A stretch of DNA of 64,000 nt. Source: Pseudomonas sp. MAG733B. GTDB taxonomy: Bacteria > Pseudomonadota > Gammaproteobacteria > Pseudomonadales > Pseudomonadaceae. The position numbers and the translations under genes are program-made. The notes beneath the pieces are model-generated. The model was not told the origin of the DNA. It did not search any database and saw only the letters and a program-made list of their open reading frames with translations. Where the stretch lies: contig NZ_CP145732.1 of the NCBI RefSeq assembly GCF_036884845.1, forward strand, positions 4,092,001-4,156,000, read 5' to 3'. Each line of letters starts with the position of its first letter. The first letter of the stretch is position 1. Of the stretch, positions 1 through 64,000 are shown in pieces.

Positions 1-558
1 AGGAGCCCTTACAGATAAGGACGGAAAAGGAAGAGAAATACTATTATTAGACCCCGATCCATTCAGTTCCTCTATGACATCCACGAGCCCCTTCAAGTCC
101 CCTTGAAGTCTCCCCTCCGCTGCCTGAAGAACTCGACTACCAGCGCTCACAGCCTTCGCCTGAGGGACCGTTAAGGGCACCGTGCGGGCGATTTCCAACA
201 GATCTTCACGAAGGTCCGAATAGACCTGACCCAGCCCCATGTCCTCACGATCCCACACCGATCCGGTCGCCAAGGCATCCTCAGCGATCTCCTTGAGGCG
301 CTCCCTTAGTTGTTCCCAAGTGGCCTCAGGGTTGTCGAGGTGGAAGGTTCTGAGTGTGGTCAGCAAGTGCTTAGCGGTGGTCATAGCAATAGGTCGATCC
401 GTGGTGCGCAATGAGAGCTGAACAGCGTCCGTACAGGACCCTTGAAGTCGAACGCGCAGAGTGTATCGCCCCTGTCGACGATAGATCCAAGGCTTAGCGA
501 GTTGTGACAGTTTGTGGCGGTTTGTGACAGTGCTGCCCTGAGGTGGGAGGTGGTTCAT
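1..558 (-). CDS. Site-specific (phage-type) integrase, N-terminal part; runs off the window
   Basis: An uninterrupted reading frame of 186 codons runs leftwards from an ATG at 558 and is still open at base 1, so the C-terminal catalytic domain lies outside the window. Around residues 23-36 the protein reads KPWIYRRQGRYTLR, followed by a basic strand and a polar helical stretch (LRTTDRPIAMTTAKHLL). This is the layout of the N-terminal arm found in phage and island tyrosine recombinases of pseudomonads (DUF6538-like). No catalytic R-H-R-Y residues are in the visible part, so recombinase activity is inferred. Codon use is less GC-biased than in the neighbouring core genes. The window therefore starts at the edge of an integrated element or its remnant. 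Confidence 0.75.
   Translation of the reverse strand, partial: MNHLPPQGSTVTNRHKLSQLAKPWIYRRQGRYTLRVRLQGSCTDAVQLSLRTTDRPIAMTTAKHLLTTLRTFHLDNPEATWEQLRERLKEIAEDALATGSVWDREDMGLGQVYSDLREDLLEIARTVPLTVPQAKAVSAGSRVLQAAEGRLQGDLKGLVDVIEELNGSGSNNSISLPFPSLSVRAP
502..530. repeat. Three 10-bp tandem units inside the integrase 5' end
   Basis: Bases 501-530 are three consecutive 10-mers, the outer two sharing TTGTGACAG exactly (502-510 and 522-530) and the middle one being TTTGTGGCGG. They lie inside the first codons of the integrase. Short arm-type repeats near an integrase start are sometimes recombinase or excisionase binding sites; here that is only a guess. Confidence 0.35.
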
Positions 559-820
559 GGTCAGAATCCCGTGTGCGCTGGGGTTGACCTCACTGGTCGG
601 AGTTGGACAAAAACTCCACAGGGACTCCTTAGACGATGCGCGGCATCAACGCGCGCGGGATACCACCAGCATACTCATGCGCCGGCCTTGCGACCAGCCG
701 TGAAACCTCTGGCAACAGGCGTGTAACGGGCATTTCAAACAAGCGTATGTTTTTTCATTGACAGCTCACCGCCATCCTCATAACCTCGCCAAACCTTCAA
801 CGTACCGGGATGACGCGGAC

Positions 821-1531
821 GTGGGCAGCATCTATTTGATTCGACATGGCCAGGCCTCCTTTGGTGCAGACGACTATGACGTCCTGTCGCCGACCGGTGT
901 TCGCCAGGCAGAAATTCTCGGCCAGCACCTGGCCGAACTCGGCATCAGCTTCGATCGCTGCCTGGCCGGAGACCTGCGCCGCCAGCAGCATACCGCCAAC
1001 AGCGCGCTGGAACAGTTCGCCGCCGTGGGCTTGCCGGTGCCGATCCTGGAAACCGATTCCGCCTTCAATGAATTCGATGCCGACGCGGTGATTCGCGCGT
1101 TGTTGCCCGCCATGCTGGCCGACGAACCTGAAGCCTTGGACATCCTGCGCAACGCCGCACAAAACCGTGCCGAGTTTCAGCGCATCTTCGCCCTGATCAT
1201 CGAGCGCTGGCTGGCCGGCACCTACGACACACCGGGCCTGGAGAGCTGGCTGGGTTTCGTCGAGCGCGTCCAGGCTGGATTGCACCGCATCCTCGAACAG
1301 GCCGACAACACGCAGAAAATCGCCGTGTTCACTTCCGGCGGCACCATCACCGCCCTGCTCCACCTCATTACGCAAATGCCTGCCAAACAGGCCTTTGAAT
1401 TGAACTGGCAAATCGTCAACACCTCGCTCAACCAACTCAAGTTTCGTGGTCGCGAGGTGGCCCTGGCTTCCTTCAACAGTCATGCGCACCTGCAACTGTT
1501 GAAGGCCCCGGAACTCATCACGTTTCGCTGA
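821..1531 (+). CDS. Histidine phosphatase superfamily protein
   Basis: About 236 residues beginning at GTG 821 (GSIYLIRHGQASFG). The upstream in-frame ATG at 758 would add 21 residues that do not resemble the family, so the GTG is preferred, although no strong ribosome site precedes it. The N-terminal LIRHG carries the phospho-accepting histidine, and GDLRRQQHTA and the acidic FNEFDAD segment fit the phosphoglycerate-mutase-like fold. The usual second catalytic histidine (HGG) is replaced by serine in FTSGGTI, so the substrate and even phosphatase activity are uncertain. It stands alone, followed 78 bp later by an SCP2-domain gene on the same strand. Confidence 0.8.
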   Translation: MGSIYLIRHGQASFGADDYDVLSPTGVRQAEILGQHLAELGISFDRCLAGDLRRQQHTANSALEQFAAVGLPVPILETDSAFNEFDADAVIRALLPAMLADEPEALDILRNAAQNRAEFQRIFALIIERWLAGTYDTPGLESWLGFVERVQAGLHRILEQADNTQKIAVFTSGGTITALLHLITQMPAKQAFELNWQIVNTSLNQLKFRGREVALASFNSHAHLQLLKAPELITFR

Positions 1532-1609
1532 GTCCGGACTATTGTGACCCTGGCTGTAATCACCCTGCTCTTATTACCCTGCTTTAAATACCAGAAAAAG
1601 GATCAAACC

Positions 1610-1924
1610 ATGACCTCCGTAGCAGATGCCGTACAAGCAATGAAAGCCAAGTTCAACCCAGCCGCCGCTGCCGGTCTGGACCTGGTCTTCGGTTTCCGCA
1701 TCGACGACACCAAGAACTTCTCGCTGGTCGTCAAGGACAGCACCTGCGAGCTGCTGGAAGGCGAAAACCCTGACGCCCAGGTCACTCTGGTGATGGACGG
1801 CGAAACCCTGGAAGGTATCGTCAGCGGCGAAACCGACGGCATGCAAGCCTTCATGGGCGGCAAACTGCGCGCTGAAGGCGACATGATGCTGGCGATGAAA
1901 CTGTCCGAGCTGTTCCCGTCGTAA
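1610..1924 (+). CDS. SCP2 sterol-binding domain protein
   Basis: A 104-residue protein starting at ATG 1610, preceded by AAGGA eight bases upstream; the longer open frame to 1544 lacks a ribosome site and adds a non-homologous tail. The sequence is a single SCP2-like alpha/beta lipid-binding domain: an N-terminal helix, the FGFRIDD and FSLVVKD strands, PDAQVTLVMDGETL, and a C-terminal helix ending in MKLSELF. Such stand-alone SCP2 proteins are cytosolic and thought to hold acyl or sterol-like lipids; the ligand is not known. A rho-independent terminator follows 36 bp after the stop. Confidence 0.88.
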   Translation: MTSVADAVQAMKAKFNPAAAAGLDLVFGFRIDDTKNFSLVVKDSTCELLEGENPDAQVTLVMDGETLEGIVSGETDGMQAFMGGKLRAEGDMMLAMKLSELFPS

Positions 1925-1960
1925 GACGGAGCTTCTCAGTTAGCGATTCTGTTGCACACG

Positions 1961-1985
1961 AAACCCGCCCCTTGTGGCGGGTTTT
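1961..1985 (+). terminator. Rho-independent terminator after the SCP2 gene
   Basis: Perfect inverted repeat AAACCCGCC / GGCGGGTTT with a 7-base loop, followed by a short T-rich run. It is close to symmetric and also sits 33 bp past the end of the convergent glycosidase gene, so it may serve both. Confidence 0.85.
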
Positions 1986-2018
1986 GTCGTTTTCGAGGCA
2001 GCGACGGTCCAACCGGGA

Positions 2019-4649
2019 TCAAGGCTGTAACAACAACGCCACCAACGCACTCCACCCTGTCTGGTGACTGGCCCCCAGACCACGGCCGGTTTCACCGTGA
2101 AAATACTCATGAAACAACACCAGGTCACGGCTGGCAGGGTCAGCCTGCAGTTGCGCATACGCCGCCATCGATGGTCGGTTGCCCTCTTCATCGCGCAAGA
2201 ACAGTCGGGTCAGACGCTGGCTCAGGCTGTCGGCCACCTCCTCCAGTGAGGCCAGAAAACCTGATCCCGTGGGGTATTCCACCGAAAAATTCTGATCGTA
2301 GTAGCGGTGGAACTCGCGCAAGGACTCGATCAGCATGTAGTTGATCGGCATCCACACCGGTCCGCGCCAGTTGGAGTTGCCGCCATACAGCCGTGAGTCA
2401 GACTCCCCCGGCTGGTAACGGGCACAGAACCGGTCACCATTGATCTGCGCGCCGAAGGGCTGGTCAGCAAATGCTTTGGACAGCGAGCGAATGCCAAAGC
2501 CAGAGAGAAACTCATCTTCACCCAGCATGCGTTTGAGCAAATCCTTGGTACGTTCGCCACGCAGCAGGGCCAGCAGAAACCGGTTGCCTTCACCCGGCTC
2601 GGTCCAGCGCGAAACCAGGCTCGCCAGATCCGGTCGATGGCGCATAAATCCCAGCAAGCGCTCGCGCAAACCCGGCAATCCCTCGTGTTCCTGCTGCTCA
2701 AGCACTTGCACGGCAAACAGCGGCATCAGCCCAACGATGGAGCGCAGGCGAAGCGGCTCGTTGACACCGTCCGGGCGATGCAGCACGTCATAGAAAAACC
2801 GGTCCTGCTCATCCCACAAACCTTCGGCGTCGGAGTCGACTTTATTGATCGCACCGGCGATGTAGAGAAAATGCTCGAAGAACTTCACCGCGATGTCGAC
2901 GTACACACTGTTGCGCTTGGCCAACTCAAGGGCGATGCGCATCAGGTCCAACGCATAGGCAGCGACCCACGCCGTGCCATCGGCCTGATCGAGTTCGTAG
3001 CCGGGTGGCAATGTCGACGAGCGATCAAACAACGCGATGTTATCCAGACCAAGAAACCCTCCCTGGAAAAGATTGCGACCCTCCGCGTCCTTGCGATTGA
3101 CCCACCAGGAAAAATTCAACAGCAATTTATGGAAAATCCGCTCGAGGAAATCCATGTCTCCTACCCCGGTCAGCCGCTTGTCCTGCTGATACACGCGCCA
3201 ACAGGCCCACGCGTGGACCGGCGGGTTGGCATCGTCGAAGCGCCATTCATAGGCCGGTAACTGGCCATTGGGGTGCATGAAGCGATCTTTGACCAGCAGC
3301 AACAATTGATGCTTGGCAAACTCCGGATCGATCAGCGCGAAGGCCACCGCCTGAAAGCCCAGGTCCCACGAGGCGTACCACGGATATTCCCAGGTGTCGG
3401 GCATGGAGACGATGTCAAAATTCGACAGGTGCCGCCAATGGGTGTTGCGAATGTGCGAGCGTCCGGACGGCGGCGCAGGTTGTCCCGGATCGCCGTCGAG
3501 CCACTGATTGACGTCGAAATAATAAAGTTGCTTTGACCACAGCAATCCGGCCAGCGCTTGGCGTTGTACGTTGCGCGCATCGGGGTTGTTGATTCCACGT
3601 TGCAGCGCTGCATAGAACCCGTCGGCCTCGGCGCGCCGACGCTTGAACAGCGCCTTCGCGTCCACTTCAGCTGAACCCGACCGGGCGAAACGCAGATAAA
3701 CGCTGCGACTTTGGCCACCCTCGAATGCCAGTACAAAATGCGCCGCCACCCGTGTGCCAGCGTCACGGCGGATCGCGGCGTCGATGCCATCGACCACAAA
3801 GTCGTTGATCCCGTCCTTGTACGGACCGGCCGCCGCCACACCATCAAGTTTCGGGAAATTTCTCTGGTTTTCGCAGAACAGCCACTCGCAATCTTCCTCG
3901 CCCCAGGCCGTGGCCTGCCGATCTGCCAGTTGCGGATGCCGGGCCAGAACCTGATCGCCGGCCAGTGTCAGGCTCGGTTTCTGCCCGTCGACCACCCAGC
4001 TCCAGGTGTTGCGCGCCCAGAGCTGAGGCAATACGTGCAAACGCGCCGGCTGATCGGCGCGGTTGTGCACCGTGACACACATGAAGATGTCGTCGGGCGA
4101 GTGTTTGGCGTACTCCACTGTTACGTCGAAGTATCGGTTGTCCTCGAACACGCCGGTATCGAGAATCTCGTACTCGGTATCGGTCAGTCCACGCCGGGCG
4201 TTTTCCGCGATCAGGTCGGCGTAGGGAAATTCGGCCTGAGGGTATTTGTAGAGCATGCGCATGTAGGCATGGCTCGGCACGCCATCGACATAAAAATACA
4301 GCTCCTTGACGTCTTCGCCGTGGTTGCCTTCGGTGTTGTTCAGGCCGAACAGACGTTCCTTGAGAATCGGGTCGCGCTCGTTCCACAGCCCCAATCCCAG
4401 GCACCAGTGCTGAGCCTTGTCAGAAAACCCCGCCAGCCCGTCCTCGCCCCAGCGATAAGCGCGACTGCGGGCATGGTCGTGGGGAAAATAGCGCCAGGCA
4501 TCGCCATCGGCGCTGTAGTCCTCGCGCACCGTGCCCCACTGACGTTCACTCAGATACGGCCCCCATTCGCGCCAGGCATCGGCCTCGCTGCCGAGCAGAC
4601 GCTGGCCTTCGACGGTGCCTTGGATGTTCGCAGCGGGTTTGGCGGTCAT
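2019..4649 (-). CDS. Large MGH1/GH63-type glycoside hydrolase
   Basis: An 876-residue cytosolic protein without a signal peptide. The N-terminal half has a beta-sandwich-like region with LSERQWGTVREDYSADGD, and the C-terminal half is an (alpha/alpha)6 toroid with characteristic stretches such as SWDLGFQAVAFALIDP, YGGNSNWRGPVWMPINY and a late GWSALVALL. This matches the MGH1-like/GH63 group, which includes alpha-glucosidases acting on mannosyl- or glucosyl-glycerate and trehalose-like compatible solutes; the substrate here is not deducible. It is transcribed divergently from a LysR regulator across a 124-bp gap, suggesting possible control by that regulator. Confidence 0.82.
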   Translation of the reverse strand: MTAKPAANIQGTVEGQRLLGSEADAWREWGPYLSERQWGTVREDYSADGDAWRYFPHDHARSRAYRWGEDGLAGFSDKAQHWCLGLGLWNERDPILKERLFGLNNTEGNHGEDVKELYFYVDGVPSHAYMRMLYKYPQAEFPYADLIAENARRGLTDTEYEILDTGVFEDNRYFDVTVEYAKHSPDDIFMCVTVHNRADQPARLHVLPQLWARNTWSWVVDGQKPSLTLAGDQVLARHPQLADRQATAWGEEDCEWLFCENQRNFPKLDGVAAAGPYKDGINDFVVDGIDAAIRRDAGTRVAAHFVLAFEGGQSRSVYLRFARSGSAEVDAKALFKRRRAEADGFYAALQRGINNPDARNVQRQALAGLLWSKQLYYFDVNQWLDGDPGQPAPPSGRSHIRNTHWRHLSNFDIVSMPDTWEYPWYASWDLGFQAVAFALIDPEFAKHQLLLLVKDRFMHPNGQLPAYEWRFDDANPPVHAWACWRVYQQDKRLTGVGDMDFLERIFHKLLLNFSWWVNRKDAEGRNLFQGGFLGLDNIALFDRSSTLPPGYELDQADGTAWVAAYALDLMRIALELAKRNSVYVDIAVKFFEHFLYIAGAINKVDSDAEGLWDEQDRFFYDVLHRPDGVNEPLRLRSIVGLMPLFAVQVLEQQEHEGLPGLRERLLGFMRHRPDLASLVSRWTEPGEGNRFLLALLRGERTKDLLKRMLGEDEFLSGFGIRSLSKAFADQPFGAQINGDRFCARYQPGESDSRLYGGNSNWRGPVWMPINYMLIESLREFHRYYDQNFSVEYPTGSGFLASLEEVADSLSQRLTRLFLRDEEGNRPSMAAYAQLQADPASRDLVLFHEYFHGETGRGLGASHQTGWSALVALLLQP

Positions 4650-4773
4650 GGCGGGGCCGTTGGGCGAGAGACCGTTGCAGTGTAGTGCCTCGGCTGACCG
4701 CTTGACTGAACACCAACGTAGCAGCTGGCGTCACCTGCTCTTACAATGCAGCACTTCCCCAACCGGCCACCCC

Positions 4774-5637
4774 ATGGACATCGACCTCGCCCGCACCTTC
4801 CTGGAAATCGTCCGCCACGGCAGCCTTGCAGCCGCCGCCGAGAAACTCCACGTCACCCAGACCGCGATCACCGCTCGGGTGCAGAAACTCGAAAGCCAAT
4901 TGGGCAGCACGCTATTCGTGCGCAACCGTGCCGGGGCGCGGCTGACGCCCAATGGCGAGGCCTTCGTGGTGTACGCCAATCAACTGGTGGAAACCTGGGA
5001 AGCGGCGCGACGGGACCTGCCGTTGCCCGAGGGTTACCACGACGTGTTGCACATCGGTGGCGAGGTCAGTCTGTGCAACCCGCTGATGCTCAGTTGGGCC
5101 GGCGAGTTACGAGAGAAAATTCCCAGCCATGCCTTGCGCATGGAGATCCGCGACGGCGAAAACCTGCTGCGCCAACTGGAACTGGGGGTTCTGGATGCGG
5201 CACTGGTCTATCAGCCCGAGTACTGGCCGCGCCTGCAAGTCGAGCAGATTCTGGAGGAAAAACTCATCCTCGTACGGCTACCCGGTCACCCCGATCCTTA
5301 CGTGTACATCGACTGGGGCCCGGATTTCCGTCGCCAACACGATGCCGCGTTGCCGGAAAAAGCCAAAGCTGCCCTGAGTTTCAACCTCGGTCCACTGGCC
5401 TTGCAGTACATTCTGGAGAATGGCGGCAGCGGCTACTTCCGCACCCGCGTCGTGCAGAGTTACCTGGAAAGCGGCGTGCTGGAGCAGGTGCCCAAGGCCC
5501 CGGAATTCAGCTACCCGACCTACCTGGTTTATTCCCGCGATCGCGATTCGGAAACCCTGCAGCGAGCCTTCGATCTACTGCGCGAAGTGATCCGGTCCGA
5601 TGATGACTGGTCGCAACGCTGGAACCCGCTGACCTGA
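4774..5637 (+). CDS. LysR-family transcriptional regulator
   Basis: A 287-residue protein beginning MDIDLARTFLEIVRHGSLA, the standard LysR winged-helix start; the longer frame upstream overlaps the divergent glycosidase and is not needed. Helix-turn-helix residues are about 2-60 (AAEKLHVTQTAITARVQKLE), with the periplasmic-binding-like effector domain from about residue 90 onward. It lies 124 bp from the divergently transcribed GH63-like hydrolase, the usual LysR-target arrangement, and 106 bp before the hydroxylase gene. Its effector is unknown. Confidence 0.9.
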   Translation: MDIDLARTFLEIVRHGSLAAAAEKLHVTQTAITARVQKLESQLGSTLFVRNRAGARLTPNGEAFVVYANQLVETWEAARRDLPLPEGYHDVLHIGGEVSLCNPLMLSWAGELREKIPSHALRMEIRDGENLLRQLELGVLDAALVYQPEYWPRLQVEQILEEKLILVRLPGHPDPYVYIDWGPDFRRQHDAALPEKAKAALSFNLGPLALQYILENGGSGYFRTRVVQSYLESGVLEQVPKAPEFSYPTYLVYSRDRDSETLQRAFDLLREVIRSDDDWSQRWNPLT

Positions 5638-5743
5638 ATCCGCTTTGCACCGGATCATGGCAGTTGTGTCCTCAAGGTTCGGCCCGCCAAAACGCCGGAA
5701 TCGTCTAATCTGCTGGAGATAACAATAACGACAGGTGATTGCA

Positions 5744-6889
5744 GTGAGGCAGACCACCGAAGCATTCCGCAGCCGTTACCGCGCCAACATCCATCCGCTC
5801 TACAACCCCTGGCTGCACGGCACCTTTGTGCTGTTGTTCGGCCTGTTGTCCATCGCCGCATTCTGGAGCACCGTGCAGCAGGTGCAACCGCTGGAGTGGC
5901 TGGCGGTGCCGCTGACCTTGCTGTTTTTCAACCTCGGCATTTACATGGTGCATCGGCACCTGGGCCATCACAAAAAAGCCTTCGCGCGGATGTTCTACGC
6001 ACGCCACGCCGGTGACCATCACAGTTTTTTCGCCCCCGGGCACATGACCTACGACAGCGCCCGTGACTGGCGGGTGATCCTGTTTCCGGCCTGGCTGATC
6101 GTGTTGCACACACTGGTCATCAGCCTGCCGATCTGGTGGTTGCTCAAGCAGTTCGATGCCAATGTCGCCGGGCTGGTCGGCGGTTGCCTGGTGCTCGGTT
6201 ACCTGACCTATGAGGTGTTTCACGCCTGTGAACATCTGCCGCCGCACAATCCGTTGACGCGCCTGCCGTGGATTCGCCAGATGCGTCGCCTGCATGAGCT
6301 GCATCACCGCCGCGAGATGATGCAGGAGCGCAATTTCAACATCGTTTTTCCGTTGATGGATTACCTGTTCGGCACCCTCTACTGGGAACCGGAACACGCC
6401 ACCCCGTACCTGACGAGAACGCCCATGACCCGCATGCAGCACCAGATCGAGATTGCCGGAACCCCCATCGACGTACTCGCCTACGCCAGCACCGTGACCC
6501 GTTGGCCGGAATGGCATCCATCGTCGCTCAAGATCAATGGCCAGAAAGGCTCACTGCATGCCGGCGCACGGTTCGAAGAGGACATTCGCGCCGGCGGCCG
6601 TGATGGGCATTTGAGCTGGGTGGTCGACGAGTATTTGCCCGGGCGGCGCTGGAGTGCCCGGGCCGATGGTGATCATGGTCTGTCGTTGGTGGTGACCTAT
6701 GAATGCGCGGCCGAGGGGACTGGCACGCGATTCGTTCGTACCCTCGAATACCAGTTCAGTGGCCTGGGGATGCGCGTGGCCAATGCACTGCTGCTCAAGC
6801 GGCGGATCGATCGCGAGTCGGCCGAATCGATGCTGGCCCTGCGCGAAATGGCGCAAAAGCATCTGGCGCAATCGGGAGTCAATGCGTGA
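5744..6889 (+). CDS. Fatty acid hydroxylase/sterol desaturase fused to SRPBCC domain
   Basis: About 381 residues. The N-terminal two thirds have several membrane segments (for example LHGTFVLLFGLLSIAAF and VILFPAWLIVLHTLVI) and the histidine clusters of the di-iron hydroxylase superfamily: HRHLGHH, GDHHSFF, HACEHLPPH and LHELHHRR. From about residue 225 the sequence changes to a soluble START/SRPBCC-like domain (QIEIAGTPIDVLAYASTVTRWPEWHP). The likely role is hydroxylation or desaturation of a lipid held by the fused domain. GTG 5744 is preferred because AGGTG lies just upstream; GTG 5735 is possible. The stop overlaps the next gene's start. Confidence 0.8.
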   Translation: MRQTTEAFRSRYRANIHPLYNPWLHGTFVLLFGLLSIAAFWSTVQQVQPLEWLAVPLTLLFFNLGIYMVHRHLGHHKKAFARMFYARHAGDHHSFFAPGHMTYDSARDWRVILFPAWLIVLHTLVISLPIWWLLKQFDANVAGLVGGCLVLGYLTYEVFHACEHLPPHNPLTRLPWIRQMRRLHELHHRREMMQERNFNIVFPLMDYLFGTLYWEPEHATPYLTRTPMTRMQHQIEIAGTPIDVLAYASTVTRWPEWHPSSLKINGQKGSLHAGARFEEDIRAGGRDGHLSWVVDEYLPGRRWSARADGDHGLSLVVTYECAAEGTGTRFVRTLEYQFSGLGMRVANALLLKRRIDRESAESMLALREMAQKHLAQSGVNA

Positions 6890-7974
6890 GTCGATTCATC
6901 AGGTTCCGCCATTGGCTGCTGCTGGTGATCATCGCCATCGGCGCATTCCTGCTGCTGATGCCGACCAAAGTGCAACCGGTGGCCTGGACGCCGCCGCCCG
7001 CACCCTCCCTCACCAGCGGCGTTTATGCCGATAACACGCGACTCAAGGGCGTGGAACGGGTCGGCGCCGCAGACATCGACGGCCCCGAAGCGCTGCTGCT
7101 GGAAAACGATACATTGATCACCGGCTTGCATGACGGCCGGCTGATCCGCACCAGTCTCGACGGCAAGGTCACCAAAGTTTTGGCCGACACCGGTGGTCGG
7201 CCGTTGGGGCTGGCCCGTCATCCCAATGGCTTGCTGGTGATCGCCGATGCGGTCAAGGGTTTGCTGTCGCTCGACGCCCAGGGTCGACTGGTAGCGATGA
7301 CTACCGAGGCCAACGGCGTGCCCTTCGGTTTTACCGACGACGTGGCCATCGACAAACCCGGTCACTACGCCTATTTCAGTGACGCTTCCAGCCGCTTCGG
7401 CTACGGCAAGGACGGCGAGGCGATCATCGAGCACGGTGGCGACGGTCGTTTGCTGCGTTACGACTTCCAGACCGGCAAGACTTCGGTGTTGCTGGATAAG
7501 CTGGAGTTTGCCAACGGCGTCACGCTGGGGCCGGACGATGCCTTTGTGCTGGTCAACGAAACCGGCGCCTATCGCATCAGTCGCTACTGGCTGAGCGGAC
7601 CGAAAGCCGGCACCCACGATGTGTTTATCGATAACCTGCCCGGTTTGCCGGACAACCTGTCATTCAACGGCCGCGACCGCTTCTGGGTCGCCTTGTATGC
7701 ACCGCGCAATGCCTTGCTGGATGCCACGGCGGAGCACCCATTCGTTCGCAAGATGATCGTGCGGGCCATGACCGTCCTGCCCAAACCGGTAGAAAAACGC
7801 GCCTTCGCATTGGGGCTGGATGTTGAGGGCAAAGTCATCGCCAATCTGCAGGATAGTAGCGACGGCAACTATTCCCCAATCACGACGGTGAGGGAGTATG
7901 GCGACTGGTTGTATTTCGGATCGCTGAAGGCGAAGAACATGGCTCGATTGCCGTTGACCACCGCATTGCAATAA
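6886..7974 (+). CDS. SMP-30/strictosidine-synthase-like beta-propeller, membrane-anchored
   Basis: A 362-residue protein from GTG 6886, overlapping the hydroxylase stop in the four bases GTGA, so the two are translationally coupled. An N-terminal hydrophobic anchor (WLLLVIIAIGAFLLLM) precedes a six-bladed-propeller sequence with GPEALLLENDTLITGLHDG, GRPLGLARHPNG, FADGVTLG-like (FANGVTLGPDD) and GLPDNLSFNGRDRFWV motifs, typical of strictosidine-synthase/APMAP-type lactonases and esterases. Coupling to a fused hydroxylase suggests the two act on the same lipid or lactone, but neither substrate can be read from sequence. A REPIN follows 14 bp after the stop. Confidence 0.82.
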   Translation: MSRFIRFRHWLLLVIIAIGAFLLLMPTKVQPVAWTPPPAPSLTSGVYADNTRLKGVERVGAADIDGPEALLLENDTLITGLHDGRLIRTSLDGKVTKVLADTGGRPLGLARHPNGLLVIADAVKGLLSLDAQGRLVAMTTEANGVPFGFTDDVAIDKPGHYAYFSDASSRFGYGKDGEAIIEHGGDGRLLRYDFQTGKTSVLLDKLEFANGVTLGPDDAFVLVNETGAYRISRYWLSGPKAGTHDVFIDNLPGLPDNLSFNGRDRFWVALYAPRNALLDATAEHPFVRKMIVRAMTVLPKPVEKRAFALGLDVEGKVIANLQDSSDGNYSPITTVREYGDWLYFGSLKAKNMARLPLTTALQ

Positions 7975-7988
7975 ACACCACAAAACCT

Positions 7989-8077
7989 TGTGGGAGCTAG
8001 CCTGCTAGCGATAGCGGAGTGTCAGACATCTGTTGATCAACTGACAGATCGCTATCGCTAGCAGGCTAGCTCCCACA
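7989..8077. repeat. REPIN (GCTAGC-type arms)
   Basis: Two 24-base REP arms in inverted orientation, beginning TGTGGGAGCTAGCCTGCTAG and ending with the complement CTAGCAGGCTAGCTCCCACA, enclose a central spacer with a second dyad (GATAGCG... CGCTATC). The RNA would form one long hairpin. It lies between the convergent ends of the propeller gene and a small minus-strand gene. Confidence 0.9.
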
Positions 8078-8095
8078 GGGTACAGGGCACAGAAT

Positions 8096-8254
8096 TCAAT
8101 TCAGATCGGAGTCGATACCCTCGTCCTCCGGCACATCATCAATGCCCGGTTCTTCTTCAGGATGTTCAGTGGTATGGGCCGGGCTTAACGGTTGCGGACG
8201 GGTCGGCATCGGGTCGAAGCCACCCTGTTCTTCACTGGGATATTTCTGTTTCAT
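8096..8254 (-). CDS. Small acidic hypothetical protein (52 aa)
   Basis: Starting at ATG 8254 with GAGGTG seven bases upstream. The protein is short, proline- and acid-rich (PSEEQGGFDPMPTRP, then HPEEEPGIDDVPEDEGID) and probably disordered. I recognise no family. It resembles in style the 74-residue protein at 9390-9614 and the 101-residue one at 56890-57195, and sits with other small proteins beside the stressosome operon. It has no membrane segment or cysteine. Confidence 0.65.
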   Translation of the reverse strand: MKQKYPSEEQGGFDPMPTRPQPLSPAHTTEHPEEEPGIDDVPEDEGIDSDLN

Positions 8255-8365
8255 GAGGCACCTCGCCTGCCGCCCGTCTTGTCGGGTTCTGAACATTCGA
8301 GGTGCCGGTTCTTATCGCCGTTCCAACTTTTCAGTCACCGGTCGTCGGTGACTCATGACCAGGGG

Positions 8366-8599
8366 TCAGGACGGCGACTGCAGTTGTTTGACGATCTTGT
8401 CCTTGACCTCCAGGCGCTTCGCCTTGAGCTTTGTCACCGCGTCATCGCTGGATTTGGCTTGCTCCGCCTTCACCACCTCGGCATCTGCCAGGGAATACTT
8501 GTTGATCAGCGAATCCAATAACGGATCCTTGGTGCGTTTCTGCTGGATTTCTTCCTTTGTGCAACTCAGGTCCTGATAAAGGTCATGGGACACCGGCAT
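8366..8599 (-). CDS. YdcH/DUF465-family small coiled-coil protein
   Basis: A 77-residue protein from ATG 8599, which is preceded by a perfect GGAGGTG ribosome site. It reads as two amphipathic helices (SCTKEEIQQKRTKDPLLDSL and VVKAEQAKSSDDAVTKLKAK) with a charged turn, ending KDKIVKQLQSPS; the length and layout match the DUF465/YdcH group of helical-hairpin proteins. Function of the family is not established. It is divergent from the DUF4142 gene across a 208-bp gap that must hold both promoters. Confidence 0.7.
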   Translation of the reverse strand: MPVSHDLYQDLSCTKEEIQQKRTKDPLLDSLINKYSLADAEVVKAEQAKSSDDAVTKLKAKRLEVKDKIVKQLQSPS

Positions 8600-8807
8600 G
8601 GAACACCTCCGTTTGTTGATCGGTAGCAAACGCGACTGATTGCGTTCGCCAACTATCAGAATGGCCTCGGTTGGCCGGTTCTGTCGACCATCTGTCAGAC
8701 CAGCGGTGTCCATTCGTCGTCCTCCGGCAAATGCGATAAAACCTTTCCCCAGGCGCCGGCCTCCACTAATTAACGATCACCGTGATCATCTGCGTGGAGA
8801 AGCACCA

Positions 8808-9332
8808 ATGGACGGATTTAACCTGCGCCACCTTGCTATGGCCGTTGCTTTGAGCACTGGCATGATGGGTGCGGCATTTGCCGCGACTTCCAATGATTTT
8901 GTCGACAAGGCAGCCGCCGGCGGCATCGCCGAAATCGAGGCCAGTCGACTGGCCCTCGAAAAAAGCCAATCGGCGGACATCAAAGAGTTCGCCAACATGA
9001 TGATTACCGATCATGGCAAGGCCAACGACGAACTGGCGACCATCGCGAAAAAGAACGACATTGAAGTGCCGGACAGCACGACGCTGGTGAAGCAGGCCAA
9101 GGAAAAGATCCTCGACATGCGTGACGAATCCTTCGATGCGGCTTATGCCAACAATCAGGTCAAGGCTCACGAAGAAGCCATTGAGCTGTTCAAGAAAGAA
9201 GCCAACACCGTGACGGACGACAAATCCAAAGGCGCGGTGGAACTCAAAGGCTTTGCGCAGAAAATGCTGCCGGGTCTGGAAAAGCACCTGGATATGGCGA
9301 AAAAACTCCAGGCCGCGCATCCGAGCAAATAA
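8808..9332 (+). CDS. Exported DUF4142-family protein
   Basis: A 174-residue protein from ATG 8808 (GGAGA upstream). Residues about 9-27 are a signal peptide ending in GAAFAA. The mature part is a ferritin-like helical bundle with the DUF4142 signatures TSNDFVDKAAAGGIAEIEAS, ADIKEFANMMITDHGKANDEL and a late GFAQKMLPGLEKHLDMAKKL. Family members are periplasmic, often stress-induced, and of unknown activity. A strong terminator follows. Its position beside an RsbRST operon hints at stress-regulated expression. Confidence 0.88.
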   Translation: MDGFNLRHLAMAVALSTGMMGAAFAATSNDFVDKAAAGGIAEIEASRLALEKSQSADIKEFANMMITDHGKANDELATIAKKNDIEVPDSTTLVKQAKEKILDMRDESFDAAYANNQVKAHEEAIELFKKEANTVTDDKSKGAVELKGFAQKMLPGLEKHLDMAKKLQAAHPSK

Positions 9333-9347
9333 TCACGCTGCCAATGC

Positions 9348-9375
9348 AAAAGCCGCATCCAGGATGCGGCTTTCG
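9348..9375 (+). terminator. Bidirectional terminator between DUF4142 and the 74-aa gene
   Basis: Inverted repeat AAAGCCGCATCC / GGATGCGGCTTT separated by one base, flanked by A-rich and T-rich runs on the respective strands. It lies 16 bp after the DUF4142 stop and 15 bp after the stop of the convergent small gene, so it can end both transcripts. Confidence 0.85.
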
Positions 9376-9389
9376 TGTTTGAGGATCAC

Positions 9390-9614
9390 CTAACCGCCAT
9401 CGGTATCGATATCGGCATCGGTGTCATCACTGGGCTTGGGTCGATCCGGATTGGGCTTGAAGCCTGGGCTGAATTCATTGTCGTTGTCGGTATGGCGGTT
9501 CTTTTGATCAACCGTTCCATCGCCGCTTTGCGGCTCCGGTGTGCTTTCCACGGGCTTGCCAGGGTTTTCGCTCTGCGCTCGATCCCTTTGCGGTGTCATC
9601 GTTTGGTCTTTCAT
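9390..9614 (-). CDS. Small acidic hypothetical protein (74 aa)
   Basis: Starts at ATG 9614 with GAGG eight bases upstream. The product is hydrophilic and low in hydrophobic residues (MKDQTMTPQRDRAQSENPGK, ending PSDDTDADIDTDGG), so it is probably disordered; no family recognised. It is transcribed towards the DUF4142 gene and shares its terminator. The divergent 260-bp region to its right contains the putative rsbR promoter and a 9-bp inverted repeat. Confidence 0.6.
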   Translation of the reverse strand: MKDQTMTPQRDRAQSENPGKPVESTPEPQSGDGTVDQKNRHTDNDNEFSPGFKPNPDRPKPSDDTDADIDTDGG

Positions 9615-9762
9615 GGCTACCTCGCTCGTCACTGCATGTACGCGGCCGGAATAGTCGAGTCTTGAGGTTTCGAAGTCGGCTGGCCGGCAGGGTTCCCTCG
9701 GACCGCTGATTTGCAATGAAAAACCGCCATCAGAACCGGCGCCGACTACAGTCCATGTGCAG

Positions 9763-9804
9763 CGGATGAAAAATGCTCTCGAAAGCGAACAACTATTTCA
9801 TCCG
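9763..9804. promoter_or_regulatory. Inverted repeat in the promoter region of the stressosome operon
   Basis: A perfect 9-base dyad CGGATGAAA (9763-9771) / TTTCATCCG (9796-9804) with a 24-base interval, 70-110 bp upstream of the rsbR start. The half-site spacing (about three helical turns centre to centre) fits a dimeric regulator binding two faces or a looped operator. No known regulator motif was recognised. Confidence 0.35.
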
Positions 9805-9874
9805 GCAAATGTCATTGATTTGCGCCGGTCATTTCTTGGGGAGTCGGCGCCTACACTACAAGGAGTCAAGTCTC

Positions 9875-10726
9875 ATGGCGGCACTGCAATCCAGCACTCT
9901 CGATGCGATGAAGAAGAACCAGGCACAACTGCTTGCCGAATGGACAACCGGCCTCGAAGCCAGTGGCGCCACCCGCAATATCAAAGACCAGGACCTGCAA
10001 CAGCAAACTTCGCAATTCCTGCAACTGATTATCTCGGGCCTGCAGGGCGGTAACGGGCAGAACATCGCTGCCTCAGACTGGGACGAGATTCGCCAGTTTC
10101 TGGAAAAGCTCTCCCATAGCCGTGCCCTGCTCGGCCAGGACTCACAACAGACCGCCAGTTTCATCTTCGCCTTGAAAGGCCCGTTGTTTGCGCTGCTGCA
10201 AAATCACTATCAGGACAGTCCGGCGCTGTTGGCTGAACAACTCTGGGAAATCTCAGAACTACTCGACGCCCTCGGCATGCACACCATCCGCACATTCCAG
10301 AAGTCCCGTGAAGCGGTGATCAAGCGCCAACAGGAAGAACTGCTGGAACTGTCGACCCCGGTGGTGAAGCTCTGGGACGGCGTACTGGCGCTGCCAATGA
10401 TCGGCACGCTGGATTCGCAACGCACTCAAGTGGTGATGGAATCGCTGTTGCAGCGGATCGTCGACACTGGATCGGAAATCGCCATTATCGACATCACCGG
10501 CGTGCCGACCGTCGATACGCTGGTGGCGCAGCACCTGCTCAAAACCGTCACCGCCATTCGCCTGATGGGTGCCGATTGCATCATCAGTGGTGTGCGCCCG
10601 CAGATTGCCCAGACCATCGTGCATTTAGGCCTCGACCTGCAAGGCGTCGTCACCAAGGCCAATCTGGCCGATGCCCTGAAACTGGCCCTGACCCGTTTGG
10701 GACTGACCATCAGCAAGGCGGTATGA
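9875..10726 (+). CDS. rsbR: RsbR-type stressosome sensor/scaffold (RsbRD-N + STAS)
   Basis: A 283-residue protein from ATG 9875 (AGGAG at 9861). Residues 1-150 are a helical sensor domain of the RsbRD-N type (LDAMKKNQAQLLAEWTTGL), and 160-283 form a STAS domain with the very conserved DITGVPTVDT and RPQIAQTIVHLGLDL stretches. In the Bacillus paradigm RsbR paralogues build the stressosome with RsbS and are phosphorylated on STAS threonines by RsbT; Thr208, Thr215 and Thr247 are candidates here. It heads an operon of six overlapping or abutting genes. What it senses cannot be read from the sequence. Confidence 0.87.
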   Translation: MAALQSSTLDAMKKNQAQLLAEWTTGLEASGATRNIKDQDLQQQTSQFLQLIISGLQGGNGQNIAASDWDEIRQFLEKLSHSRALLGQDSQQTASFIFALKGPLFALLQNHYQDSPALLAEQLWEISELLDALGMHTIRTFQKSREAVIKRQQEELLELSTPVVKLWDGVLALPMIGTLDSQRTQVVMESLLQRIVDTGSEIAIIDITGVPTVDTLVAQHLLKTVTAIRLMGADCIISGVRPQIAQTIVHLGLDLQGVVTKANLADALKLALTRLGLTISKAV

Positions 10727-10730
10727 GCCC

Positions 10731-11093
10731 ATGGAGCGCATTCCGATATTGCAGATGGGTGACTTCCTGCTGGTGACCATCCAGGTCGACATGCATGACC
10801 AGTTGGCCCTGACCCTACAGGACGACTTGTCCGAGCGGATCAGCCGAACTTCCGCCCGTGGCGTGCTGATTGATATCTCTGCGCTGGACATGGTCGACTC
10901 GTTCATCGGCCGGATGATCGGGACCATTTCCGGACTCTCGAAAATCATGGACGCGCAGACGGTGCTGGTCGGCATGCAACCGGCGGTGGCCATCACCCTG
11001 GTAGAGCTTGGCCTGACGCTGCCGGGGGTCAGTACCGCATTGAATGTCGAGCGCGGGATGAAACTGCTTCAGGATCGAGTACGTGACCAATGA
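10731..11093 (+). CDS. rsbS: RsbS-type STAS-only stressosome protein
   Basis: A 120-residue single STAS domain (MERIPILQMGDFLLVTIQVD), starting 4 bp after the rsbR stop. The segment IDISALDMVDSFIGR holds Ser57, at the place of the serine that RsbT phosphorylates in characterised RsbS proteins. It would form the stressosome core with RsbR and bind the RsbT kinase in the resting state. Its stop overlaps the rsbT start by four bases. Length and order relative to rsbR and rsbT are exactly those of the canonical module. Confidence 0.87.
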   Translation: MERIPILQMGDFLLVTIQVDMHDQLALTLQDDLSERISRTSARGVLIDISALDMVDSFIGRMIGTISGLSKIMDAQTVLVGMQPAVAITLVELGLTLPGVSTALNVERGMKLLQDRVRDQ

Positions 11094-11494
11094 ACGTACG
11101 CAGCAGTGGCTCTCATCCGATTCATATCGAGCAGGATGTGGTCCTGGCTCGGCAACTGGCGCGCAAGCTCGCCCAGGAATGCGGCATGCGCCTGATCGAC
11201 CTGACCAAACTGGTGACCGCCGTCAGCGAACTGGCGCGCAACACCATGGTGTACGGCGGTGGTGGCGACATGGACTGGCAGATCCTCGACGACCAGACCC
11301 GCTGCGGCCTGCGCCTGGTGTTTCGCGACGAAGGTCCCGGCATCCCCGATATCAAGCTGGCGATGACCGATGGCTGGACCTCCGGCAGCGGTCTTGGCCT
11401 GGGCCTGACCGGCGCCAAGCGTCTGGTGGACGAGTTCGAGCTCGACACCGCGCCTGGCCAGGGCACTCGCATAACGATCACCCGATGGACATGA
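11090..11494 (+). CDS. rsbT: RsbT-type serine/threonine kinase (GHKL switch protein)
   Basis: A 134-residue GHKL ATPase. The N box is VSELARNTMVYGGGG, the G1 box RDEGPGIPD and the G2 box SGSGLGLGL, with GTRITI at the end, all as in RsbT/RsbW kinases. In known systems it phosphorylates RsbR and RsbS under stress and is then released to activate an output partner. Here the next gene is an ATPase-phosphatase fusion and not RsbU, so the output is likely different. Start ATG 11090 overlaps the rsbS stop. Confidence 0.87.
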   Translation: MNVRSSGSHPIHIEQDVVLARQLARKLAQECGMRLIDLTKLVTAVSELARNTMVYGGGGDMDWQILDDQTRCGLRLVFRDEGPGIPDIKLAMTDGWTSGSGLGLGLTGAKRLVDEFELDTAPGQGTRITITRWT

Positions 11495-12495
11495 ACATTG
11501 GCAGTTCGCTGACGCAAGTGCTGGTGATCGAAGACAGCAGTCAGATCGGCCACGCACGGCGTACCGCGCAGCAACTGGCGGAAAAAAACGGCTTCGACAG
11601 CACTGATGCCGGGCGCGTGGCGCTGGTTGCCACCGAACTGGCCAGCAATATTCTCAAACACGCCAGCCATGGCGAGCTGCACTTGCGAGTATTGCCTCGT
11701 ACAAACGGCGCCGGCATCGAAATGCTTGCCGTCGACCGCGCGCAAGGCTTTGATTTGCAGGCATGCCTGACCGATGGATTCTCCACCGGAGGAACCCAGG
11801 GCATCGGGTTGGGCGCCGTGTCGCGTCAGACCGAAGTGTTCGACGTCTACGCCGATTCCCGAGGTGCCGTGCTGCTGGCACGCTTGTATCCGCGCCAGGA
11901 CAAGGCCCCGGATCGACGCATTGGCATCAGCCAGCACTCATTGCGCAACGACCCGGCCTGCGGCGATGTCTGGCACTTGGCGTTCGACGGACCACGCACC
12001 AGCGTGCTGGTGATCGACGGCCTGGGCCATGGAGAAGAAGCCGAGCGAGCTGCCCGCGCTGGCGAGAAAGCCTTCGCACTGTCGCCCTTCGCGTCACCGA
12101 TACTGGCACTGGAAGACATGCATCACGCCATGACCGGTACCCGTGGCGGTGCAGTCGCCGTCGCGCAATTTGACGGCGACGCACTAAAATTTGTCGGTAT
12201 CGGCAATATCGGCGCCTGCGTGATTGCAGCGGACAAGTCCCGGGGGCTGGCCTCCCATCCCGGCATCGTCGGCGGCCAGTATCGAAAGGCGCAAGCCTTT
12301 GACTATGCTCAAGTGAGCGGACAGCTGTTGATCATGTACAGCGACGGCCTGCAATCGCGCTGGAACCTGCAGGATTATCCCGGTCTGGTGCACCGCCATC
12401 CCGCCGTGATCGCCGCCATTCTGCACCGTGATTTCTGTCGTGGACGGGACGATGTCACGGTGTTGGTCATTGCTCTGGAGGCCGCCCATGCCTGA
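11485..12495 (+). CDS. Fused GHKL ATPase + SpoIIE/RsbX-like protein phosphatase
   Basis: A 336-residue protein from ATG 11485, overlapping the rsbT stop by ten bases. Residues 1-135 are a second GHKL ATPase-like domain (VATELASNILKHASHGEL; a degenerate glycine box GGTQGIGLGAVSRQ). Residues 140-336 are a PP2C-type SpoIIE/RsbX domain with metal-binding aspartates in IDGLGHGEEAERAARAG, MYSDGLQSRW and GRDDVTVLVIAL. By analogy with RsbX it should dephosphorylate RsbR and RsbS and reset the stressosome. The fused ATPase suggests it can also switch a partner. The domain assignment is firm; the partner is inferred. Confidence 0.85.
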   Translation: MDMNIGSSLTQVLVIEDSSQIGHARRTAQQLAEKNGFDSTDAGRVALVATELASNILKHASHGELHLRVLPRTNGAGIEMLAVDRAQGFDLQACLTDGFSTGGTQGIGLGAVSRQTEVFDVYADSRGAVLLARLYPRQDKAPDRRIGISQHSLRNDPACGDVWHLAFDGPRTSVLVIDGLGHGEEAERAARAGEKAFALSPFASPILALEDMHHAMTGTRGGAVAVAQFDGDALKFVGIGNIGACVIAADKSRGLASHPGIVGGQYRKAQAFDYAQVSGQLLIMYSDGLQSRWNLQDYPGLVHRHPAVIAAILHRDFCRGRDDVTVLVIALEAAHA

Positions 12496-13363
12496 AGCAC
12501 CGATGAGTCAGACTGACGAACAAACGGCGCTGATCGCCCGGCTGCAAAACGAAGCCGAGGCCCTGCGCGCGGAGCTGGATGAAACCAATCAGGGTGTACT
12601 GGCGCTGTATGCGGAACTCGACACCCAGGCCGAACAATTGCGTCAGGCCTCGGACCTGAAAAGTCGCTTTCTTTCCTACATGAGCCATGAATTTCGCACC
12701 CCGTTGGGCTCGATCCTGAGCATCGCCAGCCTGTTGACCGATGAACTCGACGGGCCATTGAGCCCCGAACAGCACAAACAAGTGGCCTTCGTCAGCGGTT
12801 CCGCCCGTGAGCTGAGCGATATGGTCGACGATCTGCTGGACCTGGCGAAGATCGAAGCCGGGCGCATCACCATTTCCCCGGCGTGGTTCGACATGTTCGA
12901 CCTGTTCGCAGCACTGCGCGGTATGTTTCGGCCAATTGTCGATGCAACCGCCGTGGACCTGATTTTCGAGGAGCCGGTGGGACTGCCTCGGCTGTACACC
13001 GACGACAAGAAACTCGCGCAGATCCTGCGCAATTTCATTTCCAACTCGCTGAAGTTCACCACCCGTGGAGAAGTCCGGGTGTCGGCGCGTCTGGAAAACA
13101 GCTCCCATGTGCGCTTTGCCGTCAACGACACCGGAATAGGTATCGCTGCCGAGCTACATGGCGCATTGTTCGAAGACTTTTCCCAGGTCGACTCACCGCT
13201 GCAAAAGCGCCTGCGAGGAACCGGGCTCGGATTGTCCCTGTGCAAGCGCTTCGCCGGTTTGCTGGGTGGCGAAGTCGGGCTCCAGAGTACGCCGGGCACT
13301 GGCTCGACCTTTTTCGTGATCATCCCGCTGGCCATCGCCACGGAGCCTGCCGATGAAACGTGA
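12488..13363 (+). CDS. Soluble sensor histidine kinase of the stressosome operon
   Basis: A 291-residue kinase from ATG 12488, overlapping the preceding stop. Residues 10-55 are a coiled coil (ALIARLQNEAEALRAELDET), followed directly by the dimerisation/phospho-acceptor helix with SYMSHEFRTPLGSIL and a HATPase with FISNSLKFT, NDTGIGIA and GTGLGLSLCKRF. There is no membrane segment and no PAS or GAF input domain, so input presumably comes by protein contact, plausibly from RsbT or the phosphatase. Its probable partner receiver is in the next gene, which overlaps by 11 bases. Confidence 0.88.
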   Translation: MPEAPMSQTDEQTALIARLQNEAEALRAELDETNQGVLALYAELDTQAEQLRQASDLKSRFLSYMSHEFRTPLGSILSIASLLTDELDGPLSPEQHKQVAFVSGSARELSDMVDDLLDLAKIEAGRITISPAWFDMFDLFAALRGMFRPIVDATAVDLIFEEPVGLPRLYTDDKKLAQILRNFISNSLKFTTRGEVRVSARLENSSHVRFAVNDTGIGIAAELHGALFEDFSQVDSPLQKRLRGTGLGLSLCKRFAGLLGGEVGLQSTPGTGSTFFVIIPLAIATEPADET

Positions 13364-15296
13364 CCTGCGCCTGCTGATCGTCGACGACAACGTCGCCACG
13401 CGCTATGCCCTGCGCCGACGCCTGGAGCGTCATGGCTATGAAGTGCTCGAAGCCGGTACCGGCAGCGAGGGCCTGGAGTTGATCGACAGTGTCACCATCG
13501 AGGCACTGATTCTCGACGTCAACCTGCCCGACATGAGTGGCTTCGACATCGTCCGCATACTGCGCTCGGACCCCGCGACCGCCCTGCTCCCGGTGATCCA
13601 CGTGTCGGCCGCCTCGATCCAGACCGGCGACATCATCACCGGCCTGGATGCCGGCGCCGATGCTTACCTGATCCACCCGGTGGACCCGGACGTGTTGCTG
13701 GCGACGCTGCGCACCTTGCTGCGGGTGCGTGAAACGGAAAATGCCCTGCGGGAAAGCGAGGCGCGCTTTCGCGAGATTTTCATCAATGTGTCGGCGCCCA
13801 TCGCTGTGCTGGATGCCCAACTCAAGGTGCATGAATGCAACCATGCCTTTTCCCGGTTGATTCAGGACAACCTCACGCCTGACACGCTGCGCGAGTGCTT
13901 CGCCGACGACCAACCCGGCATCATCGACGAACTGCGCCTGCGCCTGAGCTATGGCGAGCGCTGGAAAGGCACCTTGAGCATGCGGGTCCAGGGCGAAATC
14001 CGCGAAACCGAGTGGCAGATCTCGCCCTACCGTTCACCGGAACTCAGCCTGGTGTTTGTCGAGGATGTCACCGAGCACCGCCACCGCGAGCGCTCGCACC
14101 TGGCGCGCCTGGACGACGCAACCACTCAACTGGCCAAGGAAGTCGCCGAACGCGTGCGCACCGAAGCCCAGTTGTTGCAGGTGCAGAAAATGGACGCATT
14201 GGGCAAGCTCACCGGCGGCATTGCCCACGACTTCAACAATTTGCTCACCGGCATCATCACCAGCCTGGAACTGATCCAGAAACGTGTCGCCGATGCGCGT
14301 ACCGACAAGGTTCAGTTCTATACCGAAGCGGCGTTGAACTCGGCGATGAGTGCGGCCTCCCTGACCCATCGCCTGCTGGCATTCGCCCGGCAACAGCCGC
14401 TCGACACACGACCCGTTGATATCAACGAGAACATCCGCTCCCTTGAAGAACTGCTGGTGCGGACCATCGGCGAACGCATTGCCCTGAAACTTGAATTGAC
14501 GAGCAAAGCGGCGATTGCCCTGGTCGACCCGATCCAGCTGGAAAGTGCCGTGCTCAATCTGGTGATCAACGCGCGCGATGCCCTGCCCCAGGGCGGCAAT
14601 ATCTGGGTCAACACCTATGCGGCCTATTCCCATGGTGATCCCAACCTGGCCGATGGCGCTTACGTCGCGTTGTCAGTGCGCGACGACGGCACCGGTATCG
14701 AGCACAGCGTGATCGACAAGGTGTTCGATCCGTTCTTCACCACCAAACCGCTGGGTCAGGGCACCGGGCTCGGGTTGTCGACCATCTATGGTTTCGCCCG
14801 TCAGTCCGGTGGCGATGCACACATCCGCAGCGTGGCGCGGCGCGGCACCGAAGTGACCATCATGCTGCCGGCCAGCTCCGATCCGACGGCCAGCGAAGTG
14901 TTGCCCACCGCTGTCGATCCGCAAGGCTCCGGCGAACACATATTGATCGTCGAGGACACGCCGTCCGTGCGCATGTTCGTGGCCGAAGTGCTGGTGGACG
15001 CCGGTTACCGCTGCACACAAGTGGCTGACATCGAGGGGGCTCTGGAACGCCTGCAAAATGATCAAACCATCGACCTGCTGCTGACCGACGTCGGCCTGCC
15101 GCGCATGAGCGGCCGGGAACTGGCCGATGTCGCCCGAGGCTGGCGCAACAAACTGCCGATCCTGTTCATGACCGGCTACGCCGAAACCGCGATCAACCGT
15201 CAGGTGTTTCTGGGGGAAGGCATGGAAATGCTGATCAAGCCGTTCCAGATAAACGAACTGCTGGACAAGGTACGGCGCACGATCGACGGCGCCTGA
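13353..15296 (+). CDS. Hybrid REC-PAS-histidine kinase-REC protein, stressosome operon output
   Basis: A 647-residue protein with domains in order: receiver (1-120; LLIVDDNVATRYALRRRLE, phospho-Asp in ILDVNLPDMSG), PAS (about 132-230), coiled coil, histidine kinase (ALGKLTGGIAHDFNNLL around residue 285; NLVINARDA; GTGLGLSTIYGF), and a C-terminal receiver (ILIVEDTPSVRMFVAEVL; LLTDVGLPRMSGREL). It has no DNA-binding or cyclic-di-GMP domain, so output must pass to another protein. The N-terminal receiver is the obvious target for the kinase encoded just upstream. Last gene of the six-gene operon; a REP pair follows. Confidence 0.88.
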   Translation: MKRDLRLLIVDDNVATRYALRRRLERHGYEVLEAGTGSEGLELIDSVTIEALILDVNLPDMSGFDIVRILRSDPATALLPVIHVSAASIQTGDIITGLDAGADAYLIHPVDPDVLLATLRTLLRVRETENALRESEARFREIFINVSAPIAVLDAQLKVHECNHAFSRLIQDNLTPDTLRECFADDQPGIIDELRLRLSYGERWKGTLSMRVQGEIRETEWQISPYRSPELSLVFVEDVTEHRHRERSHLARLDDATTQLAKEVAERVRTEAQLLQVQKMDALGKLTGGIAHDFNNLLTGIITSLELIQKRVADARTDKVQFYTEAALNSAMSAASLTHRLLAFARQQPLDTRPVDINENIRSLEELLVRTIGERIALKLELTSKAAIALVDPIQLESAVLNLVINARDALPQGGNIWVNTYAAYSHGDPNLADGAYVALSVRDDGTGIEHSVIDKVFDPFFTTKPLGQGTGLGLSTIYGFARQSGGDAHIRSVARRGTEVTIMLPASSDPTASEVLPTAVDPQGSGEHILIVEDTPSVRMFVAEVLVDAGYRCTQVADIEGALERLQNDQTIDLLLTDVGLPRMSGRELADVARGWRNKLPILFMTGYAETAINRQVFLGEGMEMLIKPFQINELLDKVRRTIDGA

Positions 15297-15304
15297 AAAA
15301 TCGA

Positions 15305-15396
15305 TTCGCGAGCAAGCCCGCTCCCACATTTAACCGAGTCGCCCACGGATACTGTGATCAACACTAAACCCATGTGGGAGCGGGCTTGCTCGCGAA
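15305..15396. repeat. REP pair in reverse arm order
   Basis: Two 24-base REP arms, TTCGCGAGCAAGCCCGCTCC... (15305-15328) and its complement (15373-15396). The arms are in the opposite order to the other REPINs of this type: the conserved TGTGGGAG ends face inward. It separates the convergent hybrid kinase and uvrA-like genes. Confidence 0.88.
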
Positions 15397-15419
15397 GAGG
15401 CCCGCATGATCGCCGAAAA

Positions 15420-18056
15420 TTAAACCATACCAAGCACCCTGGCCAAAAACGGCGCCGTCCGGCTCTTCTTGCTCTTCGCCACTTTCTGCGGCGTCCCCGC
15501 CACGACAATCCTGCCGCCCTGATCACCGGCCCCGGGTCCGATGTCGATCACCCAGTCACTCTGCGCCACCACTCGCATCTCATGTTCGACGACGATCACC
15601 GTGTGCCCTGCCGTCACCAGATTATTCAACTGTTCGAGCAAGCGATCGACGTCCCGCGGATGCAGCCCGGTGGTCGGTTCGTCGAGCACGTACAGCGTCG
15701 CCCCGCGTTGATTGCGTTGCAGTTCGGTGGCGAGTTTGATGCGCTGGGCTTCGCCGCCGGACAGCTCTGTCGCCGGCTGGCCGAGGCGCAGATAACCCAG
15801 GCCGATATCGCGCAGCACCTCCAGCGAGCGACGGATCGACGCTTGTTCAGCGAACACTTCCACGGCTTGATCCACGGTCAGTTGCAGCACCTGGGCTATG
15901 TTGCGGCCCTGCCAGGTGATCGCCAGCGTATCGGGGTTGTAGCGCGCGCCGTGGCAGGTTGGGCATGGCGCGTAGACACTGGGCATGAACAGCAATTCGA
16001 CGCTGACAAAGCCCTCGCCTTCACACGTCGCGCAGCGGCCCTTGGCGACGTTGAAGGAAAACTGCCCGGCGTCGTAGCCCGCCGTCTGCGCCTCGGGCGT
16101 GGCGGCGTAGAGCTTGCGCACGTTATCGAACAGCCCGGTATAGGTCGCGAGGTTGGAGCGCGGGGTACGGCCGATGGGTTTCTGGTCGACTTGCACCAGA
16201 CGCTTGATCGACGCCAACCCTGCCGTGACTTGGCCGCCACTGGTTTGCGGCGCATCGTCTTCCAGGCTCGGTTCTTCCGTTTCACTCTCGATGACTGGGC
16301 GCCCGAGGTGCGTGCCGACCAGTTCGAGCAAGGCCTGGCTGACCAGACTCGATTTACCGGAACCTGAAACGCCAGTCACCGCTGTGAAACAGCCCAAAGG
16401 AAACTCGACACTGAGATCATTCAGATTATTGCGGGTGATGCCTTCCAGCCGCAGCCAGTCGCTGGCCTTGCGGCTGACTCGCGGCTGGCTGACTTGCTCG
16501 GCGAACAGATAGGCGCGGGTTTGCGAATCGGCAACGTCAGCCAGCCCGGCTGGCGCGCCGCTGTACAGCACCCGCCCGCCATGCTCGCCCGCCGCCGGAC
16601 CGACATCGATCAACCAGTCGGCGCGGCGCATGGTTTCCAGATCGTGCTCGACCACAAACAAGGTATTGCCGGCAGCTTTCAAGCGCTGCAAGGCTTCGAA
16701 CAACGCCTCGCCATCCGCCGGGTGCAGGCCGGCAGAAGGCTCGTCCAGCACGTAGATCACGCCGAACAATTGCGACCCCAGCTGCGTGGCCAGGCGCAGG
16801 CGCTGCAATTCGCCGGACGACAGCGTTGGCGTGCTGCGCTCCAGCGCCAGATAACCGAGGCCAAGATCGGTCAGGGTACTGACCCGCTCCAGCAAATCCT
16901 GGGCGATCCGCTGCGCGGCCAGACGCTTTTCCACTGACAGGTTCGGTGTGTGCCGCACATCCGGGGCATTGGCGTGGCCGCTGGCGCCGTGGGCTACACG
17001 CTGTTCACGGGCCTCGCGGGTCTGGTTGTGAGTCAGCACTTCGCCCGCCTCTTCACCTTCTTCAAGGTAATGCTGGGCTGCGACCGGTTTCAGTACTTCG
17101 GCCACCTGCAGCAACGGCATCTGCGACAACGCGCCAATGTCATAACCGGCGAAGGTCACCGATAACGCCTCGCGCTTCAGACGTTTGCCGTCGCACAGCG
17201 GGCAAGGACTGCCCAGCATGAATTGCGAGACACGCTTCTTCATCAGTGCACTTTGCGAATGGGTGAACGTGTGCAGGATGTAGCGGCGCGCGCCGGTGAA
17301 GGTGCCTTGGTAACTCGGCTCCATTTTGCGCTTGAGGGCGACGCGGGTTTCTTCCGGCGTAAGCCCGGCGTAAACCGGCACCGTCGGGGTTTCTTCGGTG
17401 AAGAGAATCCAGTCGCGCTGCTTTTTCGGCAGATCGCGCCAGGGGATATCGACGTCGTAGCCCATGGTCACCAGAATGTCCCGCAGGTTCTGGCCCTGCC
17501 ACGCCAAGGGCCATGAGGCGACCGCGCGCTGACGGATGGTCAGGCTCGGGTCCGGCACCATCAACGCTTCGGTGACTTCATACACCCGGCCCAAGCCGTG
17601 GCACTCGGGACACGCGCCTTGCGGCGTGTTCGGTGAAAAGTCTTCGGCGTAAAGCATCGGCTGCCCCGCCGGGTAACTGCCGGCGCGGGAGTACAGCATG
17701 CGGATCAAGCTCGACAAGGTCGTCACGCTGCCCACCGAAGACCGCGTACTCGGCGTGCCCCGTTGCTGCTGCAAGGCTACCGCTGGCGGCAGACCTTCGA
17801 TGGAATCCACGTCGGGCACGCCGACCTGATCGATCAACCGCCGCGCATACGGCGCCACCGACTCGAAGTAACGACGTTGTGCTTCGGCATAGAGGGTCGA
17901 AAACGCCAGGGACGACTTGCCCGAACCGGACACCCCGGTGAATACCACCAGGGCATCGCGGGGGATATCGACGTCGACATTCTTGAGGTTGTGTTCCCGG
18001 GCGCCACGCACCCTGACCATGCCGGAGTGAGAGTTGGAGGTGCGCGTTGAGGTCAT
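15420..18056 (-). CDS. uvrA2: Class II UvrA-like excinuclease ATPase
   Basis: An 878-residue double ABC ATPase. The N-terminal Walker A is [20 protein letters not shown], followed by zinc-finger cysteines (CPECHGLG and CPLCDGKR) and the [12 protein letters not shown] signature. The second half has [24 protein letters not shown]...CPTCHGARY and [15 protein letters not shown]. It is shorter than housekeeping UvrA (about 940 residues), in the range of UvrA2 proteins that lack the UvrB-binding region and are linked to DNA damage or antibiotic tolerance. A histidine-rich insert ([20 protein letters not shown]) lies before the first signature. It is monocistronic and flanked by REP pairs on both sides. 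Confidence 0.9.
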
Positions 18057-18096
18057 CGGGAAGCCTTAATGAGATAACTGAAAAATACCGTTCCCC

Positions 18097-18187
18097 TGTA
18101 GGAGCTGAGCTTGCTCGCGATGGCGGTGTGTCAGGCACAACATTGTTGAATGTGCAGCCGCCATCGCGAGCAAGCTCTGCTCCTACA
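18097..18187. repeat. REPIN (TGTAGGAGCTGAGC variant)
   Basis: Inverted 24-base arms beginning TGTAGGAGCTGAGCTTGCTC and ending in the near-complement GAGCAAGCTCTGCTCCTACA, with the conserved inner GGCGGTGTG / GCCGCC step. It lies between the start of the uvrA2-like gene and the stop of the PAS hybrid kinase. Confidence 0.88.
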
Positions 18188-18200
18188 AGTCTGAATGTGT

Positions 18201-20312
18201 TTAGCCATTGAGCACGGTACGAATCATTCGAGCCAGCGATTGCGGGCTATAGGGTTTGCTCAACAAATGGGTATCCGGGCTGAGCTGGTGATTGCGCGAG
18301 ATAATGTCACGGGTATGCCCGGAGGTGAACAGCACCGCCACCGGAGGATTTTGCACCTTGCCCCATGCGGCCAGATCGGAGCTCTTGATCAGGCCGGGCA
18401 TGACCACATCGGTGAAGATCAAGTCCACCTGCGCGCCCTCCAGCAACATTTGCATCGCGATGTCGGCGTTGGCAGCCGTCAGCACCTGATAGCCCTCTTC
18501 ACGCAGCAACTCCACCGACGAAGCGCGCACCGCTTCGTTGTCCTCCACGACCAGCACCCGCTCGTGTCCGCCCCGCTGATGCGCTTCCGGCGTGGGTGTT
18601 TCACTGTCCATCGAACGCAAGCTGCGGGGGAAATACAGCTGCACCCGCGTGCCCTCGCCGACAACGCTGGACATCTCGATATGGCCGCCACTTTGCTTGA
18701 CGAAACCGAACACCATGCTCAACCCCAGCCCCGTGCCCTGGCCGTCGGGTTTGGTGGTGAAAAACGGCTCGAAGGCCTGCGCGAGTACCTGCGCTGGCAT
18801 GCCGACTCCCGTGTCAGCCACGCAGACCTGCACATAGTCCCCGGCCACAATACCTTTGCCTGCGCAAAACGCGCGATCGAGGCTGATGTTGTCGGCGCTG
18901 AGGTCGATCGTGCCTTCGCCCTTCATCGCGTCGCGGGCGTTGATCGCCAGGTTGAGGATGGCGTTTTCCAGTTGATTACGATCGACGAACACCGGCCAGC
19001 AATCAACCGGGGCGGCCATGTTGACCTGGATTGTTTCCCCCAGCGCGCGCTGCAACAGTTCGCCGAGGCCGTCGAAGATCTGCTGTGGCGTACAAGTCGC
19101 CGGGGACAGCGGCTGGCGGCGCGCGAAAGCCAGCAACTGTGAAGACAACTTTGCACCGCGCTCGACGGCGGCAATGGAAGCGCTGACCCGACGCTGCACA
19201 TTGGCGTTGCCCGCTTCATGCCTGGCCAACAAGTGCAGGTTGCCGGCGATCACTTGCAGCAGGTTATTGAAGTCATGGGCCACGCCACCGGTGAGGCCAC
19301 CGATGGCTTCGAGCTTCTGTGACTGGCGCAATTGCTCTTCGGCCGCCAACCGCGCTTCGACTTCGTCGGCCACCCGTTGCTCCAGGTTGCGGGTGAACCG
19401 GAGCAGCGATTCTTCGGCGGTCTTGCGTTCATGGATGTCGATCAACACCCCGGGAAAACGAAAGGCCTCGCCCTGCTCGTTGAACTCGCAACAACCGCTG
19501 GCCAGCACCCACAGATAACTGCCATCGGGACGCAGAATGCGGTACTCGGCGTTATAGGCCTCGCCGACCTCGACCGACCGTTTGACCCGCTCTTGCACCC
19601 AACTGCGGTCATCCGGATGAATCCGCGTTTCGGCGAATTCCTGTGACAGATTGTTCAGGTCTTGCCCCGTCGGATAGGAAAAGGTCCGGGCGAATCGCTC
19701 ATCGCCGGACAGCACATTGGCCTTGATGTCCCAGACGAAGGAACCAAGCAGAGCCCCGGCATTCAGTGCCAGGCGCACCCGTTCGTTGTCGGCGCGATAG
19801 GCATCTTCGGCAGTTTGGCGGCGTTGCTCGGAAATCACTCGTTCAGTGGTTTCGACCACCATCGCCATGACTCCGGCCGGACGTCCGTCATCATCGGCAA
19901 CCGGGCTGTAGTAGAGGTCCATCCAGACCTGTTCGGGAACCCCGTCGCGCAGCAGCACCAGTTCTTTATTGCGATAGGACAACGTTCCCCCGGCCAGGCA
20001 CGTATCCACCACATGCCGGTTGAACTCGGCGACTTCCGGCCAGCCCAGCTCCACCGGAGAACCCAACAGATAAGGATGGCGCCCGCCGGCGAATTCTGAA
20101 TAGGCGTCGTTGTAGATCATGTAGCCGGGGCGCCCCCAGAGCATCACCATCGGCAACGGTGAAGCGAGCATCAGTTGCACTGTACTGCTCAGGCTCCGAG
20201 TCCAGGAATCAAGAGCACCCAGCTCGGTCCGACTCCAGTCGAACGCACAAATGCGCCCGGCCATTTCGCCGCTCCAGCCGGAACATCCGTGGCTATCGTC
20301 TAGAAACTGCAT
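18201..20312 (-). CDS. PAS-PAS hybrid sensor histidine kinase with C-terminal receiver
   Basis: A 703-residue soluble protein. Two PAS domains (about 45-150, with YMIYNDAYSEFAGGRHP, and 175-300 with a PAC motif YRILRPDGSYLWV) precede a coiled coil and the kinase core (AIGGLTGGVAHDFNNLLQVI; NLAINARDAM; GTGLGLSMVFGFV), ending in a receiver domain (VLVVEDNEAVRASSVELL; IFTDVVMPG). No membrane segment. This is the single-chain PAS hybrid design of blue-light or redox sensors, but the flavin-binding LOV motif NCRFLQ is absent from what I can see, so the signal is unknown. It is monocistronic. Confidence 0.88.
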   Translation of the reverse strand: MQFLDDSHGCSGWSGEMAGRICAFDWSRTELGALDSWTRSLSSTVQLMLASPLPMVMLWGRPGYMIYNDAYSEFAGGRHPYLLGSPVELGWPEVAEFNRHVVDTCLAGGTLSYRNKELVLLRDGVPEQVWMDLYYSPVADDDGRPAGVMAMVVETTERVISEQRRQTAEDAYRADNERVRLALNAGALLGSFVWDIKANVLSGDERFARTFSYPTGQDLNNLSQEFAETRIHPDDRSWVQERVKRSVEVGEAYNAEYRILRPDGSYLWVLASGCCEFNEQGEAFRFPGVLIDIHERKTAEESLLRFTRNLEQRVADEVEARLAAEEQLRQSQKLEAIGGLTGGVAHDFNNLLQVIAGNLHLLARHEAGNANVQRRVSASIAAVERGAKLSSQLLAFARRQPLSPATCTPQQIFDGLGELLQRALGETIQVNMAAPVDCWPVFVDRNQLENAILNLAINARDAMKGEGTIDLSADNISLDRAFCAGKGIVAGDYVQVCVADTGVGMPAQVLAQAFEPFFTTKPDGQGTGLGLSMVFGFVKQSGGHIEMSSVVGEGTRVQLYFPRSLRSMDSETPTPEAHQRGGHERVLVVEDNEAVRASSVELLREEGYQVLTAANADIAMQMLLEGAQVDLIFTDVVMPGLIKSSDLAAWGKVQNPPVAVLFTSGHTRDIISRNHQLSPDTHLLSKPYSPQSLARMIRTVLNG

Positions 20313-20417
20313 CGCTTGGCTCTATCCCGGTCATCCGCACCCGTTTGTTTCGAGCACAGTGAACGTTATTCGTTTCATAGAGGTATAGCTGAATCTCACG
20401 GGCCACTGCAGATCCCT

Positions 20418-20507
20418 TGTGGGAGCGGGCTTGCTCGCGAATGCGGTGTGTCCGTCGGTATTTGTGCTGTCTGACACACCGCATTCGCGAGCAAGCCCGC
20501 TCCCACA
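20418..20507. repeat. REPIN (CGGGCTTGCTCGCGA-type arms)
   Basis: Inverted arms beginning TGTGGGAGCGGGCTTGCTCG and ending CGAGCAAGCCCGCTCCCACA, extended inward by AATGCGGTGTGTC / GACACACCGCATT. It lies between the hybrid kinase start and the stop of the GntR gene. Confidence 0.92.
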
Positions 20508-20539
20508 GGTTGAATTTTCAGTGACTGGGGAATTGGGGG

Positions 20540-21229
20540 CTAAACCTCAATGAGGTGTTTGAGCGGGTTGTAGCTGCTTTTCAAAGTCGCCGCCACATCG
20601 AGAATCGCCTTTTCGATGCCATTCAAATGCATACACGTCAGCTCAATTGCCGCGCTCTGGTTGCCCGCCTCGATGTACTCGATCAGCCGCAGGTGTTCAT
20701 CGTCGCGGCAGGCTTCGTGGCTGTCGTCATCCAGCGCAGCGGCGTACAGCGAGGCGCGGGAGATCAGTTTCTGGAACCAGTCGAGCAGCACCGGATTGTT
20801 CAGGCTGCGGGCCAGTTTGATATGGAACTCACCGAGCAGATGGATCAGCCGCTCGTGATCCCCGCTTTGATGCGCCTCATCCTCCAGCAGCAGGTGATCG
20901 CGCAAATCCTGCGTCACCGCTGTATCGCGACGACGGCAAAGCTCACTGACGATGCCGATCTCGATCAGGCGCCGAGTTTCGAACAGCGAACGAATCTCTT
21001 CGTCACTCGGCAACGACACCGACGCACCTTTATTGGGCTCGGTGGTGACCAGTCCGTCGGCTTCCAACTGCTTGAGCGCCGCGCGAACCGACGTTCGGCT
21101 GACATTGAAAAGTTCGGCCAACGAGGCTTCGCCGAGCTTCATCCCCGGACGCAGCGAGCGTTTGCTGATCGCCTCGTAAACCCCTTGGTAGACGCGGTCG
21201 ACCGTGGTTTCCAGTTTCTTTTCCGTCAT
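20540..21229 (-). CDS. GntR-family regulator with FCD domain
   Basis: A 229-residue regulator. Residues 1-75 are a winged helix with the GntR pattern (LRPGMKLGEASLAELFNVSR then AALKQLEADGLV), and 80-229 an all-helical FCD effector domain with metal-ligand-type residues in DEEIRSLFETRRLIE and LGEFHIKLAR. It is divergent from the PotABCD-like transport genes and separated by a 140-bp promoter region, so it most likely controls uptake and catabolism of their substrate, usually as a repressor relieved by a metabolite. Confidence 0.9.
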   Translation of the reverse strand: MTEKKLETTVDRVYQGVYEAISKRSLRPGMKLGEASLAELFNVSRTSVRAALKQLEADGLVTTEPNKGASVSLPSDEEIRSLFETRRLIEIGIVSELCRRRDTAVTQDLRDHLLLEDEAHQSGDHERLIHLLGEFHIKLARSLNNPVLLDWFQKLISRASLYAAALDDDSHEACRDDEHLRLIEYIEAGNQSAAIELTCMHLNGIEKAILDVAATLKSSYNPLKHLIEV

Positions 21230-21325
21230 TCATCAACTCCTTGCGCCCTGTGCAACCAACCCTGGCGGATGAACAGCCATTGAAAAAGGGGCTTGCACGA
21301 GCAGGTTAATCCGGGTATTTCTAAA

Positions 21326-21351
21326 TTGCATCCAGATTTTGCATACAATAA
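21326..21351. promoter_or_regulatory. Putative FCD-GntR operator upstream of the transporter
   Basis: Two TTGCAT copies 13 bp apart (21326-21331 and 21339-21344); the second continues as TTGCATACAAT, close to the palindromic TTGTATACAA type that FCD-GntR proteins bind. It sits 20-45 bp before the first transport gene, where a bound repressor would block transcription. No binding data are available. Confidence 0.4.
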
Positions 21352-21369
21352 TTAGAGGAATGCACCATT

Positions 21370-22455
21370 ATGGGTCATCCAGTTGCAATTGAAGTGCGAA
21401 ACGTCTCAAAGCGGTATTCCGACGATCCGGGACTGGCCCCAGCGCTGGACAACGTTTCTGTCGACATTGCCGACAACGAATTCTTCACCCTGCTCGGCCC
21501 CTCCGGCTGTGGCAAAACCACCCTGTTGCGCACCATCGCCGGCTTCGAACATGTCAGCGAGGGTGAGATTCGTCTGGCCGGTGAACCGGTCAACGATTTG
21601 CCGCCGTTCAAGCGCCGGGTCAACACGGTGTTCCAGAGCTACGCGCTGTTTCCGCACATGAGTGTTGCGCAGAATATCGCCTTCGGCCTCGAGATGCAGG
21701 GTCTTGAACGCAAACTGATACCGCAGCGTGTCGATGAAATGCTCGCGCTGGTGCAAATGCAACACCTGGCCAAGCGCAAACCGGCCGAACTGTCCGGCGG
21801 ACAACAGCAGCGCGTGGCTCTGGCCCGGGCCTTGGCGCCGAAACCCAAAGTGCTGTTGCTGGACGAGCCGCTGTCGGCACTGGACCTCAAGCTGCGTAAG
21901 GAAATGCAGGTCGAACTCAAGCGCGTGCAGAAAGAAGCCGGGATCACGTTCATTTTCGTCACCCACGATCAGGAAGAAGCGCTGACCCTGTCCGATCGCA
22001 TTGCCGTGATGTCGGCCGGCAAGATCCTGCAGATCGGCACGCCCAACGAGATCTACGAGCGGCCGCAGCATCAGTTTGTCGCGCAATTCATTGGCGACAT
22101 CAACTTCCTGCCCGGCCATCTCAAGCGCGGCCAGCAAAACGAAAACCTCTTCGTGCCCAACGGCATGCCGGTGGAAATCCCCTGCCCGCCGCAAGGCTTC
22201 GACGGTTCGCGGGTGCAGCTGGCGTTTCGTCCCGAGCGCTCACAATTGGTTGACCCGACGCAGCCACATCACCTGCGCGGCGTGATCGAAGCCGTGCTGT
22301 ATGTCGGCACCGCGACGCTTTACCAATGCCGGTTGAACAACGACATCAAGGTCATGCTGCGCGAGAACAACGAAGGCCTGAACCATGGCCGGGTGGTCGG
22401 TGATCGCGTCGCGGTCAACCTGCCGCCCCACGCCTGCCTGCTGATGGAGGCCTGA
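21370..22455 (+). CDS. PotA-like ABC transporter ATPase (polyamine/opine type)
   Basis: A 361-residue ATPase with Walker A GPSGCGKTT, Q-loop FQSYALFPHM, signature LSGGQQQRVALARAL, Walker B VLLLDEPLSALD and H-loop FVTHDQEEAL, then a TOBE domain from about 275 (VQLAFRPERSQL). The PotA/CysA-type C-terminal extension fits importers for polyamines and similar amines. A ribosome site (AGAGGAA) precedes ATG 21370. The permease genes follow at 1 bp and then with overlap, so this is the first gene of the import operon. Confidence 0.92.
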   Translation: MGHPVAIEVRNVSKRYSDDPGLAPALDNVSVDIADNEFFTLLGPSGCGKTTLLRTIAGFEHVSEGEIRLAGEPVNDLPPFKRRVNTVFQSYALFPHMSVAQNIAFGLEMQGLERKLIPQRVDEMLALVQMQHLAKRKPAELSGGQQQRVALARALAPKPKVLLLDEPLSALDLKLRKEMQVELKRVQKEAGITFIFVTHDQEEALTLSDRIAVMSAGKILQIGTPNEIYERPQHQFVAQFIGDINFLPGHLKRGQQNENLFVPNGMPVEIPCPPQGFDGSRVQLAFRPERSQLVDPTQPHHLRGVIEAVLYVGTATLYQCRLNNDIKVMLRENNEGLNHGRVVGDRVAVNLPPHACLLMEA

Positions 22456-22456
22456 G

Positions 22457-23374
22457 ATGAGCGTCAGCAGCACTTCCCCAGCCCTCAACCGCGCGCTGTT
22501 GCTCAGCCCGGTGGTTCTGACCCTGCTGGCCTTGATCGCCATTCCGTTGGGCATCATGGGCTACATCAGCCTGTTGCCGCGCAACGTCTATGGCGGCGTC
22601 GACTGGCAGGCCGACTGGCAATTGCAAAGCTACGTGCAGCTGTTTTTCCAGGAAGGTTTCGACGGCGAACTGGAGCTGAACTGGGTCTACGCCCAAGCGC
22701 TGCTGCGTTCGGTGTTCCAGGCCGGTGGCACCACGATCCTGTGCTTCCTGTTCGGTTTTCCGGTGGCGCTGTGGATGTCGAGCCTCACACCGCGCCGGCG
22801 CAACCTGATGGTGTTGCTGATCACCATCCCGTTCTGGACCAACCTGCTGATTCGCAACTACGCGTGGCTGATCATCCTGCGTGAACACGGCTGGGTCGCC
22901 CAGAGCCTCAACGCGCTGCTGCCCCAGTCCGGTGGCATCACCCTGCTCTACAACGACTTCGCGGTCAGCGTCGGCCTGGTCTACAGCTTCCTGCCGTTCA
23001 TGATTCTGCCGATCTATTCGACCCTGGAAAAACTTGACTGGCGCTTGGTGGAAGCCGCCTATGACTTGGGTGCCAACCGCTGGCACGCGTTGCGCCGGAT
23101 CATCCTGCCGCTGTCGATGCCGGGAGTGATTGCCGGCTCCCTGCTGGTGTTCGTGCCGAGCCTCGGTGCCTTCATCACCCCGGCGATTCTCGGCGGCGGC
23201 AAGACCTTGATGATCGGCAACCTGATCCAGCAACAGTTCGGCACCGCACGCAACTGGCCGCTGGGCAGTTCGCTGTCGTTCCTGTTGCTGGGGATCATGT
23301 TGGTGTCCCTGGTGCTCTACGCCCTCTATAGCCGCAATGCCGCCAAGACCCTGCGTCGGGGAGCCCAAACATGA
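22457..23374 (+). CDS. PotB-like ABC transporter permease
   Basis: A 305-residue inner-membrane permease with about six hydrophobic helices and the EAA loop (EAAYDLGANRWHALRRIILP) that contacts the ATPase. It follows the ATPase by one base and overlaps the next permease by four, giving the usual PotA-B-C-D order. PotB-type permeases form the channel with PotC. The substrate cannot be deduced from the permease. Confidence 0.92.
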   Translation: MSVSSTSPALNRALLLSPVVLTLLALIAIPLGIMGYISLLPRNVYGGVDWQADWQLQSYVQLFFQEGFDGELELNWVYAQALLRSVFQAGGTTILCFLFGFPVALWMSSLTPRRRNLMVLLITIPFWTNLLIRNYAWLIILREHGWVAQSLNALLPQSGGITLLYNDFAVSVGLVYSFLPFMILPIYSTLEKLDWRLVEAAYDLGANRWHALRRIILPLSMPGVIAGSLLVFVPSLGAFITPAILGGGKTLMIGNLIQQQFGTARNWPLGSSLSFLLLGIMLVSLVLYALYSRNAAKTLRRGAQT

Positions 23375-24159
23375 TCGCCCTGCACCTGAAAAAACTGCCG
23401 CTGACCCGCGAAGTCAGTCTGCTGATCCTGGCCTATCTGTACCTGCCGATCTTCGTGCTGATTGCCTACAGCTTCAACGCCAACCGCTCGGCGACGGTGT
23501 GGACCGAGTTCTCGTTCGACTGGTATGGACGAATCCTGGCCAACCCGTCGATCCAGACCGCCGCGCTGAACTCGATCATCGTCGCCAGCATCGCCACGGT
23601 CTGCGCCACGGCGATTGCATTGCTCGCGGCATTGGCGACTTACCGGCCGTTCTACGGGCAGAAAATGGTCGAGGGCGGAATCAACCTGCCGTTGATCCTG
23701 CCGGAGATTGTCACCGCCGTTGCCACCCTGCTGCTGTTCATGGCGCTGGGGATCAAGCTCGGTTTGCTGACCGTAATCGTCGCCCACATCGGCTTTTGCA
23801 TTCCCTTCGCTTACCTGCCGATCCGTGCGCGGCTCAATGACCTGGACAAGAGCCTGCTGGAAGCGGCGAACGACCTGTATGCCAACCCGTGGCAGGTGTT
23901 TCGCCGGGTGACCTTGCCGCTGCTGTGGCCGGCGGTGCTGTCCGGTTCGGTGCTGGCGTTCGTGGTCAGCCTCGACGATTTCATCATGACCTTCTTCGTC
24001 GCCGGCCCCGGTTCCACGACCTTGCCGGTGTACATCTTCTCGGCGATCAAGGCCGGTGTGACGCCGGAGATCAACGCGATTTCAACGCTGATGCTGGTGA
24101 TTTCCATCGTGCTGGTGGTGCTGGCCTTCTGGCTGGGACAGCGCGGCAAACAACAATGA
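23371..24159 (+). CDS. PotC-like ABC transporter permease
   Basis: A 262-residue permease with six membrane segments and an EAA loop (EAANDLYANPWQVFRRVTLP). ATG 23371 overlaps the PotB-like stop in ATGA, so translation is coupled. It pairs with the preceding permease; the signature VSLDDFIMTFFVAGPG is characteristic of the polyamine-type PotC group. Confidence 0.92.
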   Translation: MIALHLKKLPLTREVSLLILAYLYLPIFVLIAYSFNANRSATVWTEFSFDWYGRILANPSIQTAALNSIIVASIATVCATAIALLAALATYRPFYGQKMVEGGINLPLILPEIVTAVATLLLFMALGIKLGLLTVIVAHIGFCIPFAYLPIRARLNDLDKSLLEAANDLYANPWQVFRRVTLPLLWPAVLSGSVLAFVVSLDDFIMTFFVAGPGSTTLPVYIFSAIKAGVTPEINAISTLMLVISIVLVVLAFWLGQRGKQQ

Positions 24160-24176
24160 GTCTGGAGCGTTCTTGC

Positions 24177-25229
24177 ATGAAACTGAAAAATATTGGTTAC
24201 GGTGTCGCCGGTCTGGCCCTCAGTTGCTTTACCGTTTTCACCGCCCAGGCCGCCGAGCCCAAGGAACTGTTCTTCTACAACTGGACCGATTACTACCCGG
24301 TCGAGCTGCTGGCCAAGTTCGAAAAAGAGACCGGCATCAAGGTCACCATGGACGGCTACGACAGCAACGAAACCCTGCTGGCCAAGTTGCAGGCCGGCGG
24401 CGCGGCGTATGACGTGATCGTGCCATCGCAATCGATCATGCGCACCCTGATCAACCAGAACCTGCTGCTGGAAATCGACGCGTCCGCCCTGCCCAACTTC
24501 CAGTACGTCAAACCAGCCTTCCGCGACCCGAGCTTCGACCCCGGCCGCAAGTTCTCGGCGCCGTACTTGTGGGGCACCACCGGCTTCTCCTATGACAGCG
24601 CGCGGGTGCCCGGCGGCAAACTGGACGACTCGTGGAAAGAGTTCTTCGAACCGCGCAAGGAACTGCAAGGCCAACTCGCCGCCCTCGACACGTCCAGCAG
24701 CGTGATCAACGCCGCCAGTCACTACCTGAATGTCGACGAATGCAGCGAAAACCCGCAGGACGCCAAGCGCATTCTCGAACTGCTGCAAAAACAGAAACCG
24801 TTCCTGAAGATGTACAGCTCGGACAACACCGTCGACCGCATGGCCTCCGGTGAAGTGATCATGATGCAGAACTGGAACGGTTCTACAGCGCGGGCCACCT
24901 TGCAGAAGAGCACGATCAAGTACGTGTATCCGAAGGAAGGACTGGCGATGTTCCAGGACAACTTCGCCGTACCGAAAAGCGCGCCGCACCCCGGCAACGC
25001 CAAGATCTTCATCGACTGGATGATGAAACCGGAAAACGCCGCCGCCGTGTCCAACGCCATCGCCTACGACAACGGCATCCAGAGCGACAAATTGATTGAT
25101 GCCAAATGGCGAGTGATGGACGCCATCAACATGCCCGACGAATTCGCCTCGCGCCTGCGTCCCGAGAAGGAATGCAGCAACAAGGCGCGGGAGCTGCAGG
25201 ACCGGATCTGGGCGAAGCTCAAGGGCTGA
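24177..25229 (+). CDS. PotD/PotF-like periplasmic substrate-binding protein
   Basis: A 350-residue exported protein from ATG 24177 (TGGAG about ten bases upstream). Residues 1-25 are a signal peptide ending AQAA; the mature start KELFFYNWTDYYPVELLAKF is the polyamine-binding hallmark. DVIVPSQSIM and NWNGSTARATLQ line the expected pocket. Many PotD-like proteins in soil pseudomonads bind other amines, and the amidohydrolases downstream point to a cyclic or amide-containing amine. A REP pair separates it from them, but all run in the same direction. Confidence 0.9.
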   Translation: MKLKNIGYGVAGLALSCFTVFTAQAAEPKELFFYNWTDYYPVELLAKFEKETGIKVTMDGYDSNETLLAKLQAGGAAYDVIVPSQSIMRTLINQNLLLEIDASALPNFQYVKPAFRDPSFDPGRKFSAPYLWGTTGFSYDSARVPGGKLDDSWKEFFEPRKELQGQLAALDTSSSVINAASHYLNVDECSENPQDAKRILELLQKQKPFLKMYSSDNTVDRMASGEVIMMQNWNGSTARATLQKSTIKYVYPKEGLAMFQDNFAVPKSAPHPGNAKIFIDWMMKPENAAAVSNAIAYDNGIQSDKLIDAKWRVMDAINMPDEFASRLRPEKECSNKARELQDRIWAKLKG

Positions 25230-25256
25230 TTGCCTGACTTGAAACCGAGTCGCGGC

Positions 25257-25347
25257 CATCGCTAGCAGGCTAGCTCCCACAGTGGTTTTGTGTGGACACA
25301 GAATCCGGGGCAACCCCAAACCCTGTGGGAGCTAGCCTGCTAGCGAT
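25257..25347. repeat. REP pair, GCTAGC-type, reverse arm order
   Basis: Arms ATCGCTAGCAGGCTAGCTCC... (25257-25281) and its complement (25324-25347) with TGTGGGAG ends facing inward. It is in the intergenic space between the binding-protein gene and the first amidohydrolase and could form a hairpin that reduces expression of the downstream genes. Confidence 0.88.
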
Positions 25348-25384
25348 GAGGCCCGCCAAGACACCACTGAATTTGAGGTACGCA

Positions 25385-26581
25385 ATGAATCAACCCCGCT
25401 GGCTACGCAACGTGCGCCCTTACGGCGCACCCGCCGAAGACCTGCTGATCGAAAACGGCCGATTCACCCAGCGCCGCCCGGCCTCGACCACCGAGCTGCT
25501 CGCCACCGACATCGACGGCCAGAACCAACTGCTCACCGGGGCCTTGGTGGAAAGCCACGTACATCTGGACAAAACCCTCTGGGGCCAACCCTGGCGCCCG
25601 AACAGCGCCGGGCCCACTCTCAAGGACTATATCGCCAATGAGCGGCGCATTCTGCGCGAAGTCACCACACCGATTGCGCAACGGGCCGGCGCGCTGCTGG
25701 AAAACTGCATCGCCCGGGGTTCGCTGACCATGCGCTGCCATGTCGACATCGACCCGGAGTTCGGCCTGCGTCACGTCGAGGCCATGCAGCAATTGAGGGA
25801 AAAGTATCGCGACCTGATCGACCTGCAACTGGTGGTGTTCCCGCAAACTGGCCTGATCAGCCGTCCCGGCACCGCCGAATTGATGCGCGAAGCCATGGCT
25901 CTGGGCGTGGAAAACGTCGGTGGACTGGACCCGTGCGGCATCGACAACGATCCCGTCGCACAACTGGATTTCGTGTTCAAACTGGCCAGCGAGTTCGACC
26001 GTGGCGTCGACATTCACCTGCACGACAAGGGTGAGCTGGGCCTGTGGCAGATCGCGTTGATCGCCGATTACACCGAGCGATTCACGCTTCAGGGGCGGGT
26101 GATGATCAGTCACGCGTACTGCCTCGGCATGCTGCCGTGGAGTCAGGTCAAACCGGTGGCCGAACGCTTGGCGGCGCTGGGTATTTCGCTGATGAGCTCT
26201 GCGCCGGCCGATTGCGCCGTGCCGCCGTTTCTTGCCCTGCGCGAAACCGGGGTCAATGTCTGCCTGGGTTCCGACGGCATTCGTGACGCCTGGTCGCCGA
26301 TGGGCAACGGCGACATGCTGGAGCGGGCGATGTTGTTGGCGTTCCGTTTCGATTTGAACAAGGACGAAGAACTGGCGGCGGCCTTCGACGCCGCGACGGT
26401 CAATGGCGCTCGTGCATTGGGTTGTGAAGGTTATGGTTTTGAGATGGGCCGGCCAGCAGACTTTTTGCTGATGCCGGTACAAACGCTCGGTGAAGCGGTT
26501 GTCTCGCGGCCGTTGCGCCAGGTTTATCGCGGCGGGCAGTTGATTGCGGCGGGCGGCCGTTTGCTGGACAGCCGTTTGTGA
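25385..26581 (+). CDS. CodA-like amidohydrolase/deaminase
   Basis: A 398-residue metal-dependent hydrolase from ATG 25385; the 31 codons upstream overlap the REP pair and are not part of it. Metal ligands appear in order: HVHLDKT (residue about 59), HLHDKGE, ISHAYCLG and LGSDGIRDAWSP, as in cytosine deaminase and related COG0402 enzymes. It would remove ammonia from, or open, an N-heterocycle. The stop overlaps the next amidohydrolase start (GTGA). With the importer upstream it forms a catabolic operon. Confidence 0.87.
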   Translation: MNQPRWLRNVRPYGAPAEDLLIENGRFTQRRPASTTELLATDIDGQNQLLTGALVESHVHLDKTLWGQPWRPNSAGPTLKDYIANERRILREVTTPIAQRAGALLENCIARGSLTMRCHVDIDPEFGLRHVEAMQQLREKYRDLIDLQLVVFPQTGLISRPGTAELMREAMALGVENVGGLDPCGIDNDPVAQLDFVFKLASEFDRGVDIHLHDKGELGLWQIALIADYTERFTLQGRVMISHAYCLGMLPWSQVKPVAERLAALGISLMSSAPADCAVPPFLALRETGVNVCLGSDGIRDAWSPMGNGDMLERAMLLAFRFDLNKDEELAAAFDAATVNGARALGCEGYGFEMGRPADFLLMPVQTLGEAVVSRPLRQVYRGGQLIAAGGRLLDSRL

Positions 26582-28065
26582 AGCGCATCGGCTTGCGGGC
26601 CAGCTGCGTGGTCGGCTTCGACGGTACGCAGCATGTTTTATGGCGCGACGGCGAAGTGGTTTTCGAAGGTTCGCGCATCGAGTTCGTCGGGCGCGGTTAT
26701 GCAGGCGCGGTGGATCAGTGGATCGACTACGGCAACGCGTTGATCGGTCCGGGATTTATCGATCTGGATGCACTGGGCGATCTCGACTCCACGGTGCTAA
26801 CCCTGGACAACGGCGACGAGCGCGACATGGGCCGCATGTGGTCGGCGGAGTATCTGGCGCGCGGCTCACGGGAAAGCTATAGCCCCGACGAAGAAGTCTT
26901 CAAATACCGCTACGCCTTCACACAGTTGATCCGCAACGGCATCACCACGGCCATGCCGATCACCTCGATGTACTACCGCGAGTGGGCGGAAACCTACGAT
27001 GAATTTTCCGCAGTCGCCGATGTGGCGGCTGAACTGGGGCTGCGCACGTACCTCGGTCCCTGCTACATGAGCGGCATGAGTTACTGGCAGGCCGACGGCA
27101 CGCTGGCTCACCACTGGGATGAAGCCCGAGGTATGGCCGGGCTCGATGCGGCCGAGCGATTTTTCCGGGATTTCGACGGTTCTCACCATGATCTGATTCG
27201 CGGCGCGCTGTTGCCCGATCGTATCCAGACCTGCACGCCCGCTCTGCTTCAACGTACCGCCGCACTGAGCCGGGAACTCAACGCGCCGATGCGCTTGCAT
27301 TGCTGTCAGGGCCTCGGCGAAGTGGCGATGGTCGAGCAGTTGCGCGGTGTTTCCCCACTGGGTTGGTTGCAGCAATTGGACCTGTTGACTCCACGCAGCC
27401 TGTTGCCCCACGGCATCTACACCCGTGGCGATGACGACCTGCAACGGCTGGTGGATGGCGGCGCGAGCCTGGTGCATTGCCCGGTGGTGTTTGCCCGGGA
27501 CGGCGAGGCGCTGAACTCGTTTGGTCGTTATCGGGCCAAGGGCATCAACTTCGCCTTGGGCACCGATACCTGGCCGGCGGACTTGCTGGAAAACATGCGT
27601 CAGGGTCTGAACATCGCCCGGCTGATGGAAGGCGGCAATTCACTGACCCGCACGCTGGACCTGTACAACGCCGCCACCCTCGGCGGCGCTAAAGCGTTGG
27701 GTCGCGACGACCTTGGACGTCTGGCGCCGGGAGCAAAAGCCGACATCACCGTGTTCAACCTGCGCGGCCTGCGCCTGGGGCCGCTGTTCGATCCACTGAA
27801 AAACCTCGTGCTGGCCGGGCGCGGTGATGACTGCATCGCCAGTTTCATCGACGGCCGCTGCGTCATGCACAACGGTCAGGTCAACGGTATCGATTACCCG
27901 GCCCTGCAACGCCAGGCCCAACAGCAATTCGAAAAACTGATGCGCAGTCACAGCGACCGGGCCTTCGGCCAACCGGACTGGAAAAGTCTTTTCCAACCGG
28001 CCATCCCGTTCGCCGACGACTACAGCGCGCAAGCGCCACTGAGCGCGATTGATCCACTTCTTTAG
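26578..28065 (+). CDS. Amidohydrolase-superfamily protein lacking the first HxH metal motif
   Basis: A 495-residue protein from GTG 26578, translationally coupled to the previous gene. The barrel pattern is that of TRZ/ATZ-type deaminases: LHCCQGLGE, LLPHGIYTRGDDDL, LVHCPVVFAR and LGTDTWPADLLENM are all in place. However, where other members read PGFIDxHxH, this protein has GFIDLDALGD (residues 59-68), so the first metal pair is absent. It may use a single metal held by the later ligands, or have a different reaction. The C-terminal beta strands resume (PGAKADITVFNL). The substrate is not inferable. Confidence 0.82.
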   Translation: MKRIGLRASCVVGFDGTQHVLWRDGEVVFEGSRIEFVGRGYAGAVDQWIDYGNALIGPGFIDLDALGDLDSTVLTLDNGDERDMGRMWSAEYLARGSRESYSPDEEVFKYRYAFTQLIRNGITTAMPITSMYYREWAETYDEFSAVADVAAELGLRTYLGPCYMSGMSYWQADGTLAHHWDEARGMAGLDAAERFFRDFDGSHHDLIRGALLPDRIQTCTPALLQRTAALSRELNAPMRLHCCQGLGEVAMVEQLRGVSPLGWLQQLDLLTPRSLLPHGIYTRGDDDLQRLVDGGASLVHCPVVFARDGEALNSFGRYRAKGINFALGTDTWPADLLENMRQGLNIARLMEGGNSLTRTLDLYNAATLGGAKALGRDDLGRLAPGAKADITVFNLRGLRLGPLFDPLKNLVLAGRGDDCIASFIDGRCVMHNGQVNGIDYPALQRQAQQQFEKLMRSHSDRAFGQPDWKSLFQPAIPFADDYSAQAPLSAIDPLL

Positions 28066-28077
28066 AGATTTCTGCCC

Positions 28078-28740
28078 ATGCAAAGCTTCGACTTCAGCCA
28101 ACTGAGCCCACGGGACAAATACAAGATTCTGATCGGCAGCGTGGTACCACGGCCGATTGCCCTGGTCACCACCATCGACGGTGAAGGCCGCATCAATGCC
28201 GCGCCCTTCAGCTTCTTCAACGCGCTCTCAGCCGATCCGCCGATCCTCGCGCTGGGCGTGGAAAACTACGGTGACCAAAGCCCCAAGGACACCACGCGCA
28301 ACATCCAGCTCAACCAGGAATTCACCGTCAACATCGTCAGCGATGCACTGGTGGAAGCCATGAACGTCTGCGCCGTGCCCTTCGCTCCCGGCTTCGATGA
28401 ACTGACCGCGGCAGGCCTCACCGCCATCCCCGGCACCACGGTCAAATGCCCACGCATCGGCGAAGCCCCGGTTGCGCTGGAATGCCGACGGATGATGGCG
28501 CTGAACATCGGTCAATCCCGGGAGATCATCTTTGGTGAAGTGCTGATGGCCCATGTGCGCGATGAATTGATCGATCCCAAAACCCTGTACATCGATCAAC
28601 TGGGGCTCGACGCGATCGGTCGAATGGGCGGGCATGGTTATGCGCGTACGCGGGATTATTTCGATTTGCCGACACGGTCGTTGCAGGCGTGGACGGATGC
28701 GCCTGGGGGCGGCGAGCGGTTTTGGCCGGTGTCCAAGTAA
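28078..28740 (+). CDS. Flavin reductase-like FMN-binding protein
   Basis: A 220-residue protein of the flavin-reductase/DIM6 split-barrel family (SVVPRPIALVTTIDGEGRINAAPFSFFNALS, quoted only in part by the family pattern RPIALVTT...NAAPFSFF). These bind FMN and either reduce it with NAD(P)H for a monooxygenase or act as flavoprotein reductases. It starts 12 bp after the second amidohydrolase, the last gene of the catabolic operon. No partner monooxygenase is in the window. Confidence 0.87.
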   Translation: MQSFDFSQLSPRDKYKILIGSVVPRPIALVTTIDGEGRINAAPFSFFNALSADPPILALGVENYGDQSPKDTTRNIQLNQEFTVNIVSDALVEAMNVCAVPFAPGFDELTAAGLTAIPGTTVKCPRIGEAPVALECRRMMALNIGQSREIIFGEVLMAHVRDELIDPKTLYIDQLGLDAIGRMGGHGYARTRDYFDLPTRSLQAWTDAPGGGERFWPVSK

Positions 28741-28760
28741 AAGGAACACCCCACATACCC

Positions 28761-28893
28761 TGTGGCGAGGGAGCTTGCTCCCGCTGGGGTGCGAAGCAGC
28801 GCTCAAGGTAACCACCGCGGTCATTCAATTGCATCGCGGTGAATGGTTTTACACCTGCTGCGCAGGCGAGCGGGAGCAAGCTCCCTCGCCACA
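28761..28893. repeat. Long REPIN-like element with GTGGCGAGGGAGC arms
   Basis: Arms TGTGGCGAGGGAGCTTGCTC (28761) and GAGCAAGCTCCCTCGCCACA (ending 28893) face each other over about 84 bp. This third arm type differs from the two other REPIN families here and its spacer is longer. It lies between the convergent flavin-reductase and dnaE2 genes. Confidence 0.85.
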
Positions 28894-28912
28894 GAAGCCC
28901 GCTCACCGTGGA

Positions 28913-31900
28913 TCAGTGGAAATCCCGGCTCCGCACGCTGATGCCATCGAGCAGCGGACTCAGGTCGCTCAAGCGCCCGGCAATCAGATGCCGAACCTCG
29001 CCCTCCTTTTCCCAACGCCCATCGACCTTGAGCAACTGCGAGCCGACCAGTACCTTTCGCTGCCGATCGGCCAGGTCGTGCCACACCACCACGTTGACGT
29101 TGCCGAACTCGTCTTCCAGGGTGACGAAGGTCACACCACTGGCGGTGCCCGGCCGTTGTCGACCGGTCACCAGCCCCGCGACGCTGACCGGCCGTCCGTG
29201 CTCGACCTCCAGCAACTCCTTCGAACTGCGGCAACGCCGGGCTTTCAATTCAGCGCGCAACAACGCCAGCGGATGCGGCCCGAGGGTGGTGCCGACGCTG
29301 GCGTAATCGGCCCGCAGGTCTTCGCCGACAGTGGGTTTGGGCAGCGCGATCGCACCCTCTTCCTGGCTCGGCAGCCCGGCGAACAACCCAAGCTGTTTCT
29401 GCACCCCCGCCACTTCCCAGCGTGCCCGATGACGATCACCGGCCAACCCGCGCAGCGCACCGGCATCTGCCAGTTGCTCCTGGGCGCGGGCATGGAGCCG
29501 CGCCCGTTCGCCGAGATCGGCGATGTCGGCAAACGCGCCCTTGGAGCGCGCCACCTCGATGCGTCGGGCATCGTCCTCGCGAAAGCCCTTGATCATGCGC
29601 AGGCCCATGCGAATCGCCGGTTGCGCACCGGTGATCGGCTCCAGGCTGCAATCCCAGTCACTGGCCCGCACGTCCACCGGGCGAATCTGCAAATGATGAC
29701 GGCGTGCGTCCTGCAGAATCTGGTCCGGGCTGTAGAAACCCATGGGCCAGCTATTGATCAGCGCACAGGCGAACGCTGCCGGCTCATGGCATTTCAACCA
29801 GCAACTGGCGTAGGTCAGCAAGGCAAAACTGGCGGCGTGGGATTCGGGAAAACCGTAACTGCCGAAGCCTTTGATCTGCTCGAAAATCTGTGTGGCGAAG
29901 TCCGCGGTATAGCCTTTTTTCTTCATCCCCGCTGCCAGGCGTTCCTTGTGCGGTTCGAGCCCGCCGTGGCGTTTCCACGCGGCCATGGAGCGGCGCAGCT
30001 GATCGGCTTCGCCGGGGCTGTAGTCGGCGGCGACAATCGCGATCTGCATCACTTGCTCCTGGAACAAAGGGACGCCGAGGGTGCGTTTCAACACCTCCCG
30101 CAACTCTTCTGACGGATAGCTTTCGAGTTCTTCCTTGTTTCGGCGACGCAGGTACGGATGCACCATGCCCCCCTGAATTGGCCCGGGGCGAACGATGGCC
30201 ACCTCGATCACCAGATCATAGAACTTGCGCGGCTTGAGCCTGGGCAGCATCGACATTTGCGCCCGTGATTCGATCTGGAACACGCCGACGGTGTCGGCGC
30301 GGCCAATCATGTCGTAGGTCAACGAGTCTTCGGAGGGGATCGACGCCAGGCTCAAGTCCAGATTGCGATGACGACGCAGCAAATCGAAACAACGACGAAT
30401 CGCGCTGAGCATGCCCAGCGCGAGGATATCCACCTTGAGCAAACCGACCGCATCCAGATCGTCCTTGTCCCACTGGATGATGGTGCGCTCGGCCATGGCG
30501 GCGTTTTCCACCGGCACCAGACTGTCCAGCGGATGCTCGGAAATCACGAAACCACCGGGGTGCTGGGACAGGTGCCGGGGAAACCCGATCAACTGTTGGG
30601 TCAAACTCAACACCCGGCGCAGCACCGGGCTCTCGGGATCGAACCCACCTTCACGCAGACGCTCCACGGGCGGAGTTTCATCACTCCAGTGACCGCAACA
30701 ATCGGCCAGGGCGTTGATCTGATCCGGCGGCAAACCCAGCGCCTTGGCCACATCGCGCACGGCGCCTGCCGCGTGGTAGGTGCTGACCACGGCGGTCAAT
30801 GCCGCGCGGGTCCGGCCATAGCGCTGGAACACATACTGCAAGACTTCTTCGCGGCGTTCGTGCTCGAAGTCCACATCGATATCCGGTGGTTCATCGCGCT
30901 CCCTGGAGAGAAAGCGCTCGAACAACATGTTCATCCGGTCGGGGTCGATCTCGGTAATGCCCAAGGCAAAGCACACCGCAGAGTTAGCCGCCGAGCCTCG
31001 ACCCTGACATAGAATTTTTTCGCGCCGAGCGAAGGCGACAATGTCTTGGACCGTAAGGAAATAACTCTCATAGCCCAACTCGGCGATCAGTCCCAGTTCC
31101 TTGTCGATCAGCCCGCGCACCTTCTCACTCGCACCTTGCGGCCAGCGCGCGCGAATGCCCTCCTCGGTCAAATGACTCAGCCACGACGTGGCCGTATGTC
31201 CATCAGGCACCAGCTCCCGTGGATATTGATAACGCAACTGGCCGAGGTCGAACGTGCAACGCCGGGCAATCGCCAGCGTTTCATCAAGCAAGGCTTGCGG
31301 GTACAGGCTGGAGAGAACGTCGAGGCTGCGCAGATGCCGTTCGCCGTTGGGGTGCAGGCGCAACCCGGCGTCGGCCACCGGCAGGTGATGACGGATCGCG
31401 GTCATGGTGTCCTGCAAGGCCCGCCGCCCGCGCGCGTGCATGTGCACATCGCCGCTGGCCACCGGAGTAATTTGCAGCTTCCGGGCCAGGGTCAGCAGGT
31501 CGTTCAGCCGACGGGTGTCGTCCTGGCTGCGATGCAGTTGCACCGCCAGCCACAGGCGTTCGGCGAAAACCTGCTTCAGCCAATGGCCCTGCTCGTAATC
31601 ATCGACCGCGTCCGGCACCCACAACGCCAACAGCCCCGGCAGCGGCTCGCTGAAGTCATCGCGCAGTATTTGATACTGACCTTTCTGCGTGCGCCGTCGG
31701 GCGCGGGTGATCAGTCGGCACAGCGTCTGGTAACCCTCAAGGCTCTCCACCAGCAGCACCAGTTTCGGACCGTTCTCGATGCGAATCTCGCTGCCGATAA
31801 TCAGCGGTAGCTCCACGGACTTCGCCGCTTGCCAAGCGCGGACGATGCCGGCCAAGGTGCATTCGTCGGTGATCGCCAGGGCTTGATAACCCTGTTTTTT

Positions 31901-31990
31901 CGCCCGCTGGAACAGCTCAAGGGCACTGGAGGCACCGCGCTGGAAACTGAAGTTCGACAGGCAGTGCAACTCGGCATATTCGGCGTTCAT
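28913..31990 (-). CDS. dnaE2: Error-prone DNA polymerase III alpha subunit
   Basis: A 1025-residue C-family polymerase from ATG 31990, overlapping the imuB stop (ATGA). The N-terminal PHP domain ([30 protein letters not shown]) is followed by the palm with [14 protein letters not shown] and [16 protein letters not shown], fingers, and a C-terminal OB domain ([18 protein letters not shown]). Length is at the DnaE2 rather than DnaE1 size. With ImuA and ImuB it makes the SOS mutasome for translesion synthesis. Last gene of the lexA2 operon. Confidence 0.93.
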
Positions 31991-33402
31991 GCGAACCAGC
32001 CCTGCAACCACAACGGGCCGTCTTCACCCACCGCCCGATAAGCCCAGCCCTGCTGGCCGGCACGGGTTTCGATCAGGTAGTAATCGCGGCGCACATCATC
32101 ACCGTCCCACCAGCCGGACTCGATACGTTCCGGTCCCATGAGGATGCGGGTCGAGCCTTCGTGCACCGCCAGCGGTTCCGTCAGCAACCAGCCCGGTCGC
32201 TGCACGGTCGGGAATCCGCCGCAGGGCTGACTGTCGGCACTGGCCTGCCACGCGCACTCGGGTCGGTGATCGGCCTGAAACCGCAGGCCGTGCACCGCGT
32301 CATCGCCCAACCGTGCGCGCAGGCGTTCGCGCAATTGCTCCCAAGGCAAGGACTGCTGCGGGCGGTCGTCGAACAGTTCCTGACACTGCGGCACGAAGGC
32401 CGGCAAGTCTTCGGCGCGCAGGCGAAAACCGCGTACCGGCGCCTCGACCTGAACCTGCTCCAGCCGCCCCCGGGCCAGTTCGAACAGCATCGCCGGATCG
32501 CGCTCGGCGCTGAGCAGGCCGACCTTGATGACCGTGTCCGGCAATCCGGCGTGTTCCAGATGCAGGTCGAAACGCTGTACGCCGCTGTCGCGCCCGCACA
32601 GGAACGCCGACAGGTCACCGGTCAACCGGCGTAGCGGAAACAGCAAGGCCTGATGGGATTGCACATCGAAATTGAGCTCGATGCGCACATCGAAGCGATC
32701 CGGCGGCAGGTAGAACGCCAGCGCCAGCCGCCGCACCCCGAGCAAGGCGTCCAGATGCTTGAGCACCTGAGCTTCGAAACGCCGGGCCAAACTCTGCCGG
32801 GGCAACGCCTGCAGCTGACTCAAGGTGCGCAGCCCCATGCGCGACAACGCCGTGGCGACGTTGGCCTCCAGCCCGATGCGGTCGACGGGCATTTGCCCGA
32901 GGTGACGCTGCAAGGCTTGATCGTCGGGCACCACCAGACCGTCATAGGCATTGGCCAGCATTCGTGCCGCCACCGGATTGGGTGCAGCAACGATGCGATG
33001 GCGAAAACCCAGTTCGCCGAGTTCGCGACGCAAGCGCGCCTCGAATTGTGGCCAATTGCCGAACAGGCCGAGGCTGGACTCGATTTCGAACACCAGTGCC
33101 CGCGGGTAATGCACGCTGACCTGAGCGCTGAACCGATAGGCCCAAGCGGCCAGAAACTGCTGCCAGTGTTCGATTTGAGCGGCGTCGTACTCGGCGGTGG
33201 CAAAGCCTTTGCTCAAGGCCTGCGCGGCGCTCATGGACTGGCCGGGGCGCAAACCCAATTCCCGCGCCGGGCCGTTGACCGCCTGCAACACCCGGCGTTG
33301 GGCCGGACCGGTCAGCAGCGCCAATGGCTCATCGGGATCGGTGCGCTGACGCAGTACCGCGTCCAGCGCCAATTGCGGAAAAAGAATACAGACCCAGCGC
33401 AT
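31987..33402 (-). CDS. imuB: ImuB, inactive Y-family polymerase-like mutasome protein
   Basis: A 471-residue Y-family-like protein starting [19 protein letters not shown] at 33402; the much longer frame upstream crosses imuA and is a shadow. It has the Y-family little-finger and helix-hairpin-helix order, but the catalytic acidic DxD of active polymerases is replaced near residue 9 (FPQLAL), as in known ImuB. It bridges DnaE2 to the beta clamp. It starts 7 bp after imuA and overlaps dnaE2. Confidence 0.92.
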
Positions 33403-33409
33403 GGCAACC

Positions 33410-34027
33410 TCAATGCCCCACGGCGAAGGCAATCGGCGCCGAACGGGCCAACCCGCCCCGGCACTTGAGTACCCGCAATTGCGCAGGCTTGGCATCGATG
33501 GCGATGCGCAGGGCCGCGGGCGACGGGTTGATCGCTTCACTGAGCGAGCGATAGGCGAACGCCAGGGTCTGGCCGGTTTCCGCTGCCACCTGCAATCGAC
33601 GCAAGGCGCGATCATCGGCCTTGTGCGGCCAGCACAGCACCGCGCCGCAACTGCCCGAACGCAGGCATTGCTCCGCGGCCCACAGCGCATCGCGCTCGCT
33701 GGCCTGGATGATCGACAACTGCCGCAGATCAACCCCCGCGTTCTGCCAGGCCTGGGGGTACGGCACGTAAGGCGGCGCCACCAGCACGATGCGCTCGCCC
33801 GCCGCCGACAGCCGCGCCAGCGCCGGCCACACCAATTGCAATTCGCCCACGCCCTGCCCGCTCAGCAGGATTTCCGTCAGCGCCGCCTCCGGCCAGCCAC
33901 CGGTGGGCAGCGCCGCATCCAGCGTGGCATGCCCGGTGGGTTGCGGGCTGACGGCCGGCGGCGCAGGCCGGCCCTTCCAGACCTGGCCGCCATTGAACAG
34001 CGTATCCAACGCAACGACGGCGCCCAT
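33410..34027 (-). CDS. imuA: ImuA, RecA/SulA-like mutasome protein
   Basis: A 205-residue protein with RecA-like regions (LPTGGWPEAALTEILLSG; ERIVLVAPPYVPYPQAW) but no intact Walker A, as is usual for ImuA. Start ATG 34027 overlaps the lexA2 stop (TGATG). It is the second gene of the lexA2-imuA-imuB-dnaE2 operon and probably links the mutasome to RecA filaments. Confidence 0.9.
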   Translation of the reverse strand: MGAVVALDTLFNGGQVWKGRPAPPAVSPQPTGHATLDAALPTGGWPEAALTEILLSGQGVGELQLVWPALARLSAAGERIVLVAPPYVPYPQAWQNAGVDLRQLSIIQASERDALWAAEQCLRSGSCGAVLCWPHKADDRALRRLQVAAETGQTLAFAYRSLSEAINPSPAALRIAIDAKPAQLRVLKCRGGLARSAPIAFAVGH

Positions 34028-34644
34028 CAGCCTTGCCTCACCAGACCGCAGAACACCCCTTCGATAGCGAGGTCCCGGTCGGCTTCGACGATGATCGGCT
34101 GATAAGCCGGGTTGCGCGGCAACAGGCGAACCGTGTCACCGACCCGCTCGAAGCGCTTGATGGTGACTTCGCCGTCGAGGCGCGCCACGACGATCTGGCC
34201 GTTGACCGCCTCGGGGCTGCGATGCACGCCCACCAGATCGCCATCGAGAATGCCGTCCTCGATCATCGAGTCGCCGCGCACCCGCAACATGTAGTCCGGC
34301 ACCCGCGAGAAAATCGACGGATCAAGCAGCAAGCGGCTATGGATTTCGGCATCGGCACCGATCGGCGCACCGGCCGCCACCCGGCCGAGTACCGGGATGT
34401 CCAGCAGTTCGGGGCGCGGCGGTTGCCCGAGCAGGCGAATGCCCCGGGCCTGATGCGGGTTGACCTCGATAAACCCGGCGTCGGTGAGCGCCAGCACATG
34501 CTTGCGCGCCACACTGCGGGAGGCGAAGCCGAACGCCTCGCTGATTTCAGCGAGGCTCGGGGACTGACCGTGCTCCGCGATGCGCTCGCGGATGAAGGTC
34601 AGGATGGCGGTACGGCGGGGAGTAAGAGTCGTCATGGAGTACAT
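34027..34644 (-). CDS. lexA2: LexA2 repressor
   Basis: A 205-residue LexA with an N-terminal winged helix (TPRRTAILTFIRERIAEHGQ; SPSLAEISEAFGFAS), cleavage bond Ala91-Gly92 (RVAAGAP), catalytic Ser126 (GDSMIEDG) and Lys163 (VTIKRF). MYSM at 34644 is used because a weak AAGAG lies ahead; MTTL at 34635 is an alternative. As first gene of the imuA-imuB-dnaE2 operon it is the second LexA, of the kind described in P. putida, that represses its own mutasome operon and self-cleaves on RecA activation. Confidence 0.92.
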   Translation of the reverse strand: MYSMTTLTPRRTAILTFIRERIAEHGQSPSLAEISEAFGFASRSVARKHVLALTDAGFIEVNPHQARGIRLLGQPPRPELLDIPVLGRVAAGAPIGADAEIHSRLLLDPSIFSRVPDYMLRVRGDSMIEDGILDGDLVGVHRSPEAVNGQIVVARLDGEVTIKRFERVGDTVRLLPRNPAYQPIIVEADRDLAIEGVFCGLVRQG

Positions 34645-34651
34645 TTGTACT
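34638..34651. promoter_or_regulatory. LexA2-type operator GTAC-N4-GTAC
   Basis: AGTACATTTGTACT is a dyad with two GTAC half-sites (34639-34642 and 34647-34650) four bases apart, overlapping the lexA2 start codon. This matches the GTAC-N4-GTRC type recognised by P. putida LexA2 and differs from the CTGT-N8-ACAG box of housekeeping LexA, which I do not find here. Binding would block initiation. Confidence 0.75.
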
Positions 34652-34682
34652 CTTTTGGCATTTTCCTGGCAAGGACCGCCAG

Positions 34683-35600
34683 TCAGCTCAACCCACGTGA
34701 CGCCAAAAACCCTGCAATGTAATCGATGAACGCCAACACCTTGGCCGTGGCCCGTCGATGGCTCGGGTACACCGCCAGAATGTACGGGCCGAAGCTGTCC
34801 GGATCGATGTCGTAGTCGGCCATGACCCGCACCAGTCGCCCATCGGCAATGTACGGCGCGGCGCTCCACAGCGGCGTGTGCAGCAAGCCGCGCCCGGCCA
34901 GGGCATTGGCCAGCAACAAGTCGTAATTGTCGCTGCGCAGGCGCGGTGCCTGAGGTTGCGGCAGGCTCAGGCGCTGCCCGTCACGCTCGGCCCACCAGAA
35001 TTCGCGACTCAGCAACGGATGGCGATACAGCAACCACTCGTGGTCATCGACGGTCTGCGGGGTGACCGGCAGCCCCTTGCGCGCCAGGTACTCCGGGCTG
35101 CCGCACAGTGCCAGGCGATTGCTGCCGACCACGCGGGCGATCAGCCCCGGCAAATCGTCGTGGCCTTCACGCAAGGCCAGGTCGTAGCCGCTTTCCAGCA
35201 GATTGACGAACTCGTCGCACAAGTCCACTTGCAGGTTGATCTGCGGATACTGCTCAAGAAAACCGCCACAGACCTGATCGAGAAAAGCCTGCCCATAGGC
35301 CAGCGGCGCGGTGATTTTCAGGCTGCCGCGCAAACCATGCTGCAACTGCTCGATTTCCTCGCCGGCCTCGTCCAGCCGCTGCAATACCTGGCGCGCGGTT
35401 TCCAGATAAAGCCGCCCGGATTCCGTCAGCAATATCCGCCGGGTGCTGCGCTCGAACAAACGCGCACCGAGTTCCGCTTCCAGGTGATTGACCGCTTTGG
35501 TCAGCGCCGACGGAGTCTTGCCCAATTGCTCGGCGGCGCGACTGAAACTGCCCAGTTGCGCCGTGACCACGAACATTTTCAATGCACCCAGCTTGTCCAT
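34683..35600 (-). CDS. LysR-family transcriptional regulator
   Basis: A 305-residue protein starting MDKLGALKMFVVTAQLGSFS at 35600, the typical LysR helix-turn-helix start (RAAEQLGKTPSALTKAVNHL); the extra upstream frame runs into the divergent promoter. The C-terminal domain (LKITAPLAYGQAFLDQV; LALCGSPEYLARKG) resembles the CrgA/DsdC-like group. It is divergent from the YtcJ-type amidohydrolase across 103 bp and probably regulates it. Its stop is only 38 bp from the lexA2 start, so the lexA2 promoter overlaps this gene's 3' end. Confidence 0.9.
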   Translation of the reverse strand: MDKLGALKMFVVTAQLGSFSRAAEQLGKTPSALTKAVNHLEAELGARLFERSTRRILLTESGRLYLETARQVLQRLDEAGEEIEQLQHGLRGSLKITAPLAYGQAFLDQVCGGFLEQYPQINLQVDLCDEFVNLLESGYDLALREGHDDLPGLIARVVGSNRLALCGSPEYLARKGLPVTPQTVDDHEWLLYRHPLLSREFWWAERDGQRLSLPQPQAPRLRSDNYDLLLANALAGRGLLHTPLWSAAPYIADGRLVRVMADYDIDPDSFGPYILAVYPSHRRATAKVLAFIDYIAGFLASRGLS

Positions 35601-35703
35601 ACTTTTTCCATTCAGGCAAAAATGTTTTTCGTGAGCGAGGCGTTCTACCGAGCACGGCAAGCCACTAATCTGGCCATCAGACGCAATAACAAGGAAACAT
35701 TCA

Positions 35704-37446
35704 ATGAAAAGATTCATCCCGAATCTCTTGGTGGCCGCAGTGAGTTTTGCCTCGTTGGAAGCCATGGCGGCGACTGATCTGGTGTTGTTAAACGGCAAGA
35801 TCTTCACCGCCGACCGCAGCCAGCCCAAGGTTCAGGCACTGGCGGTGCAGGACGGCAAAGTGCTGCAAGTGGGCAGCGATGCGCAGATCAAAGCCTTGAT
35901 CGAATCGGGAACCAAGGTCATCGATCTGCAGGGCAAGACCTTGATGCCCGGCCTGATCGACAGCCACTCCCACGCGATTTTCGGTGGCCTGGAAATGGTC
36001 TCGGCCAACATGGCCGATGAAGTGGTCGAGCTCGACGAACTGGAAAAACGCCTGCGCACCTGGCGCGATGACGGCACGGCGAAGCACGGTGACGTGCTCA
36101 GCATCGCCGGCATGAGTTCGGTGTATTGGGCTCAGGCCGAAGCGTTGGGCAAGAAATTCAACAGCGGCGAATGGGCCAGTGTGCCCGTAGTCTTTATCGG
36201 CAGTGACCACCACACAGCCTGGGCCAACGACGTGATGCTCAAGCGCGCGGGTGTCGATGCTGCGCTGATCAAGTCGTTGCCGAAGGCTGAAGACGGCACC
36301 ATTGGCAAGCTCAAGAACGGCGCGCCCAATGGCTTTCTGGTAGACGCCGGTTGGGACCGGGTCGCCTCGAAAATGCCGGCGCCGAGCGCCGCCGACATGC
36401 TCAAGGCTGCGCAAACCGCCGTGAGCTACAACAACAGCGTCGGCATTACCGCGTGGATGGACCCCGCTGCCAACGCTGCGCCGGGCGAACCGGTGTTCGC
36501 CCTCAAGCCCACGGAAAAAACCGTCGGCGTGTTGCCGGTGTACAAGGCGCTGGCCGAAAGCGGCGGCATGACTGCCCACGTCGCGGCGCTGCTGGTGGCC
36601 AACTCGAAAAGCGTACCCGCCGACCTCGACACACTGGACAAGGTTCGCCAACAATTTCAGGGCATCCCCAACCTGACGCTGCCCGGCATCAAGATTTTCG
36701 CCGACGGCGTGATCGAGTACCCGGCGCAAAGCGCGGCGATGATCGATCCCTACAGCAACTCGCACAAACAGGGCGAGTTGCTGATCGATCCCAAGCACTT
36801 TGGCGAGTTGGTCAGCGCCATCGATCAACGGGGTTGGCTGGTGCACATCCACGCCATCGGCGACCGAGCGGTACGTGAATCGCTTAACGGTATCGCACAG
36901 GCACGCAAAGACCGGCAGAGCGGCGTGACCCACTCCGTCACGCACCTGCAAATGGTCAACCCGAAAGAGTTCGCCCGGTTCAAACCGCTCGACGTCATCG
37001 CCTCGATGCAACTGCTCTGGGCCAGCGCCGACGACTACACCACGGACATGATCAAGCCTTACGTCAGTGCCCTGGCGTTCCGTTACCAGTACCCGGCGCA
37101 CTCGTTGCTCAAACAGGGCGCGACCATCGCCGGCGCCAGCGACTGGCCGGTGTCGTCGCCGAATCCGTTCAACGCCATGGCCCAGGCCATGACGCGGGTC
37201 GGCCCTTTGGGTGTGCTCAACGCCGATGAACGCATCGACCGCGAAACCATGTTCTACGCCTACACACTCAACGCTGCGCGCACCATCGGCCTGGACAAGA
37301 CCATCGGCTCGTTGAGCGCCGGTAAACAGGCCGACTTTATCGTTCTCGACCGCGACGTGTTCAGCGTCGACGAGAAAGCCCTGCACGACACCCAAGTGCT
37401 GCAAACCTGGTTCGCCGGTCGTCAGGTCTACGCCCCAACCCTCTAA
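35704..37446 (+). CDS. Exported YtcJ-type amidohydrolase
   Basis: A 580-residue protein with a clear signal peptide (MKRFIPNLLVAAVSFASLEA, cleavage after AMAA) and amidohydrolase-3 metal motifs: GLIDSHSHAIFGG (residue about 83), HIHAIGDRAV, THLQMV and GASDWPVSSPNPF. YtcJ-like enzymes hydrolyse N-acylated or cyclic amides; a periplasmic copy would deaminate or open an extracellular amide. The divergent LysR regulator and the downstream porin suggest an uptake-and-degradation pair. Confidence 0.9.
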   Translation: MKRFIPNLLVAAVSFASLEAMAATDLVLLNGKIFTADRSQPKVQALAVQDGKVLQVGSDAQIKALIESGTKVIDLQGKTLMPGLIDSHSHAIFGGLEMVSANMADEVVELDELEKRLRTWRDDGTAKHGDVLSIAGMSSVYWAQAEALGKKFNSGEWASVPVVFIGSDHHTAWANDVMLKRAGVDAALIKSLPKAEDGTIGKLKNGAPNGFLVDAGWDRVASKMPAPSAADMLKAAQTAVSYNNSVGITAWMDPAANAAPGEPVFALKPTEKTVGVLPVYKALAESGGMTAHVAALLVANSKSVPADLDTLDKVRQQFQGIPNLTLPGIKIFADGVIEYPAQSAAMIDPYSNSHKQGELLIDPKHFGELVSAIDQRGWLVHIHAIGDRAVRESLNGIAQARKDRQSGVTHSVTHLQMVNPKEFARFKPLDVIASMQLLWASADDYTTDMIKPYVSALAFRYQYPAHSLLKQGATIAGASDWPVSSPNPFNAMAQAMTRVGPLGVLNADERIDRETMFYAYTLNAARTIGLDKTIGSLSAGKQADFIVLDRDVFSVDEKALHDTQVLQTWFAGRQVYAPTL

Positions 37447-37473
37447 TAAAAAACCGCAACCACCCCGCTGCCC

Positions 37474-37499
37474 GACCTCGTGTTTTTCGACATGAGGTC
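37474..37499. other. Stem-loop between the amidohydrolase and the porin
   Basis: GACCTCGTG / CATGAGGTC form a 9-bp stem (one G-T pair) with an 8-base loop. There is no following T run, so it is not a standard terminator. It may stabilise the upstream mRNA or be a regulator site ahead of the porin. Confidence 0.35.
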
Positions 37500-37555
37500 C
37501 GGCGCAGCCTTGTCTCAAATCTGCCCATAACAATCACAATAGCGGGACGTAACCC

Positions 37556-38293
37556 ATGAAAGCCTTCACCCTGATCGCCCTCGGTTCCTTGACTTTGCTG
37601 CCCTTGAGCAGCCAGGCCATCACCTTGAACGATGATTTCTCACTGTTGCTGGATGCAACCCTGGCCAGCGACTACCGCACTCGCGGCATCTCGCAGACCC
37701 AGAACGATCCGACCATTCAATTCGGCATGACCCTGGCCCACAGCAGTGGCCTGTACCTGGGCGCGTGGACATCCAACGTCGACTTTGGCGGCGGCCTGAA
37801 AACCCGCCAGGAAGTCGATTACTACGCCGGTTGGCTGTGGCAGGCCACCGATGACGTCAGCCTGGATCTTGGCTATCTCAAGTATTCGTATCCGAAGGAG
37901 AGTCAGTTCAATCAAAGCGAGGCCTACGGCATTCTCAGCGTCTACGGTGTGAAGCTGGCGGCCTATTACTCCGCCGATGCGCCGGGCATCGACAGCGAGC
38001 AGAACTCGCTCTACAGCTATGTCGGTTATGAAACCGAGCTGCCTTATGGCGTGGGTCTGAAGCTGCGTTACGGCGACATGGATTTCAAGGACCCGCACCT
38101 GTACTCACGCTCGGGTGAGGCCGAAGACTCGTACCGTGAATGGGAGGTCAAACTGACTCACGAGTTGGCCGGGGTGATGCTCGGACTGAGTTACATCGAT
38201 ACCGATTTGTCGAAGAGCCAGTGCGCCAGTAACTGGGGCTTCGATGATGTGTGCAGCGCGACAGTAGTGGCGAGTGTCAGCAAATCCTTCTGA
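37556..38293 (+). CDS. TorF-family putative porin
   Basis: A 245-residue exported protein: signal peptide MKAFTLIALGSLTLLPLSSQ (cleavage near QAI), then alternating beta strands with the family opening LLLDATLASDYRTRGISQTQ, YYAGWLWQATDDV and a C-terminal phenylalanine (SVSKSF) used for outer-membrane insertion. This is the conserved proteobacterial TorF/gcw_chp group. Placed 109 bp after the exported amidohydrolase, it could pass the amide or its product. Confidence 0.87.
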   Translation: MKAFTLIALGSLTLLPLSSQAITLNDDFSLLLDATLASDYRTRGISQTQNDPTIQFGMTLAHSSGLYLGAWTSNVDFGGGLKTRQEVDYYAGWLWQATDDVSLDLGYLKYSYPKESQFNQSEAYGILSVYGVKLAAYYSADAPGIDSEQNSLYSYVGYETELPYGVGLKLRYGDMDFKDPHLYSRSGEAEDSYREWEVKLTHELAGVMLGLSYIDTDLSKSQCASNWGFDDVCSATVVASVSKSF

Positions 38294-38309
38294 TCTCCAT
38301 GGATCCCCA

Positions 38310-38399
38310 TGTGGGAGCGGGCTTGCTCGCGAAAGCGGTGGATCAGTCGATATCAAGATTGAATGTTCGACCGCATTCGCGAGCAAGCCCGCTCCCACA
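38310..38399. repeat. REPIN (CGGGCTTGCTCGCGA-type arms)
   Basis: Inverted arms TGTGGGAGCGGGCTTGCTCG ... CGAGCAAGCCCGCTCCCACA with inner GCGGT / ACCGC dyad. The right end abuts the DUF971 stop codon at 38400, so it lies in the 3' end of that transcript and probably protects or ends it. Confidence 0.92.
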
Positions 38400-38693
38400 T
38401 TAGTTCTCTGTGGCTTCAGAGTTGAGTTGCGCCAGATAATCCCACGGATAAATCCCGCGTTCATGCCCGTCGCTGAACACCAGCTGCAAACCATATCCCT
38501 GCGGATTCAGTTCGACCACGCACACACGCTCATCGACCAGCGGCGTCATCCCGCGCAAACGAAACGCCCGGCATTGCGAACACGGACACAGCCGACGCAG
38601 TTCGGCGTGGCCGAGCAGTTGTTCACGACCATCCGGCCAGCCCAATCGCAACTGCTGTTTGCTGCGGGAATTGCCAATCGCCACGGGGTTCAT
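38400..38693 (-). CDS. DUF971 (gamma-butyrobetaine-hydroxylase-like N-terminal) protein
   Basis: A 97-residue stand-alone DUF971 domain: KQQLRLGWPDGREQLLGH, RRLCPCSQCRAFR (a CxCxxC-type cluster likely to hold zinc), and GHERGIYPWDYLAQL. In other proteins this domain caps gamma-butyrobetaine hydroxylase or sits beside Mrp/ApbC iron-sulfur carriers. Start overlaps the HEAT-protein stop (ATGA). It is the last gene of the long minus-strand cluster; a role in iron-sulfur maturation of the cluster's ferredoxin or flavoprotein is only a possibility. Confidence 0.88.
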   Translation of the reverse strand: MNPVAIGNSRSKQQLRLGWPDGREQLLGHAELRRLCPCSQCRAFRLRGMTPLVDERVCVVELNPQGYGLQLVFSDGHERGIYPWDYLAQLNSEATEN

Positions 38694-39652
38694 TGCAGCT
38701 GACTCAAGGCGATGCGTACGGCTTTGCGCACTTCCGGGTCGCCGTCGTCCTGTGCGGCCTGCAACGGTGCGATGGCGCCGCGATCGTTCAATTCGCCAAG
38801 GGCCAGCGCGGCTTCCTTGCGCAGGTTGCTGATGCGATGGCCGAGGGCTTCGATCAGCGGATCGAGGGCCGGGGCGTAGCGCAAGCGGCCGAGACTGCGG
38901 GTGGCGCGCAGGCGCACTTGCCAGTAATCGTCGGTCAAGGCTTCGACCAGCGCCGAACCCGCATCAACGTGCCCGACCTTGCCCAGCGTGGTGGCGGCTT
39001 CCTCGCGCACTTGCCAGGCTTCGTCCCGCAGCGCCTGACGCAGCGCCGGCAAGACTTGTTCGTCGGAGGCAAGACCCAATGCCCCGGTGGCGGCGCGGCG
39101 AACTTCGACGTCCGTATCGGCGCTGGCCAGTCGCGCCAGTGCCGGCAAGGCATCGAGTTGTTTGAGCCAGCCCAGCACACCGACCGCTTCACGCCGGACG
39201 CTGGCGTCCTTGTCGTCCAACGCGAGCAACGCCGCTGGCGCCGCCTCGGCAAAGCGCAACTCTCGCAAAGCCCTGAACGCCGCGATACGCACGCCGATGT
39301 CGGCATGCCCGGTCCACGGCAGAATCACCTTCCCCGCCGCTTCACTCTTGAGCAGGCTGAGGCTTTGCGCAGCGGCAGCTTGCACCGCATCCGATGGATC
39401 GGTGAGTGCCTGGCACAGCGCCTCGACCACCGGCGCGTCCTCCCAGGCTTCGAGCAACCGCGCGGCTTCGGCGCGGACTTCCGGAGCCGGGTCTTCGGCC
39501 AATCGATTGACCAGCCACAGCAGGCCGTCCGGCTCTTCCAGGTCAGCCAGCTCGATCAGCGCAATGCGGCGCACGCCCGAATCGTCATCGGTCAGGCGCG
39601 GTTGCAGGGCGAGAATGTCTTCGTTATCGGTTACATCGAATAGTGAGGTCAT
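38690..39652 (-). CDS. HEAT-repeat (PBS-lyase-like) protein
   Basis: A 320-residue alpha-solenoid of nine or so HEAT repeats of about 31 residues, each with the pattern DxxxxVRxxAxxAL (for example SVRREAVGVLGWL, EVRRAATGALGL, QVREEAATTLGKV, QVRLRATRSLGRL). No signal peptide. Repeats of this type are protein-protein scaffolds and, in some operons, lyase-like chaperones for cofactor attachment. It is translationally coupled on both sides (ATPase stop, DUF971 start), so it is part of the transport/redox cluster and may help assemble its enzyme. Confidence 0.85.
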   Translation of the reverse strand: MTSLFDVTDNEDILALQPRLTDDDSGVRRIALIELADLEEPDGLLWLVNRLAEDPAPEVRAEAARLLEAWEDAPVVEALCQALTDPSDAVQAAAAQSLSLLKSEAAGKVILPWTGHADIGVRIAAFRALRELRFAEAAPAALLALDDKDASVRREAVGVLGWLKQLDALPALARLASADTDVEVRRAATGALGLASDEQVLPALRQALRDEAWQVREEAATTLGKVGHVDAGSALVEALTDDYWQVRLRATRSLGRLRYAPALDPLIEALGHRISNLRKEAALALGELNDRGAIAPLQAAQDDGDPEVRKAVRIALSQLQ

Positions 39653-40497
39653 AGGGCAAATCGCGGCAGTTTGTTTTCTGGGGGAAGTCCGAGAGGGTTC
39701 AGGCGAGGCAGCTGCCGACCGTCTTCGTGACGCAACAGTTCGAGGCAGTGACGCTTCAAACGGGAGAACTCATGGCTCGTCACCAGTTCAGTGGTGCGTG
39801 GCCGGGGGAAATCCAGGCGCAGGTCTTCGATGATCCGGCCGGGACGCGAACTCATGACCAGCAGGCGATCGGCGAGAAACAGCGCCTCGTCGATGTCATG
39901 GGTGACAAACACCACGGTGGTGCGAATGCGCGTCCAGATGTCCAGCAACAGTTCCTGCATGTTCAACCGGGTCAAGGCATCGAGCGCGCCAAAGGGTTCG
40001 TCCATCAGCAACAGCCGTGGACGATTGACCAGCACCCGGGCGATTTCCACCCGTTGCTGCATGCCGCCGGAGAGTTGATCCGGCCAGCGCTCGGCAAAAC
40101 CTTCGAGGCCGACCAGGGCGAGGATTTCGTCGGCGGCCCGGTGCCGCTCAGCCTTGCCGACGCCGCGCATTTTCAGGCCGAAGGCGACGTTGTCGCGCAC
40201 CGTGCGCCAGGGAAACAATGTGTGCTGCTGGAACACCATGCCACGCTGCGGCGACGGACCGGACACCGCCGAGCCATCGACGTTGAGGCTGCCGGTACGC
40301 GGTTGCAGATGGCCGGCCAGGGCACCGAGCAACGTGGATTTACCGCAACCGGACGGCCCGAGAATGCACACGAACTGCCCCGGTTCGATCTGGCAGTCGA
40401 GGCCCTGCACGGCTTCGAAGGCCGCATTGCCCTCGCCCAGGCTGATCGACAGACCGCGAATATCGATACGCCCTTCCGGGTGTTGAAATACGCTCAT
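39649..40497 (-). CDS. Nitrate/sulfonate/taurine-type ABC transporter ATPase
   Basis: A 282-residue ATPase from ATG 40497, coupled to the permease stop (TGATG). Walker A GPSGCGKST, Q-loop FQQHTLFPW, signature LSGGMQQRVEIARVL, Walker B LLLMDEPFGALD and FVTHDIDEAL mark it as a SsuB/TauB/NrtD type. The last 30 residues extend past the usual end. It energises the adjacent permease and binding protein. Confidence 0.92.
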   Translation of the reverse strand: MSVFQHPEGRIDIRGLSISLGEGNAAFEAVQGLDCQIEPGQFVCILGPSGCGKSTLLGALAGHLQPRTGSLNVDGSAVSGPSPQRGMVFQQHTLFPWRTVRDNVAFGLKMRGVGKAERHRAADEILALVGLEGFAERWPDQLSGGMQQRVEIARVLVNRPRLLLMDEPFGALDALTRLNMQELLLDIWTRIRTTVVFVTHDIDEALFLADRLLVMSSRPGRIIEDLRLDFPRPRTTELVTSHEFSRLKRHCLELLRHEDGRQLPRLNPLGLPPENKLPRFAL

Positions 40498-41279
40498 CAG
40501 GCTTTTCCTCGTGGTCGATGCCAAGGCGTGAACAACCCGCCGAGGCGTTTGATCAGCAGACTGCTGCCCATCCCGAGTACGCCGATCAGCAACATGCCGA
40601 CCACGATGTCGGGGTAGTTCTGAATGGTGTAGGACTCCCAGGTGTAATAGCCGATGCCGTATTGGCCGGAGATCATCTCGGCGGTCACCAGGCAGAACCA
40701 CGAGGTGCCCATGCCGATGGCGAGGCCGGTGATGATGCTCGGTGCGGCGCCTGGCAGAATCACTTCCAGCAACATCGCCCGGCGCCCTGCTCCGAGGCTT
40801 TTTGCCGAAGCGATCAACCTCGGGTCGACACCTTCCACACCGTGTACGGTGTTGAGCAGGATCGGAAACAAGGCGCCGGTAAAGGTGATGAACACCATCG
40901 ACAGTTCCGACGACGGGAACATCAGAATCGCCAGTGGAATCCACGCCACGGCCGGAATCGGCCGCAGCACTTCCAGCGGCGGCAGCAACAGATCCTCGGC
41001 CCATTTCGAGCGGCCGATCGCCAGGCCCAACGCGACGCCGATGATCAGCGCCGCGAGGTAACCGGCGAACACCCGGCTCAGGCTGCTGCTCAGGTGCCGG
41101 GCGAGTTTGCCTGAATCGCCAAGGCCGAATGCGGCTTCGATCACCGACAGCGGCGTGGGCACGTTGGCGAAGGTAACGAGGCCGAGGTTCCAGTGGTGGC
41201 TGGCGGCGAGTTGCCAGAATACGAGGCAGAACAGCAAGGATGCGGCTCTTGGAATCCAGCGTGAATATGATCGGTACAC
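40497..41279 (-). CDS. Nitrate/sulfonate/taurine-type ABC transporter permease
   Basis: A 260-residue inner-membrane protein with six hydrophobic segments and the SsuC/TauC EAA-type loop (RLIASAKSLGAGRRAMLLEV, then ILPGAAPSIITGLAIGMGTS). It starts at 41279, separated from the binding-protein stop by 136 bp that hold a REPIN, and is coupled to the ATPase. The family imports oxyanions and small sulfonates. Confidence 0.92.
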   Translation of the reverse strand: MYRSYSRWIPRAASLLFCLVFWQLAASHHWNLGLVTFANVPTPLSVIEAAFGLGDSGKLARHLSSSLSRVFAGYLAALIIGVALGLAIGRSKWAEDLLLPPLEVLRPIPAVAWIPLAILMFPSSELSMVFITFTGALFPILLNTVHGVEGVDPRLIASAKSLGAGRRAMLLEVILPGAAPSIITGLAIGMGTSWFCLVTAEMISGQYGIGYYTWESYTIQNYPDIVVGMLLIGVLGMGSSLLIKRLGGLFTPWHRPRGKA

Positions 41280-41303
41280 AATTTTTCCTCTCTACCGAGA
41301 TCC

Positions 41304-41393
41304 TGTGGGAGCGGGCTTGCTCGCGAAAGCGGTGTGTCAGTCAACAAGGATTTTGAATGTTGGACCGCATTCGCGAGCAAGCCCGCTCCCACA
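41304..41393. repeat. REPIN (CGGGCTTGCTCGCGA-type) inside the cluster
   Basis: Inverted arms TGTGGGAGCGGGCTTGCTCG ... CGAGCAAGCCCGCTCCCACA with AAAGCGGTGTG / CCGCATT inner part. It lies between the binding-protein and permease genes, so it would be part of the transcript and could set their relative levels. Confidence 0.92.
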
Positions 41394-41415
41394 TTTGACC
41401 GGGGTGTTCCGGGGG

Positions 41416-42822
41416 TTAGCGCACCGCCACAGCCTGCGCAGTGGCATCCGTGAAATCGAACACCTTGCCGCCCTGTGCCGAGGCAAATTGCTGGGCCTGG
41501 CCCTTGAGCAGGAATGCGCTCAGGCGTCCCTTGGCATCACTGGCAAACCACGCCTGATCGGCCAGCAGCTTGATCCCGCTGTCGCTGGCCTGGGTGTACA
41601 CCGCGCGGATGTTCTTGCCTTCCTGTTTCAGCACGGTCAGCGCAGCAAACGCCGATTCCGCCGAGGCGTATTGACGGACTTTCGGCTCGCCGCGCACCCA
41701 GATTTCGGCCACATGGCTGAAATCAGTGATGGCCTTGCCGCTGGATGCATCCACGGCTTTGAGCGGCGTCTGGGCGTAGTTCGCCAGTTGCGCGGTGTAA
41801 TCGAGGTTCGACGCCTTGAAGGCAGCACGGATGTACTGATCGTCGATGAAGGTATTCAGATCGAGACCTCGATCGGCCTTCTTCAATAGCTTGAGGGTGT
41901 CGATGGCAGTGCCGACAGCCTGGCGGTATTCCGGTTTCCAGCTCAGGTCGCGGGTCTGCACGCCAAGCGGGCCGTGGAACAGGTAGTTGACCTCGGCATC
42001 GACGCCGGTGACTTTGGCGATCAGTTCGCTGTACTTCTCAGGCTCGGCGGCGAGCAGTTGATTGGCTTCGATGCTGGCACGCAGATAAGCGACAACAATC
42101 TCCGGGTACTTTTTCGCGTAGGACTGATCGACCAACGCTCCGTGGAAGGTCGGCGCGCCGGCCTGGGAGCCGTCGTAGATCTTGCGTGCGAAGCCCCGGC
42201 TCGGGAACAGCTCGGCGAACGGCACGAAGTCGGCGTGGGCATCGATCTTGCCCGCCTGCAACGCAGAACCGGCGACTTCCGGCGGCTGGGCGATGATGTT
42301 CACATCCTTGAGCGGGTCCCAGCCTTGAGCCGCCACGGCACGCAGCAACATACCGTGGGCGGTGGAAGCGAACGGTACGGAAATGGTCTTGCCCTTGAGC
42401 TCGGCCAGCGACTGCACGCCCGATGCGCTCGGCACCACGATGCCGTTGCCACTGCCCTTGGTGCTGCCCGACAACACGCTGATAAACAGGCTGTGCTTGC
42501 CCGCTGTTTCAAACGCCACGCCGTTGAATGAACCCGGGAAATCGGCCATGGCGCCGAAGTCGAGTTTGCCGGCGACCATCTCATTGGTCAGCGGCGCGCC
42601 ACTGGTGAAGTTCTTCCACTCCACCTCGTACTTGGCGTCTTTGTATTGGCCGTCGTGGGGCAAGTATTTGTCCAGCAGACCGAGCTCGCGAATCAACAGA
42701 CCGCCGGCGGCACAGTTGATCGTGGTGTCCTGGGTGCCGATGGCAATGCGGATAGTTTCGGCCGAGGCCGACAAGGTGAATGAAGCCAGTACCAGACCGG
42801 CCAAAGCTGCACGCAACATCAT
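41416..42822 (-). CDS. ABC transporter substrate-binding protein of the nitrate/sulfonate type
   Basis: A 468-residue exported protein from ATG 42822 (GAGGGG upstream). Signal peptide MMLRAALAGLVLASFTLSAS, cleavage after SAE. The mature domain has FGAMADFPGSFNG, SVPFASTAHGMLLRAVAAQG and HADFVPFAELFP, typical of NrtA/SsuA/TauA-like type II binding proteins, but at 468 residues it is longer than usual SsuA (about 320) because of a C-terminal extension from about 340. Ligand unknown. Confidence 0.88.
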   Translation of the reverse strand: MMLRAALAGLVLASFTLSASAETIRIAIGTQDTTINCAAGGLLIRELGLLDKYLPHDGQYKDAKYEVEWKNFTSGAPLTNEMVAGKLDFGAMADFPGSFNGVAFETAGKHSLFISVLSGSTKGSGNGIVVPSASGVQSLAELKGKTISVPFASTAHGMLLRAVAAQGWDPLKDVNIIAQPPEVAGSALQAGKIDAHADFVPFAELFPSRGFARKIYDGSQAGAPTFHGALVDQSYAKKYPEIVVAYLRASIEANQLLAAEPEKYSELIAKVTGVDAEVNYLFHGPLGVQTRDLSWKPEYRQAVGTAIDTLKLLKKADRGLDLNTFIDDQYIRAAFKASNLDYTAQLANYAQTPLKAVDASSGKAITDFSHVAEIWVRGEPKVRQYASAESAFAALTVLKQEGKNIRAVYTQASDSGIKLLADQAWFASDAKGRLSAFLLKGQAQQFASAQGGKVFDFTDATAQAVAVR

Positions 42823-42957
42823 GAGTGTTTCCCCTCGAATCATTTATAGGATGTTCGTCTCCGCCACGATCAGGGCGTGGTGGGAAACGAGGGGTGTTTT
42901 GAAGCAAGCGTCCGGGGGTGGCCGGATGGCGTTTTTGTGAGGCTGCTCTCGATCCCC

Positions 42958-43047
42958 TGTGGGAGCGGGCTTGCTCGCGAATGCGTCCGTTCAGTCAATG
43001 GAGATGCCAGTTGTGCCGGCCTCTTCGCGAGCAAGCCCGCTCCCACA
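42958..43047. repeat. REPIN (CGGGCTTGCTCGCGA-type) inside the cluster
   Basis: Inverted arms TGTGGGAGCGGGCTTGCTCG ... CGAGCAAGCCCGCTCCCACA; the inner step is less regular than in the others (AATGCGTCC / CCTCTT). It sits just after the ferredoxin stop, between it and the binding-protein gene. Confidence 0.9.
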
Positions 43048-43058
43048 TTGATTGTGTT

Positions 43059-43304
43059 TCAGCGCAGTAAATACGGGATTTCGACCTTCACCGCCCCGGT
43101 CGGGCAGTCCTTTTCACAGGGCATGCAGTACCAGCATTCGTCGAAGGCCATGTAGGCCTTTTGCGTGGCCGGGTTGATCGCCAGCAGGTCCATCGGGCAG
43201 ACGTCGACGCACACGGTGCAGCCCTTGTGGGCGATGCATTTGTCCTCGTCGACCGTGACGGGGGCGTTGGAACGGAAGAAGATTTCCTGAGGTTGGTAGG
43301 CCAT
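43059..43304 (-). CDS. Two-cluster [4Fe-4S] ferredoxin (AprB-like)
   Basis: An 81-residue ferredoxin from ATG 43304 with two full cluster motifs: Cys23, 29, 32, 36 (CIAHKGCTVCVDVCP) and Cys57, 60, 63, 67 (CWYCMPCEKDCP). The wider first motif (five residues between the first two cysteines) and the aromatic-rich end resemble the beta subunit of adenylylsulfate-reductase-like enzymes. It starts 26 bp after the flavoprotein gene, with which it most likely forms one electron-transfer complex. Confidence 0.9.
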   Translation of the reverse strand: MAYQPQEIFFRSNAPVTVDEDKCIAHKGCTVCVDVCPMDLLAINPATQKAYMAFDECWYCMPCEKDCPTGAVKVEIPYLLR

Positions 43305-43330
43305 TTCACGGTTTCTCTCTAGTGTCTTGC

Positions 43331-45061
43331 TCAAGCCGCATCGGCACCGACCCGCAACCGGTCGTAAGCCTGCATTTCGTCCACGTCGAGCGGGATGATG
43401 TAAGGCTCGACGGCTTTCTTGAAACTGGTCATCAGGCCGTTTTCGCCCTTCTTCAGGTGGCAATGGCAGAACCAGTCGCTGTCGTTGCGCTGCGGGTGAT
43501 CGACCCGATAGTGGTAAAGCCCCCAGCGACTTTCGGCACGGAACAGCGAGGCCCTGGCGGCCATTTCGGCGCAGTCGCGGATCATGCTGACTTCCATGGC
43601 GCGCATCAGTTCGTGGGCGTTGTGGGCCTTCATCTGATCGAGGTCGCGCTGGATGTCGCTGAAACGTTGCAGGCCGATCTGCATCTTCTTGGTCACTTTC
43701 GGCGGTTGCAGGTAGTCGTTGACGAAGCGCCGCAGCTTGTATTCGACCTGAGCCGGTGGCAGTCCGTGTTCACGATCCAGCGGTGCGTAGACCCGTTGTT
43801 TTTCGGTTTCGATCTGCCGGGCATCCAAGGCTGAAAACTCGCGACCGGCAACAAAATCCGCCGCGTTGTTACCGGCAAACCAGCCATAGGTGAACGCGCC
43901 AAGCATGTAGTTATGCGGCACGGCAGCCATGTCGCCCGCCGAGTACAAACCCTTGACCGAGGTCTCGGCCTTCTCGTTGACCCATACGCCGGACGCCGAA
44001 TGACCGCTGCAAAAACCGATCTCGGAGATGTGCATCTCGACCATCTGCGTGCGGTAGTCGGTGCCGCGATTGGCGTGAAATTGGCCCCGACTCGGGCGCT
44101 CGTTGCTGTGCAGGATTTCTTCGATGTTCTGGATGGTTTCTTCGGCCAGGTGATCGAGCTTGAGGAACACCGGACCGTTGCCGCTTTCCAGTTCCTGGTG
44201 GAACTCCCACATCATCTGCCCGCTCCAGTAGTCACACTCGATGAAGCGTTCGCCCTTGTTGTTGGCGGTGTAGCCGCCCAAGGGACCGGTGACGTAGGCG
44301 CAGGCCGGGCCGTTGTAGTCCTTGATCAGCGGGTTGATCTGGAAGCATTCCAGGTTCGCCAGTTCGGCTCCGGCGTGGTAGGCCATCGAGTAACCGTCGC
44401 CGGCGTTGGTCGGGTTTTCGTAGGTGCCCATCAGGTAGCCCGAGGACGGCAGGCCCAAGCGCCCGGCGGCACCGCAGGCGAGGATCACTGCCTTGGCCTT
44501 GATCACATGGAAGTCGGCCGTGCGGCAATCGAAACCCATCACGCCGTTGACCGCGCCCTCTTCATCCGTGAGCAAACGGGTGCAGACCAGGCGATTGGTG
44601 ATGCTCACCCGCGCCCGCTTCAACTGGCGATACAGGACTTTCTTGATGTCGTGTCCTTCCGGCATCGGCAACACATAAGCGCCCATGTGGTGAACCTTCT
44701 TCACCGCGTAATCGCCGGTCTCGTCCTTCTCGAATTTCACGCCCCAGCGGTCCAGTTGCTCGATGGTTTCGAAGCTGTGGGTGGCATAGGCGTACACCGC
44801 TGCCTGATTGACGATGCCGTCGTTGGCGATGGTGATTTCCTTGGTGTACTGCTCCGGTGTCGAGTGGCCGGGAATGATCGCGTTGTTCAGACCATCCATG
44901 CCCATGCTGATCGCACCGCTGCGCTTGACGTTGGCCTTGTCGATCAACAACACCCGCAAGTCGCGGTTGCGTTCCTTGGCCTTGATCGCTGCCATCGGGC
45001 CGGCCGTGCCGCCGCCGATGACGACGATGTCGTATTCCTGTTCGAGGGTGTTTCGCGTCAT
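43331..45061 (-). CDS. AprA-like FAD-dependent oxidoreductase (fumarate reductase superfamily)
   Basis: A 576-residue cytosolic flavoprotein. The dinucleotide fold is YDIVVIGGGTAGPMAAIKAK; NAGDGYSMAYHAGAEL and GLYSAGDMAAVPHNYMLGAF are the FAD and active-site regions of the succinate dehydrogenase/fumarate reductase/adenylylsulfate reductase superfamily. With a small two-cluster ferredoxin as partner it resembles AprAB more than Sdh, but sulfate-reducer-type activity is not expected in this organism. It starts at 45061, overlapping the regulator's stop by four bases, and is followed by the ferredoxin and an oxyanion-type importer. It probably oxidises or reduces the imported compound. Confidence 0.85.
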   Translation of the reverse strand: MTRNTLEQEYDIVVIGGGTAGPMAAIKAKERNRDLRVLLIDKANVKRSGAISMGMDGLNNAIIPGHSTPEQYTKEITIANDGIVNQAAVYAYATHSFETIEQLDRWGVKFEKDETGDYAVKKVHHMGAYVLPMPEGHDIKKVLYRQLKRARVSITNRLVCTRLLTDEEGAVNGVMGFDCRTADFHVIKAKAVILACGAAGRLGLPSSGYLMGTYENPTNAGDGYSMAYHAGAELANLECFQINPLIKDYNGPACAYVTGPLGGYTANNKGERFIECDYWSGQMMWEFHQELESGNGPVFLKLDHLAEETIQNIEEILHSNERPSRGQFHANRGTDYRTQMVEMHISEIGFCSGHSASGVWVNEKAETSVKGLYSAGDMAAVPHNYMLGAFTYGWFAGNNAADFVAGREFSALDARQIETEKQRVYAPLDREHGLPPAQVEYKLRRFVNDYLQPPKVTKKMQIGLQRFSDIQRDLDQMKAHNAHELMRAMEVSMIRDCAEMAARASLFRAESRWGLYHYRVDHPQRNDSDWFCHCHLKKGENGLMTSFKKAVEPYIIPLDVDEMQAYDRLRVGADAA

Positions 45062-45810
45062 GCCTGCTCCCCTTTTTGCCGGTCGATCCGCAGGCGGTAC
45101 TGGAAGGCATCGCCACGGTAGTAAAGGTGTTCGAAGTCCAGCGGCTGGCCTGCGGCGTCGTGGGTCAGACGCTCGATGCGCATGATCGGCGAGCCCGGTT
45201 CGACGTTCAGCGCCTGGGTCAGGTCGCTGTCGGCCAGCACCGCGTCGATGGCCAGATCAGCATGGCCGAGCGAAACGCCGCAGTCGTTTTCCAGGATCAG
45301 GAAAATGTCGCGAGTCACCAGATCCGCCTTCTCCAGGCGCTCGCCGATGGCTTTGGGCAGGTAGGTGATTTCCAGCGAAATCGGCTCGCGGTTGATCAAA
45401 CGCACCCGTTTGATCTGCGCCACGGTCTCGCCTTCGGCAACCTGCAAACGTTCGGCGACCAGCTTGTCGGCGGCGATGAATTTGAAACTGCGCAGGCGGT
45501 TGATCACTTCATAGCCGCGCCCGGTCATCGACTCGGCGAGGCCTTGCAGGGTGCTGACGTTCTGGAAGGTTTTCGGCTTGGCGACGAACGTGCCCTTGCC
45601 GTGGATCTTGAAGATCAGCCCTTCCTTTTGCAGATCGCCGAGCGCCTGGCGCACGGTGATGCGGCTGACCTTGAACAGCGCGCCGAGCTCGCTTTCGGAA
45701 GGCATCTGGCTGTCTTGCGGATATTCGCCGTCGAGAATGCGGGCACGTAGTACGTCGCGCAGTTGGGTGTGCAGTGGGACGCTGCTCAGGGATAGAACGT
45801 TATCGGTCAT
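45058..45810 (-). CDS. GntR-family regulator with UTRA domain
   Basis: A 250-residue HutC-type regulator from ATG 45810: winged helix (PLHTQLRDVLRARILDGEYP; SESELGALFKVSRITVRQAL) followed by the UTRA ligand domain (LERLEKADLV; IMRIERLTHDAAGQPLDFEH). It is the first gene of the cluster and overlaps the flavoprotein start, so it is probably co-transcribed and autoregulated from the dyad immediately upstream. The UTRA ligand is probably the imported compound or a product. Confidence 0.9.
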   Translation of the reverse strand: MTDNVLSLSSVPLHTQLRDVLRARILDGEYPQDSQMPSESELGALFKVSRITVRQALGDLQKEGLIFKIHGKGTFVAKPKTFQNVSTLQGLAESMTGRGYEVINRLRSFKFIAADKLVAERLQVAEGETVAQIKRVRLINREPISLEITYLPKAIGERLEKADLVTRDIFLILENDCGVSLGHADLAIDAVLADSDLTQALNVEPGSPIMRIERLTHDAAGQPLDFEHLYYRGDAFQYRLRIDRQKGEQA

Positions 45811-45813
45811 GAA

Positions 45814-45845
45814 GATCACTTGTTATAACGAGTTATGACGTGATC
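45814..45845. promoter_or_regulatory. Dyad operator candidate for the GntR/UTRA regulator
   Basis: An outer inverted repeat GATCAC (45814-45819) / GTGATC (45840-45845) encloses an inner ATAAC-GA-GTTAT palindrome (45825-45836). It starts 3 bp upstream of the regulator's ATG. Nested symmetric sites of this size at the gene start are typical of HutC/GntR autorepressor operators. Confidence 0.55.
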
Positions 45846-45914
45846 TTAGAGTTCTAATGACGGGCTTGAGAAATATTGTTTGGGCATAAGGTTAGATGCG
45901 CAGCGCAATCCCAA

Positions 45915-45998
45915 TGTGGGAGCGGGCTTGCTCGCGAATGCGGTATGTCAGTCGACGTTTACGGCACAGATAGACCGCATTCGCGAGCAAGCCCCACA
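45915..45998. repeat. REPIN with one shortened arm
   Basis: The left arm TGTGGGAGCGGGCTTGCTCG is complete, but the right arm reads CGAGCAAGCCCCACA, lacking six bases (GCTCCC run shortened) compared with the other copies. It lies between the GntR promoter and the stop of the Gfo/Idh/MocA gene. A decayed element. Confidence 0.85.
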
Positions 45999-46022
45999 GG
46001 GGATTGGGTGTGATCTGCAGGT

Positions 46023-46991
46023 TCAGTGGCGCTTGAGGATCTGGTCCATCACCCAATCGGTTTTCAGCGCTTCCCCAGCCACCGACGGATGCTGCGCTTC
46101 ACCGCGTATATGCGCGTTCATGCCCAACACGTGATGCCACTGGATGTGCGCGTGGTTATCGATGTTCAGGCTGAGCTGTTCATCGGCATGCAACTCAACC
46201 GGATACTCATCGAACACCGAAAAACTGATCCGGCCCTGGCTACCGATCACCTCGACACGGTCTTCGCGGCGATCGGCAACGAAGTTCCAGCAGCCCAAGC
46301 CCATCGCTCCCGAAGCAAACCGCCAACTGGCGCTGACCGCATCTTCGGCAGCATACAAACCGGCCTGCCGCGCAGTGAAGCCGGCGACTTCGACAATATC
46401 GCCCAGCAGGTACTGGAAGAGGTCAAAGCCATGGCTGGCCAGATCGGCGAAGTAACCGCCGCCGGCAATCGTTGGATCGGTTCGCCAGTTGCTCACGCCC
46501 TGCAGATCCGTCGCCGACGGCGCTTTGGTCAGTGTCCAGGTCAGGTGCCGAACCTCGCCAATCCGCCCCTGTTGCAGCCACTGCCCCACTTGCTGGAAGC
46601 GCGGCAGTGAACGTCGGTAGTAGGAAACGAACAGGTGCAGCCCGGCATCGGCAAAGACCTTTTGCATTTCACGACTTTGCCCGGCATTCAGCGACATCGG
46701 TTTTTCGACGCAGCAATGCTTGCCCGCGGCGGCTACCTTCAGGGCGTAAGCGTGATGACTGTCGGGCGGCGTGGCAATGTACACCGCGTCCACTTCGGGA
46801 TCGTTGATCAACGCGTCGACATCGGTGTAGACCCGGGCGATGCCGTGACGCGCGGCATAGTCGCTGGCCGCCTCCAGCCGCCGCCCCATCACCGCCACCA
46901 GCGCCGAGCCGGGTGCCTTGTAGAAGGCCGGCCCGCTCTTGCGCTCGGCAACGCTGCCGCAACCGATCATGCCCCAACGCACCACGTTCAT
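46023..46991 (-). CDS. Gfo/Idh/MocA-family oxidoreductase
   Basis: A 322-residue NAD(P)-dependent dehydrogenase. ATG 46991 is chosen because AAGGA lies seven bases ahead (an ATG at 46997 abuts that site). The Rossmann start is VVRWGMIGCGSVAERKSGPA, the family motif CVEKPMSLNA holds the catalytic lysine, and GGGYFADLASHGFDLFQYLL the second catalytic region. Members oxidise sugars, inositols or related polyols. It begins 16 bp after the DyP peroxidase gene. Confidence 0.9.
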   Translation of the reverse strand: MNVVRWGMIGCGSVAERKSGPAFYKAPGSALVAVMGRRLEAASDYAARHGIARVYTDVDALINDPEVDAVYIATPPDSHHAYALKVAAAGKHCCVEKPMSLNAGQSREMQKVFADAGLHLFVSYYRRSLPRFQQVGQWLQQGRIGEVRHLTWTLTKAPSATDLQGVSNWRTDPTIAGGGYFADLASHGFDLFQYLLGDIVEVAGFTARQAGLYAAEDAVSASWRFASGAMGLGCWNFVADRREDRVEVIGSQGRISFSVFDEYPVELHADEQLSLNIDNHAHIQWHHVLGMNAHIRGEAQHPSVAGEALKTDWVMDQILKRH

Positions 46992-47007
46992 AGTCATTCC
47001 TTGATGA

Positions 47008-47895
47008 TTAGCCGATACGCAGTGCACGCAGATCCAGTCGTCCGTCGTTCAGCGGTGGACACCAGTAGTAGCCACCGGTGATCGGCCGGCTGATGCGGTA
47101 CAAACCGTCGGTGATGCCGTCTTCCAGCCCGCTCATGCGCCGCAGCTGAACTTCGAAGGCGTCGAGGGAAAAACCGAAAGCGAGGAACATCAGGCCGGCA
47201 CGCTCGTCTTCGATCCACGGCATCGAACGACGGACCACGAACGCCTCGGGAGCAAAGCTTTCCTGGGCGGTGCGTTTGACGTGGGCAGAGATCGGCGCGT
47301 CATCGAGTTCTTCGTTGTCACTCAGGCGTCGACCCATGATGTCGTCCGTTTCATGGGATGGCATCGCGTGAAAGCGCTGGAGGTCATGCTGCCATTGCTG
47401 GATCGCGGCGAAGCTGCCGCCGATCATGCCTTCAGCGCCCTGGCCAACCAGTGCGGCAGCCGCAGCGGCTTCGTCGCGAGGATTCTCGGTGCCGTCTTCG
47501 TAGCCGGTCAGGTCGTGGCCGTCGCGGTGGCGGAAGCCTTCGGTCACCTGCACCAGGCGCAACGCCGGTGCCAGGGCAGCGGCAAAGGCGTTGCTGCGAT
47601 TGAGCAACTCGCCACGGTCAGTGCCGTGCAACCAGCACCACAGCGCCTGTTGCGTAGACGGATTGTCCACGCCAACGCCGGTCATTGCCGGAAACACCCG
47701 CAACCCTTCGATGTTGCAATCGAGCGCCTTGACCAGGGATTCACCGAAACCGACCACTGCCGACTTGCCGTCCACCAGCTGCATCAACTTGTCGAGTGCC
47801 GCCGGCAGTTCAGCAGCAGATTCGAGAGCAAAGAACATGTGGCGGGCGTGAGGCGGAACAGGGGTGGCGAGAATGCCCGGCTGGTAGTGACTCAT
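47008..47895 (-). CDS. DyP-type heme peroxidase
   Basis: A 295-residue peroxidase from ATG 47895 with AAGGAG seven bases upstream; the longer frame to 48042 is not supported. The GxxDG-type motif is present as TGYEDGTENP, with the heme-proximal histidine in SAHVKRTA and the C-terminal GLMFLAFGFSLDAFEVQL. No Tat signal, so it is cytoplasmic or encapsulin-loaded, though no encapsulin gene is nearby. It oxidises dyes and phenolic substrates with peroxide. It is upstream of the Gfo/Idh/MocA gene by 16 bp. Confidence 0.92.
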   Translation of the reverse strand: MSHYQPGILATPVPPHARHMFFALESAAELPAALDKLMQLVDGKSAVVGFGESLVKALDCNIEGLRVFPAMTGVGVDNPSTQQALWCWLHGTDRGELLNRSNAFAAALAPALRLVQVTEGFRHRDGHDLTGYEDGTENPRDEAAAAAALVGQGAEGMIGGSFAAIQQWQHDLQRFHAMPSHETDDIMGRRLSDNEELDDAPISAHVKRTAQESFAPEAFVVRRSMPWIEDERAGLMFLAFGFSLDAFEVQLRRMSGLEDGITDGLYRISRPITGGYYWCPPLNDGRLDLRALRIG

Positions 47896-48152
47896 GTGAA
47901 CTCCTTTAGAAAGAGCGCGAAGTTTAACCGCAGCATCGGCTGTTGTGTGCTCAAAGGTCAAAAGTCGCGTTTCAAGAACCGGGTAAAGCGGTCTACGCTT
48001 GAGGCACAAGATCCAAACCCTTAACCCCTCTACTCTGCCCATCGCCGCTCGATTGACTTAAAAAGTCGGGTCATTAGGGCGTATAACCTTTGAAGCGATT
48101 TCCGAACGGCAAGCCATCAGCGTACGGCTGACATCTCACACGGGGTAGCGAC

Positions 48153-49778
48153 ATGAGCACAGCAGATCTCCTTGGCAACCTGTTTCCCGAGGCCGGCAGC
48201 ATCCCGGAAAAATACCGTCTCGAAAGCCAGATCGAGCAACGCGAATACCTGGTCGACGGCGTCCTGAAAACCTGGTCCGGCCCCCTCGCCCAGGTCCGCA
48301 GCCCGGTGTACCTGACCGGCGAAAATGGCGACGAACAAGTGATCCTCGGCAGCACGCCGCTGCTTGACGCCGAAACCGCTTTGACCGCCCTCGACGCCGC
48401 CGTCCGCGCCTATGATCGCGGCCAGGGTTTGTGGCCGACGATGCGCGTGGCCGAGCGTATCCAGCACGTCGAAACCTTCCTCGGCCGCATGCGCGAACAG
48501 CGTGAGGCCGTGGTCAAATTGCTGATGTGGGAAATCGGCAAAAACCTGAAGGATTCGGAAAAAGAGTTCGACCGCACCTGCGATTACATCGTCGACACGA
48601 TCAACGCCCTGAAGGAACTCGACCGTCGCTCCAGCCGCTTTGAACTGGAGCAGGACACTCTCGGGCAGATCCGCCGCGTGCCGATGGGCGTGGCACTGTG
48701 CATGGGACCTTACAACTATCCGTTGAACGAAACCTTCACCACCCTGATTCCGGCGCTGATCATGGGCAACACCGTGGTGTTCAAACCGGCGAAACTCGGC
48801 GTGCTGTTGATTCGCCCATTGCTGGAAGCCTTCCGCGACAGCTTCCCGGCCGGGGTGATCAACGTGATCTACGGTAGCGGTCGCGAAACGGTCAGCGCGC
48901 TGATGGCCAGCGGCAACATCGATATCTTTGCGTTCATAGGCACCAACAAAGCCGCCAGCGACCTGAAAAAACTGCACCCGCGTCCGCACCGCTTGCGTGC
49001 GGCGCTGGGGCTGGATGCGAAGAACCCCGGCATCGTCCTGCCGGAAGTGGATCTGGACAACGCCGTGAACGAAGCCGTTACCGGCTCCCTGTCCTTCAAC
49101 GGCCAGCGCTGCACCGCGTTGAAAATCCTCTTCGTCCACGAAGACGTGGTCGATGCGTTCATCGAGAAATTCAACGCCAAACTCGCCACCCTCAAACCGG
49201 GCATGCCGTGGGAAAGTGGCGTGGCCCTGACGCCGCTGCCGGAATCGGGCAAGGTTGATTATTTGCATTCGCTGGTGGCCGACGCCGTCGGCAAAGGCGC
49301 GAAAGTGGTGAACCCCAATGGCGGCGAGGCTCGCGCATCGTTCTTCTATCCCGCCGTGCTGTATCCGGTGACGCCGCAGATGCGTGTCTATCAGGAAGAA
49401 CAATTCGGCCCGGTGGTGCCGATCGTGCCCTACCGGCATCTGGACACGGTGATCGATTACGTCCTGGAATCAGACTTCGGCCAGCAACTGAGCATCTTCG
49501 GCACCAACCCGGTCGCGGTTGGCCGCCTGGTCGACACCTTTGCCAACCAGGTCGGGCGCATCAATCTCAACGCCCAGTGCCAGCGCGGCCCCGACACCTA
49601 TCCGTTCAACGGCCGCAAAAACTCCGCCGAGGGCACCTTGTCGGTGCATGACGCCTTGCGGGTGTTTTCGATCCGTACATTGGTGGCGACCAAATTCCAG
49701 GAGACCAACAAGGATCTGATCAGCGAGATCATCAGCGGCCGCAGTTCGAGCTTTTTGACCACTGATTACATCTTCTGA
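48153..49778 (+). CDS. NADP-dependent glyceraldehyde-3-phosphate dehydrogenase-like aldehyde dehydrogenase
   Basis: A 541-residue aldehyde dehydrogenase of the GapN-like group. The catalytic cysteine is Cys320 (FNGQRCTALK), the nucleotide and oxyanion asparagine is in GPYNYPLNETF, and SFNGQRCTALKILFV is intact. Where most ALDHs have the general-base glutamate in LELGGK, this protein reads LGLDAKNPGIV, so that glutamate is missing. It would oxidise an aldehyde such as glyceraldehyde-3-phosphate to the acid without phosphorylation, generating NADPH. The next gene starts within 12 bp. Confidence 0.82.
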   Translation: MSTADLLGNLFPEAGSIPEKYRLESQIEQREYLVDGVLKTWSGPLAQVRSPVYLTGENGDEQVILGSTPLLDAETALTALDAAVRAYDRGQGLWPTMRVAERIQHVETFLGRMREQREAVVKLLMWEIGKNLKDSEKEFDRTCDYIVDTINALKELDRRSSRFELEQDTLGQIRRVPMGVALCMGPYNYPLNETFTTLIPALIMGNTVVFKPAKLGVLLIRPLLEAFRDSFPAGVINVIYGSGRETVSALMASGNIDIFAFIGTNKAASDLKKLHPRPHRLRAALGLDAKNPGIVLPEVDLDNAVNEAVTGSLSFNGQRCTALKILFVHEDVVDAFIEKFNAKLATLKPGMPWESGVALTPLPESGKVDYLHSLVADAVGKGAKVVNPNGGEARASFFYPAVLYPVTPQMRVYQEEQFGPVVPIVPYRHLDTVIDYVLESDFGQQLSIFGTNPVAVGRLVDTFANQVGRINLNAQCQRGPDTYPFNGRKNSAEGTLSVHDALRVFSIRTLVATKFQETNKDLISEIISGRSSSFLTTDYIF

Positions 49779-49789
49779 GGAGCGCAAAC

Positions 49790-50863
49790 CTGAGCACATC
49801 CATCGCGCTTCGCCTGCCACCGCTGCTGCGCCGGTTATTGCGTCCGCTGCTGGACCCGTACCGGCGCTATCGCCATGCGCGGATGATCCATGCGGTACGC
49901 GTGTCGCTCGGATTATTGGCGTCGATCGCGCTGACTACCGGCATCAACCTGCCTCACGGTGAGTGGGCGTCGGTGACGATGCTGGTGGTGATCGGCGGCT
50001 TGCAGCATCACGGCAACATCGGCAAAAAAGCTGCGGAACGGGCGATCGGTACCCTGGTCGGAGCGGCTGTCGGCCTGGTCCTGGTGGTCCAGCAATCCTG
50101 GCTCGGCATGCCGTGGCTGACCTACTTCGCCATGGCCGTGGTGTGCGGTTTTTTCTCCTACCACGCCATCGGCAAAGGTGGATACACCGCGTTGCTGGCG
50201 GGAATTACCGTGTTTATCGTCGCTGGGCACGGTGACAATCCAGTCGCTGACGGGTTGTGGCGCGGGGTGGATATCCTGATCGGTATCGCTCTGGCATTGG
50301 CGTTTTCCTTCGCCCTGCCGCTGTATGCGGTTTATTCCTGGCGCTACAACCTGGCTGACGCCCTGCGTGATTGCGCGACAATCTACGCGCGCATTATCAA
50401 CGGCCAACCCGTCACCGCTGACGAACACCTCAAACTCATGGGGCGCCTGAATACCGTGATGGTGCAACTGCGTTCGCTGATGCCATCGGTATCCAAGGAG
50501 GTGAAGATTTCCATGAACGAACTCGATGCCATTCAGCGTCAGCTACGCCTGTGTGTCAGTACGCTGGAGATTCTCGCCAACACCCGACCCGATACTAGTG
50601 ACCCCGAGACCGTGGCTCGCCTGCGCTCGGCGTTGAAAGCAGAGCACCGGCTGATCCACGTACAACTGATCGGCATGGCCCGGGCGCTGAAGACCGGCGT
50701 CGTCCATCGCTTGAATCGTCCTATGGAGTTGCCGATCGTCAGCCTCGATGCTCCGGTCTACAACGCCCTCGACGGTTACCGTTTGTTGACTCAACAACTG
50801 GCTGCGAACATTGGCGAGATGCGCCAGCGACTGGCCAAAACTGCGCCGCGCTGGAACATCTGA
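49790..50863 (+). CDS. FUSC-family inner-membrane protein
   Basis: About 357 residues if translation starts at CTG 49790, which has a strong GAGGAG seven bases ahead; a TTG at 49838 has none. The sequence shows at least four membrane helices (VSLGLLASIALTTGINL, VTMLVVIGGLQHHGNIG, YFAMAVVCGFFSYHAIG, ILIGIALALAFSFALPLY) followed by a long soluble helical domain (STLEILANTRPDTSDPETV), as in YccS/AaeB-like FUSC aromatic-acid exporters. It is 11 bp after the dehydrogenase gene and probably co-transcribed. Confidence 0.78.
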   Translation: MSTSIALRLPPLLRRLLRPLLDPYRRYRHARMIHAVRVSLGLLASIALTTGINLPHGEWASVTMLVVIGGLQHHGNIGKKAAERAIGTLVGAAVGLVLVVQQSWLGMPWLTYFAMAVVCGFFSYHAIGKGGYTALLAGITVFIVAGHGDNPVADGLWRGVDILIGIALALAFSFALPLYAVYSWRYNLADALRDCATIYARIINGQPVTADEHLKLMGRLNTVMVQLRSLMPSVSKEVKISMNELDAIQRQLRLCVSTLEILANTRPDTSDPETVARLRSALKAEHRLIHVQLIGMARALKTGVVHRLNRPMELPIVSLDAPVYNALDGYRLLTQQLAANIGEMRQRLAKTAPRWNI

Positions 50864-51058
50864 CGCACTGTTAAACAAGTTAAAAATCCGAGCAAAACGA
50901 AAACGCAACCTTATAAGCGATACTTTATATTTACTGAAAACACCACAAAACCGACATGACTTTTTATAAGCACAATAATGAGCCTTTTTTAATAGCCAGC
51001 AGATCGCCCCTTATTACAATGAGGCGAGCCATAAAGCCAAATACAATAGGGATATTAA

Positions 51059-53059
51059 ATGCTTAGCATCAGCCGCACTAGCTTAACGCCCACCGCGTCC
51101 TTCAAGTATATAGAAGCTGAAACTGCCTACGGCGACCAACGCTTGATATTCGACGACACAAACAGAGTTCTTTATTCATTAATAACAGCATCCAACACAA
51201 CAAAACCCACGCTCCAACTTCACAGTGCAATACCAGAAATAAGAGACCTCGGCATTACGTTCATCAAAAAAATCATCCATTGCGACACCACGACAATGCT
51301 GAAAGAGCCTGGACTGGTTCGTACCATTCTCGGCCAATATAACAACAACAGTTCAATTCCCGATCGATTTCGAGCCATCACTGATCTGAGTAAAATTGAA
51401 AAAACGCAGTACAAACAAATTTCCGACGCAAAATCAACTGAAATTCTTCGCCGCGACTTAATCTCGCTCATTGACGAAGACTTAAGAGAACAATTCAATA
51501 TCGTGTTGAACGAATGGGCAACATACGGAATATCAGCAAGTGAAATCGACGCCCGCACCTATACAACCTTCAAGGCTTTTTATGATGAAGCCATGGATAG
51601 CTATGCGACAAAAAAAGAAGATTATACAAAGCTCGACTTTGCCACACAAAATGTCAAGCCGCTCATAACAGACAGCCGTTGTCTCGACGCAAAACTGACG
51701 CCCCTACAAATCTTTAAAGCCGCGTACCAATTGGGTGACATTCCAGCCGTGTCAAACTTTCGCTTCATGGACAATCCTGCCAGCAAAGATGACGGAAAAT
51801 ACAGAGAGTGGATGTTTCACTTCGACAACAGCAACTACGCTGCAGAATTCAAACTGATCACGACCCGGGTGACGGATACCTGCCAAGCGAACAAGGAACA
51901 ATGTTTGGCAGCCTTCCCCTATGACACTTCCCAATCCATTCGATTTACCAAAAGCGAAGCCGCCACCAAATTTCCTGATTTCGAGGATCTGGAGAAGGAA
52001 TTTCACAACGTACCTGGTGCAAGCTACGTAGTCATTCAAAATTCGGATAACGATACACCAATCGAAACCGGTATCCGAACCGAAATGATCGTTCATCACC
52101 GATCGGCCAGCAGTACCGACGATCAGGGTGAATCCAGAAGTTCCGAGCTAATGACCTTTCATGGAGTGGATCGGTGCAAGCCCTTTCTCTCAGCCCCTGA
52201 ACTGACGGTGGCCAAACACCTTACGCCGTTACAACTATTTGTATTAGGCGGATTCAAAAATACTGACCCTAAAAAATTCATGGAATACTTCACAGCGGAG
52301 AAGCAAACCCTTAATTTGCAAATTCGAGATCTTGTTGAAGGGTATCGGATCAAGTCTCTAGATAGCTTGATAGTAGCAAGATTCAACGAGACAGATACAA
52401 CAGTGATTAATAAATCTTTGTTCAACAAGCAGATTGACACTTACGAAGATCTCCCGGAAGTACTTGATAGAATTCCTGATCTGGCAGATGAAAGCCGTTG
52501 GCAAAAAGAAACTATCTTCAAGATGGTTCCGATGCTGATGAATTACGACCAGAACGCAGAACTCAAACCTGACTGCACAGAAAACGATGCCTTTCCGGCC
52601 CGAACCCAACTCAGAGAACGAACCTACGAAGCATTTGTCAGACCACTGGAAAGGGACTTGCCTGAAGTAAAATTTGGTACGGAACAGCAACATATCCTCC
52701 CTTTGGACAAGATCATCGATGCCGTACAACACATCCATGACTTCTACATCACCTACAACTCCCTTTTGAAAGCCACCCAGCCTCATAATAAGCTGCTAAG
52801 TTTATTTGAAAGTCGCGCAGCGCTCGCAAAAGAATACACCGAACAGTTCCAATCAAGGGCGACCCTCCCGGAAACGCACCAGACACTCACACTTTTTACA
52901 TATTACATGCTTGACGACCTGGATACCGTCAGCCAGGAATTCTCCGACAACAACATAAAAATCGACAACACCACATTTGAAACAATCAAACAAGCAAGAA
53001 TACCGCTATTACAACACTTCATCACTCATCGAGTATTAAGCGACAGATTGAAAATCTGA
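51059..53059 (+). CDS. Unknown 666-residue protein in an AT-rich insert
   Basis: I do not recognise this protein. It has no signal peptide or membrane segment. The N-terminus is serine/threonine-rich (MLSISRTSLTPTASFKYIEA), as in many secreted effectors, but that is not proof. A motif repeats: LTPLQIF (residue 213) and LTPLQLF (388), each preceded by a cysteine 5 or 15 residues earlier. The rest is rich in charged and polar residues with predicted helices. ATG 51059 follows TAGGGATATTAA, a fair ribosome site. It is a possible toxin or effector; the second unknown gene follows 93 bp later. Confidence 0.8.
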   Translation: MLSISRTSLTPTASFKYIEAETAYGDQRLIFDDTNRVLYSLITASNTTKPTLQLHSAIPEIRDLGITFIKKIIHCDTTTMLKEPGLVRTILGQYNNNSSIPDRFRAITDLSKIEKTQYKQISDAKSTEILRRDLISLIDEDLREQFNIVLNEWATYGISASEIDARTYTTFKAFYDEAMDSYATKKEDYTKLDFATQNVKPLITDSRCLDAKLTPLQIFKAAYQLGDIPAVSNFRFMDNPASKDDGKYREWMFHFDNSNYAAEFKLITTRVTDTCQANKEQCLAAFPYDTSQSIRFTKSEAATKFPDFEDLEKEFHNVPGASYVVIQNSDNDTPIETGIRTEMIVHHRSASSTDDQGESRSSELMTFHGVDRCKPFLSAPELTVAKHLTPLQLFVLGGFKNTDPKKFMEYFTAEKQTLNLQIRDLVEGYRIKSLDSLIVARFNETDTTVINKSLFNKQIDTYEDLPEVLDRIPDLADESRWQKETIFKMVPMLMNYDQNAELKPDCTENDAFPARTQLRERTYEAFVRPLERDLPEVKFGTEQQHILPLDKIIDAVQHIHDFYITYNSLLKATQPHNKLLSLFESRAALAKEYTEQFQSRATLPETHQTLTLFTYYMLDDLDTVSQEFSDNNIKIDNTTFETIKQARIPLLQHFITHRVLSDRLKI

Positions 53060-53080
53060 TATTGAATCAAACCCCCTATA

Positions 53081-53121
53081 TAAAGTGAAATTGGCATCTG
53101 CATTGATACCCCAATCACTTT
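53081..53121. other. Hairpin between the two unknown genes
   Basis: TAAAGTGAAATTGG (53081-53094) pairs with CCAATCACTTTA (53110-53121), leaving a two-base bulge and a 15-base loop. It lies 20 bp after the first stop and 31 bp before the second start. It lacks a T run, so it is more likely an mRNA-level or attenuator structure than a terminator. Confidence 0.4.
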
Positions 53122-53152
53122 AAAAGCGTTATTTCAAGTTTGGACCAGACCA

Positions 53153-54358
53153 ATGATCAACAACAATTACAGATCAACGATACAGAATTTCATTTCAGTC
53201 GCCGAAAACGATCAAGCGCACGTGGATCAACTAGTAGAAAAAAAGAACAACTACTACTTTACCGATATGAGTCAGGTGCGAGGCCACAGCGATAGCAACA
53301 TTGAAAAAATGACTCATCCACTTTCCCAAACTGATGACGTGGATTATTTATCACCCTACATGATTGACCTGTTAGGCAGAACGACAACTTTAGCTTTTGC
53401 CGAGAAGGTGCTCCAGTCCCCAAGAAAACAGATACTGGACCAATTGGGTATTGACGACTCACAACAAACACAACGTCAAAGCAGGCTACACTCCGATCAG
53501 ATCGCAATCTCAAGATTTTACAACCATAGACCCGAAGCGCGCCCGCTATCCCTGACATTAAATGGTTCTCCATTTCTGGAGCAGGAGCCCACAACGCCAT
53601 ACTTCATCGGTCAAAAAATCATCACTCCTGATTTCACCATACACAGACGTGAAGAAAGTACTCACTTGCTGGACTTGCTACGGTGCAAGTTTCGTGATGA
53701 TAGCGGAAAACCGTTTGATAAAGCTCCGATCGAAAGACTGCAAAAATACAACAGCACCGTACATTTAAACGAATCCCGCCGAAACGAAAATGGAGCATCC
53801 AACAAGGCAGACTACTTTGTTGAGATGGCAGAGTACCTAATACAGAGAGGAAACCCTGGAGATTTTATCGTACAAAATTCACTGGAAAGCAGTAGCGATA
53901 AGAACACACCCCATTTTCAATACGTCCCGAACCAGGTACCCCTCCCCATTTTCTTTCATATACCGCCATACGATGAAAGCATCGACACACAACGAGTCGA
54001 TTGGCATCTACCGTCTCTTTACCAGAAGGTCGACCTACGGCAACCTGACTGGAGAGCAAAAATCATTTATCTGCAACAGTCATCTCAACAGCTGCTGAAC
54101 CATAACAACATTAGCACCACTCCCGTGTTCAGGATGGTAGATCAAAGCCACATTGAGGTTCTTCTTGTTTTTAAGAAAGACGGTACTCCCATTTGGAATA
54201 TGGCATTAGAGGACTCCCAACACACTCCCGGATGGCTAGAAGCCTGCGGTATATTTATCGCCAACACCCCCAAGGCTGAAGTATTCAATCTCAAAGGAGC
54301 ACAACAATATTATGCAGTTTATAGCGTGCCGGCAGAGTGTATAGGCGATTTTTTTTGA
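53153..54358 (+). CDS. Unknown 401-residue protein in an AT-rich insert
   Basis: No family recognised, and no signal peptide or membrane segment. The N-terminus (MINNNYRSTIQNFISVAEN) is polar; the middle has many His, Asp and Tyr residues (IHRREESTHLLDLLRCKFRD; ADYFVEMAEYLIQRG) and a hydrophobic patch VPLPIFFHIPPYDESID. A single ribosome-like TGGA precedes the ATG. It is co-directional with the 666-residue gene and may be its partner (immunity, chaperone or second effector). The stop lies two bases from that of the convergent EamA gene. Confidence 0.78.
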   Translation: MINNNYRSTIQNFISVAENDQAHVDQLVEKKNNYYFTDMSQVRGHSDSNIEKMTHPLSQTDDVDYLSPYMIDLLGRTTTLAFAEKVLQSPRKQILDQLGIDDSQQTQRQSRLHSDQIAISRFYNHRPEARPLSLTLNGSPFLEQEPTTPYFIGQKIITPDFTIHRREESTHLLDLLRCKFRDDSGKPFDKAPIERLQKYNSTVHLNESRRNENGASNKADYFVEMAEYLIQRGNPGDFIVQNSLESSSDKNTPHFQYVPNQVPLPIFFHIPPYDESIDTQRVDWHLPSLYQKVDLRQPDWRAKIIYLQQSSQQLLNHNNISTTPVFRMVDQSHIEVLLVFKKDGTPIWNMALEDSQHTPGWLEACGIFIANTPKAEVFNLKGAQQYYAVYSVPAECIGDFF

Positions 54359-54360
54359 AA

Positions 54361-55254
54361 CTACTGCGTTACTGTGCGCCGAAACTTCAGGCTCCAGCCC
54401 TGCTGCATGCCCGCAGCCGCCAGCAGAATCGCGGCAACCCCGAGCCATTGCAGTGGTTCCAGACGATGGCCGAAGGCAAACCAGTCGACGAAAATCGCTG
54501 CGATCGGATAAATGAACGACAGCGCGCCGGTCAGCGCCGTCGGCAGTTTCTGGATCGCGCCGTACAGCAGCACATACATCACGCCTGTGTGCACGATACC
54601 CAGCGTAATCAGGCTGGCCCAGGCGCTCGGCGCTTGCGGCAGTGCTGAAAAATGGGCGAACGGCGCGAGCAACAACACGCCGGTGCTGACCTGGATCAGC
54701 GCGATCAGATGCGGCGGCGTGCCGGTGAGGCGCTTGATGATCAACGCGGCAATCGCGTAGAGGAACGCAGCGCCCAGCGCCAGAGCGATACCCAGCAAGT
54801 ACTCGCTGCCACTCTCGCCCTGCCCGCCATGGGCACTGACAATCGCCAGCATCCCGAGAAACGAGACACCCAGCCACGCCATTTTCTGCAAGGTGATTTT
54901 CTCGTTGAGAAACACCGCGGCCAAACCCACCAGCATGAACGGCTGAACGTTGTAGACCGCGGTGCCGATGGCAATCGAGGCGCGAGAATAGGACGCGAAC
55001 AACAGCACCCAGTTGCCGACAATCGCCACCCCGCTGAGCACGGCCAACAGGAACGTGGTACGGGTCAGAATGTCGGGGCGCAGGAAGCCGAATGCCGCGC
55101 AAATCAGCAGCAGCGTGCCAGTGCCGAACAGGCAGCGCCAGAACACCACGTCCAGTACCGGTTGCCCGGACACCAGCACAAACCAGCCGATGGTTCCGGA
55201 GATCAGCATGGCGGCGGTCATTTCGAACGAGCCGCGACGTATTGTGTTGTCCAT
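54361..55254 (-). CDS. EamA/DMT-family metabolite exporter
   Basis: A 297-residue protein with ten predicted membrane helices arranged as two EamA halves (EMTAAMLISGTIGWFVLVSG at the start; GVLLLAPFAHFSALP; GALSFIYPIAAIFVDW). Such transporters export amino acids, nucleosides or drugs. It is divergent from an Lrp/AsnC regulator with a 136-bp gap, the usual exporter-regulator pair, so an amino acid is the best guess. Confidence 0.9.
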   Translation of the reverse strand: MDNTIRRGSFEMTAAMLISGTIGWFVLVSGQPVLDVVFWRCLFGTGTLLLICAAFGFLRPDILTRTTFLLAVLSGVAIVGNWVLLFASYSRASIAIGTAVYNVQPFMLVGLAAVFLNEKITLQKMAWLGVSFLGMLAIVSAHGGQGESGSEYLLGIALALGAAFLYAIAALIIKRLTGTPPHLIALIQVSTGVLLLAPFAHFSALPQAPSAWASLITLGIVHTGVMYVLLYGAIQKLPTALTGALSFIYPIAAIFVDWFAFGHRLEPLQWLGVAAILLAAAGMQQGWSLKFRRTVTQ

Positions 55255-55390
55255 CTTCAGACTCCTTTGTTGATGGGCAAATTATGCCGATCAGCCTTGG
55301 GGCTTCTCCAGCGCAAAAAGCAGGCTAAACTCGGAATCTGCCTTTAATGCGAAGGCAATTTTGAAAAACTGCCTAATTGAGGTTTTGGCC

Positions 55391-55828
55391 ATGACCGATG
55401 ATATCGACCAAGTGCTGATTACGGCATTGATGGAAGACTCGCGACGTTCGCTCAAGGCCCTGGCGCAAATCAGCGGCCTGTCTTCGCCCAGCGTCGCCGA
55501 ACGCCTGCGTCGCCTCGAAGAGCGCGGCGTGCTCAAGGGCTACACCGTGGAAATCGACCCGAAATGCTTCGGCTATCAACTCCAGGCTATCGTGCGCATT
55601 CGCCCGCTGCCAGGCCAGTTGCAGGAGGTCGAACGGCAAATCATGGCCATTCCCGAGTTCACCGAGTGCGACAAAGTGACTGGCGACGACTGCTTCATCG
55701 CCCGTCTGCACGTGCGTTCAATGGAACAATTGGACACCCTGCTCGACCGTCTCAACACCCACGCGGAAACCAATACTGCGATCGTCAAGAAAACTCCGGT
55801 CAAGCGCCGGTTGCCGCCGATGGCGTGA
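55391..55828 (+). CDS. Lrp/AsnC-family regulator
   Basis: A 145-residue protein from ATG 55391: helix-turn-helix (ALAQISGLSSPSVAERLRRL) and a C-terminal RAM/ACT-like domain (EFTECDKVTGDDCFIARLHV). Lrp-type regulators respond to amino acids and normally control a divergent transporter, here the EamA exporter. A terminator at 55854 follows. Confidence 0.92.
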   Translation: MTDDIDQVLITALMEDSRRSLKALAQISGLSSPSVAERLRRLEERGVLKGYTVEIDPKCFGYQLQAIVRIRPLPGQLQEVERQIMAIPEFTECDKVTGDDCFIARLHVRSMEQLDTLLDRLNTHAETNTAIVKKTPVKRRLPPMA

Positions 55829-55853
55829 CCGCGCGGCCAAATCGCAGGCAAGA

Positions 55854-55879
55854 AAAAACCCGCCGAAGCGGGTTTTTTT
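55854..55879. terminator. Bidirectional terminator between lrp-like and BI-1 genes
   Basis: AAAAACCCGC-CGAA-GCGGGTTTTTT: perfect stem with A- and T-tracts on both sides, between two convergent genes. Confidence 0.92.
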
Positions 55880-55894
55880 ACTCAGAGCTGACGA

Positions 55895-56566
55895 TTAATC
55901 ATCGCGGCTCATGATGCCGAACAGCTGCAACAAGCTGATGAACAGGTTGTAGATCGATACATACAGGCTGATGGTCGCCATGATGTAGTTGCGCTCGCCG
56001 CCATGAATGATGGCGCTGGTCTGGAACAGAATGCAGACCGAGGAGAACAGCACGAAACCTGCGCTGATCGCCAGTTGCAGGCCGCTGATCTGGAAGAAGA
56101 AGCTCGCCAGCGTCGCGCCCAGCAGGACAAAGAAGCCTGCGGTGATGAAACCGCCGAGGAAGCTCATGTCCTTGCGGGTGATCAGCACGTAGGCCGACAG
56201 GCCACCGAACACCAGTGCCGTCATCGCAAAGGCCGAGCTGACTACTTCAGCGCCGCCCTGCATGCCCAGGTAACGGTTGAGGATCGGGCCGAGCAGGAAA
56301 CCCATGAAACCGGTCAGGGCAAATGCCGACACCAGGCCCCACGCGGAATCACGGAGTTTGTTGGTGAGGAAGAAAAGGCCATAGAAGCCGATCAGCACCA
56401 CGAAGATGTTCGGGTAACCGACGCGCATCTGCTGTGCGACGAAGGCCATCACACCGCTGAAAGCGAGGGTGAGTGCGAGCAAGCCGTATGTGTTGCGCAG
56501 GACGCGGCTAACCTCTAGCTGCTCAGCCTGCAAGCTGTTATTAACTGCGTAATCCTGTTCGCGCAT
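55895..56566 (-). CDS. Bax inhibitor-1/YccA-family membrane protein
   Basis: A 223-residue inner-membrane protein with seven helices (LLALTLAFSGVMAFVAQQM, then FVVLIGFYGLFFL, and others), the BI-1 aspartates near the C-terminus (FGIMSRDD) and an AGGAG site ahead of ATG 56566. YccA-like proteins inhibit FtsH proteolysis, while others form pH-sensitive calcium leak channels. Shares its terminator with the Lrp gene. Confidence 0.9.
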   Translation of the reverse strand: MREQDYAVNNSLQAEQLEVSRVLRNTYGLLALTLAFSGVMAFVAQQMRVGYPNIFVVLIGFYGLFFLTNKLRDSAWGLVSAFALTGFMGFLLGPILNRYLGMQGGAEVVSSAFAMTALVFGGLSAYVLITRKDMSFLGGFITAGFFVLLGATLASFFFQISGLQLAISAGFVLFSSVCILFQTSAIIHGGERNYIMATISLYVSIYNLFISLLQLFGIMSRDD

Positions 56567-56643
56567 GGCGACACTCCTGTTGGTTTGAAACGTTCAGTCG
56601 CAAAGATAATAACAGACGCCCTGTAACAAGCTATGCAGAGAGT

Positions 56644-56671
56644 TTGACAGTGTGTTTCATTCAGGTATTAT
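56644..56671 (+). promoter_or_regulatory. Sigma-70 promoter of tRNA-Ser
   Basis: TTGACA (56644-56649), 16-bp spacer, TATTAT (56666-56671), about 18 bases upstream of the tRNA 5' end. Near-consensus, as expected for a tRNA gene. Confidence 0.75.
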
Positions 56672-56689
56672 GGCGCCCGCAACGCAAAC

Positions 56690-56777
56690 GGAGGTGTGGC
56701 CGAGTGGTTTAAGGCAACGGTCTTGAAAACCGTCGACTGTAACAGGTCCATGAGTTCGAATCCCATCGCCTCCGCCA
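56690..56777 (+). tRNA. serT: tRNA-Ser (anticodon UGA)
   Basis: An 88-base gene with acceptor stem GGAGGTG / CGCCTCC, discriminator G and encoded CCA. The anticodon loop is CTTGAAA, giving anticodon TGA (56724-56726) for codon UCA. The variable arm (CGACTGTAACAGGTC) is long, as in serine tRNAs. The T-loop reads TTCGAAT. Confidence 0.95.
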
Positions 56778-56785
56778 TCTTTATA

Positions 56786-56817
56786 CGACAAAGCCCTGAT
56801 TATTCAGGGCTTTGTCG
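56786..56817 (+). terminator. Terminator after tRNA-Ser
   Basis: Perfect 14-base inverted repeat CGACAAAGCCCTGA / TCAGGGCTTTGTCG with a 4-base loop, then TTT, nine bases after the tRNA CCA. Confidence 0.9.
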
Positions 56818-56889
56818 TTTCTGGCTTCTGTAAAAACCTCCCAGCTCCACTTTTCCGGAGGCAGTCCTGACTACATGTTTCGACCGTGT

Positions 56890-57195
56890 TCAGGCACCTG
56901 ACTCAGGATCGCTAGCCGGCATATTGCGCTGCTCCCTTTCGTCGTCGTCAAGTTCGTTCATCCGGGCTGCGTCGGGATCGTCGACGCGGTTGTCAGGACC
57001 CGTTTCCGGATGCTGATCCGACACCGAGCGATTGGCATATACATCGGTCAAATCTTCGTCAACCGGTGCCTCGTCGTCTGGGGGCAGTGGGACCTCGGGC
57101 GCATCCCTCTCGGAGCCATAGCCGGTTTCGTTGTCGGTCATGCGTGTTTCGGGCTGCTGGGATTTGTTGCCAGGGGCGTTCTCGTCAATTTCCAT
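56890..57195 (-). CDS. Acidic hypothetical protein (101 aa)
   Basis: Starts at ATG 57195 behind a good GGAGAG. Highly acidic and polar (PLPPDDEAPVDEDLTDVYAN; DDEREQRNMPASDPESGA), with no hydrophobic core, so probably disordered. No family recognised. Similar in style to the small acidic proteins at 8096-8254 and 9390-9614 in the stressosome region. Confidence 0.65.
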   Translation of the reverse strand: MEIDENAPGNKSQQPETRMTDNETGYGSERDAPEVPLPPDDEAPVDEDLTDVYANRSVSDQHPETGPDNRVDDPDAARMNELDDDEREQRNMPASDPESGA

Positions 57196-57313
57196 GGTGG
57201 CTCTCCGTCTTCATGCCCGGTAATTCGGTGCTTAAACGTGAGACGGTCACACCACGCTCGAGTGCCCTGCATTGGACGAGTGGTGGAAACGAAAAACCCT
57301 GAACACTGATGAT

Positions 57314-57532
57314 TCACGCGACTTTAAGCGTGTCCACACGTACTCGCCCATCCGCCATGAGTTGCAGATATTCACGCCATTTTTTGAAAGCTTGCTGCTG
57401 TCTGTCGGAAGCTTCCAGCCACAAGGCGCCACCGATGTGCTCAACCGGGATGCACATCATCTGCTCGATCGCAAGATCAAGCTCATTGGCGAGTTCACGC
57501 CCATTCGGCAAATCAAGGATCAGTGGTCGCAT
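57314..57532 (-). CDS. Small hypothetical protein (72 aa)
   Basis: Reads MRPLILDLPNGRELANELDL from ATG 57532 with AAGG nine bases upstream. It has two helical halves (VEHIGGALWLEASDRQQQAF; KKWREYLQLMADGRVRVD). No family recognised, and no signal peptide or membrane segment. Placed between the acidic protein and the epimerase gene. Confidence 0.55.
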   Translation of the reverse strand: MRPLILDLPNGRELANELDLAIEQMMCIPVEHIGGALWLEASDRQQQAFKKWREYLQLMADGRVRVDTLKVA

Positions 57533-57667
57533 GGAAACTTGCCTTCTTTTTTTGGGGCTATTGCATCGACTTGCCATTTTTTTATTCGTGCGAGAGTCCC
57601 GACGAACGGTTGCTGTAATCTCGACATGTGCCGCTGAGAACTCAGAAAACCGAAACGCCAGCGAGAC

Positions 57668-58645
57668 TCATACCCGATAAAAGTGGCGATACCAATTCAC
57701 AAATTGCGGCACACCGGCTTCAATCTCCACTTGCGGAGAAAAGCCGACCCAGTCGGCCAGCGCCGAAACATCGGCCCATGTATTGATGACATCGCCAGCC
57801 TGCATCGGCAAAAAATTGCGCTGAGCTTTAATGCCCAATGCCGATTCCAGACACTCGACAAAGTCCAGCAGCGCGACCGGCTTGCCGCGCCCTATGTTGA
57901 ATATTCGGTTGACGCCTTCGGTCTCGGTTTCCGGGACCGGGGGCCTCGGGCGCAGTCGGACAATGCTTTCGACAATGTCGTCAACGTAGGTGAAATCCCG
58001 CGCCATTTGACCATGATGGTAAATATCGATTGGCCAGCCTTGAAGAATCGCTTCGGTGAACTTGAACAGCGCCATGTCGGGCCTGCCCCAAGGTCCGTAG
58101 ACGGTAAAAAAACGAAGCCCGCTGGCTTTCAGGCCATAAAGATGGCAATAGCTGTGGGCAAGCAACTCATTGGCGCGTTTGGTGGCGGCGTACAAGGAAA
58201 CGGGTTGCTCGACTGCATCGTCGACGCTGAATGGCAATTTGCTGTTAGCACCGTACACAGAACTGCTGGATGCATATATCAGGTGCGCTGGTCGATAGTG
58301 TCGACAGGCTTCCAGCACATTCAAAAACCCGACCAGGTTCGATTGCGCGTAGACATCCGGATTCTCCAGTGAGTGACGAACCCCCGCCTGCGCGGCCAGG
58401 TGAATGACTTCTGTGAACCCCTCTTCTTTGAATAACGCCATCAAGGCGGGCTTGTCGACAATGTCCATCGTCTGAAAGCGGAAACCGGGAGACTCGCTCA
58501 GTTGCGCGAGCCGGGCCAGCTTCAGTTTTACGCTATAGTAATCATTGAGGTTGTCGATACCGACAACTTCAAAACCTTCCTCGCATAATCGTTTAGCCGT
58601 GTGATGTCCAATAAATCCTGCAGCGCCCGTCACCAGAATGGTCAT
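57668..58645 (-). CDS. NAD-dependent sugar epimerase (UDP-glucuronate 4-epimerase-like)
   Basis: A 325-residue short-chain-type epimerase from ATG 58645 (a GTG at 58654 is also possible). NAD motif GAAGFIG (residues 7-13), catalytic YAATK, and GKPVALLDFVECLE. It is closest in pattern to UDP-glucuronate 4-epimerases, which make UDP-galacturonate for capsules. It is divergent from the exopolysaccharide operon over a 609-bp AT-rich region, and presumably supplies a precursor for it. Confidence 0.87.
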   Translation of the reverse strand: MTILVTGAAGFIGHHTAKRLCEEGFEVVGIDNLNDYYSVKLKLARLAQLSESPGFRFQTMDIVDKPALMALFKEEGFTEVIHLAAQAGVRHSLENPDVYAQSNLVGFLNVLEACRHYRPAHLIYASSSSVYGANSKLPFSVDDAVEQPVSLYAATKRANELLAHSYCHLYGLKASGLRFFTVYGPWGRPDMALFKFTEAILQGWPIDIYHHGQMARDFTYVDDIVESIVRLRPRPPVPETETEGVNRIFNIGRGKPVALLDFVECLESALGIKAQRNFLPMQAGDVINTWADVSALADWVGFSPQVEIEAGVPQFVNWYRHFYRV

Positions 58646-59254
58646 AATGCCCACCCGCTTGTTGAACCTCAGGCAGCTATTTATAGCGTCGCTTAATCAC
58701 AAGATCCAGTTCATATAACCATGCCCCAATATTGGGTAGTGTCCTCTTGGCAACTAGCCAAACCAATGACTACGGACAGATAAAAAAGTTTAATCCGTTC
58801 GACGGAAAAAAATTCGTCTTAAAAATCAAATATTTGAAAGAAATCAACTTTACTTTTGGATGGATGGCATTTTTTTTGACAAGGAACGTTTGACAGCTTG
58901 TCGAGAGTGGTCAATAACTACACGGGTCTGTTGAAATAGAACACGAATACAGTTTTCTTCGTAGTCTCTATTCCTTAGGCAACTTACGAATTCATTGTTT
59001 TGATCCTGCTCCCTGACAAGGACCGTGCGGTAGCTTTGCCTTTAGAAAACTACTCATTGGTTATACCCGAAAGACTGTCAGATATAACGCACTCGACAAG
59101 TTCACTGTTACATCCATGCAACAGTTGTGACTCATTACTGATACACACTTACGAGCATCGCATATAACAATAACTCTGCCTGACTTAATTACTTATCGGC
59201 CCTCAGTAGAGCCACTGCCTGCCTAAACTTTCGATTTTTACGGAGTTTACCAGC
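58646..59254. other. AT-rich 609-bp divergent leader of the exopolysaccharide operon
   Basis: This gap carries no long coding frame on either strand. It is AT-rich and holds the promoters of the epimerase and rfaH-like genes. The ops-like element at 59026 lies within the likely untranslated leader, and the ribosome site GGAG is 10 bases before the rfaH-like ATG. No other recognisable element was found. Confidence 0.6.
59026..59036 (+). promoter_or_regulatory. ops-like element in the exopolysaccharide leader
   Basis: TGCGGTAGCTT matches the ops core GGCGGTAGCGT at 9 of 11 positions, in the sense strand 219 bp upstream of the RfaH-like gene. ops recruits RfaH to the paused polymerase, so the protein could act on its own operon. 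Confidence 0.6.
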
Positions 59255-59791
59255 ATGCCCGCAATCAGCTCCGAGCGTTCCAACTGGTACCTGTTGCAAT
59301 GCAAACCTCACCAGGACGAACGTGCCCATCTCAATCTGCTTCAACAACACTATGCCGTTTTTCATCCTCAGGTGCTGAGTGAGCGCGTGATTCGTGGAAA
59401 ACGACAGCAGGTACGGGAATCCCTTTTTCCCGGTTATCTGTTTATCCATCTTGGAGGTAACGACAATTGGGCGCCCATACGCTCCACCCGTGGCGTCAGT
59501 CGTTTCGTCGAATTCAATCATGGTCCAGCGACGGTGCCCGAGAACGTCATCGAGCATCTGCGTGCGCGCTGTTTCGAATCATCAATATCTCGCGATGGCC
59601 CGCCGCTTACACCCGGTGACCACCTGCAGATAATCCGTGGGCCACTGTCATCACTCGAGGGAGTTTTCATTACTTCGCAGGGGCCTGAGCGCGTCATGAT
59701 CCTGCTTCAATTTCTGAATCGGAACCAAACGATTTGCATGCCACTACGTGATCTCGAACGTCAGCTATCCTCGTTTCACCCCAATATCTGA
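59255..59791 (+). CDS. RfaH-type transcription antiterminator (NusG paralogue)
   Basis: A 178-residue NusG-like protein: NGN domain at the N-terminus (NWYLLQCKPHQDERAHLNLL; LFPGYLFIHL) and a C-terminal KOW-like part (LTPGDHLQIIRGPLSSLEGV; ERVMILLQFLNRNQTICMPL). It is closest in pattern to RfaH, which binds ops and lets polymerase read through long capsule and exopolysaccharide operons while recruiting ribosomes. Being the first gene of the operon it would control suggests a cis-feedback design. Confidence 0.88.
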   Translation: MPAISSERSNWYLLQCKPHQDERAHLNLLQQHYAVFHPQVLSERVIRGKRQQVRESLFPGYLFIHLGGNDNWAPIRSTRGVSRFVEFNHGPATVPENVIEHLRARCFESSISRDGPPLTPGDHLQIIRGPLSSLEGVFITSQGPERVMILLQFLNRNQTICMPLRDLERQLSSFHPNI

Positions 59792-59813
59792 CTGTTTGTC
59801 TAGGAGCCATGAC

Positions 59814-60974
59814 ATGGCCTTGAGTTCACGCTGCCCTTTTGCACTGCTTATGGTCTCTCTTTACCCGGGAGTGGCCTGGAGTCTCGATCCGGCGCCTATC
59901 AATGTTTACGGATTCGATTTCACTCCGACCTTTCTGGTTTCAGAAAGCTATGACGATAACTTCCGGGAGCTGGAGAACGATAAGCAGTCGTCGATGGTCA
60001 CCAAGCTGGTGCCCAATTTCGAGCTCAAGGCCGAAGATCGTAACAGCGCCACCCGGCTGATCTGGCAGCCCGCCCGCTACATTTACCACGATGAATCAGA
60101 TGCCTCGTACACCGCACAACGGGTGCGCGCGGACAGCATAATGGAGTTCACCGACCGGCACCGTTTGAAACTCGAAGCCGAGTACCGCAAATGGGAGCGC
60201 ACCGAATCGACGGCGGTCGAAGGCGAAAATGACAAGTTCAACAACAAACGGGTGGGTGGTCTTTATACCTTCGGCGCCAAGAGCGCGGACAATCAGATCG
60301 ATTTGGGTGCCAGCTACGCCGAGCTTCGTTCAGACAATTCCGACGGCATCAACGACGACAAAGAACGAAATACCACCGCACTCACCAGTACCTGGTATCA
60401 CCGCATCGGCAGCAATACCCGTGGCCTGCTGGAATACGACCATACCGATTTTGACTACCAGGAACCCAACAGCACGCGCAGCAGCAAATCCAACGCGCTA
60501 TACGCCGGTGCCGCCTGGGACATCACTGCCAAGACCACCGGTAAAGTCCGCCTCGGTTACGAGAAAAAAGACTTCGACAGCAGCGAATCCAAGGACCTCG
60601 ACAACCCGACGTGGCAAGTGGACATGCAATGGAAGCCACGCACCTATTCAACGTTCACCTTTGTCGCCCGCCAGGCACTTGCCGAGGGCGACGATGGCGC
60701 CGATGCGGTGAAGTCGACCTTTACCCAGGTCGGTTGGCGCCATGGCTGGACTGATCGGATCACCACCGTGGCACAGGCCGGGTTCGGTCGGTATGTCTAC
60801 GAAGGCCAGGACCGCACGGACGATTTACAGGACTACAACCTGGCGGTGATTTATGCGATGCGCCGGTGGCTGGATATCGAACTCGGCTATCGGTTCCGCG
60901 ACAACGACTCGGATGCCGACAACGAAAGTTTTACCCGCAACGTGGTTCAGATCAGCTTCAACGTAAGCCTCTAA
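59814..60974 (+). CDS. Outer-membrane beta-barrel exopolysaccharide protein (VpsM-like)
   Basis: A 386-residue protein from ATG 59814 with AGGAG seven bases upstream; the ATG four bases earlier is out of frame. Signal peptide CPFALLMVSLYPGVAWSLDP, then many amphipathic strands with aromatic girdles (FTPTFLVSESYDDNFREL; YLYDHTDFDYQE-type turns) and a terminal SFNVSL. This is the porin-like barrel (BBP2 type) common in exopolysaccharide gene clusters, and its order with the next two genes parallels VpsM-VpsN-VpsO. Confidence 0.82.
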   Translation: MALSSRCPFALLMVSLYPGVAWSLDPAPINVYGFDFTPTFLVSESYDDNFRELENDKQSSMVTKLVPNFELKAEDRNSATRLIWQPARYIYHDESDASYTAQRVRADSIMEFTDRHRLKLEAEYRKWERTESTAVEGENDKFNNKRVGGLYTFGAKSADNQIDLGASYAELRSDNSDGINDDKERNTTALTSTWYHRIGSNTRGLLEYDHTDFDYQEPNSTRSSKSNALYAGAAWDITAKTTGKVRLGYEKKDFDSSESKDLDNPTWQVDMQWKPRTYSTFTFVARQALAEGDDGADAVKSTFTQVGWRHGWTDRITTVAQAGFGRYVYEGQDRTDDLQDYNLAVIYAMRRWLDIELGYRFRDNDSDADNESFTRNVVQISFNVSL

Positions 60975-60986
60975 GAGGGTTTCGCC

Positions 60987-61520
60987 ATGAAATCGCATAC
61001 TCTTGGCCTGTTGTTCGCACTGGCGGTTCTACCCAATAGCTATGCAGCAGATCCCGACACTCAGTACAAACTGGCTGCCGGCGACGTCTTGCGCATCATC
61101 GTGTTCGGCGAGCCGGAGTTGAGCATGAAAAAGATCCGCCTGAGCGATGCCGGGACGTTTTCCTACCCCTTTCTGGGAGAGATTTCCGCGAAAGGACTGA
61201 CCCCCAACCAAGTCGAAAAAATCATCGTCGACGGACTTAAACAAGGGTACCTGACCGACCCGAAAGTCAGCTTGAGCCAGATCGAATACCGTGCGTTCTA
61301 CATCAACGGCGAAGTGAAAAAACCCGGTAATTATCCATTCATACCCGGGCTGACCCTGGAGAAAGCCATTGCCCTGGGCGGTGGCTTGACCGAACGGGCT
61401 TCGATCAAGCGCGTAACCATCGTGCGCGGTGATGGCGGCGCCACGCTCACCGATGAAGTGACCCGAAACACCACGATTGGCCCCGGTGACACCATTTCCA
61501 TTGCACAAGGCTTTTTCTAA
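60987..61520 (+). CDS. Wza/VpsN-like polysaccharide export protein
   Basis: A 177-residue periplasmic protein with a signal peptide (MKSHTLGLLFALAVLPNSYA) and no lipobox cysteine. It contains the polysaccharide-export motif (QYKLAAGDVLRIIVFGEPEL) and a SLBB-like part (YINGEVKKPGNYPFIPGLTL). It is much shorter than Wza because it lacks the outer-membrane helix, so the preceding barrel probably supplies the pore. It starts 12 bp after that gene. Confidence 0.87.
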   Translation: MKSHTLGLLFALAVLPNSYAADPDTQYKLAAGDVLRIIVFGEPELSMKKIRLSDAGTFSYPFLGEISAKGLTPNQVEKIIVDGLKQGYLTDPKVSLSQIEYRAFYINGEVKKPGNYPFIPGLTLEKAIALGGGLTERASIKRVTIVRGDGGATLTDEVTRNTTIGPGDTISIAQGFF

Positions 61521-61522
61521 TC

Positions 61523-63841
61523 ATGGACAACAGCCCTAGCACCTACGTCGAACGTCCTCTTCAAACGCATGTACATCAGCATCAACAGTACAGCGAAGAC
61601 AAGGACACCATTGACCTGCTCGCGCTCTGGAGGGTGATCTGGCGCGCCAAATGGAACATCGCCTTGCTGGTCCTGCTTTGCTGTGCGTTGGCGGCCCTCG
61701 CGGTCTCGGCCATTACCCCGCAATACATAGGCAGTACCACCCTGCTGTTCAACGATAAAACACCGCCATTGATGTCTTTCCAGCAAGTCAAGGACTCGGG
61801 CAGCAACGCTACGGAATACTTGCAGACGCAACAAGCGCTGCTGCAATCGCGAGAGCTTGCCGAACGCGCGGTGAAAAAACTCGGCCTGACCACCAACCCG
61901 ATCACCGACCCGCGCCAGCAACCGACATCTTGGTTCACGCCGCGCAAATGGCTAGCACAGCTCGAGCTAGACCAATGGCTGCCGGGACTGAGCACATGGG
62001 TACCGATCAAAAACGCGCCCAGCGAAGACGACGTGTTTAATCAGGTCACGCAAAATCTCATGCTCAATACCAGCGTCAAATTCGTAGGGAAAAGCCAACT
62101 GCTGGAAATCGAGGTCGAACTGCCCGACCCGGTCCTCGCGGCAGCGGCGGCCAACGCGCTGGCTCAAGGCTTTACCGACAGTCAATTGGACACCAGCGAG
62201 AAATCCTCGCAGGCCACCACGGCCTGGATGAACACACGACTGGTCAAGCTGCGCGACAACTTGCGTGTCGCCGAGAAAAAGCTCCAGGGCTATCGAGAAG
62301 AACAAGGGCTGGTCGACGTCGGCGGTGTCGCCACTATCAGCGCCAACGAACTGGAGATGACCGGCAATCGCATGGTTGATGCCCGTCGCAACCGCGCCGA
62401 AGCCGAGAGTGAATACCGTCAGGCGAAAGCCCTGAGCAACGGCGATCTGAGTCGACTCTCAAGCGTGCCGGCAGTCTTGAGTAACCCGCTGGTCCAGCAA
62501 TTTCAGGCGGATCGGGCCAAGGCTCAAGCCAAGGTCGATGAGCTGGCAGGACGCTATGGGCCGAAACACCCGAGCCTGATTTCCGCGCAGTCCGAATTGC
62601 GCGCGGCCACCACGAGCCTGCAATTGCAAGTGCAGCAGGTGGTCGCCGGGATCGAACGGCAGTACCAGCTCGCCTCGGCCAGTGAGGCCTCGCTGCGCCA
62701 ATCCTTCAATAGCAACAAGGCGCAGATCCAGGACATTGCCCGCAAGGAGTTCCAGCTGCGCGAGTTCCAGCGTGAAGTCGACAGCACCCGCGCGCTGTAT
62801 GAAACCTTCGTCACCCGCTTGAAGGAAACCGCCGCCACCGCCGACATGGACTCCACCAAAGTACGCATTGTCGACTCGGCCATTGTTCCCGTAGAAGCGA
62901 GCAAGCCTCGTAAAAAATTGATTGTGGGGATCGTCGGATTAATCGCGGCGGTGTTTGGCATGGCGCTGGCCTTGCTCATGGACAAACTGAGCAACACCTT
63001 CAAGACTGACGAATCGATTGAAAGCACGTTGAACGTTCCGCTGCTCAGCGTGGTACCGCTGGTCCTGAAAAAAAGCCGTCGGCAATTGGCGCGATTGTTC
63101 GAGGACAATGAGAACCCGCGCTTCTCCGAGACCATTCGCAACTTGCGCACCTGGCTGATGTTGCAAAGCAGTGATATGCCGTCGCAGGTTGTACTGGTCA
63201 CTTCAACCGTTTCCGGTGAAGGCAAAAGCACCATTGCCAACAACCTGGCAAGTTCCCTCACTCCGCTGGAGCGTGTGTTGCTGATCGATGCGGATATGCG
63301 TCAGCCAACCCTTTCGCTGAACTTTGACTTTGCGCCTGACAGTCCGGGGCTCGCCAATGTGATTGCAGGCACTGCGAGGCTCGAAGACTGCATCGTTTCG
63401 GTGGGCAATCTGGACATGCTGCCGGCCGGAATGGTCATGCCGTCTTCCTCGGATCTGTTCACTGCACCGCGCCTGCCTTCCCCGGCCGAGGCCCTGAACC
63501 CGTCCCGCCAGCCTCCGCCGCAGGATCTGCTCAGCTCACCGCGCATGGAGCGCATGCTTGAGGCATTGAAGTCGCGTTACCGCCACATCATTATCGATTC
63601 ACCCCCTGCGGAGATGATCAGCGACGCGCTATTGCTGGCCAGGCATTCAGACGCGGTGATCTATGTGGTCAAGGCCGACAGCACGCCGATCAGCCAGGTA
63701 CAGAGGGGCATAGCCACATTGAAACAAAGCCACGTGCCGGTATTTGGCGCAGTGCTCAATCAGGTAGACCTGCGCAAGGCGCGCAAGTACGGCTACCACC
63801 ATTCCAAGTCGTTTTACAACTACGACTTCGCACCCCGGTAA
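61523..63841 (+). CDS. Polysaccharide co-polymerase/tyrosine autokinase (Wzc/VpsO-like)
   Basis: A 772-residue inner-membrane protein, 2 bp after the export gene. It has an N-terminal chain-length (Wzz/GNVR) region with one membrane helix (WNIALLVLLCCALAALAVSA), a long coiled-coil periplasmic part, a second helix (IVGIVGLIAAVFGMALALLM), then a cytoplasmic tyrosine kinase with Walker A SGEGKST (about residue 563), Walker A-prime LLIDADMRQP and Walker B IIIDSPPAE. It ends in a tyrosine-rich tail (RKYGYHHSKSFYNYDF), the usual autophosphorylation site. It controls polymer length and export. Confidence 0.9.
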   Translation: MDNSPSTYVERPLQTHVHQHQQYSEDKDTIDLLALWRVIWRAKWNIALLVLLCCALAALAVSAITPQYIGSTTLLFNDKTPPLMSFQQVKDSGSNATEYLQTQQALLQSRELAERAVKKLGLTTNPITDPRQQPTSWFTPRKWLAQLELDQWLPGLSTWVPIKNAPSEDDVFNQVTQNLMLNTSVKFVGKSQLLEIEVELPDPVLAAAAANALAQGFTDSQLDTSEKSSQATTAWMNTRLVKLRDNLRVAEKKLQGYREEQGLVDVGGVATISANELEMTGNRMVDARRNRAEAESEYRQAKALSNGDLSRLSSVPAVLSNPLVQQFQADRAKAQAKVDELAGRYGPKHPSLISAQSELRAATTSLQLQVQQVVAGIERQYQLASASEASLRQSFNSNKAQIQDIARKEFQLREFQREVDSTRALYETFVTRLKETAATADMDSTKVRIVDSAIVPVEASKPRKKLIVGIVGLIAAVFGMALALLMDKLSNTFKTDESIESTLNVPLLSVVPLVLKKSRRQLARLFEDNENPRFSETIRNLRTWLMLQSSDMPSQVVLVTSTVSGEGKSTIANNLASSLTPLERVLLIDADMRQPTLSLNFDFAPDSPGLANVIAGTARLEDCIVSVGNLDMLPAGMVMPSSSDLFTAPRLPSPAEALNPSRQPPPQDLLSSPRMERMLEALKSRYRHIIIDSPPAEMISDALLLARHSDAVIYVVKADSTPISQVQRGIATLKQSHVPVFGAVLNQVDLRKARKYGYHHSKSFYNYDFAPR

Positions 63842-63988
63842 AACCCGGTCCCTCGGTCTGTCACCGGACCTGTTTCATCCATCACAACAATTAGCTTCAC
63901 CTCTGCCGAGCTACGGAAAGCCTGCGGGAGCCACGCTGTGTCTGCTCCCTCAGCGCTGATGCACTCTCTTTCCCTTGAGGTCAAGCCC

Positions 63989-64000
63989 ATGACACCGCTC
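63989..64000 (+). CDS. Start of the next exopolysaccharide gene (truncated by the window)
   Basis: ATG ACA CCG CTC runs to the last base of the window and is preceded by GAGG eight bases upstream, so a further co-directional gene most likely begins here. Nothing can be said about its product. The 147 bp between it and the autokinase stop holds no other recognisable feature. Confidence 0.45.

What the first reader, a model, noticed from the sequence alone, without database searches (positions are those of the whole stretch)
50880..54360. Two-gene AT-rich insert with no recognisable family
Composition and codon use change abruptly at both edges, and the two proteins (666 and 401 residues) lack signal peptides, membrane segments and any motif I know. 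The serine/threonine-rich N-terminus of the first and the tandem pairing suggest an effector or toxin with a partner, but that is inference. Nothing mobile flanks them, so how they entered is also open.
Basis: partly seen in the sequence, partly recalled or inferred. Interest (0 to 1): 0.72.

Follow-up and report, generated by a model that had tools for sequence, protein, structure and literature searches.

The report
Paired enzyme cassette, oxygenase plus HIT-fold
Two neighbouring bacterial genes that match no named family appear, from predicted structures, to encode an iron-dependent oxygenase and a nucleotide-handling enzyme that travel together as a rare cassette, probably carrying out a small unknown chemical pathway rather than acting as a toxin and its partner.

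Summary
Two co-oriented genes (A, 666 aa; B, 401 aa) form the lowest-GC 3-kb stretch of the window (44% against a mean of 59%) and match no Pfam, NCBIfam or PADLOC family above cut-off. They are not orphans: 54 A and 40 B protein clusters exist, and A and B diverge together (r = 0.93). In Pseudomonas the pair is rare (3 of 398 genomes, own included), but all 7 copies read lie at one site beside EamA; empty sites exist. AlphaFold models give the lead. A has a phytanoyl-CoA-hydroxylase-type Fe(II)/2-oxoglutarate oxygenase core, with candidate catalytic residues H254, D256, H347, S349, R360 invariant in 39 of 39 rows. B has the HIT/Ap4A-phosphorylase/GalT fold, with candidate nucleophile H254 invariant in 41 of 41 rows but the preceding His lost. 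Best reading: a two-enzyme pathway on a nucleotide-linked small molecule, carried as an exchangeable accessory cassette. The folds rest on structure comparison; sequence support is absent for A and modest for B. Substrate and role are inferred. The toxin/effector reading has no direct support.

The parts
51059..53059 (+). Gene A, 666 aa: N-terminal beta stretch (about 1-95), Fe(II)/2OG-oxygenase-like core (about 97-421), conserved helical C-terminal part (about 430-666)
   Evidence: ORF; AlphaFold2 pLDDT 85.0, pTM 0.79; fold
51347..52321 (+). Part of A that aligns with 2OG oxygenases (residues about 97-421; some EctD alignments run on to residue 516)
51818..51826 (+). Candidate HxD iron ligands H254 and D256
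   Evidence: invariant in 39 of 39 rows; counterpart of EctD His-146/Asp-148; assignment by motif order and secondary structure, not by superposition
52097..52138 (+). Candidate distal iron ligand H347 plus S349 and R360 (2OG binding)
   Evidence: invariant in 39 of 39 rows; counterpart of EctD His-248/Ser-250/Arg-259; R360 is the first residue of a predicted strand
53153..54358 (+). Gene B, 401 aa: HIT-superfamily fold, closest to Ap4A phosphorylase Apa2
53912..53914 (+). B H254, candidate nucleophile (xPHFQ where Apa2/GalT have HxHxQ)
   Evidence: invariant 41 of 41; Q256 39 of 41; N242 and D249 41 of 41; aligned with the second His of HxHxQ by hhalign
50977..51020 (+). Upstream block conserved in the six Pseudomonas loci aligned, perhaps the cassette's own promoter
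   Evidence: 20 of the 26 invariant columns of the alignment of 6 lie here; no sigma-70 match above chance (3 found, 5.7 expected)
49838..50863 (+). FUSC-family gene, left neighbour
   Evidence: PF04632; directly next to EamA in four empty-site genomes
54361..55254 (-). EamA transporter, right neighbour
   Evidence: PF00892

Best explanation
The insert is a two-enzyme accessory cassette. A is a cytosolic Fe(II)/2-oxoglutarate-dependent oxygenase of the phytanoyl-CoA-hydroxylase type with an extra conserved helical domain that may bind an anionic, phosphate-bearing substrate. B is a HIT-superfamily enzyme, nearest in fold to Ap4A phosphorylase/GalT, that would make or break a phospho-linkage to a nucleotide through a covalent histidine. 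The two act in sequence on one nucleotide-linked small molecule: A oxidises it, and B activates, transfers or releases the nucleotide. The likely output is a specialised metabolite or its detoxification. The cassette carries its own conserved upstream region and is exchanged between strains at one chromosomal site. Shown: pairing, co-divergence, common site, purifying selection, folds of the models, invariant candidate catalytic residues. Inferred: catalysis, substrate, order of steps, biological role.
Confidence: 0.6

Rival explanations
1. Stand-alone defence cassette: A and B together alter or destroy a nucleotide or nucleic acid upon phage attack.
For: Rare, AT-rich, same-site exchange with empty sites and divergent alleles, as is common for defence genes (recalled); B fold is a nucleotide enzyme.
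Against: No PADLOC match; no relative in the phage records or confirmed in viral contigs; the identified neighbours are ALDH, FUSC, EamA, Lrp-type and BAX-type genes, and no known defence gene was noticed, though neighbours were not scanned against PADLOC.
Confidence: 0.13
2. Toxin or injected effector with its immunity or chaperone partner.
For: Tandem pairing; in two other genomes the genes lie near toxin-like genes: a weak ETX_MTX2-like ORF between B and A on Serratia pE10 (E 0.0013, below cut-off) and an ORF with a Tc-toxin repeat in the Salmonella locus.
Against: Both proteins model as enzymes; A is on average even more conserved than B (mean identity 0.57 against 0.49 over 18 pairs), unlike a typical toxin/immunity pair; no secretion or toxin gene recognised among the identified Pseudomonas neighbours, although outer ORFs of those loci were not annotated.
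Confidence: 0.08
3. Catabolic pair that breaks down an uncommon nucleotide- or phosphonate-like nutrient.
For: Enzyme folds fit; in Providencia the pair sits downstream of an ABC transporter operon and a HAD-type hydrolase whose sequences I read as phosphonate-type (recalled, not tested).
Against: No transporter or catabolic operon was seen next to the pair in more than one lineage (outer ORFs not annotated).
Confidence: 0.15

Closest known systems
EctD / PhyH-type Fe(II)/2OG oxygenases (PF05721)
   Different: No Pfam or profile match; 666 aa against about 280; a conserved helical C-terminal part; H-to-R spacing 12-15 in rows read against 11 in EctD; the own genome has no PF05721 match
Ap4A phosphorylase Apa2 (PF19327/PF09830) and GalT, HIT superfamily
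   Same: Fold over 240 residues; invariant candidate nucleophile His and nearly invariant Gln two after it
   Different: First His of HxHxQ is Thr/Met/Ile/Val; conserved Asp where the Apa2-type proteins have Ser (alignment by hand); no Pfam match; no PF19327 match in the own genome
MccH/HinT hydrolases giving resistance to peptide-nucleotide antibiotics (PMC7157772, search listing and passages)
   Same: HIT-superfamily enzyme that can be encoded beside biosynthetic genes; altered triad (ExxxxxHxHxKxx) still active
   Different: HinT-like proteins rather than Apa2-like; I know of no oxygenase partner there (recalled); sequence similarity to B not tested

Membership tests
Fe(II)/2OG oxygenases, PhyH type | Double-stranded beta-helix fold | tested here: met
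Fe(II)/2OG oxygenases, PhyH type | HxD...H facial triad and 2OG-binding Arg | tested here: met
   invariant 39 of 39 in the expected order; positions inferred from motif and secondary structure, not from superposition
Fe(II)/2OG oxygenases, PhyH type | Score above the Pfam PF05721 cut-off or profile similarity | tested here: not met
Fe(II)/2OG oxygenases, PhyH type | Iron and 2OG binding, substrate oxidation | not testable with these tools
   needs protein
HIT superfamily | HIT/GalT/Apa2 fold | tested here: met
HIT superfamily | Catalytic (second) His of the motif | tested here: met
   H254 41 of 41, aligned
Ap4A phosphorylase family (Apa2, HxHxQ) | Complete HxHxQ motif and Pfam match | tested here: not met
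   first His is T 33, M 4, I 3, V 1 of 41; no such Pfam match among 41 members. So not filed as an Ap4A phosphorylase
Known anti-phage defence systems | PADLOC model match | tested here: not met
   (A and B only)
Mobile genetic element | Integrase, transposase, repeats or tRNA at the borders | tested here: not met
   in the window: neighbours FUSC and EamA, only short imperfect repeats, no adjacent tRNA; transposase-like ORFs do lie near the Salmonella copy (by reading)

The most novel reading that the evidence does not exclude
A minimal, self-contained two-enzyme system, with no named family for either part, in which a 2-oxoglutarate oxygenase and an Ap4A-phosphorylase-like HIT enzyme make (or neutralise) an oxidised nucleotide-linked compound used in competition or signalling, swapped as divergent alleles at one chromosomal site.
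Probability: 0.3. Interest if true: 0.75.

Novelty: new variant of a known kind. Interest (0 to 1): 0.5.

Why it matters
Each protein extends a well-studied enzyme superfamily into a family that the profile libraries used here miss, and I know of no described system that pairs the two chemistries (recall, plus searches of the open-licence library, which returned no paper). If the assignments hold, the cassette offers a two-gene entry to an undescribed oxidised nucleotide chemistry in gammaproteobacteria, with concrete residues to test. It also shows a composition 'island' that looks like an old family with divergent alleles at one site, not a recent single import.

Tried and rejected
Sequence searches of Pfam, NCBIfam, PADLOC and PDB with single proteins and profiles gave only sub-threshold, chance-like matches (best Pfam E among members 0.0067 for A and 0.0038 for B, to unrelated families). 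hhalign of A against 20 PhyH proteins gave noise, also after the ORF picking (wrong strand for several loci) was corrected. A second-ring protein search with 12 distant A rows found one protein not seen before, a fragment; only the 7996 candidates sharing most words were scored. Names such as 'Virulence plasmid A protein' (P0015) and 'Decapping nuclease' (P0071) are labels given by a source to single members and were not used. Rfam gave nothing at E up to 1 for 49600-55600. The viral structure library gave no match at E<=0.001; its named top rows are mostly 2OG or phytanoyl-CoA dioxygenases, with unnamed, uncharacterised and one tail-fibre row among them. Decay of the pair in strain ERMR1:02 (L013) was considered and dropped: the neighbours ALDH, FUSC and EamA are split there as well, which suggests an error-rich assembly. 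Simple vertical descent was considered: the unrooted A+B tree of five Pseudomonas loci has the same splits as the flank tree, but with a Salmonella root QTF5+RITq is rejected as one clade (p-AU 0.0097) and so is W+QTF5 (0.038), and fourfold-site divergence is far above that of the flanks; a weaker codon constraint in AT-rich genes could explain part of the latter. Wider context: class-wide search 1 of 321 (the own genome); a nucleotide search of E. coli genomes found nothing; plasmids gave one record; a search meant to find an enterobacterial centre gave at best 46% identity, so none was recognised. Literature: searches returned no paper; they cover only the open-licence library.

Full report
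What is there. Two co-oriented ORFs fill the AT-rich insert: A, 51059-53059 (666 aa), and B, 53153-54358 (401 aa), with FUSC on the left (ends 50863) and EamA on the right on the other strand (its stop at 54361). GC is 0.445 and 0.444, GC3 0.49 and 0.47; the 3-kb windows over the insert are the lowest in the 64 kb (0.441, mean 0.593). There is no hydrophobic segment and no Pfam, NCBIfam or PADLOC match above cut-off. No mobile feature was seen at the edges.

Relatives. A has 54 clusters (one is the window's own protein) and B 40 at E<=10; the weakest are E 2.7e-115 and 8.1e-77 (A down to 41% identity, B to 38%). Sources include Pseudomonas, Salmonella arizonae, Enterobacter, Providencia, Serratia, Xenorhabdus, Aliivibrio and unnamed metagenomes. 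One A cluster is labelled Rhodococcus; I suspect a mislabelled assembly but did not test it. A second-ring search with 12 distant A rows added one fragment. 18 of the 40 B clusters share their longest-contig length with an A cluster, taken as co-location; over these 18 pairs the identity matrices correlate with r = 0.93 (0 of 2000 permutations). Six shorter A forms of 572-587 aa (Xenorhabdus and others) lack most of the N-terminal stretch. On Serratia plasmid pE10 a divergent B (profile E 4e-58) faces away from A, A lies in two overlapping ORFs, and a weakly ETX_MTX2-like ORF lies between them.

Site. In the genus, 3 of 398 genomes (own included) carry A and the same 3 carry B. In all 7 Pseudomonas places read (window, P. 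reinekei L007, QTF5 L009, RIT-PI-q L011, P. azerbaijanoccidentalis L012, ERMR1:02 L013, and the unnamed G404) the pair sits left of EamA. FUSC lies directly to its left in the window, L011, L013 and G404, and is not found in L007, L009 and L012. Among 17 relatives with a close EamA gene (loci L058-L074), four have FUSC-EamA with 5-24 bases between (G002, G005, G019, G021; ALDH also seen in three of the four stretches), one has ALDH-EamA (G010), and the other 12 have other or unidentified sequence within the 1500 bases or fewer held on that side. In QTF5 a 56-base remnant of the FUSC 3' end (45 of 56 identical, score 34 against a maximum of 14 in 200 shuffles; the three other loci tested gave no such remnant) lies to the right of B, so its junction differs from the window's. 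The region just upstream of A is conserved in the six loci aligned, which suggests that the cassette brings its own promoter; a sigma-70 scan found no more than chance. Salmonella and Providencia carry the pair in other contexts.

Rates. Against four relatives, fourfold-site divergence is 0.52-0.65 for A and 0.54-0.69 for B, and 0.21-0.42 for the 11 flank genes compared (not every flank gene was found in all four). dN/dS of A and B is 0.07-0.21 where dS is finite; dS was saturated in several pairs. So both genes are under purifying selection, and the alleles at this site look older than the chromosomes they sit in, as expected of exchange from a diverse pool; weaker codon constraint is a partial alternative. 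The tree evidence is mixed: same unrooted splits as the flanks, different root.

The A model (pLDDT 85.0, pTM 0.79) matches Fe/2OG oxygenases in the 50 listed rows, with 23 Foldseek matches at E<=0.001; in the viral library no match reaches E 0.001, though most named top rows are of the same kind. [quoted passage not shown] the spacing H-to-R is 13 in the window's A and 12 to 15 in other rows read, against 11 in EctD. All five are invariant (39 of 39). H346 is also invariant, so H346 rather than H347 cannot be excluded as the ligand. The C-terminal part carries a second invariant set (N495, D497, Q498, N499, E508, R515, R519, R521), which may form an anion pocket (inference); its fold was hardly tested. 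Profile comparison gives no support for A.

Reading. The evidence supports two soluble enzymes of one pathway, plausibly on a nucleotide-linked substrate, spread as an accessory cassette. Which substrate, and whether the end is a metabolite, detoxification, defence or catabolism, is open. The toxin/effector idea rests only on tandem pairing and on toxin-like neighbours in two other genomes. No paper on this pair was found in searches of the open-licence library.

Noticed in passing
L014:10654-11490 (Serratia marcescens plasmid pE10): An ORF with a weak ETX_MTX2 match (E 0.0013, below the cut-off) lies between divergent B and A; an ORF with S-type pyocin and colicin D domains lies further along the same plasmid.
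   Followed up: partly
L008:5666-6679 (Salmonella enterica subsp. diarizonae): A short RHS-like ORF with a Tc-toxin repeat (PF18807) and transposase-like ORFs lie near the pair, so there it sits in an island-like stretch.
   Followed up: partly
window 58500-59250: A second AT-rich stretch (GC 0.39-0.42 in two 500-base windows), just before an ORF that reads as an RfaH/NusG-like protein (59255-59791; recalled, not searched).
   Followed up: no
L013: ALDH, FUSC, A, B and EamA are all split in strain ERMR1:02, which points to assembly indels rather than decay of the cassette.
   Followed up: partly
window 49838-50863 and L007, L009, L012, L064: The FUSC gene itself is present or absent between ALDH and EamA in different Pseudomonas, with or without the cassette.
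   Followed up: partly
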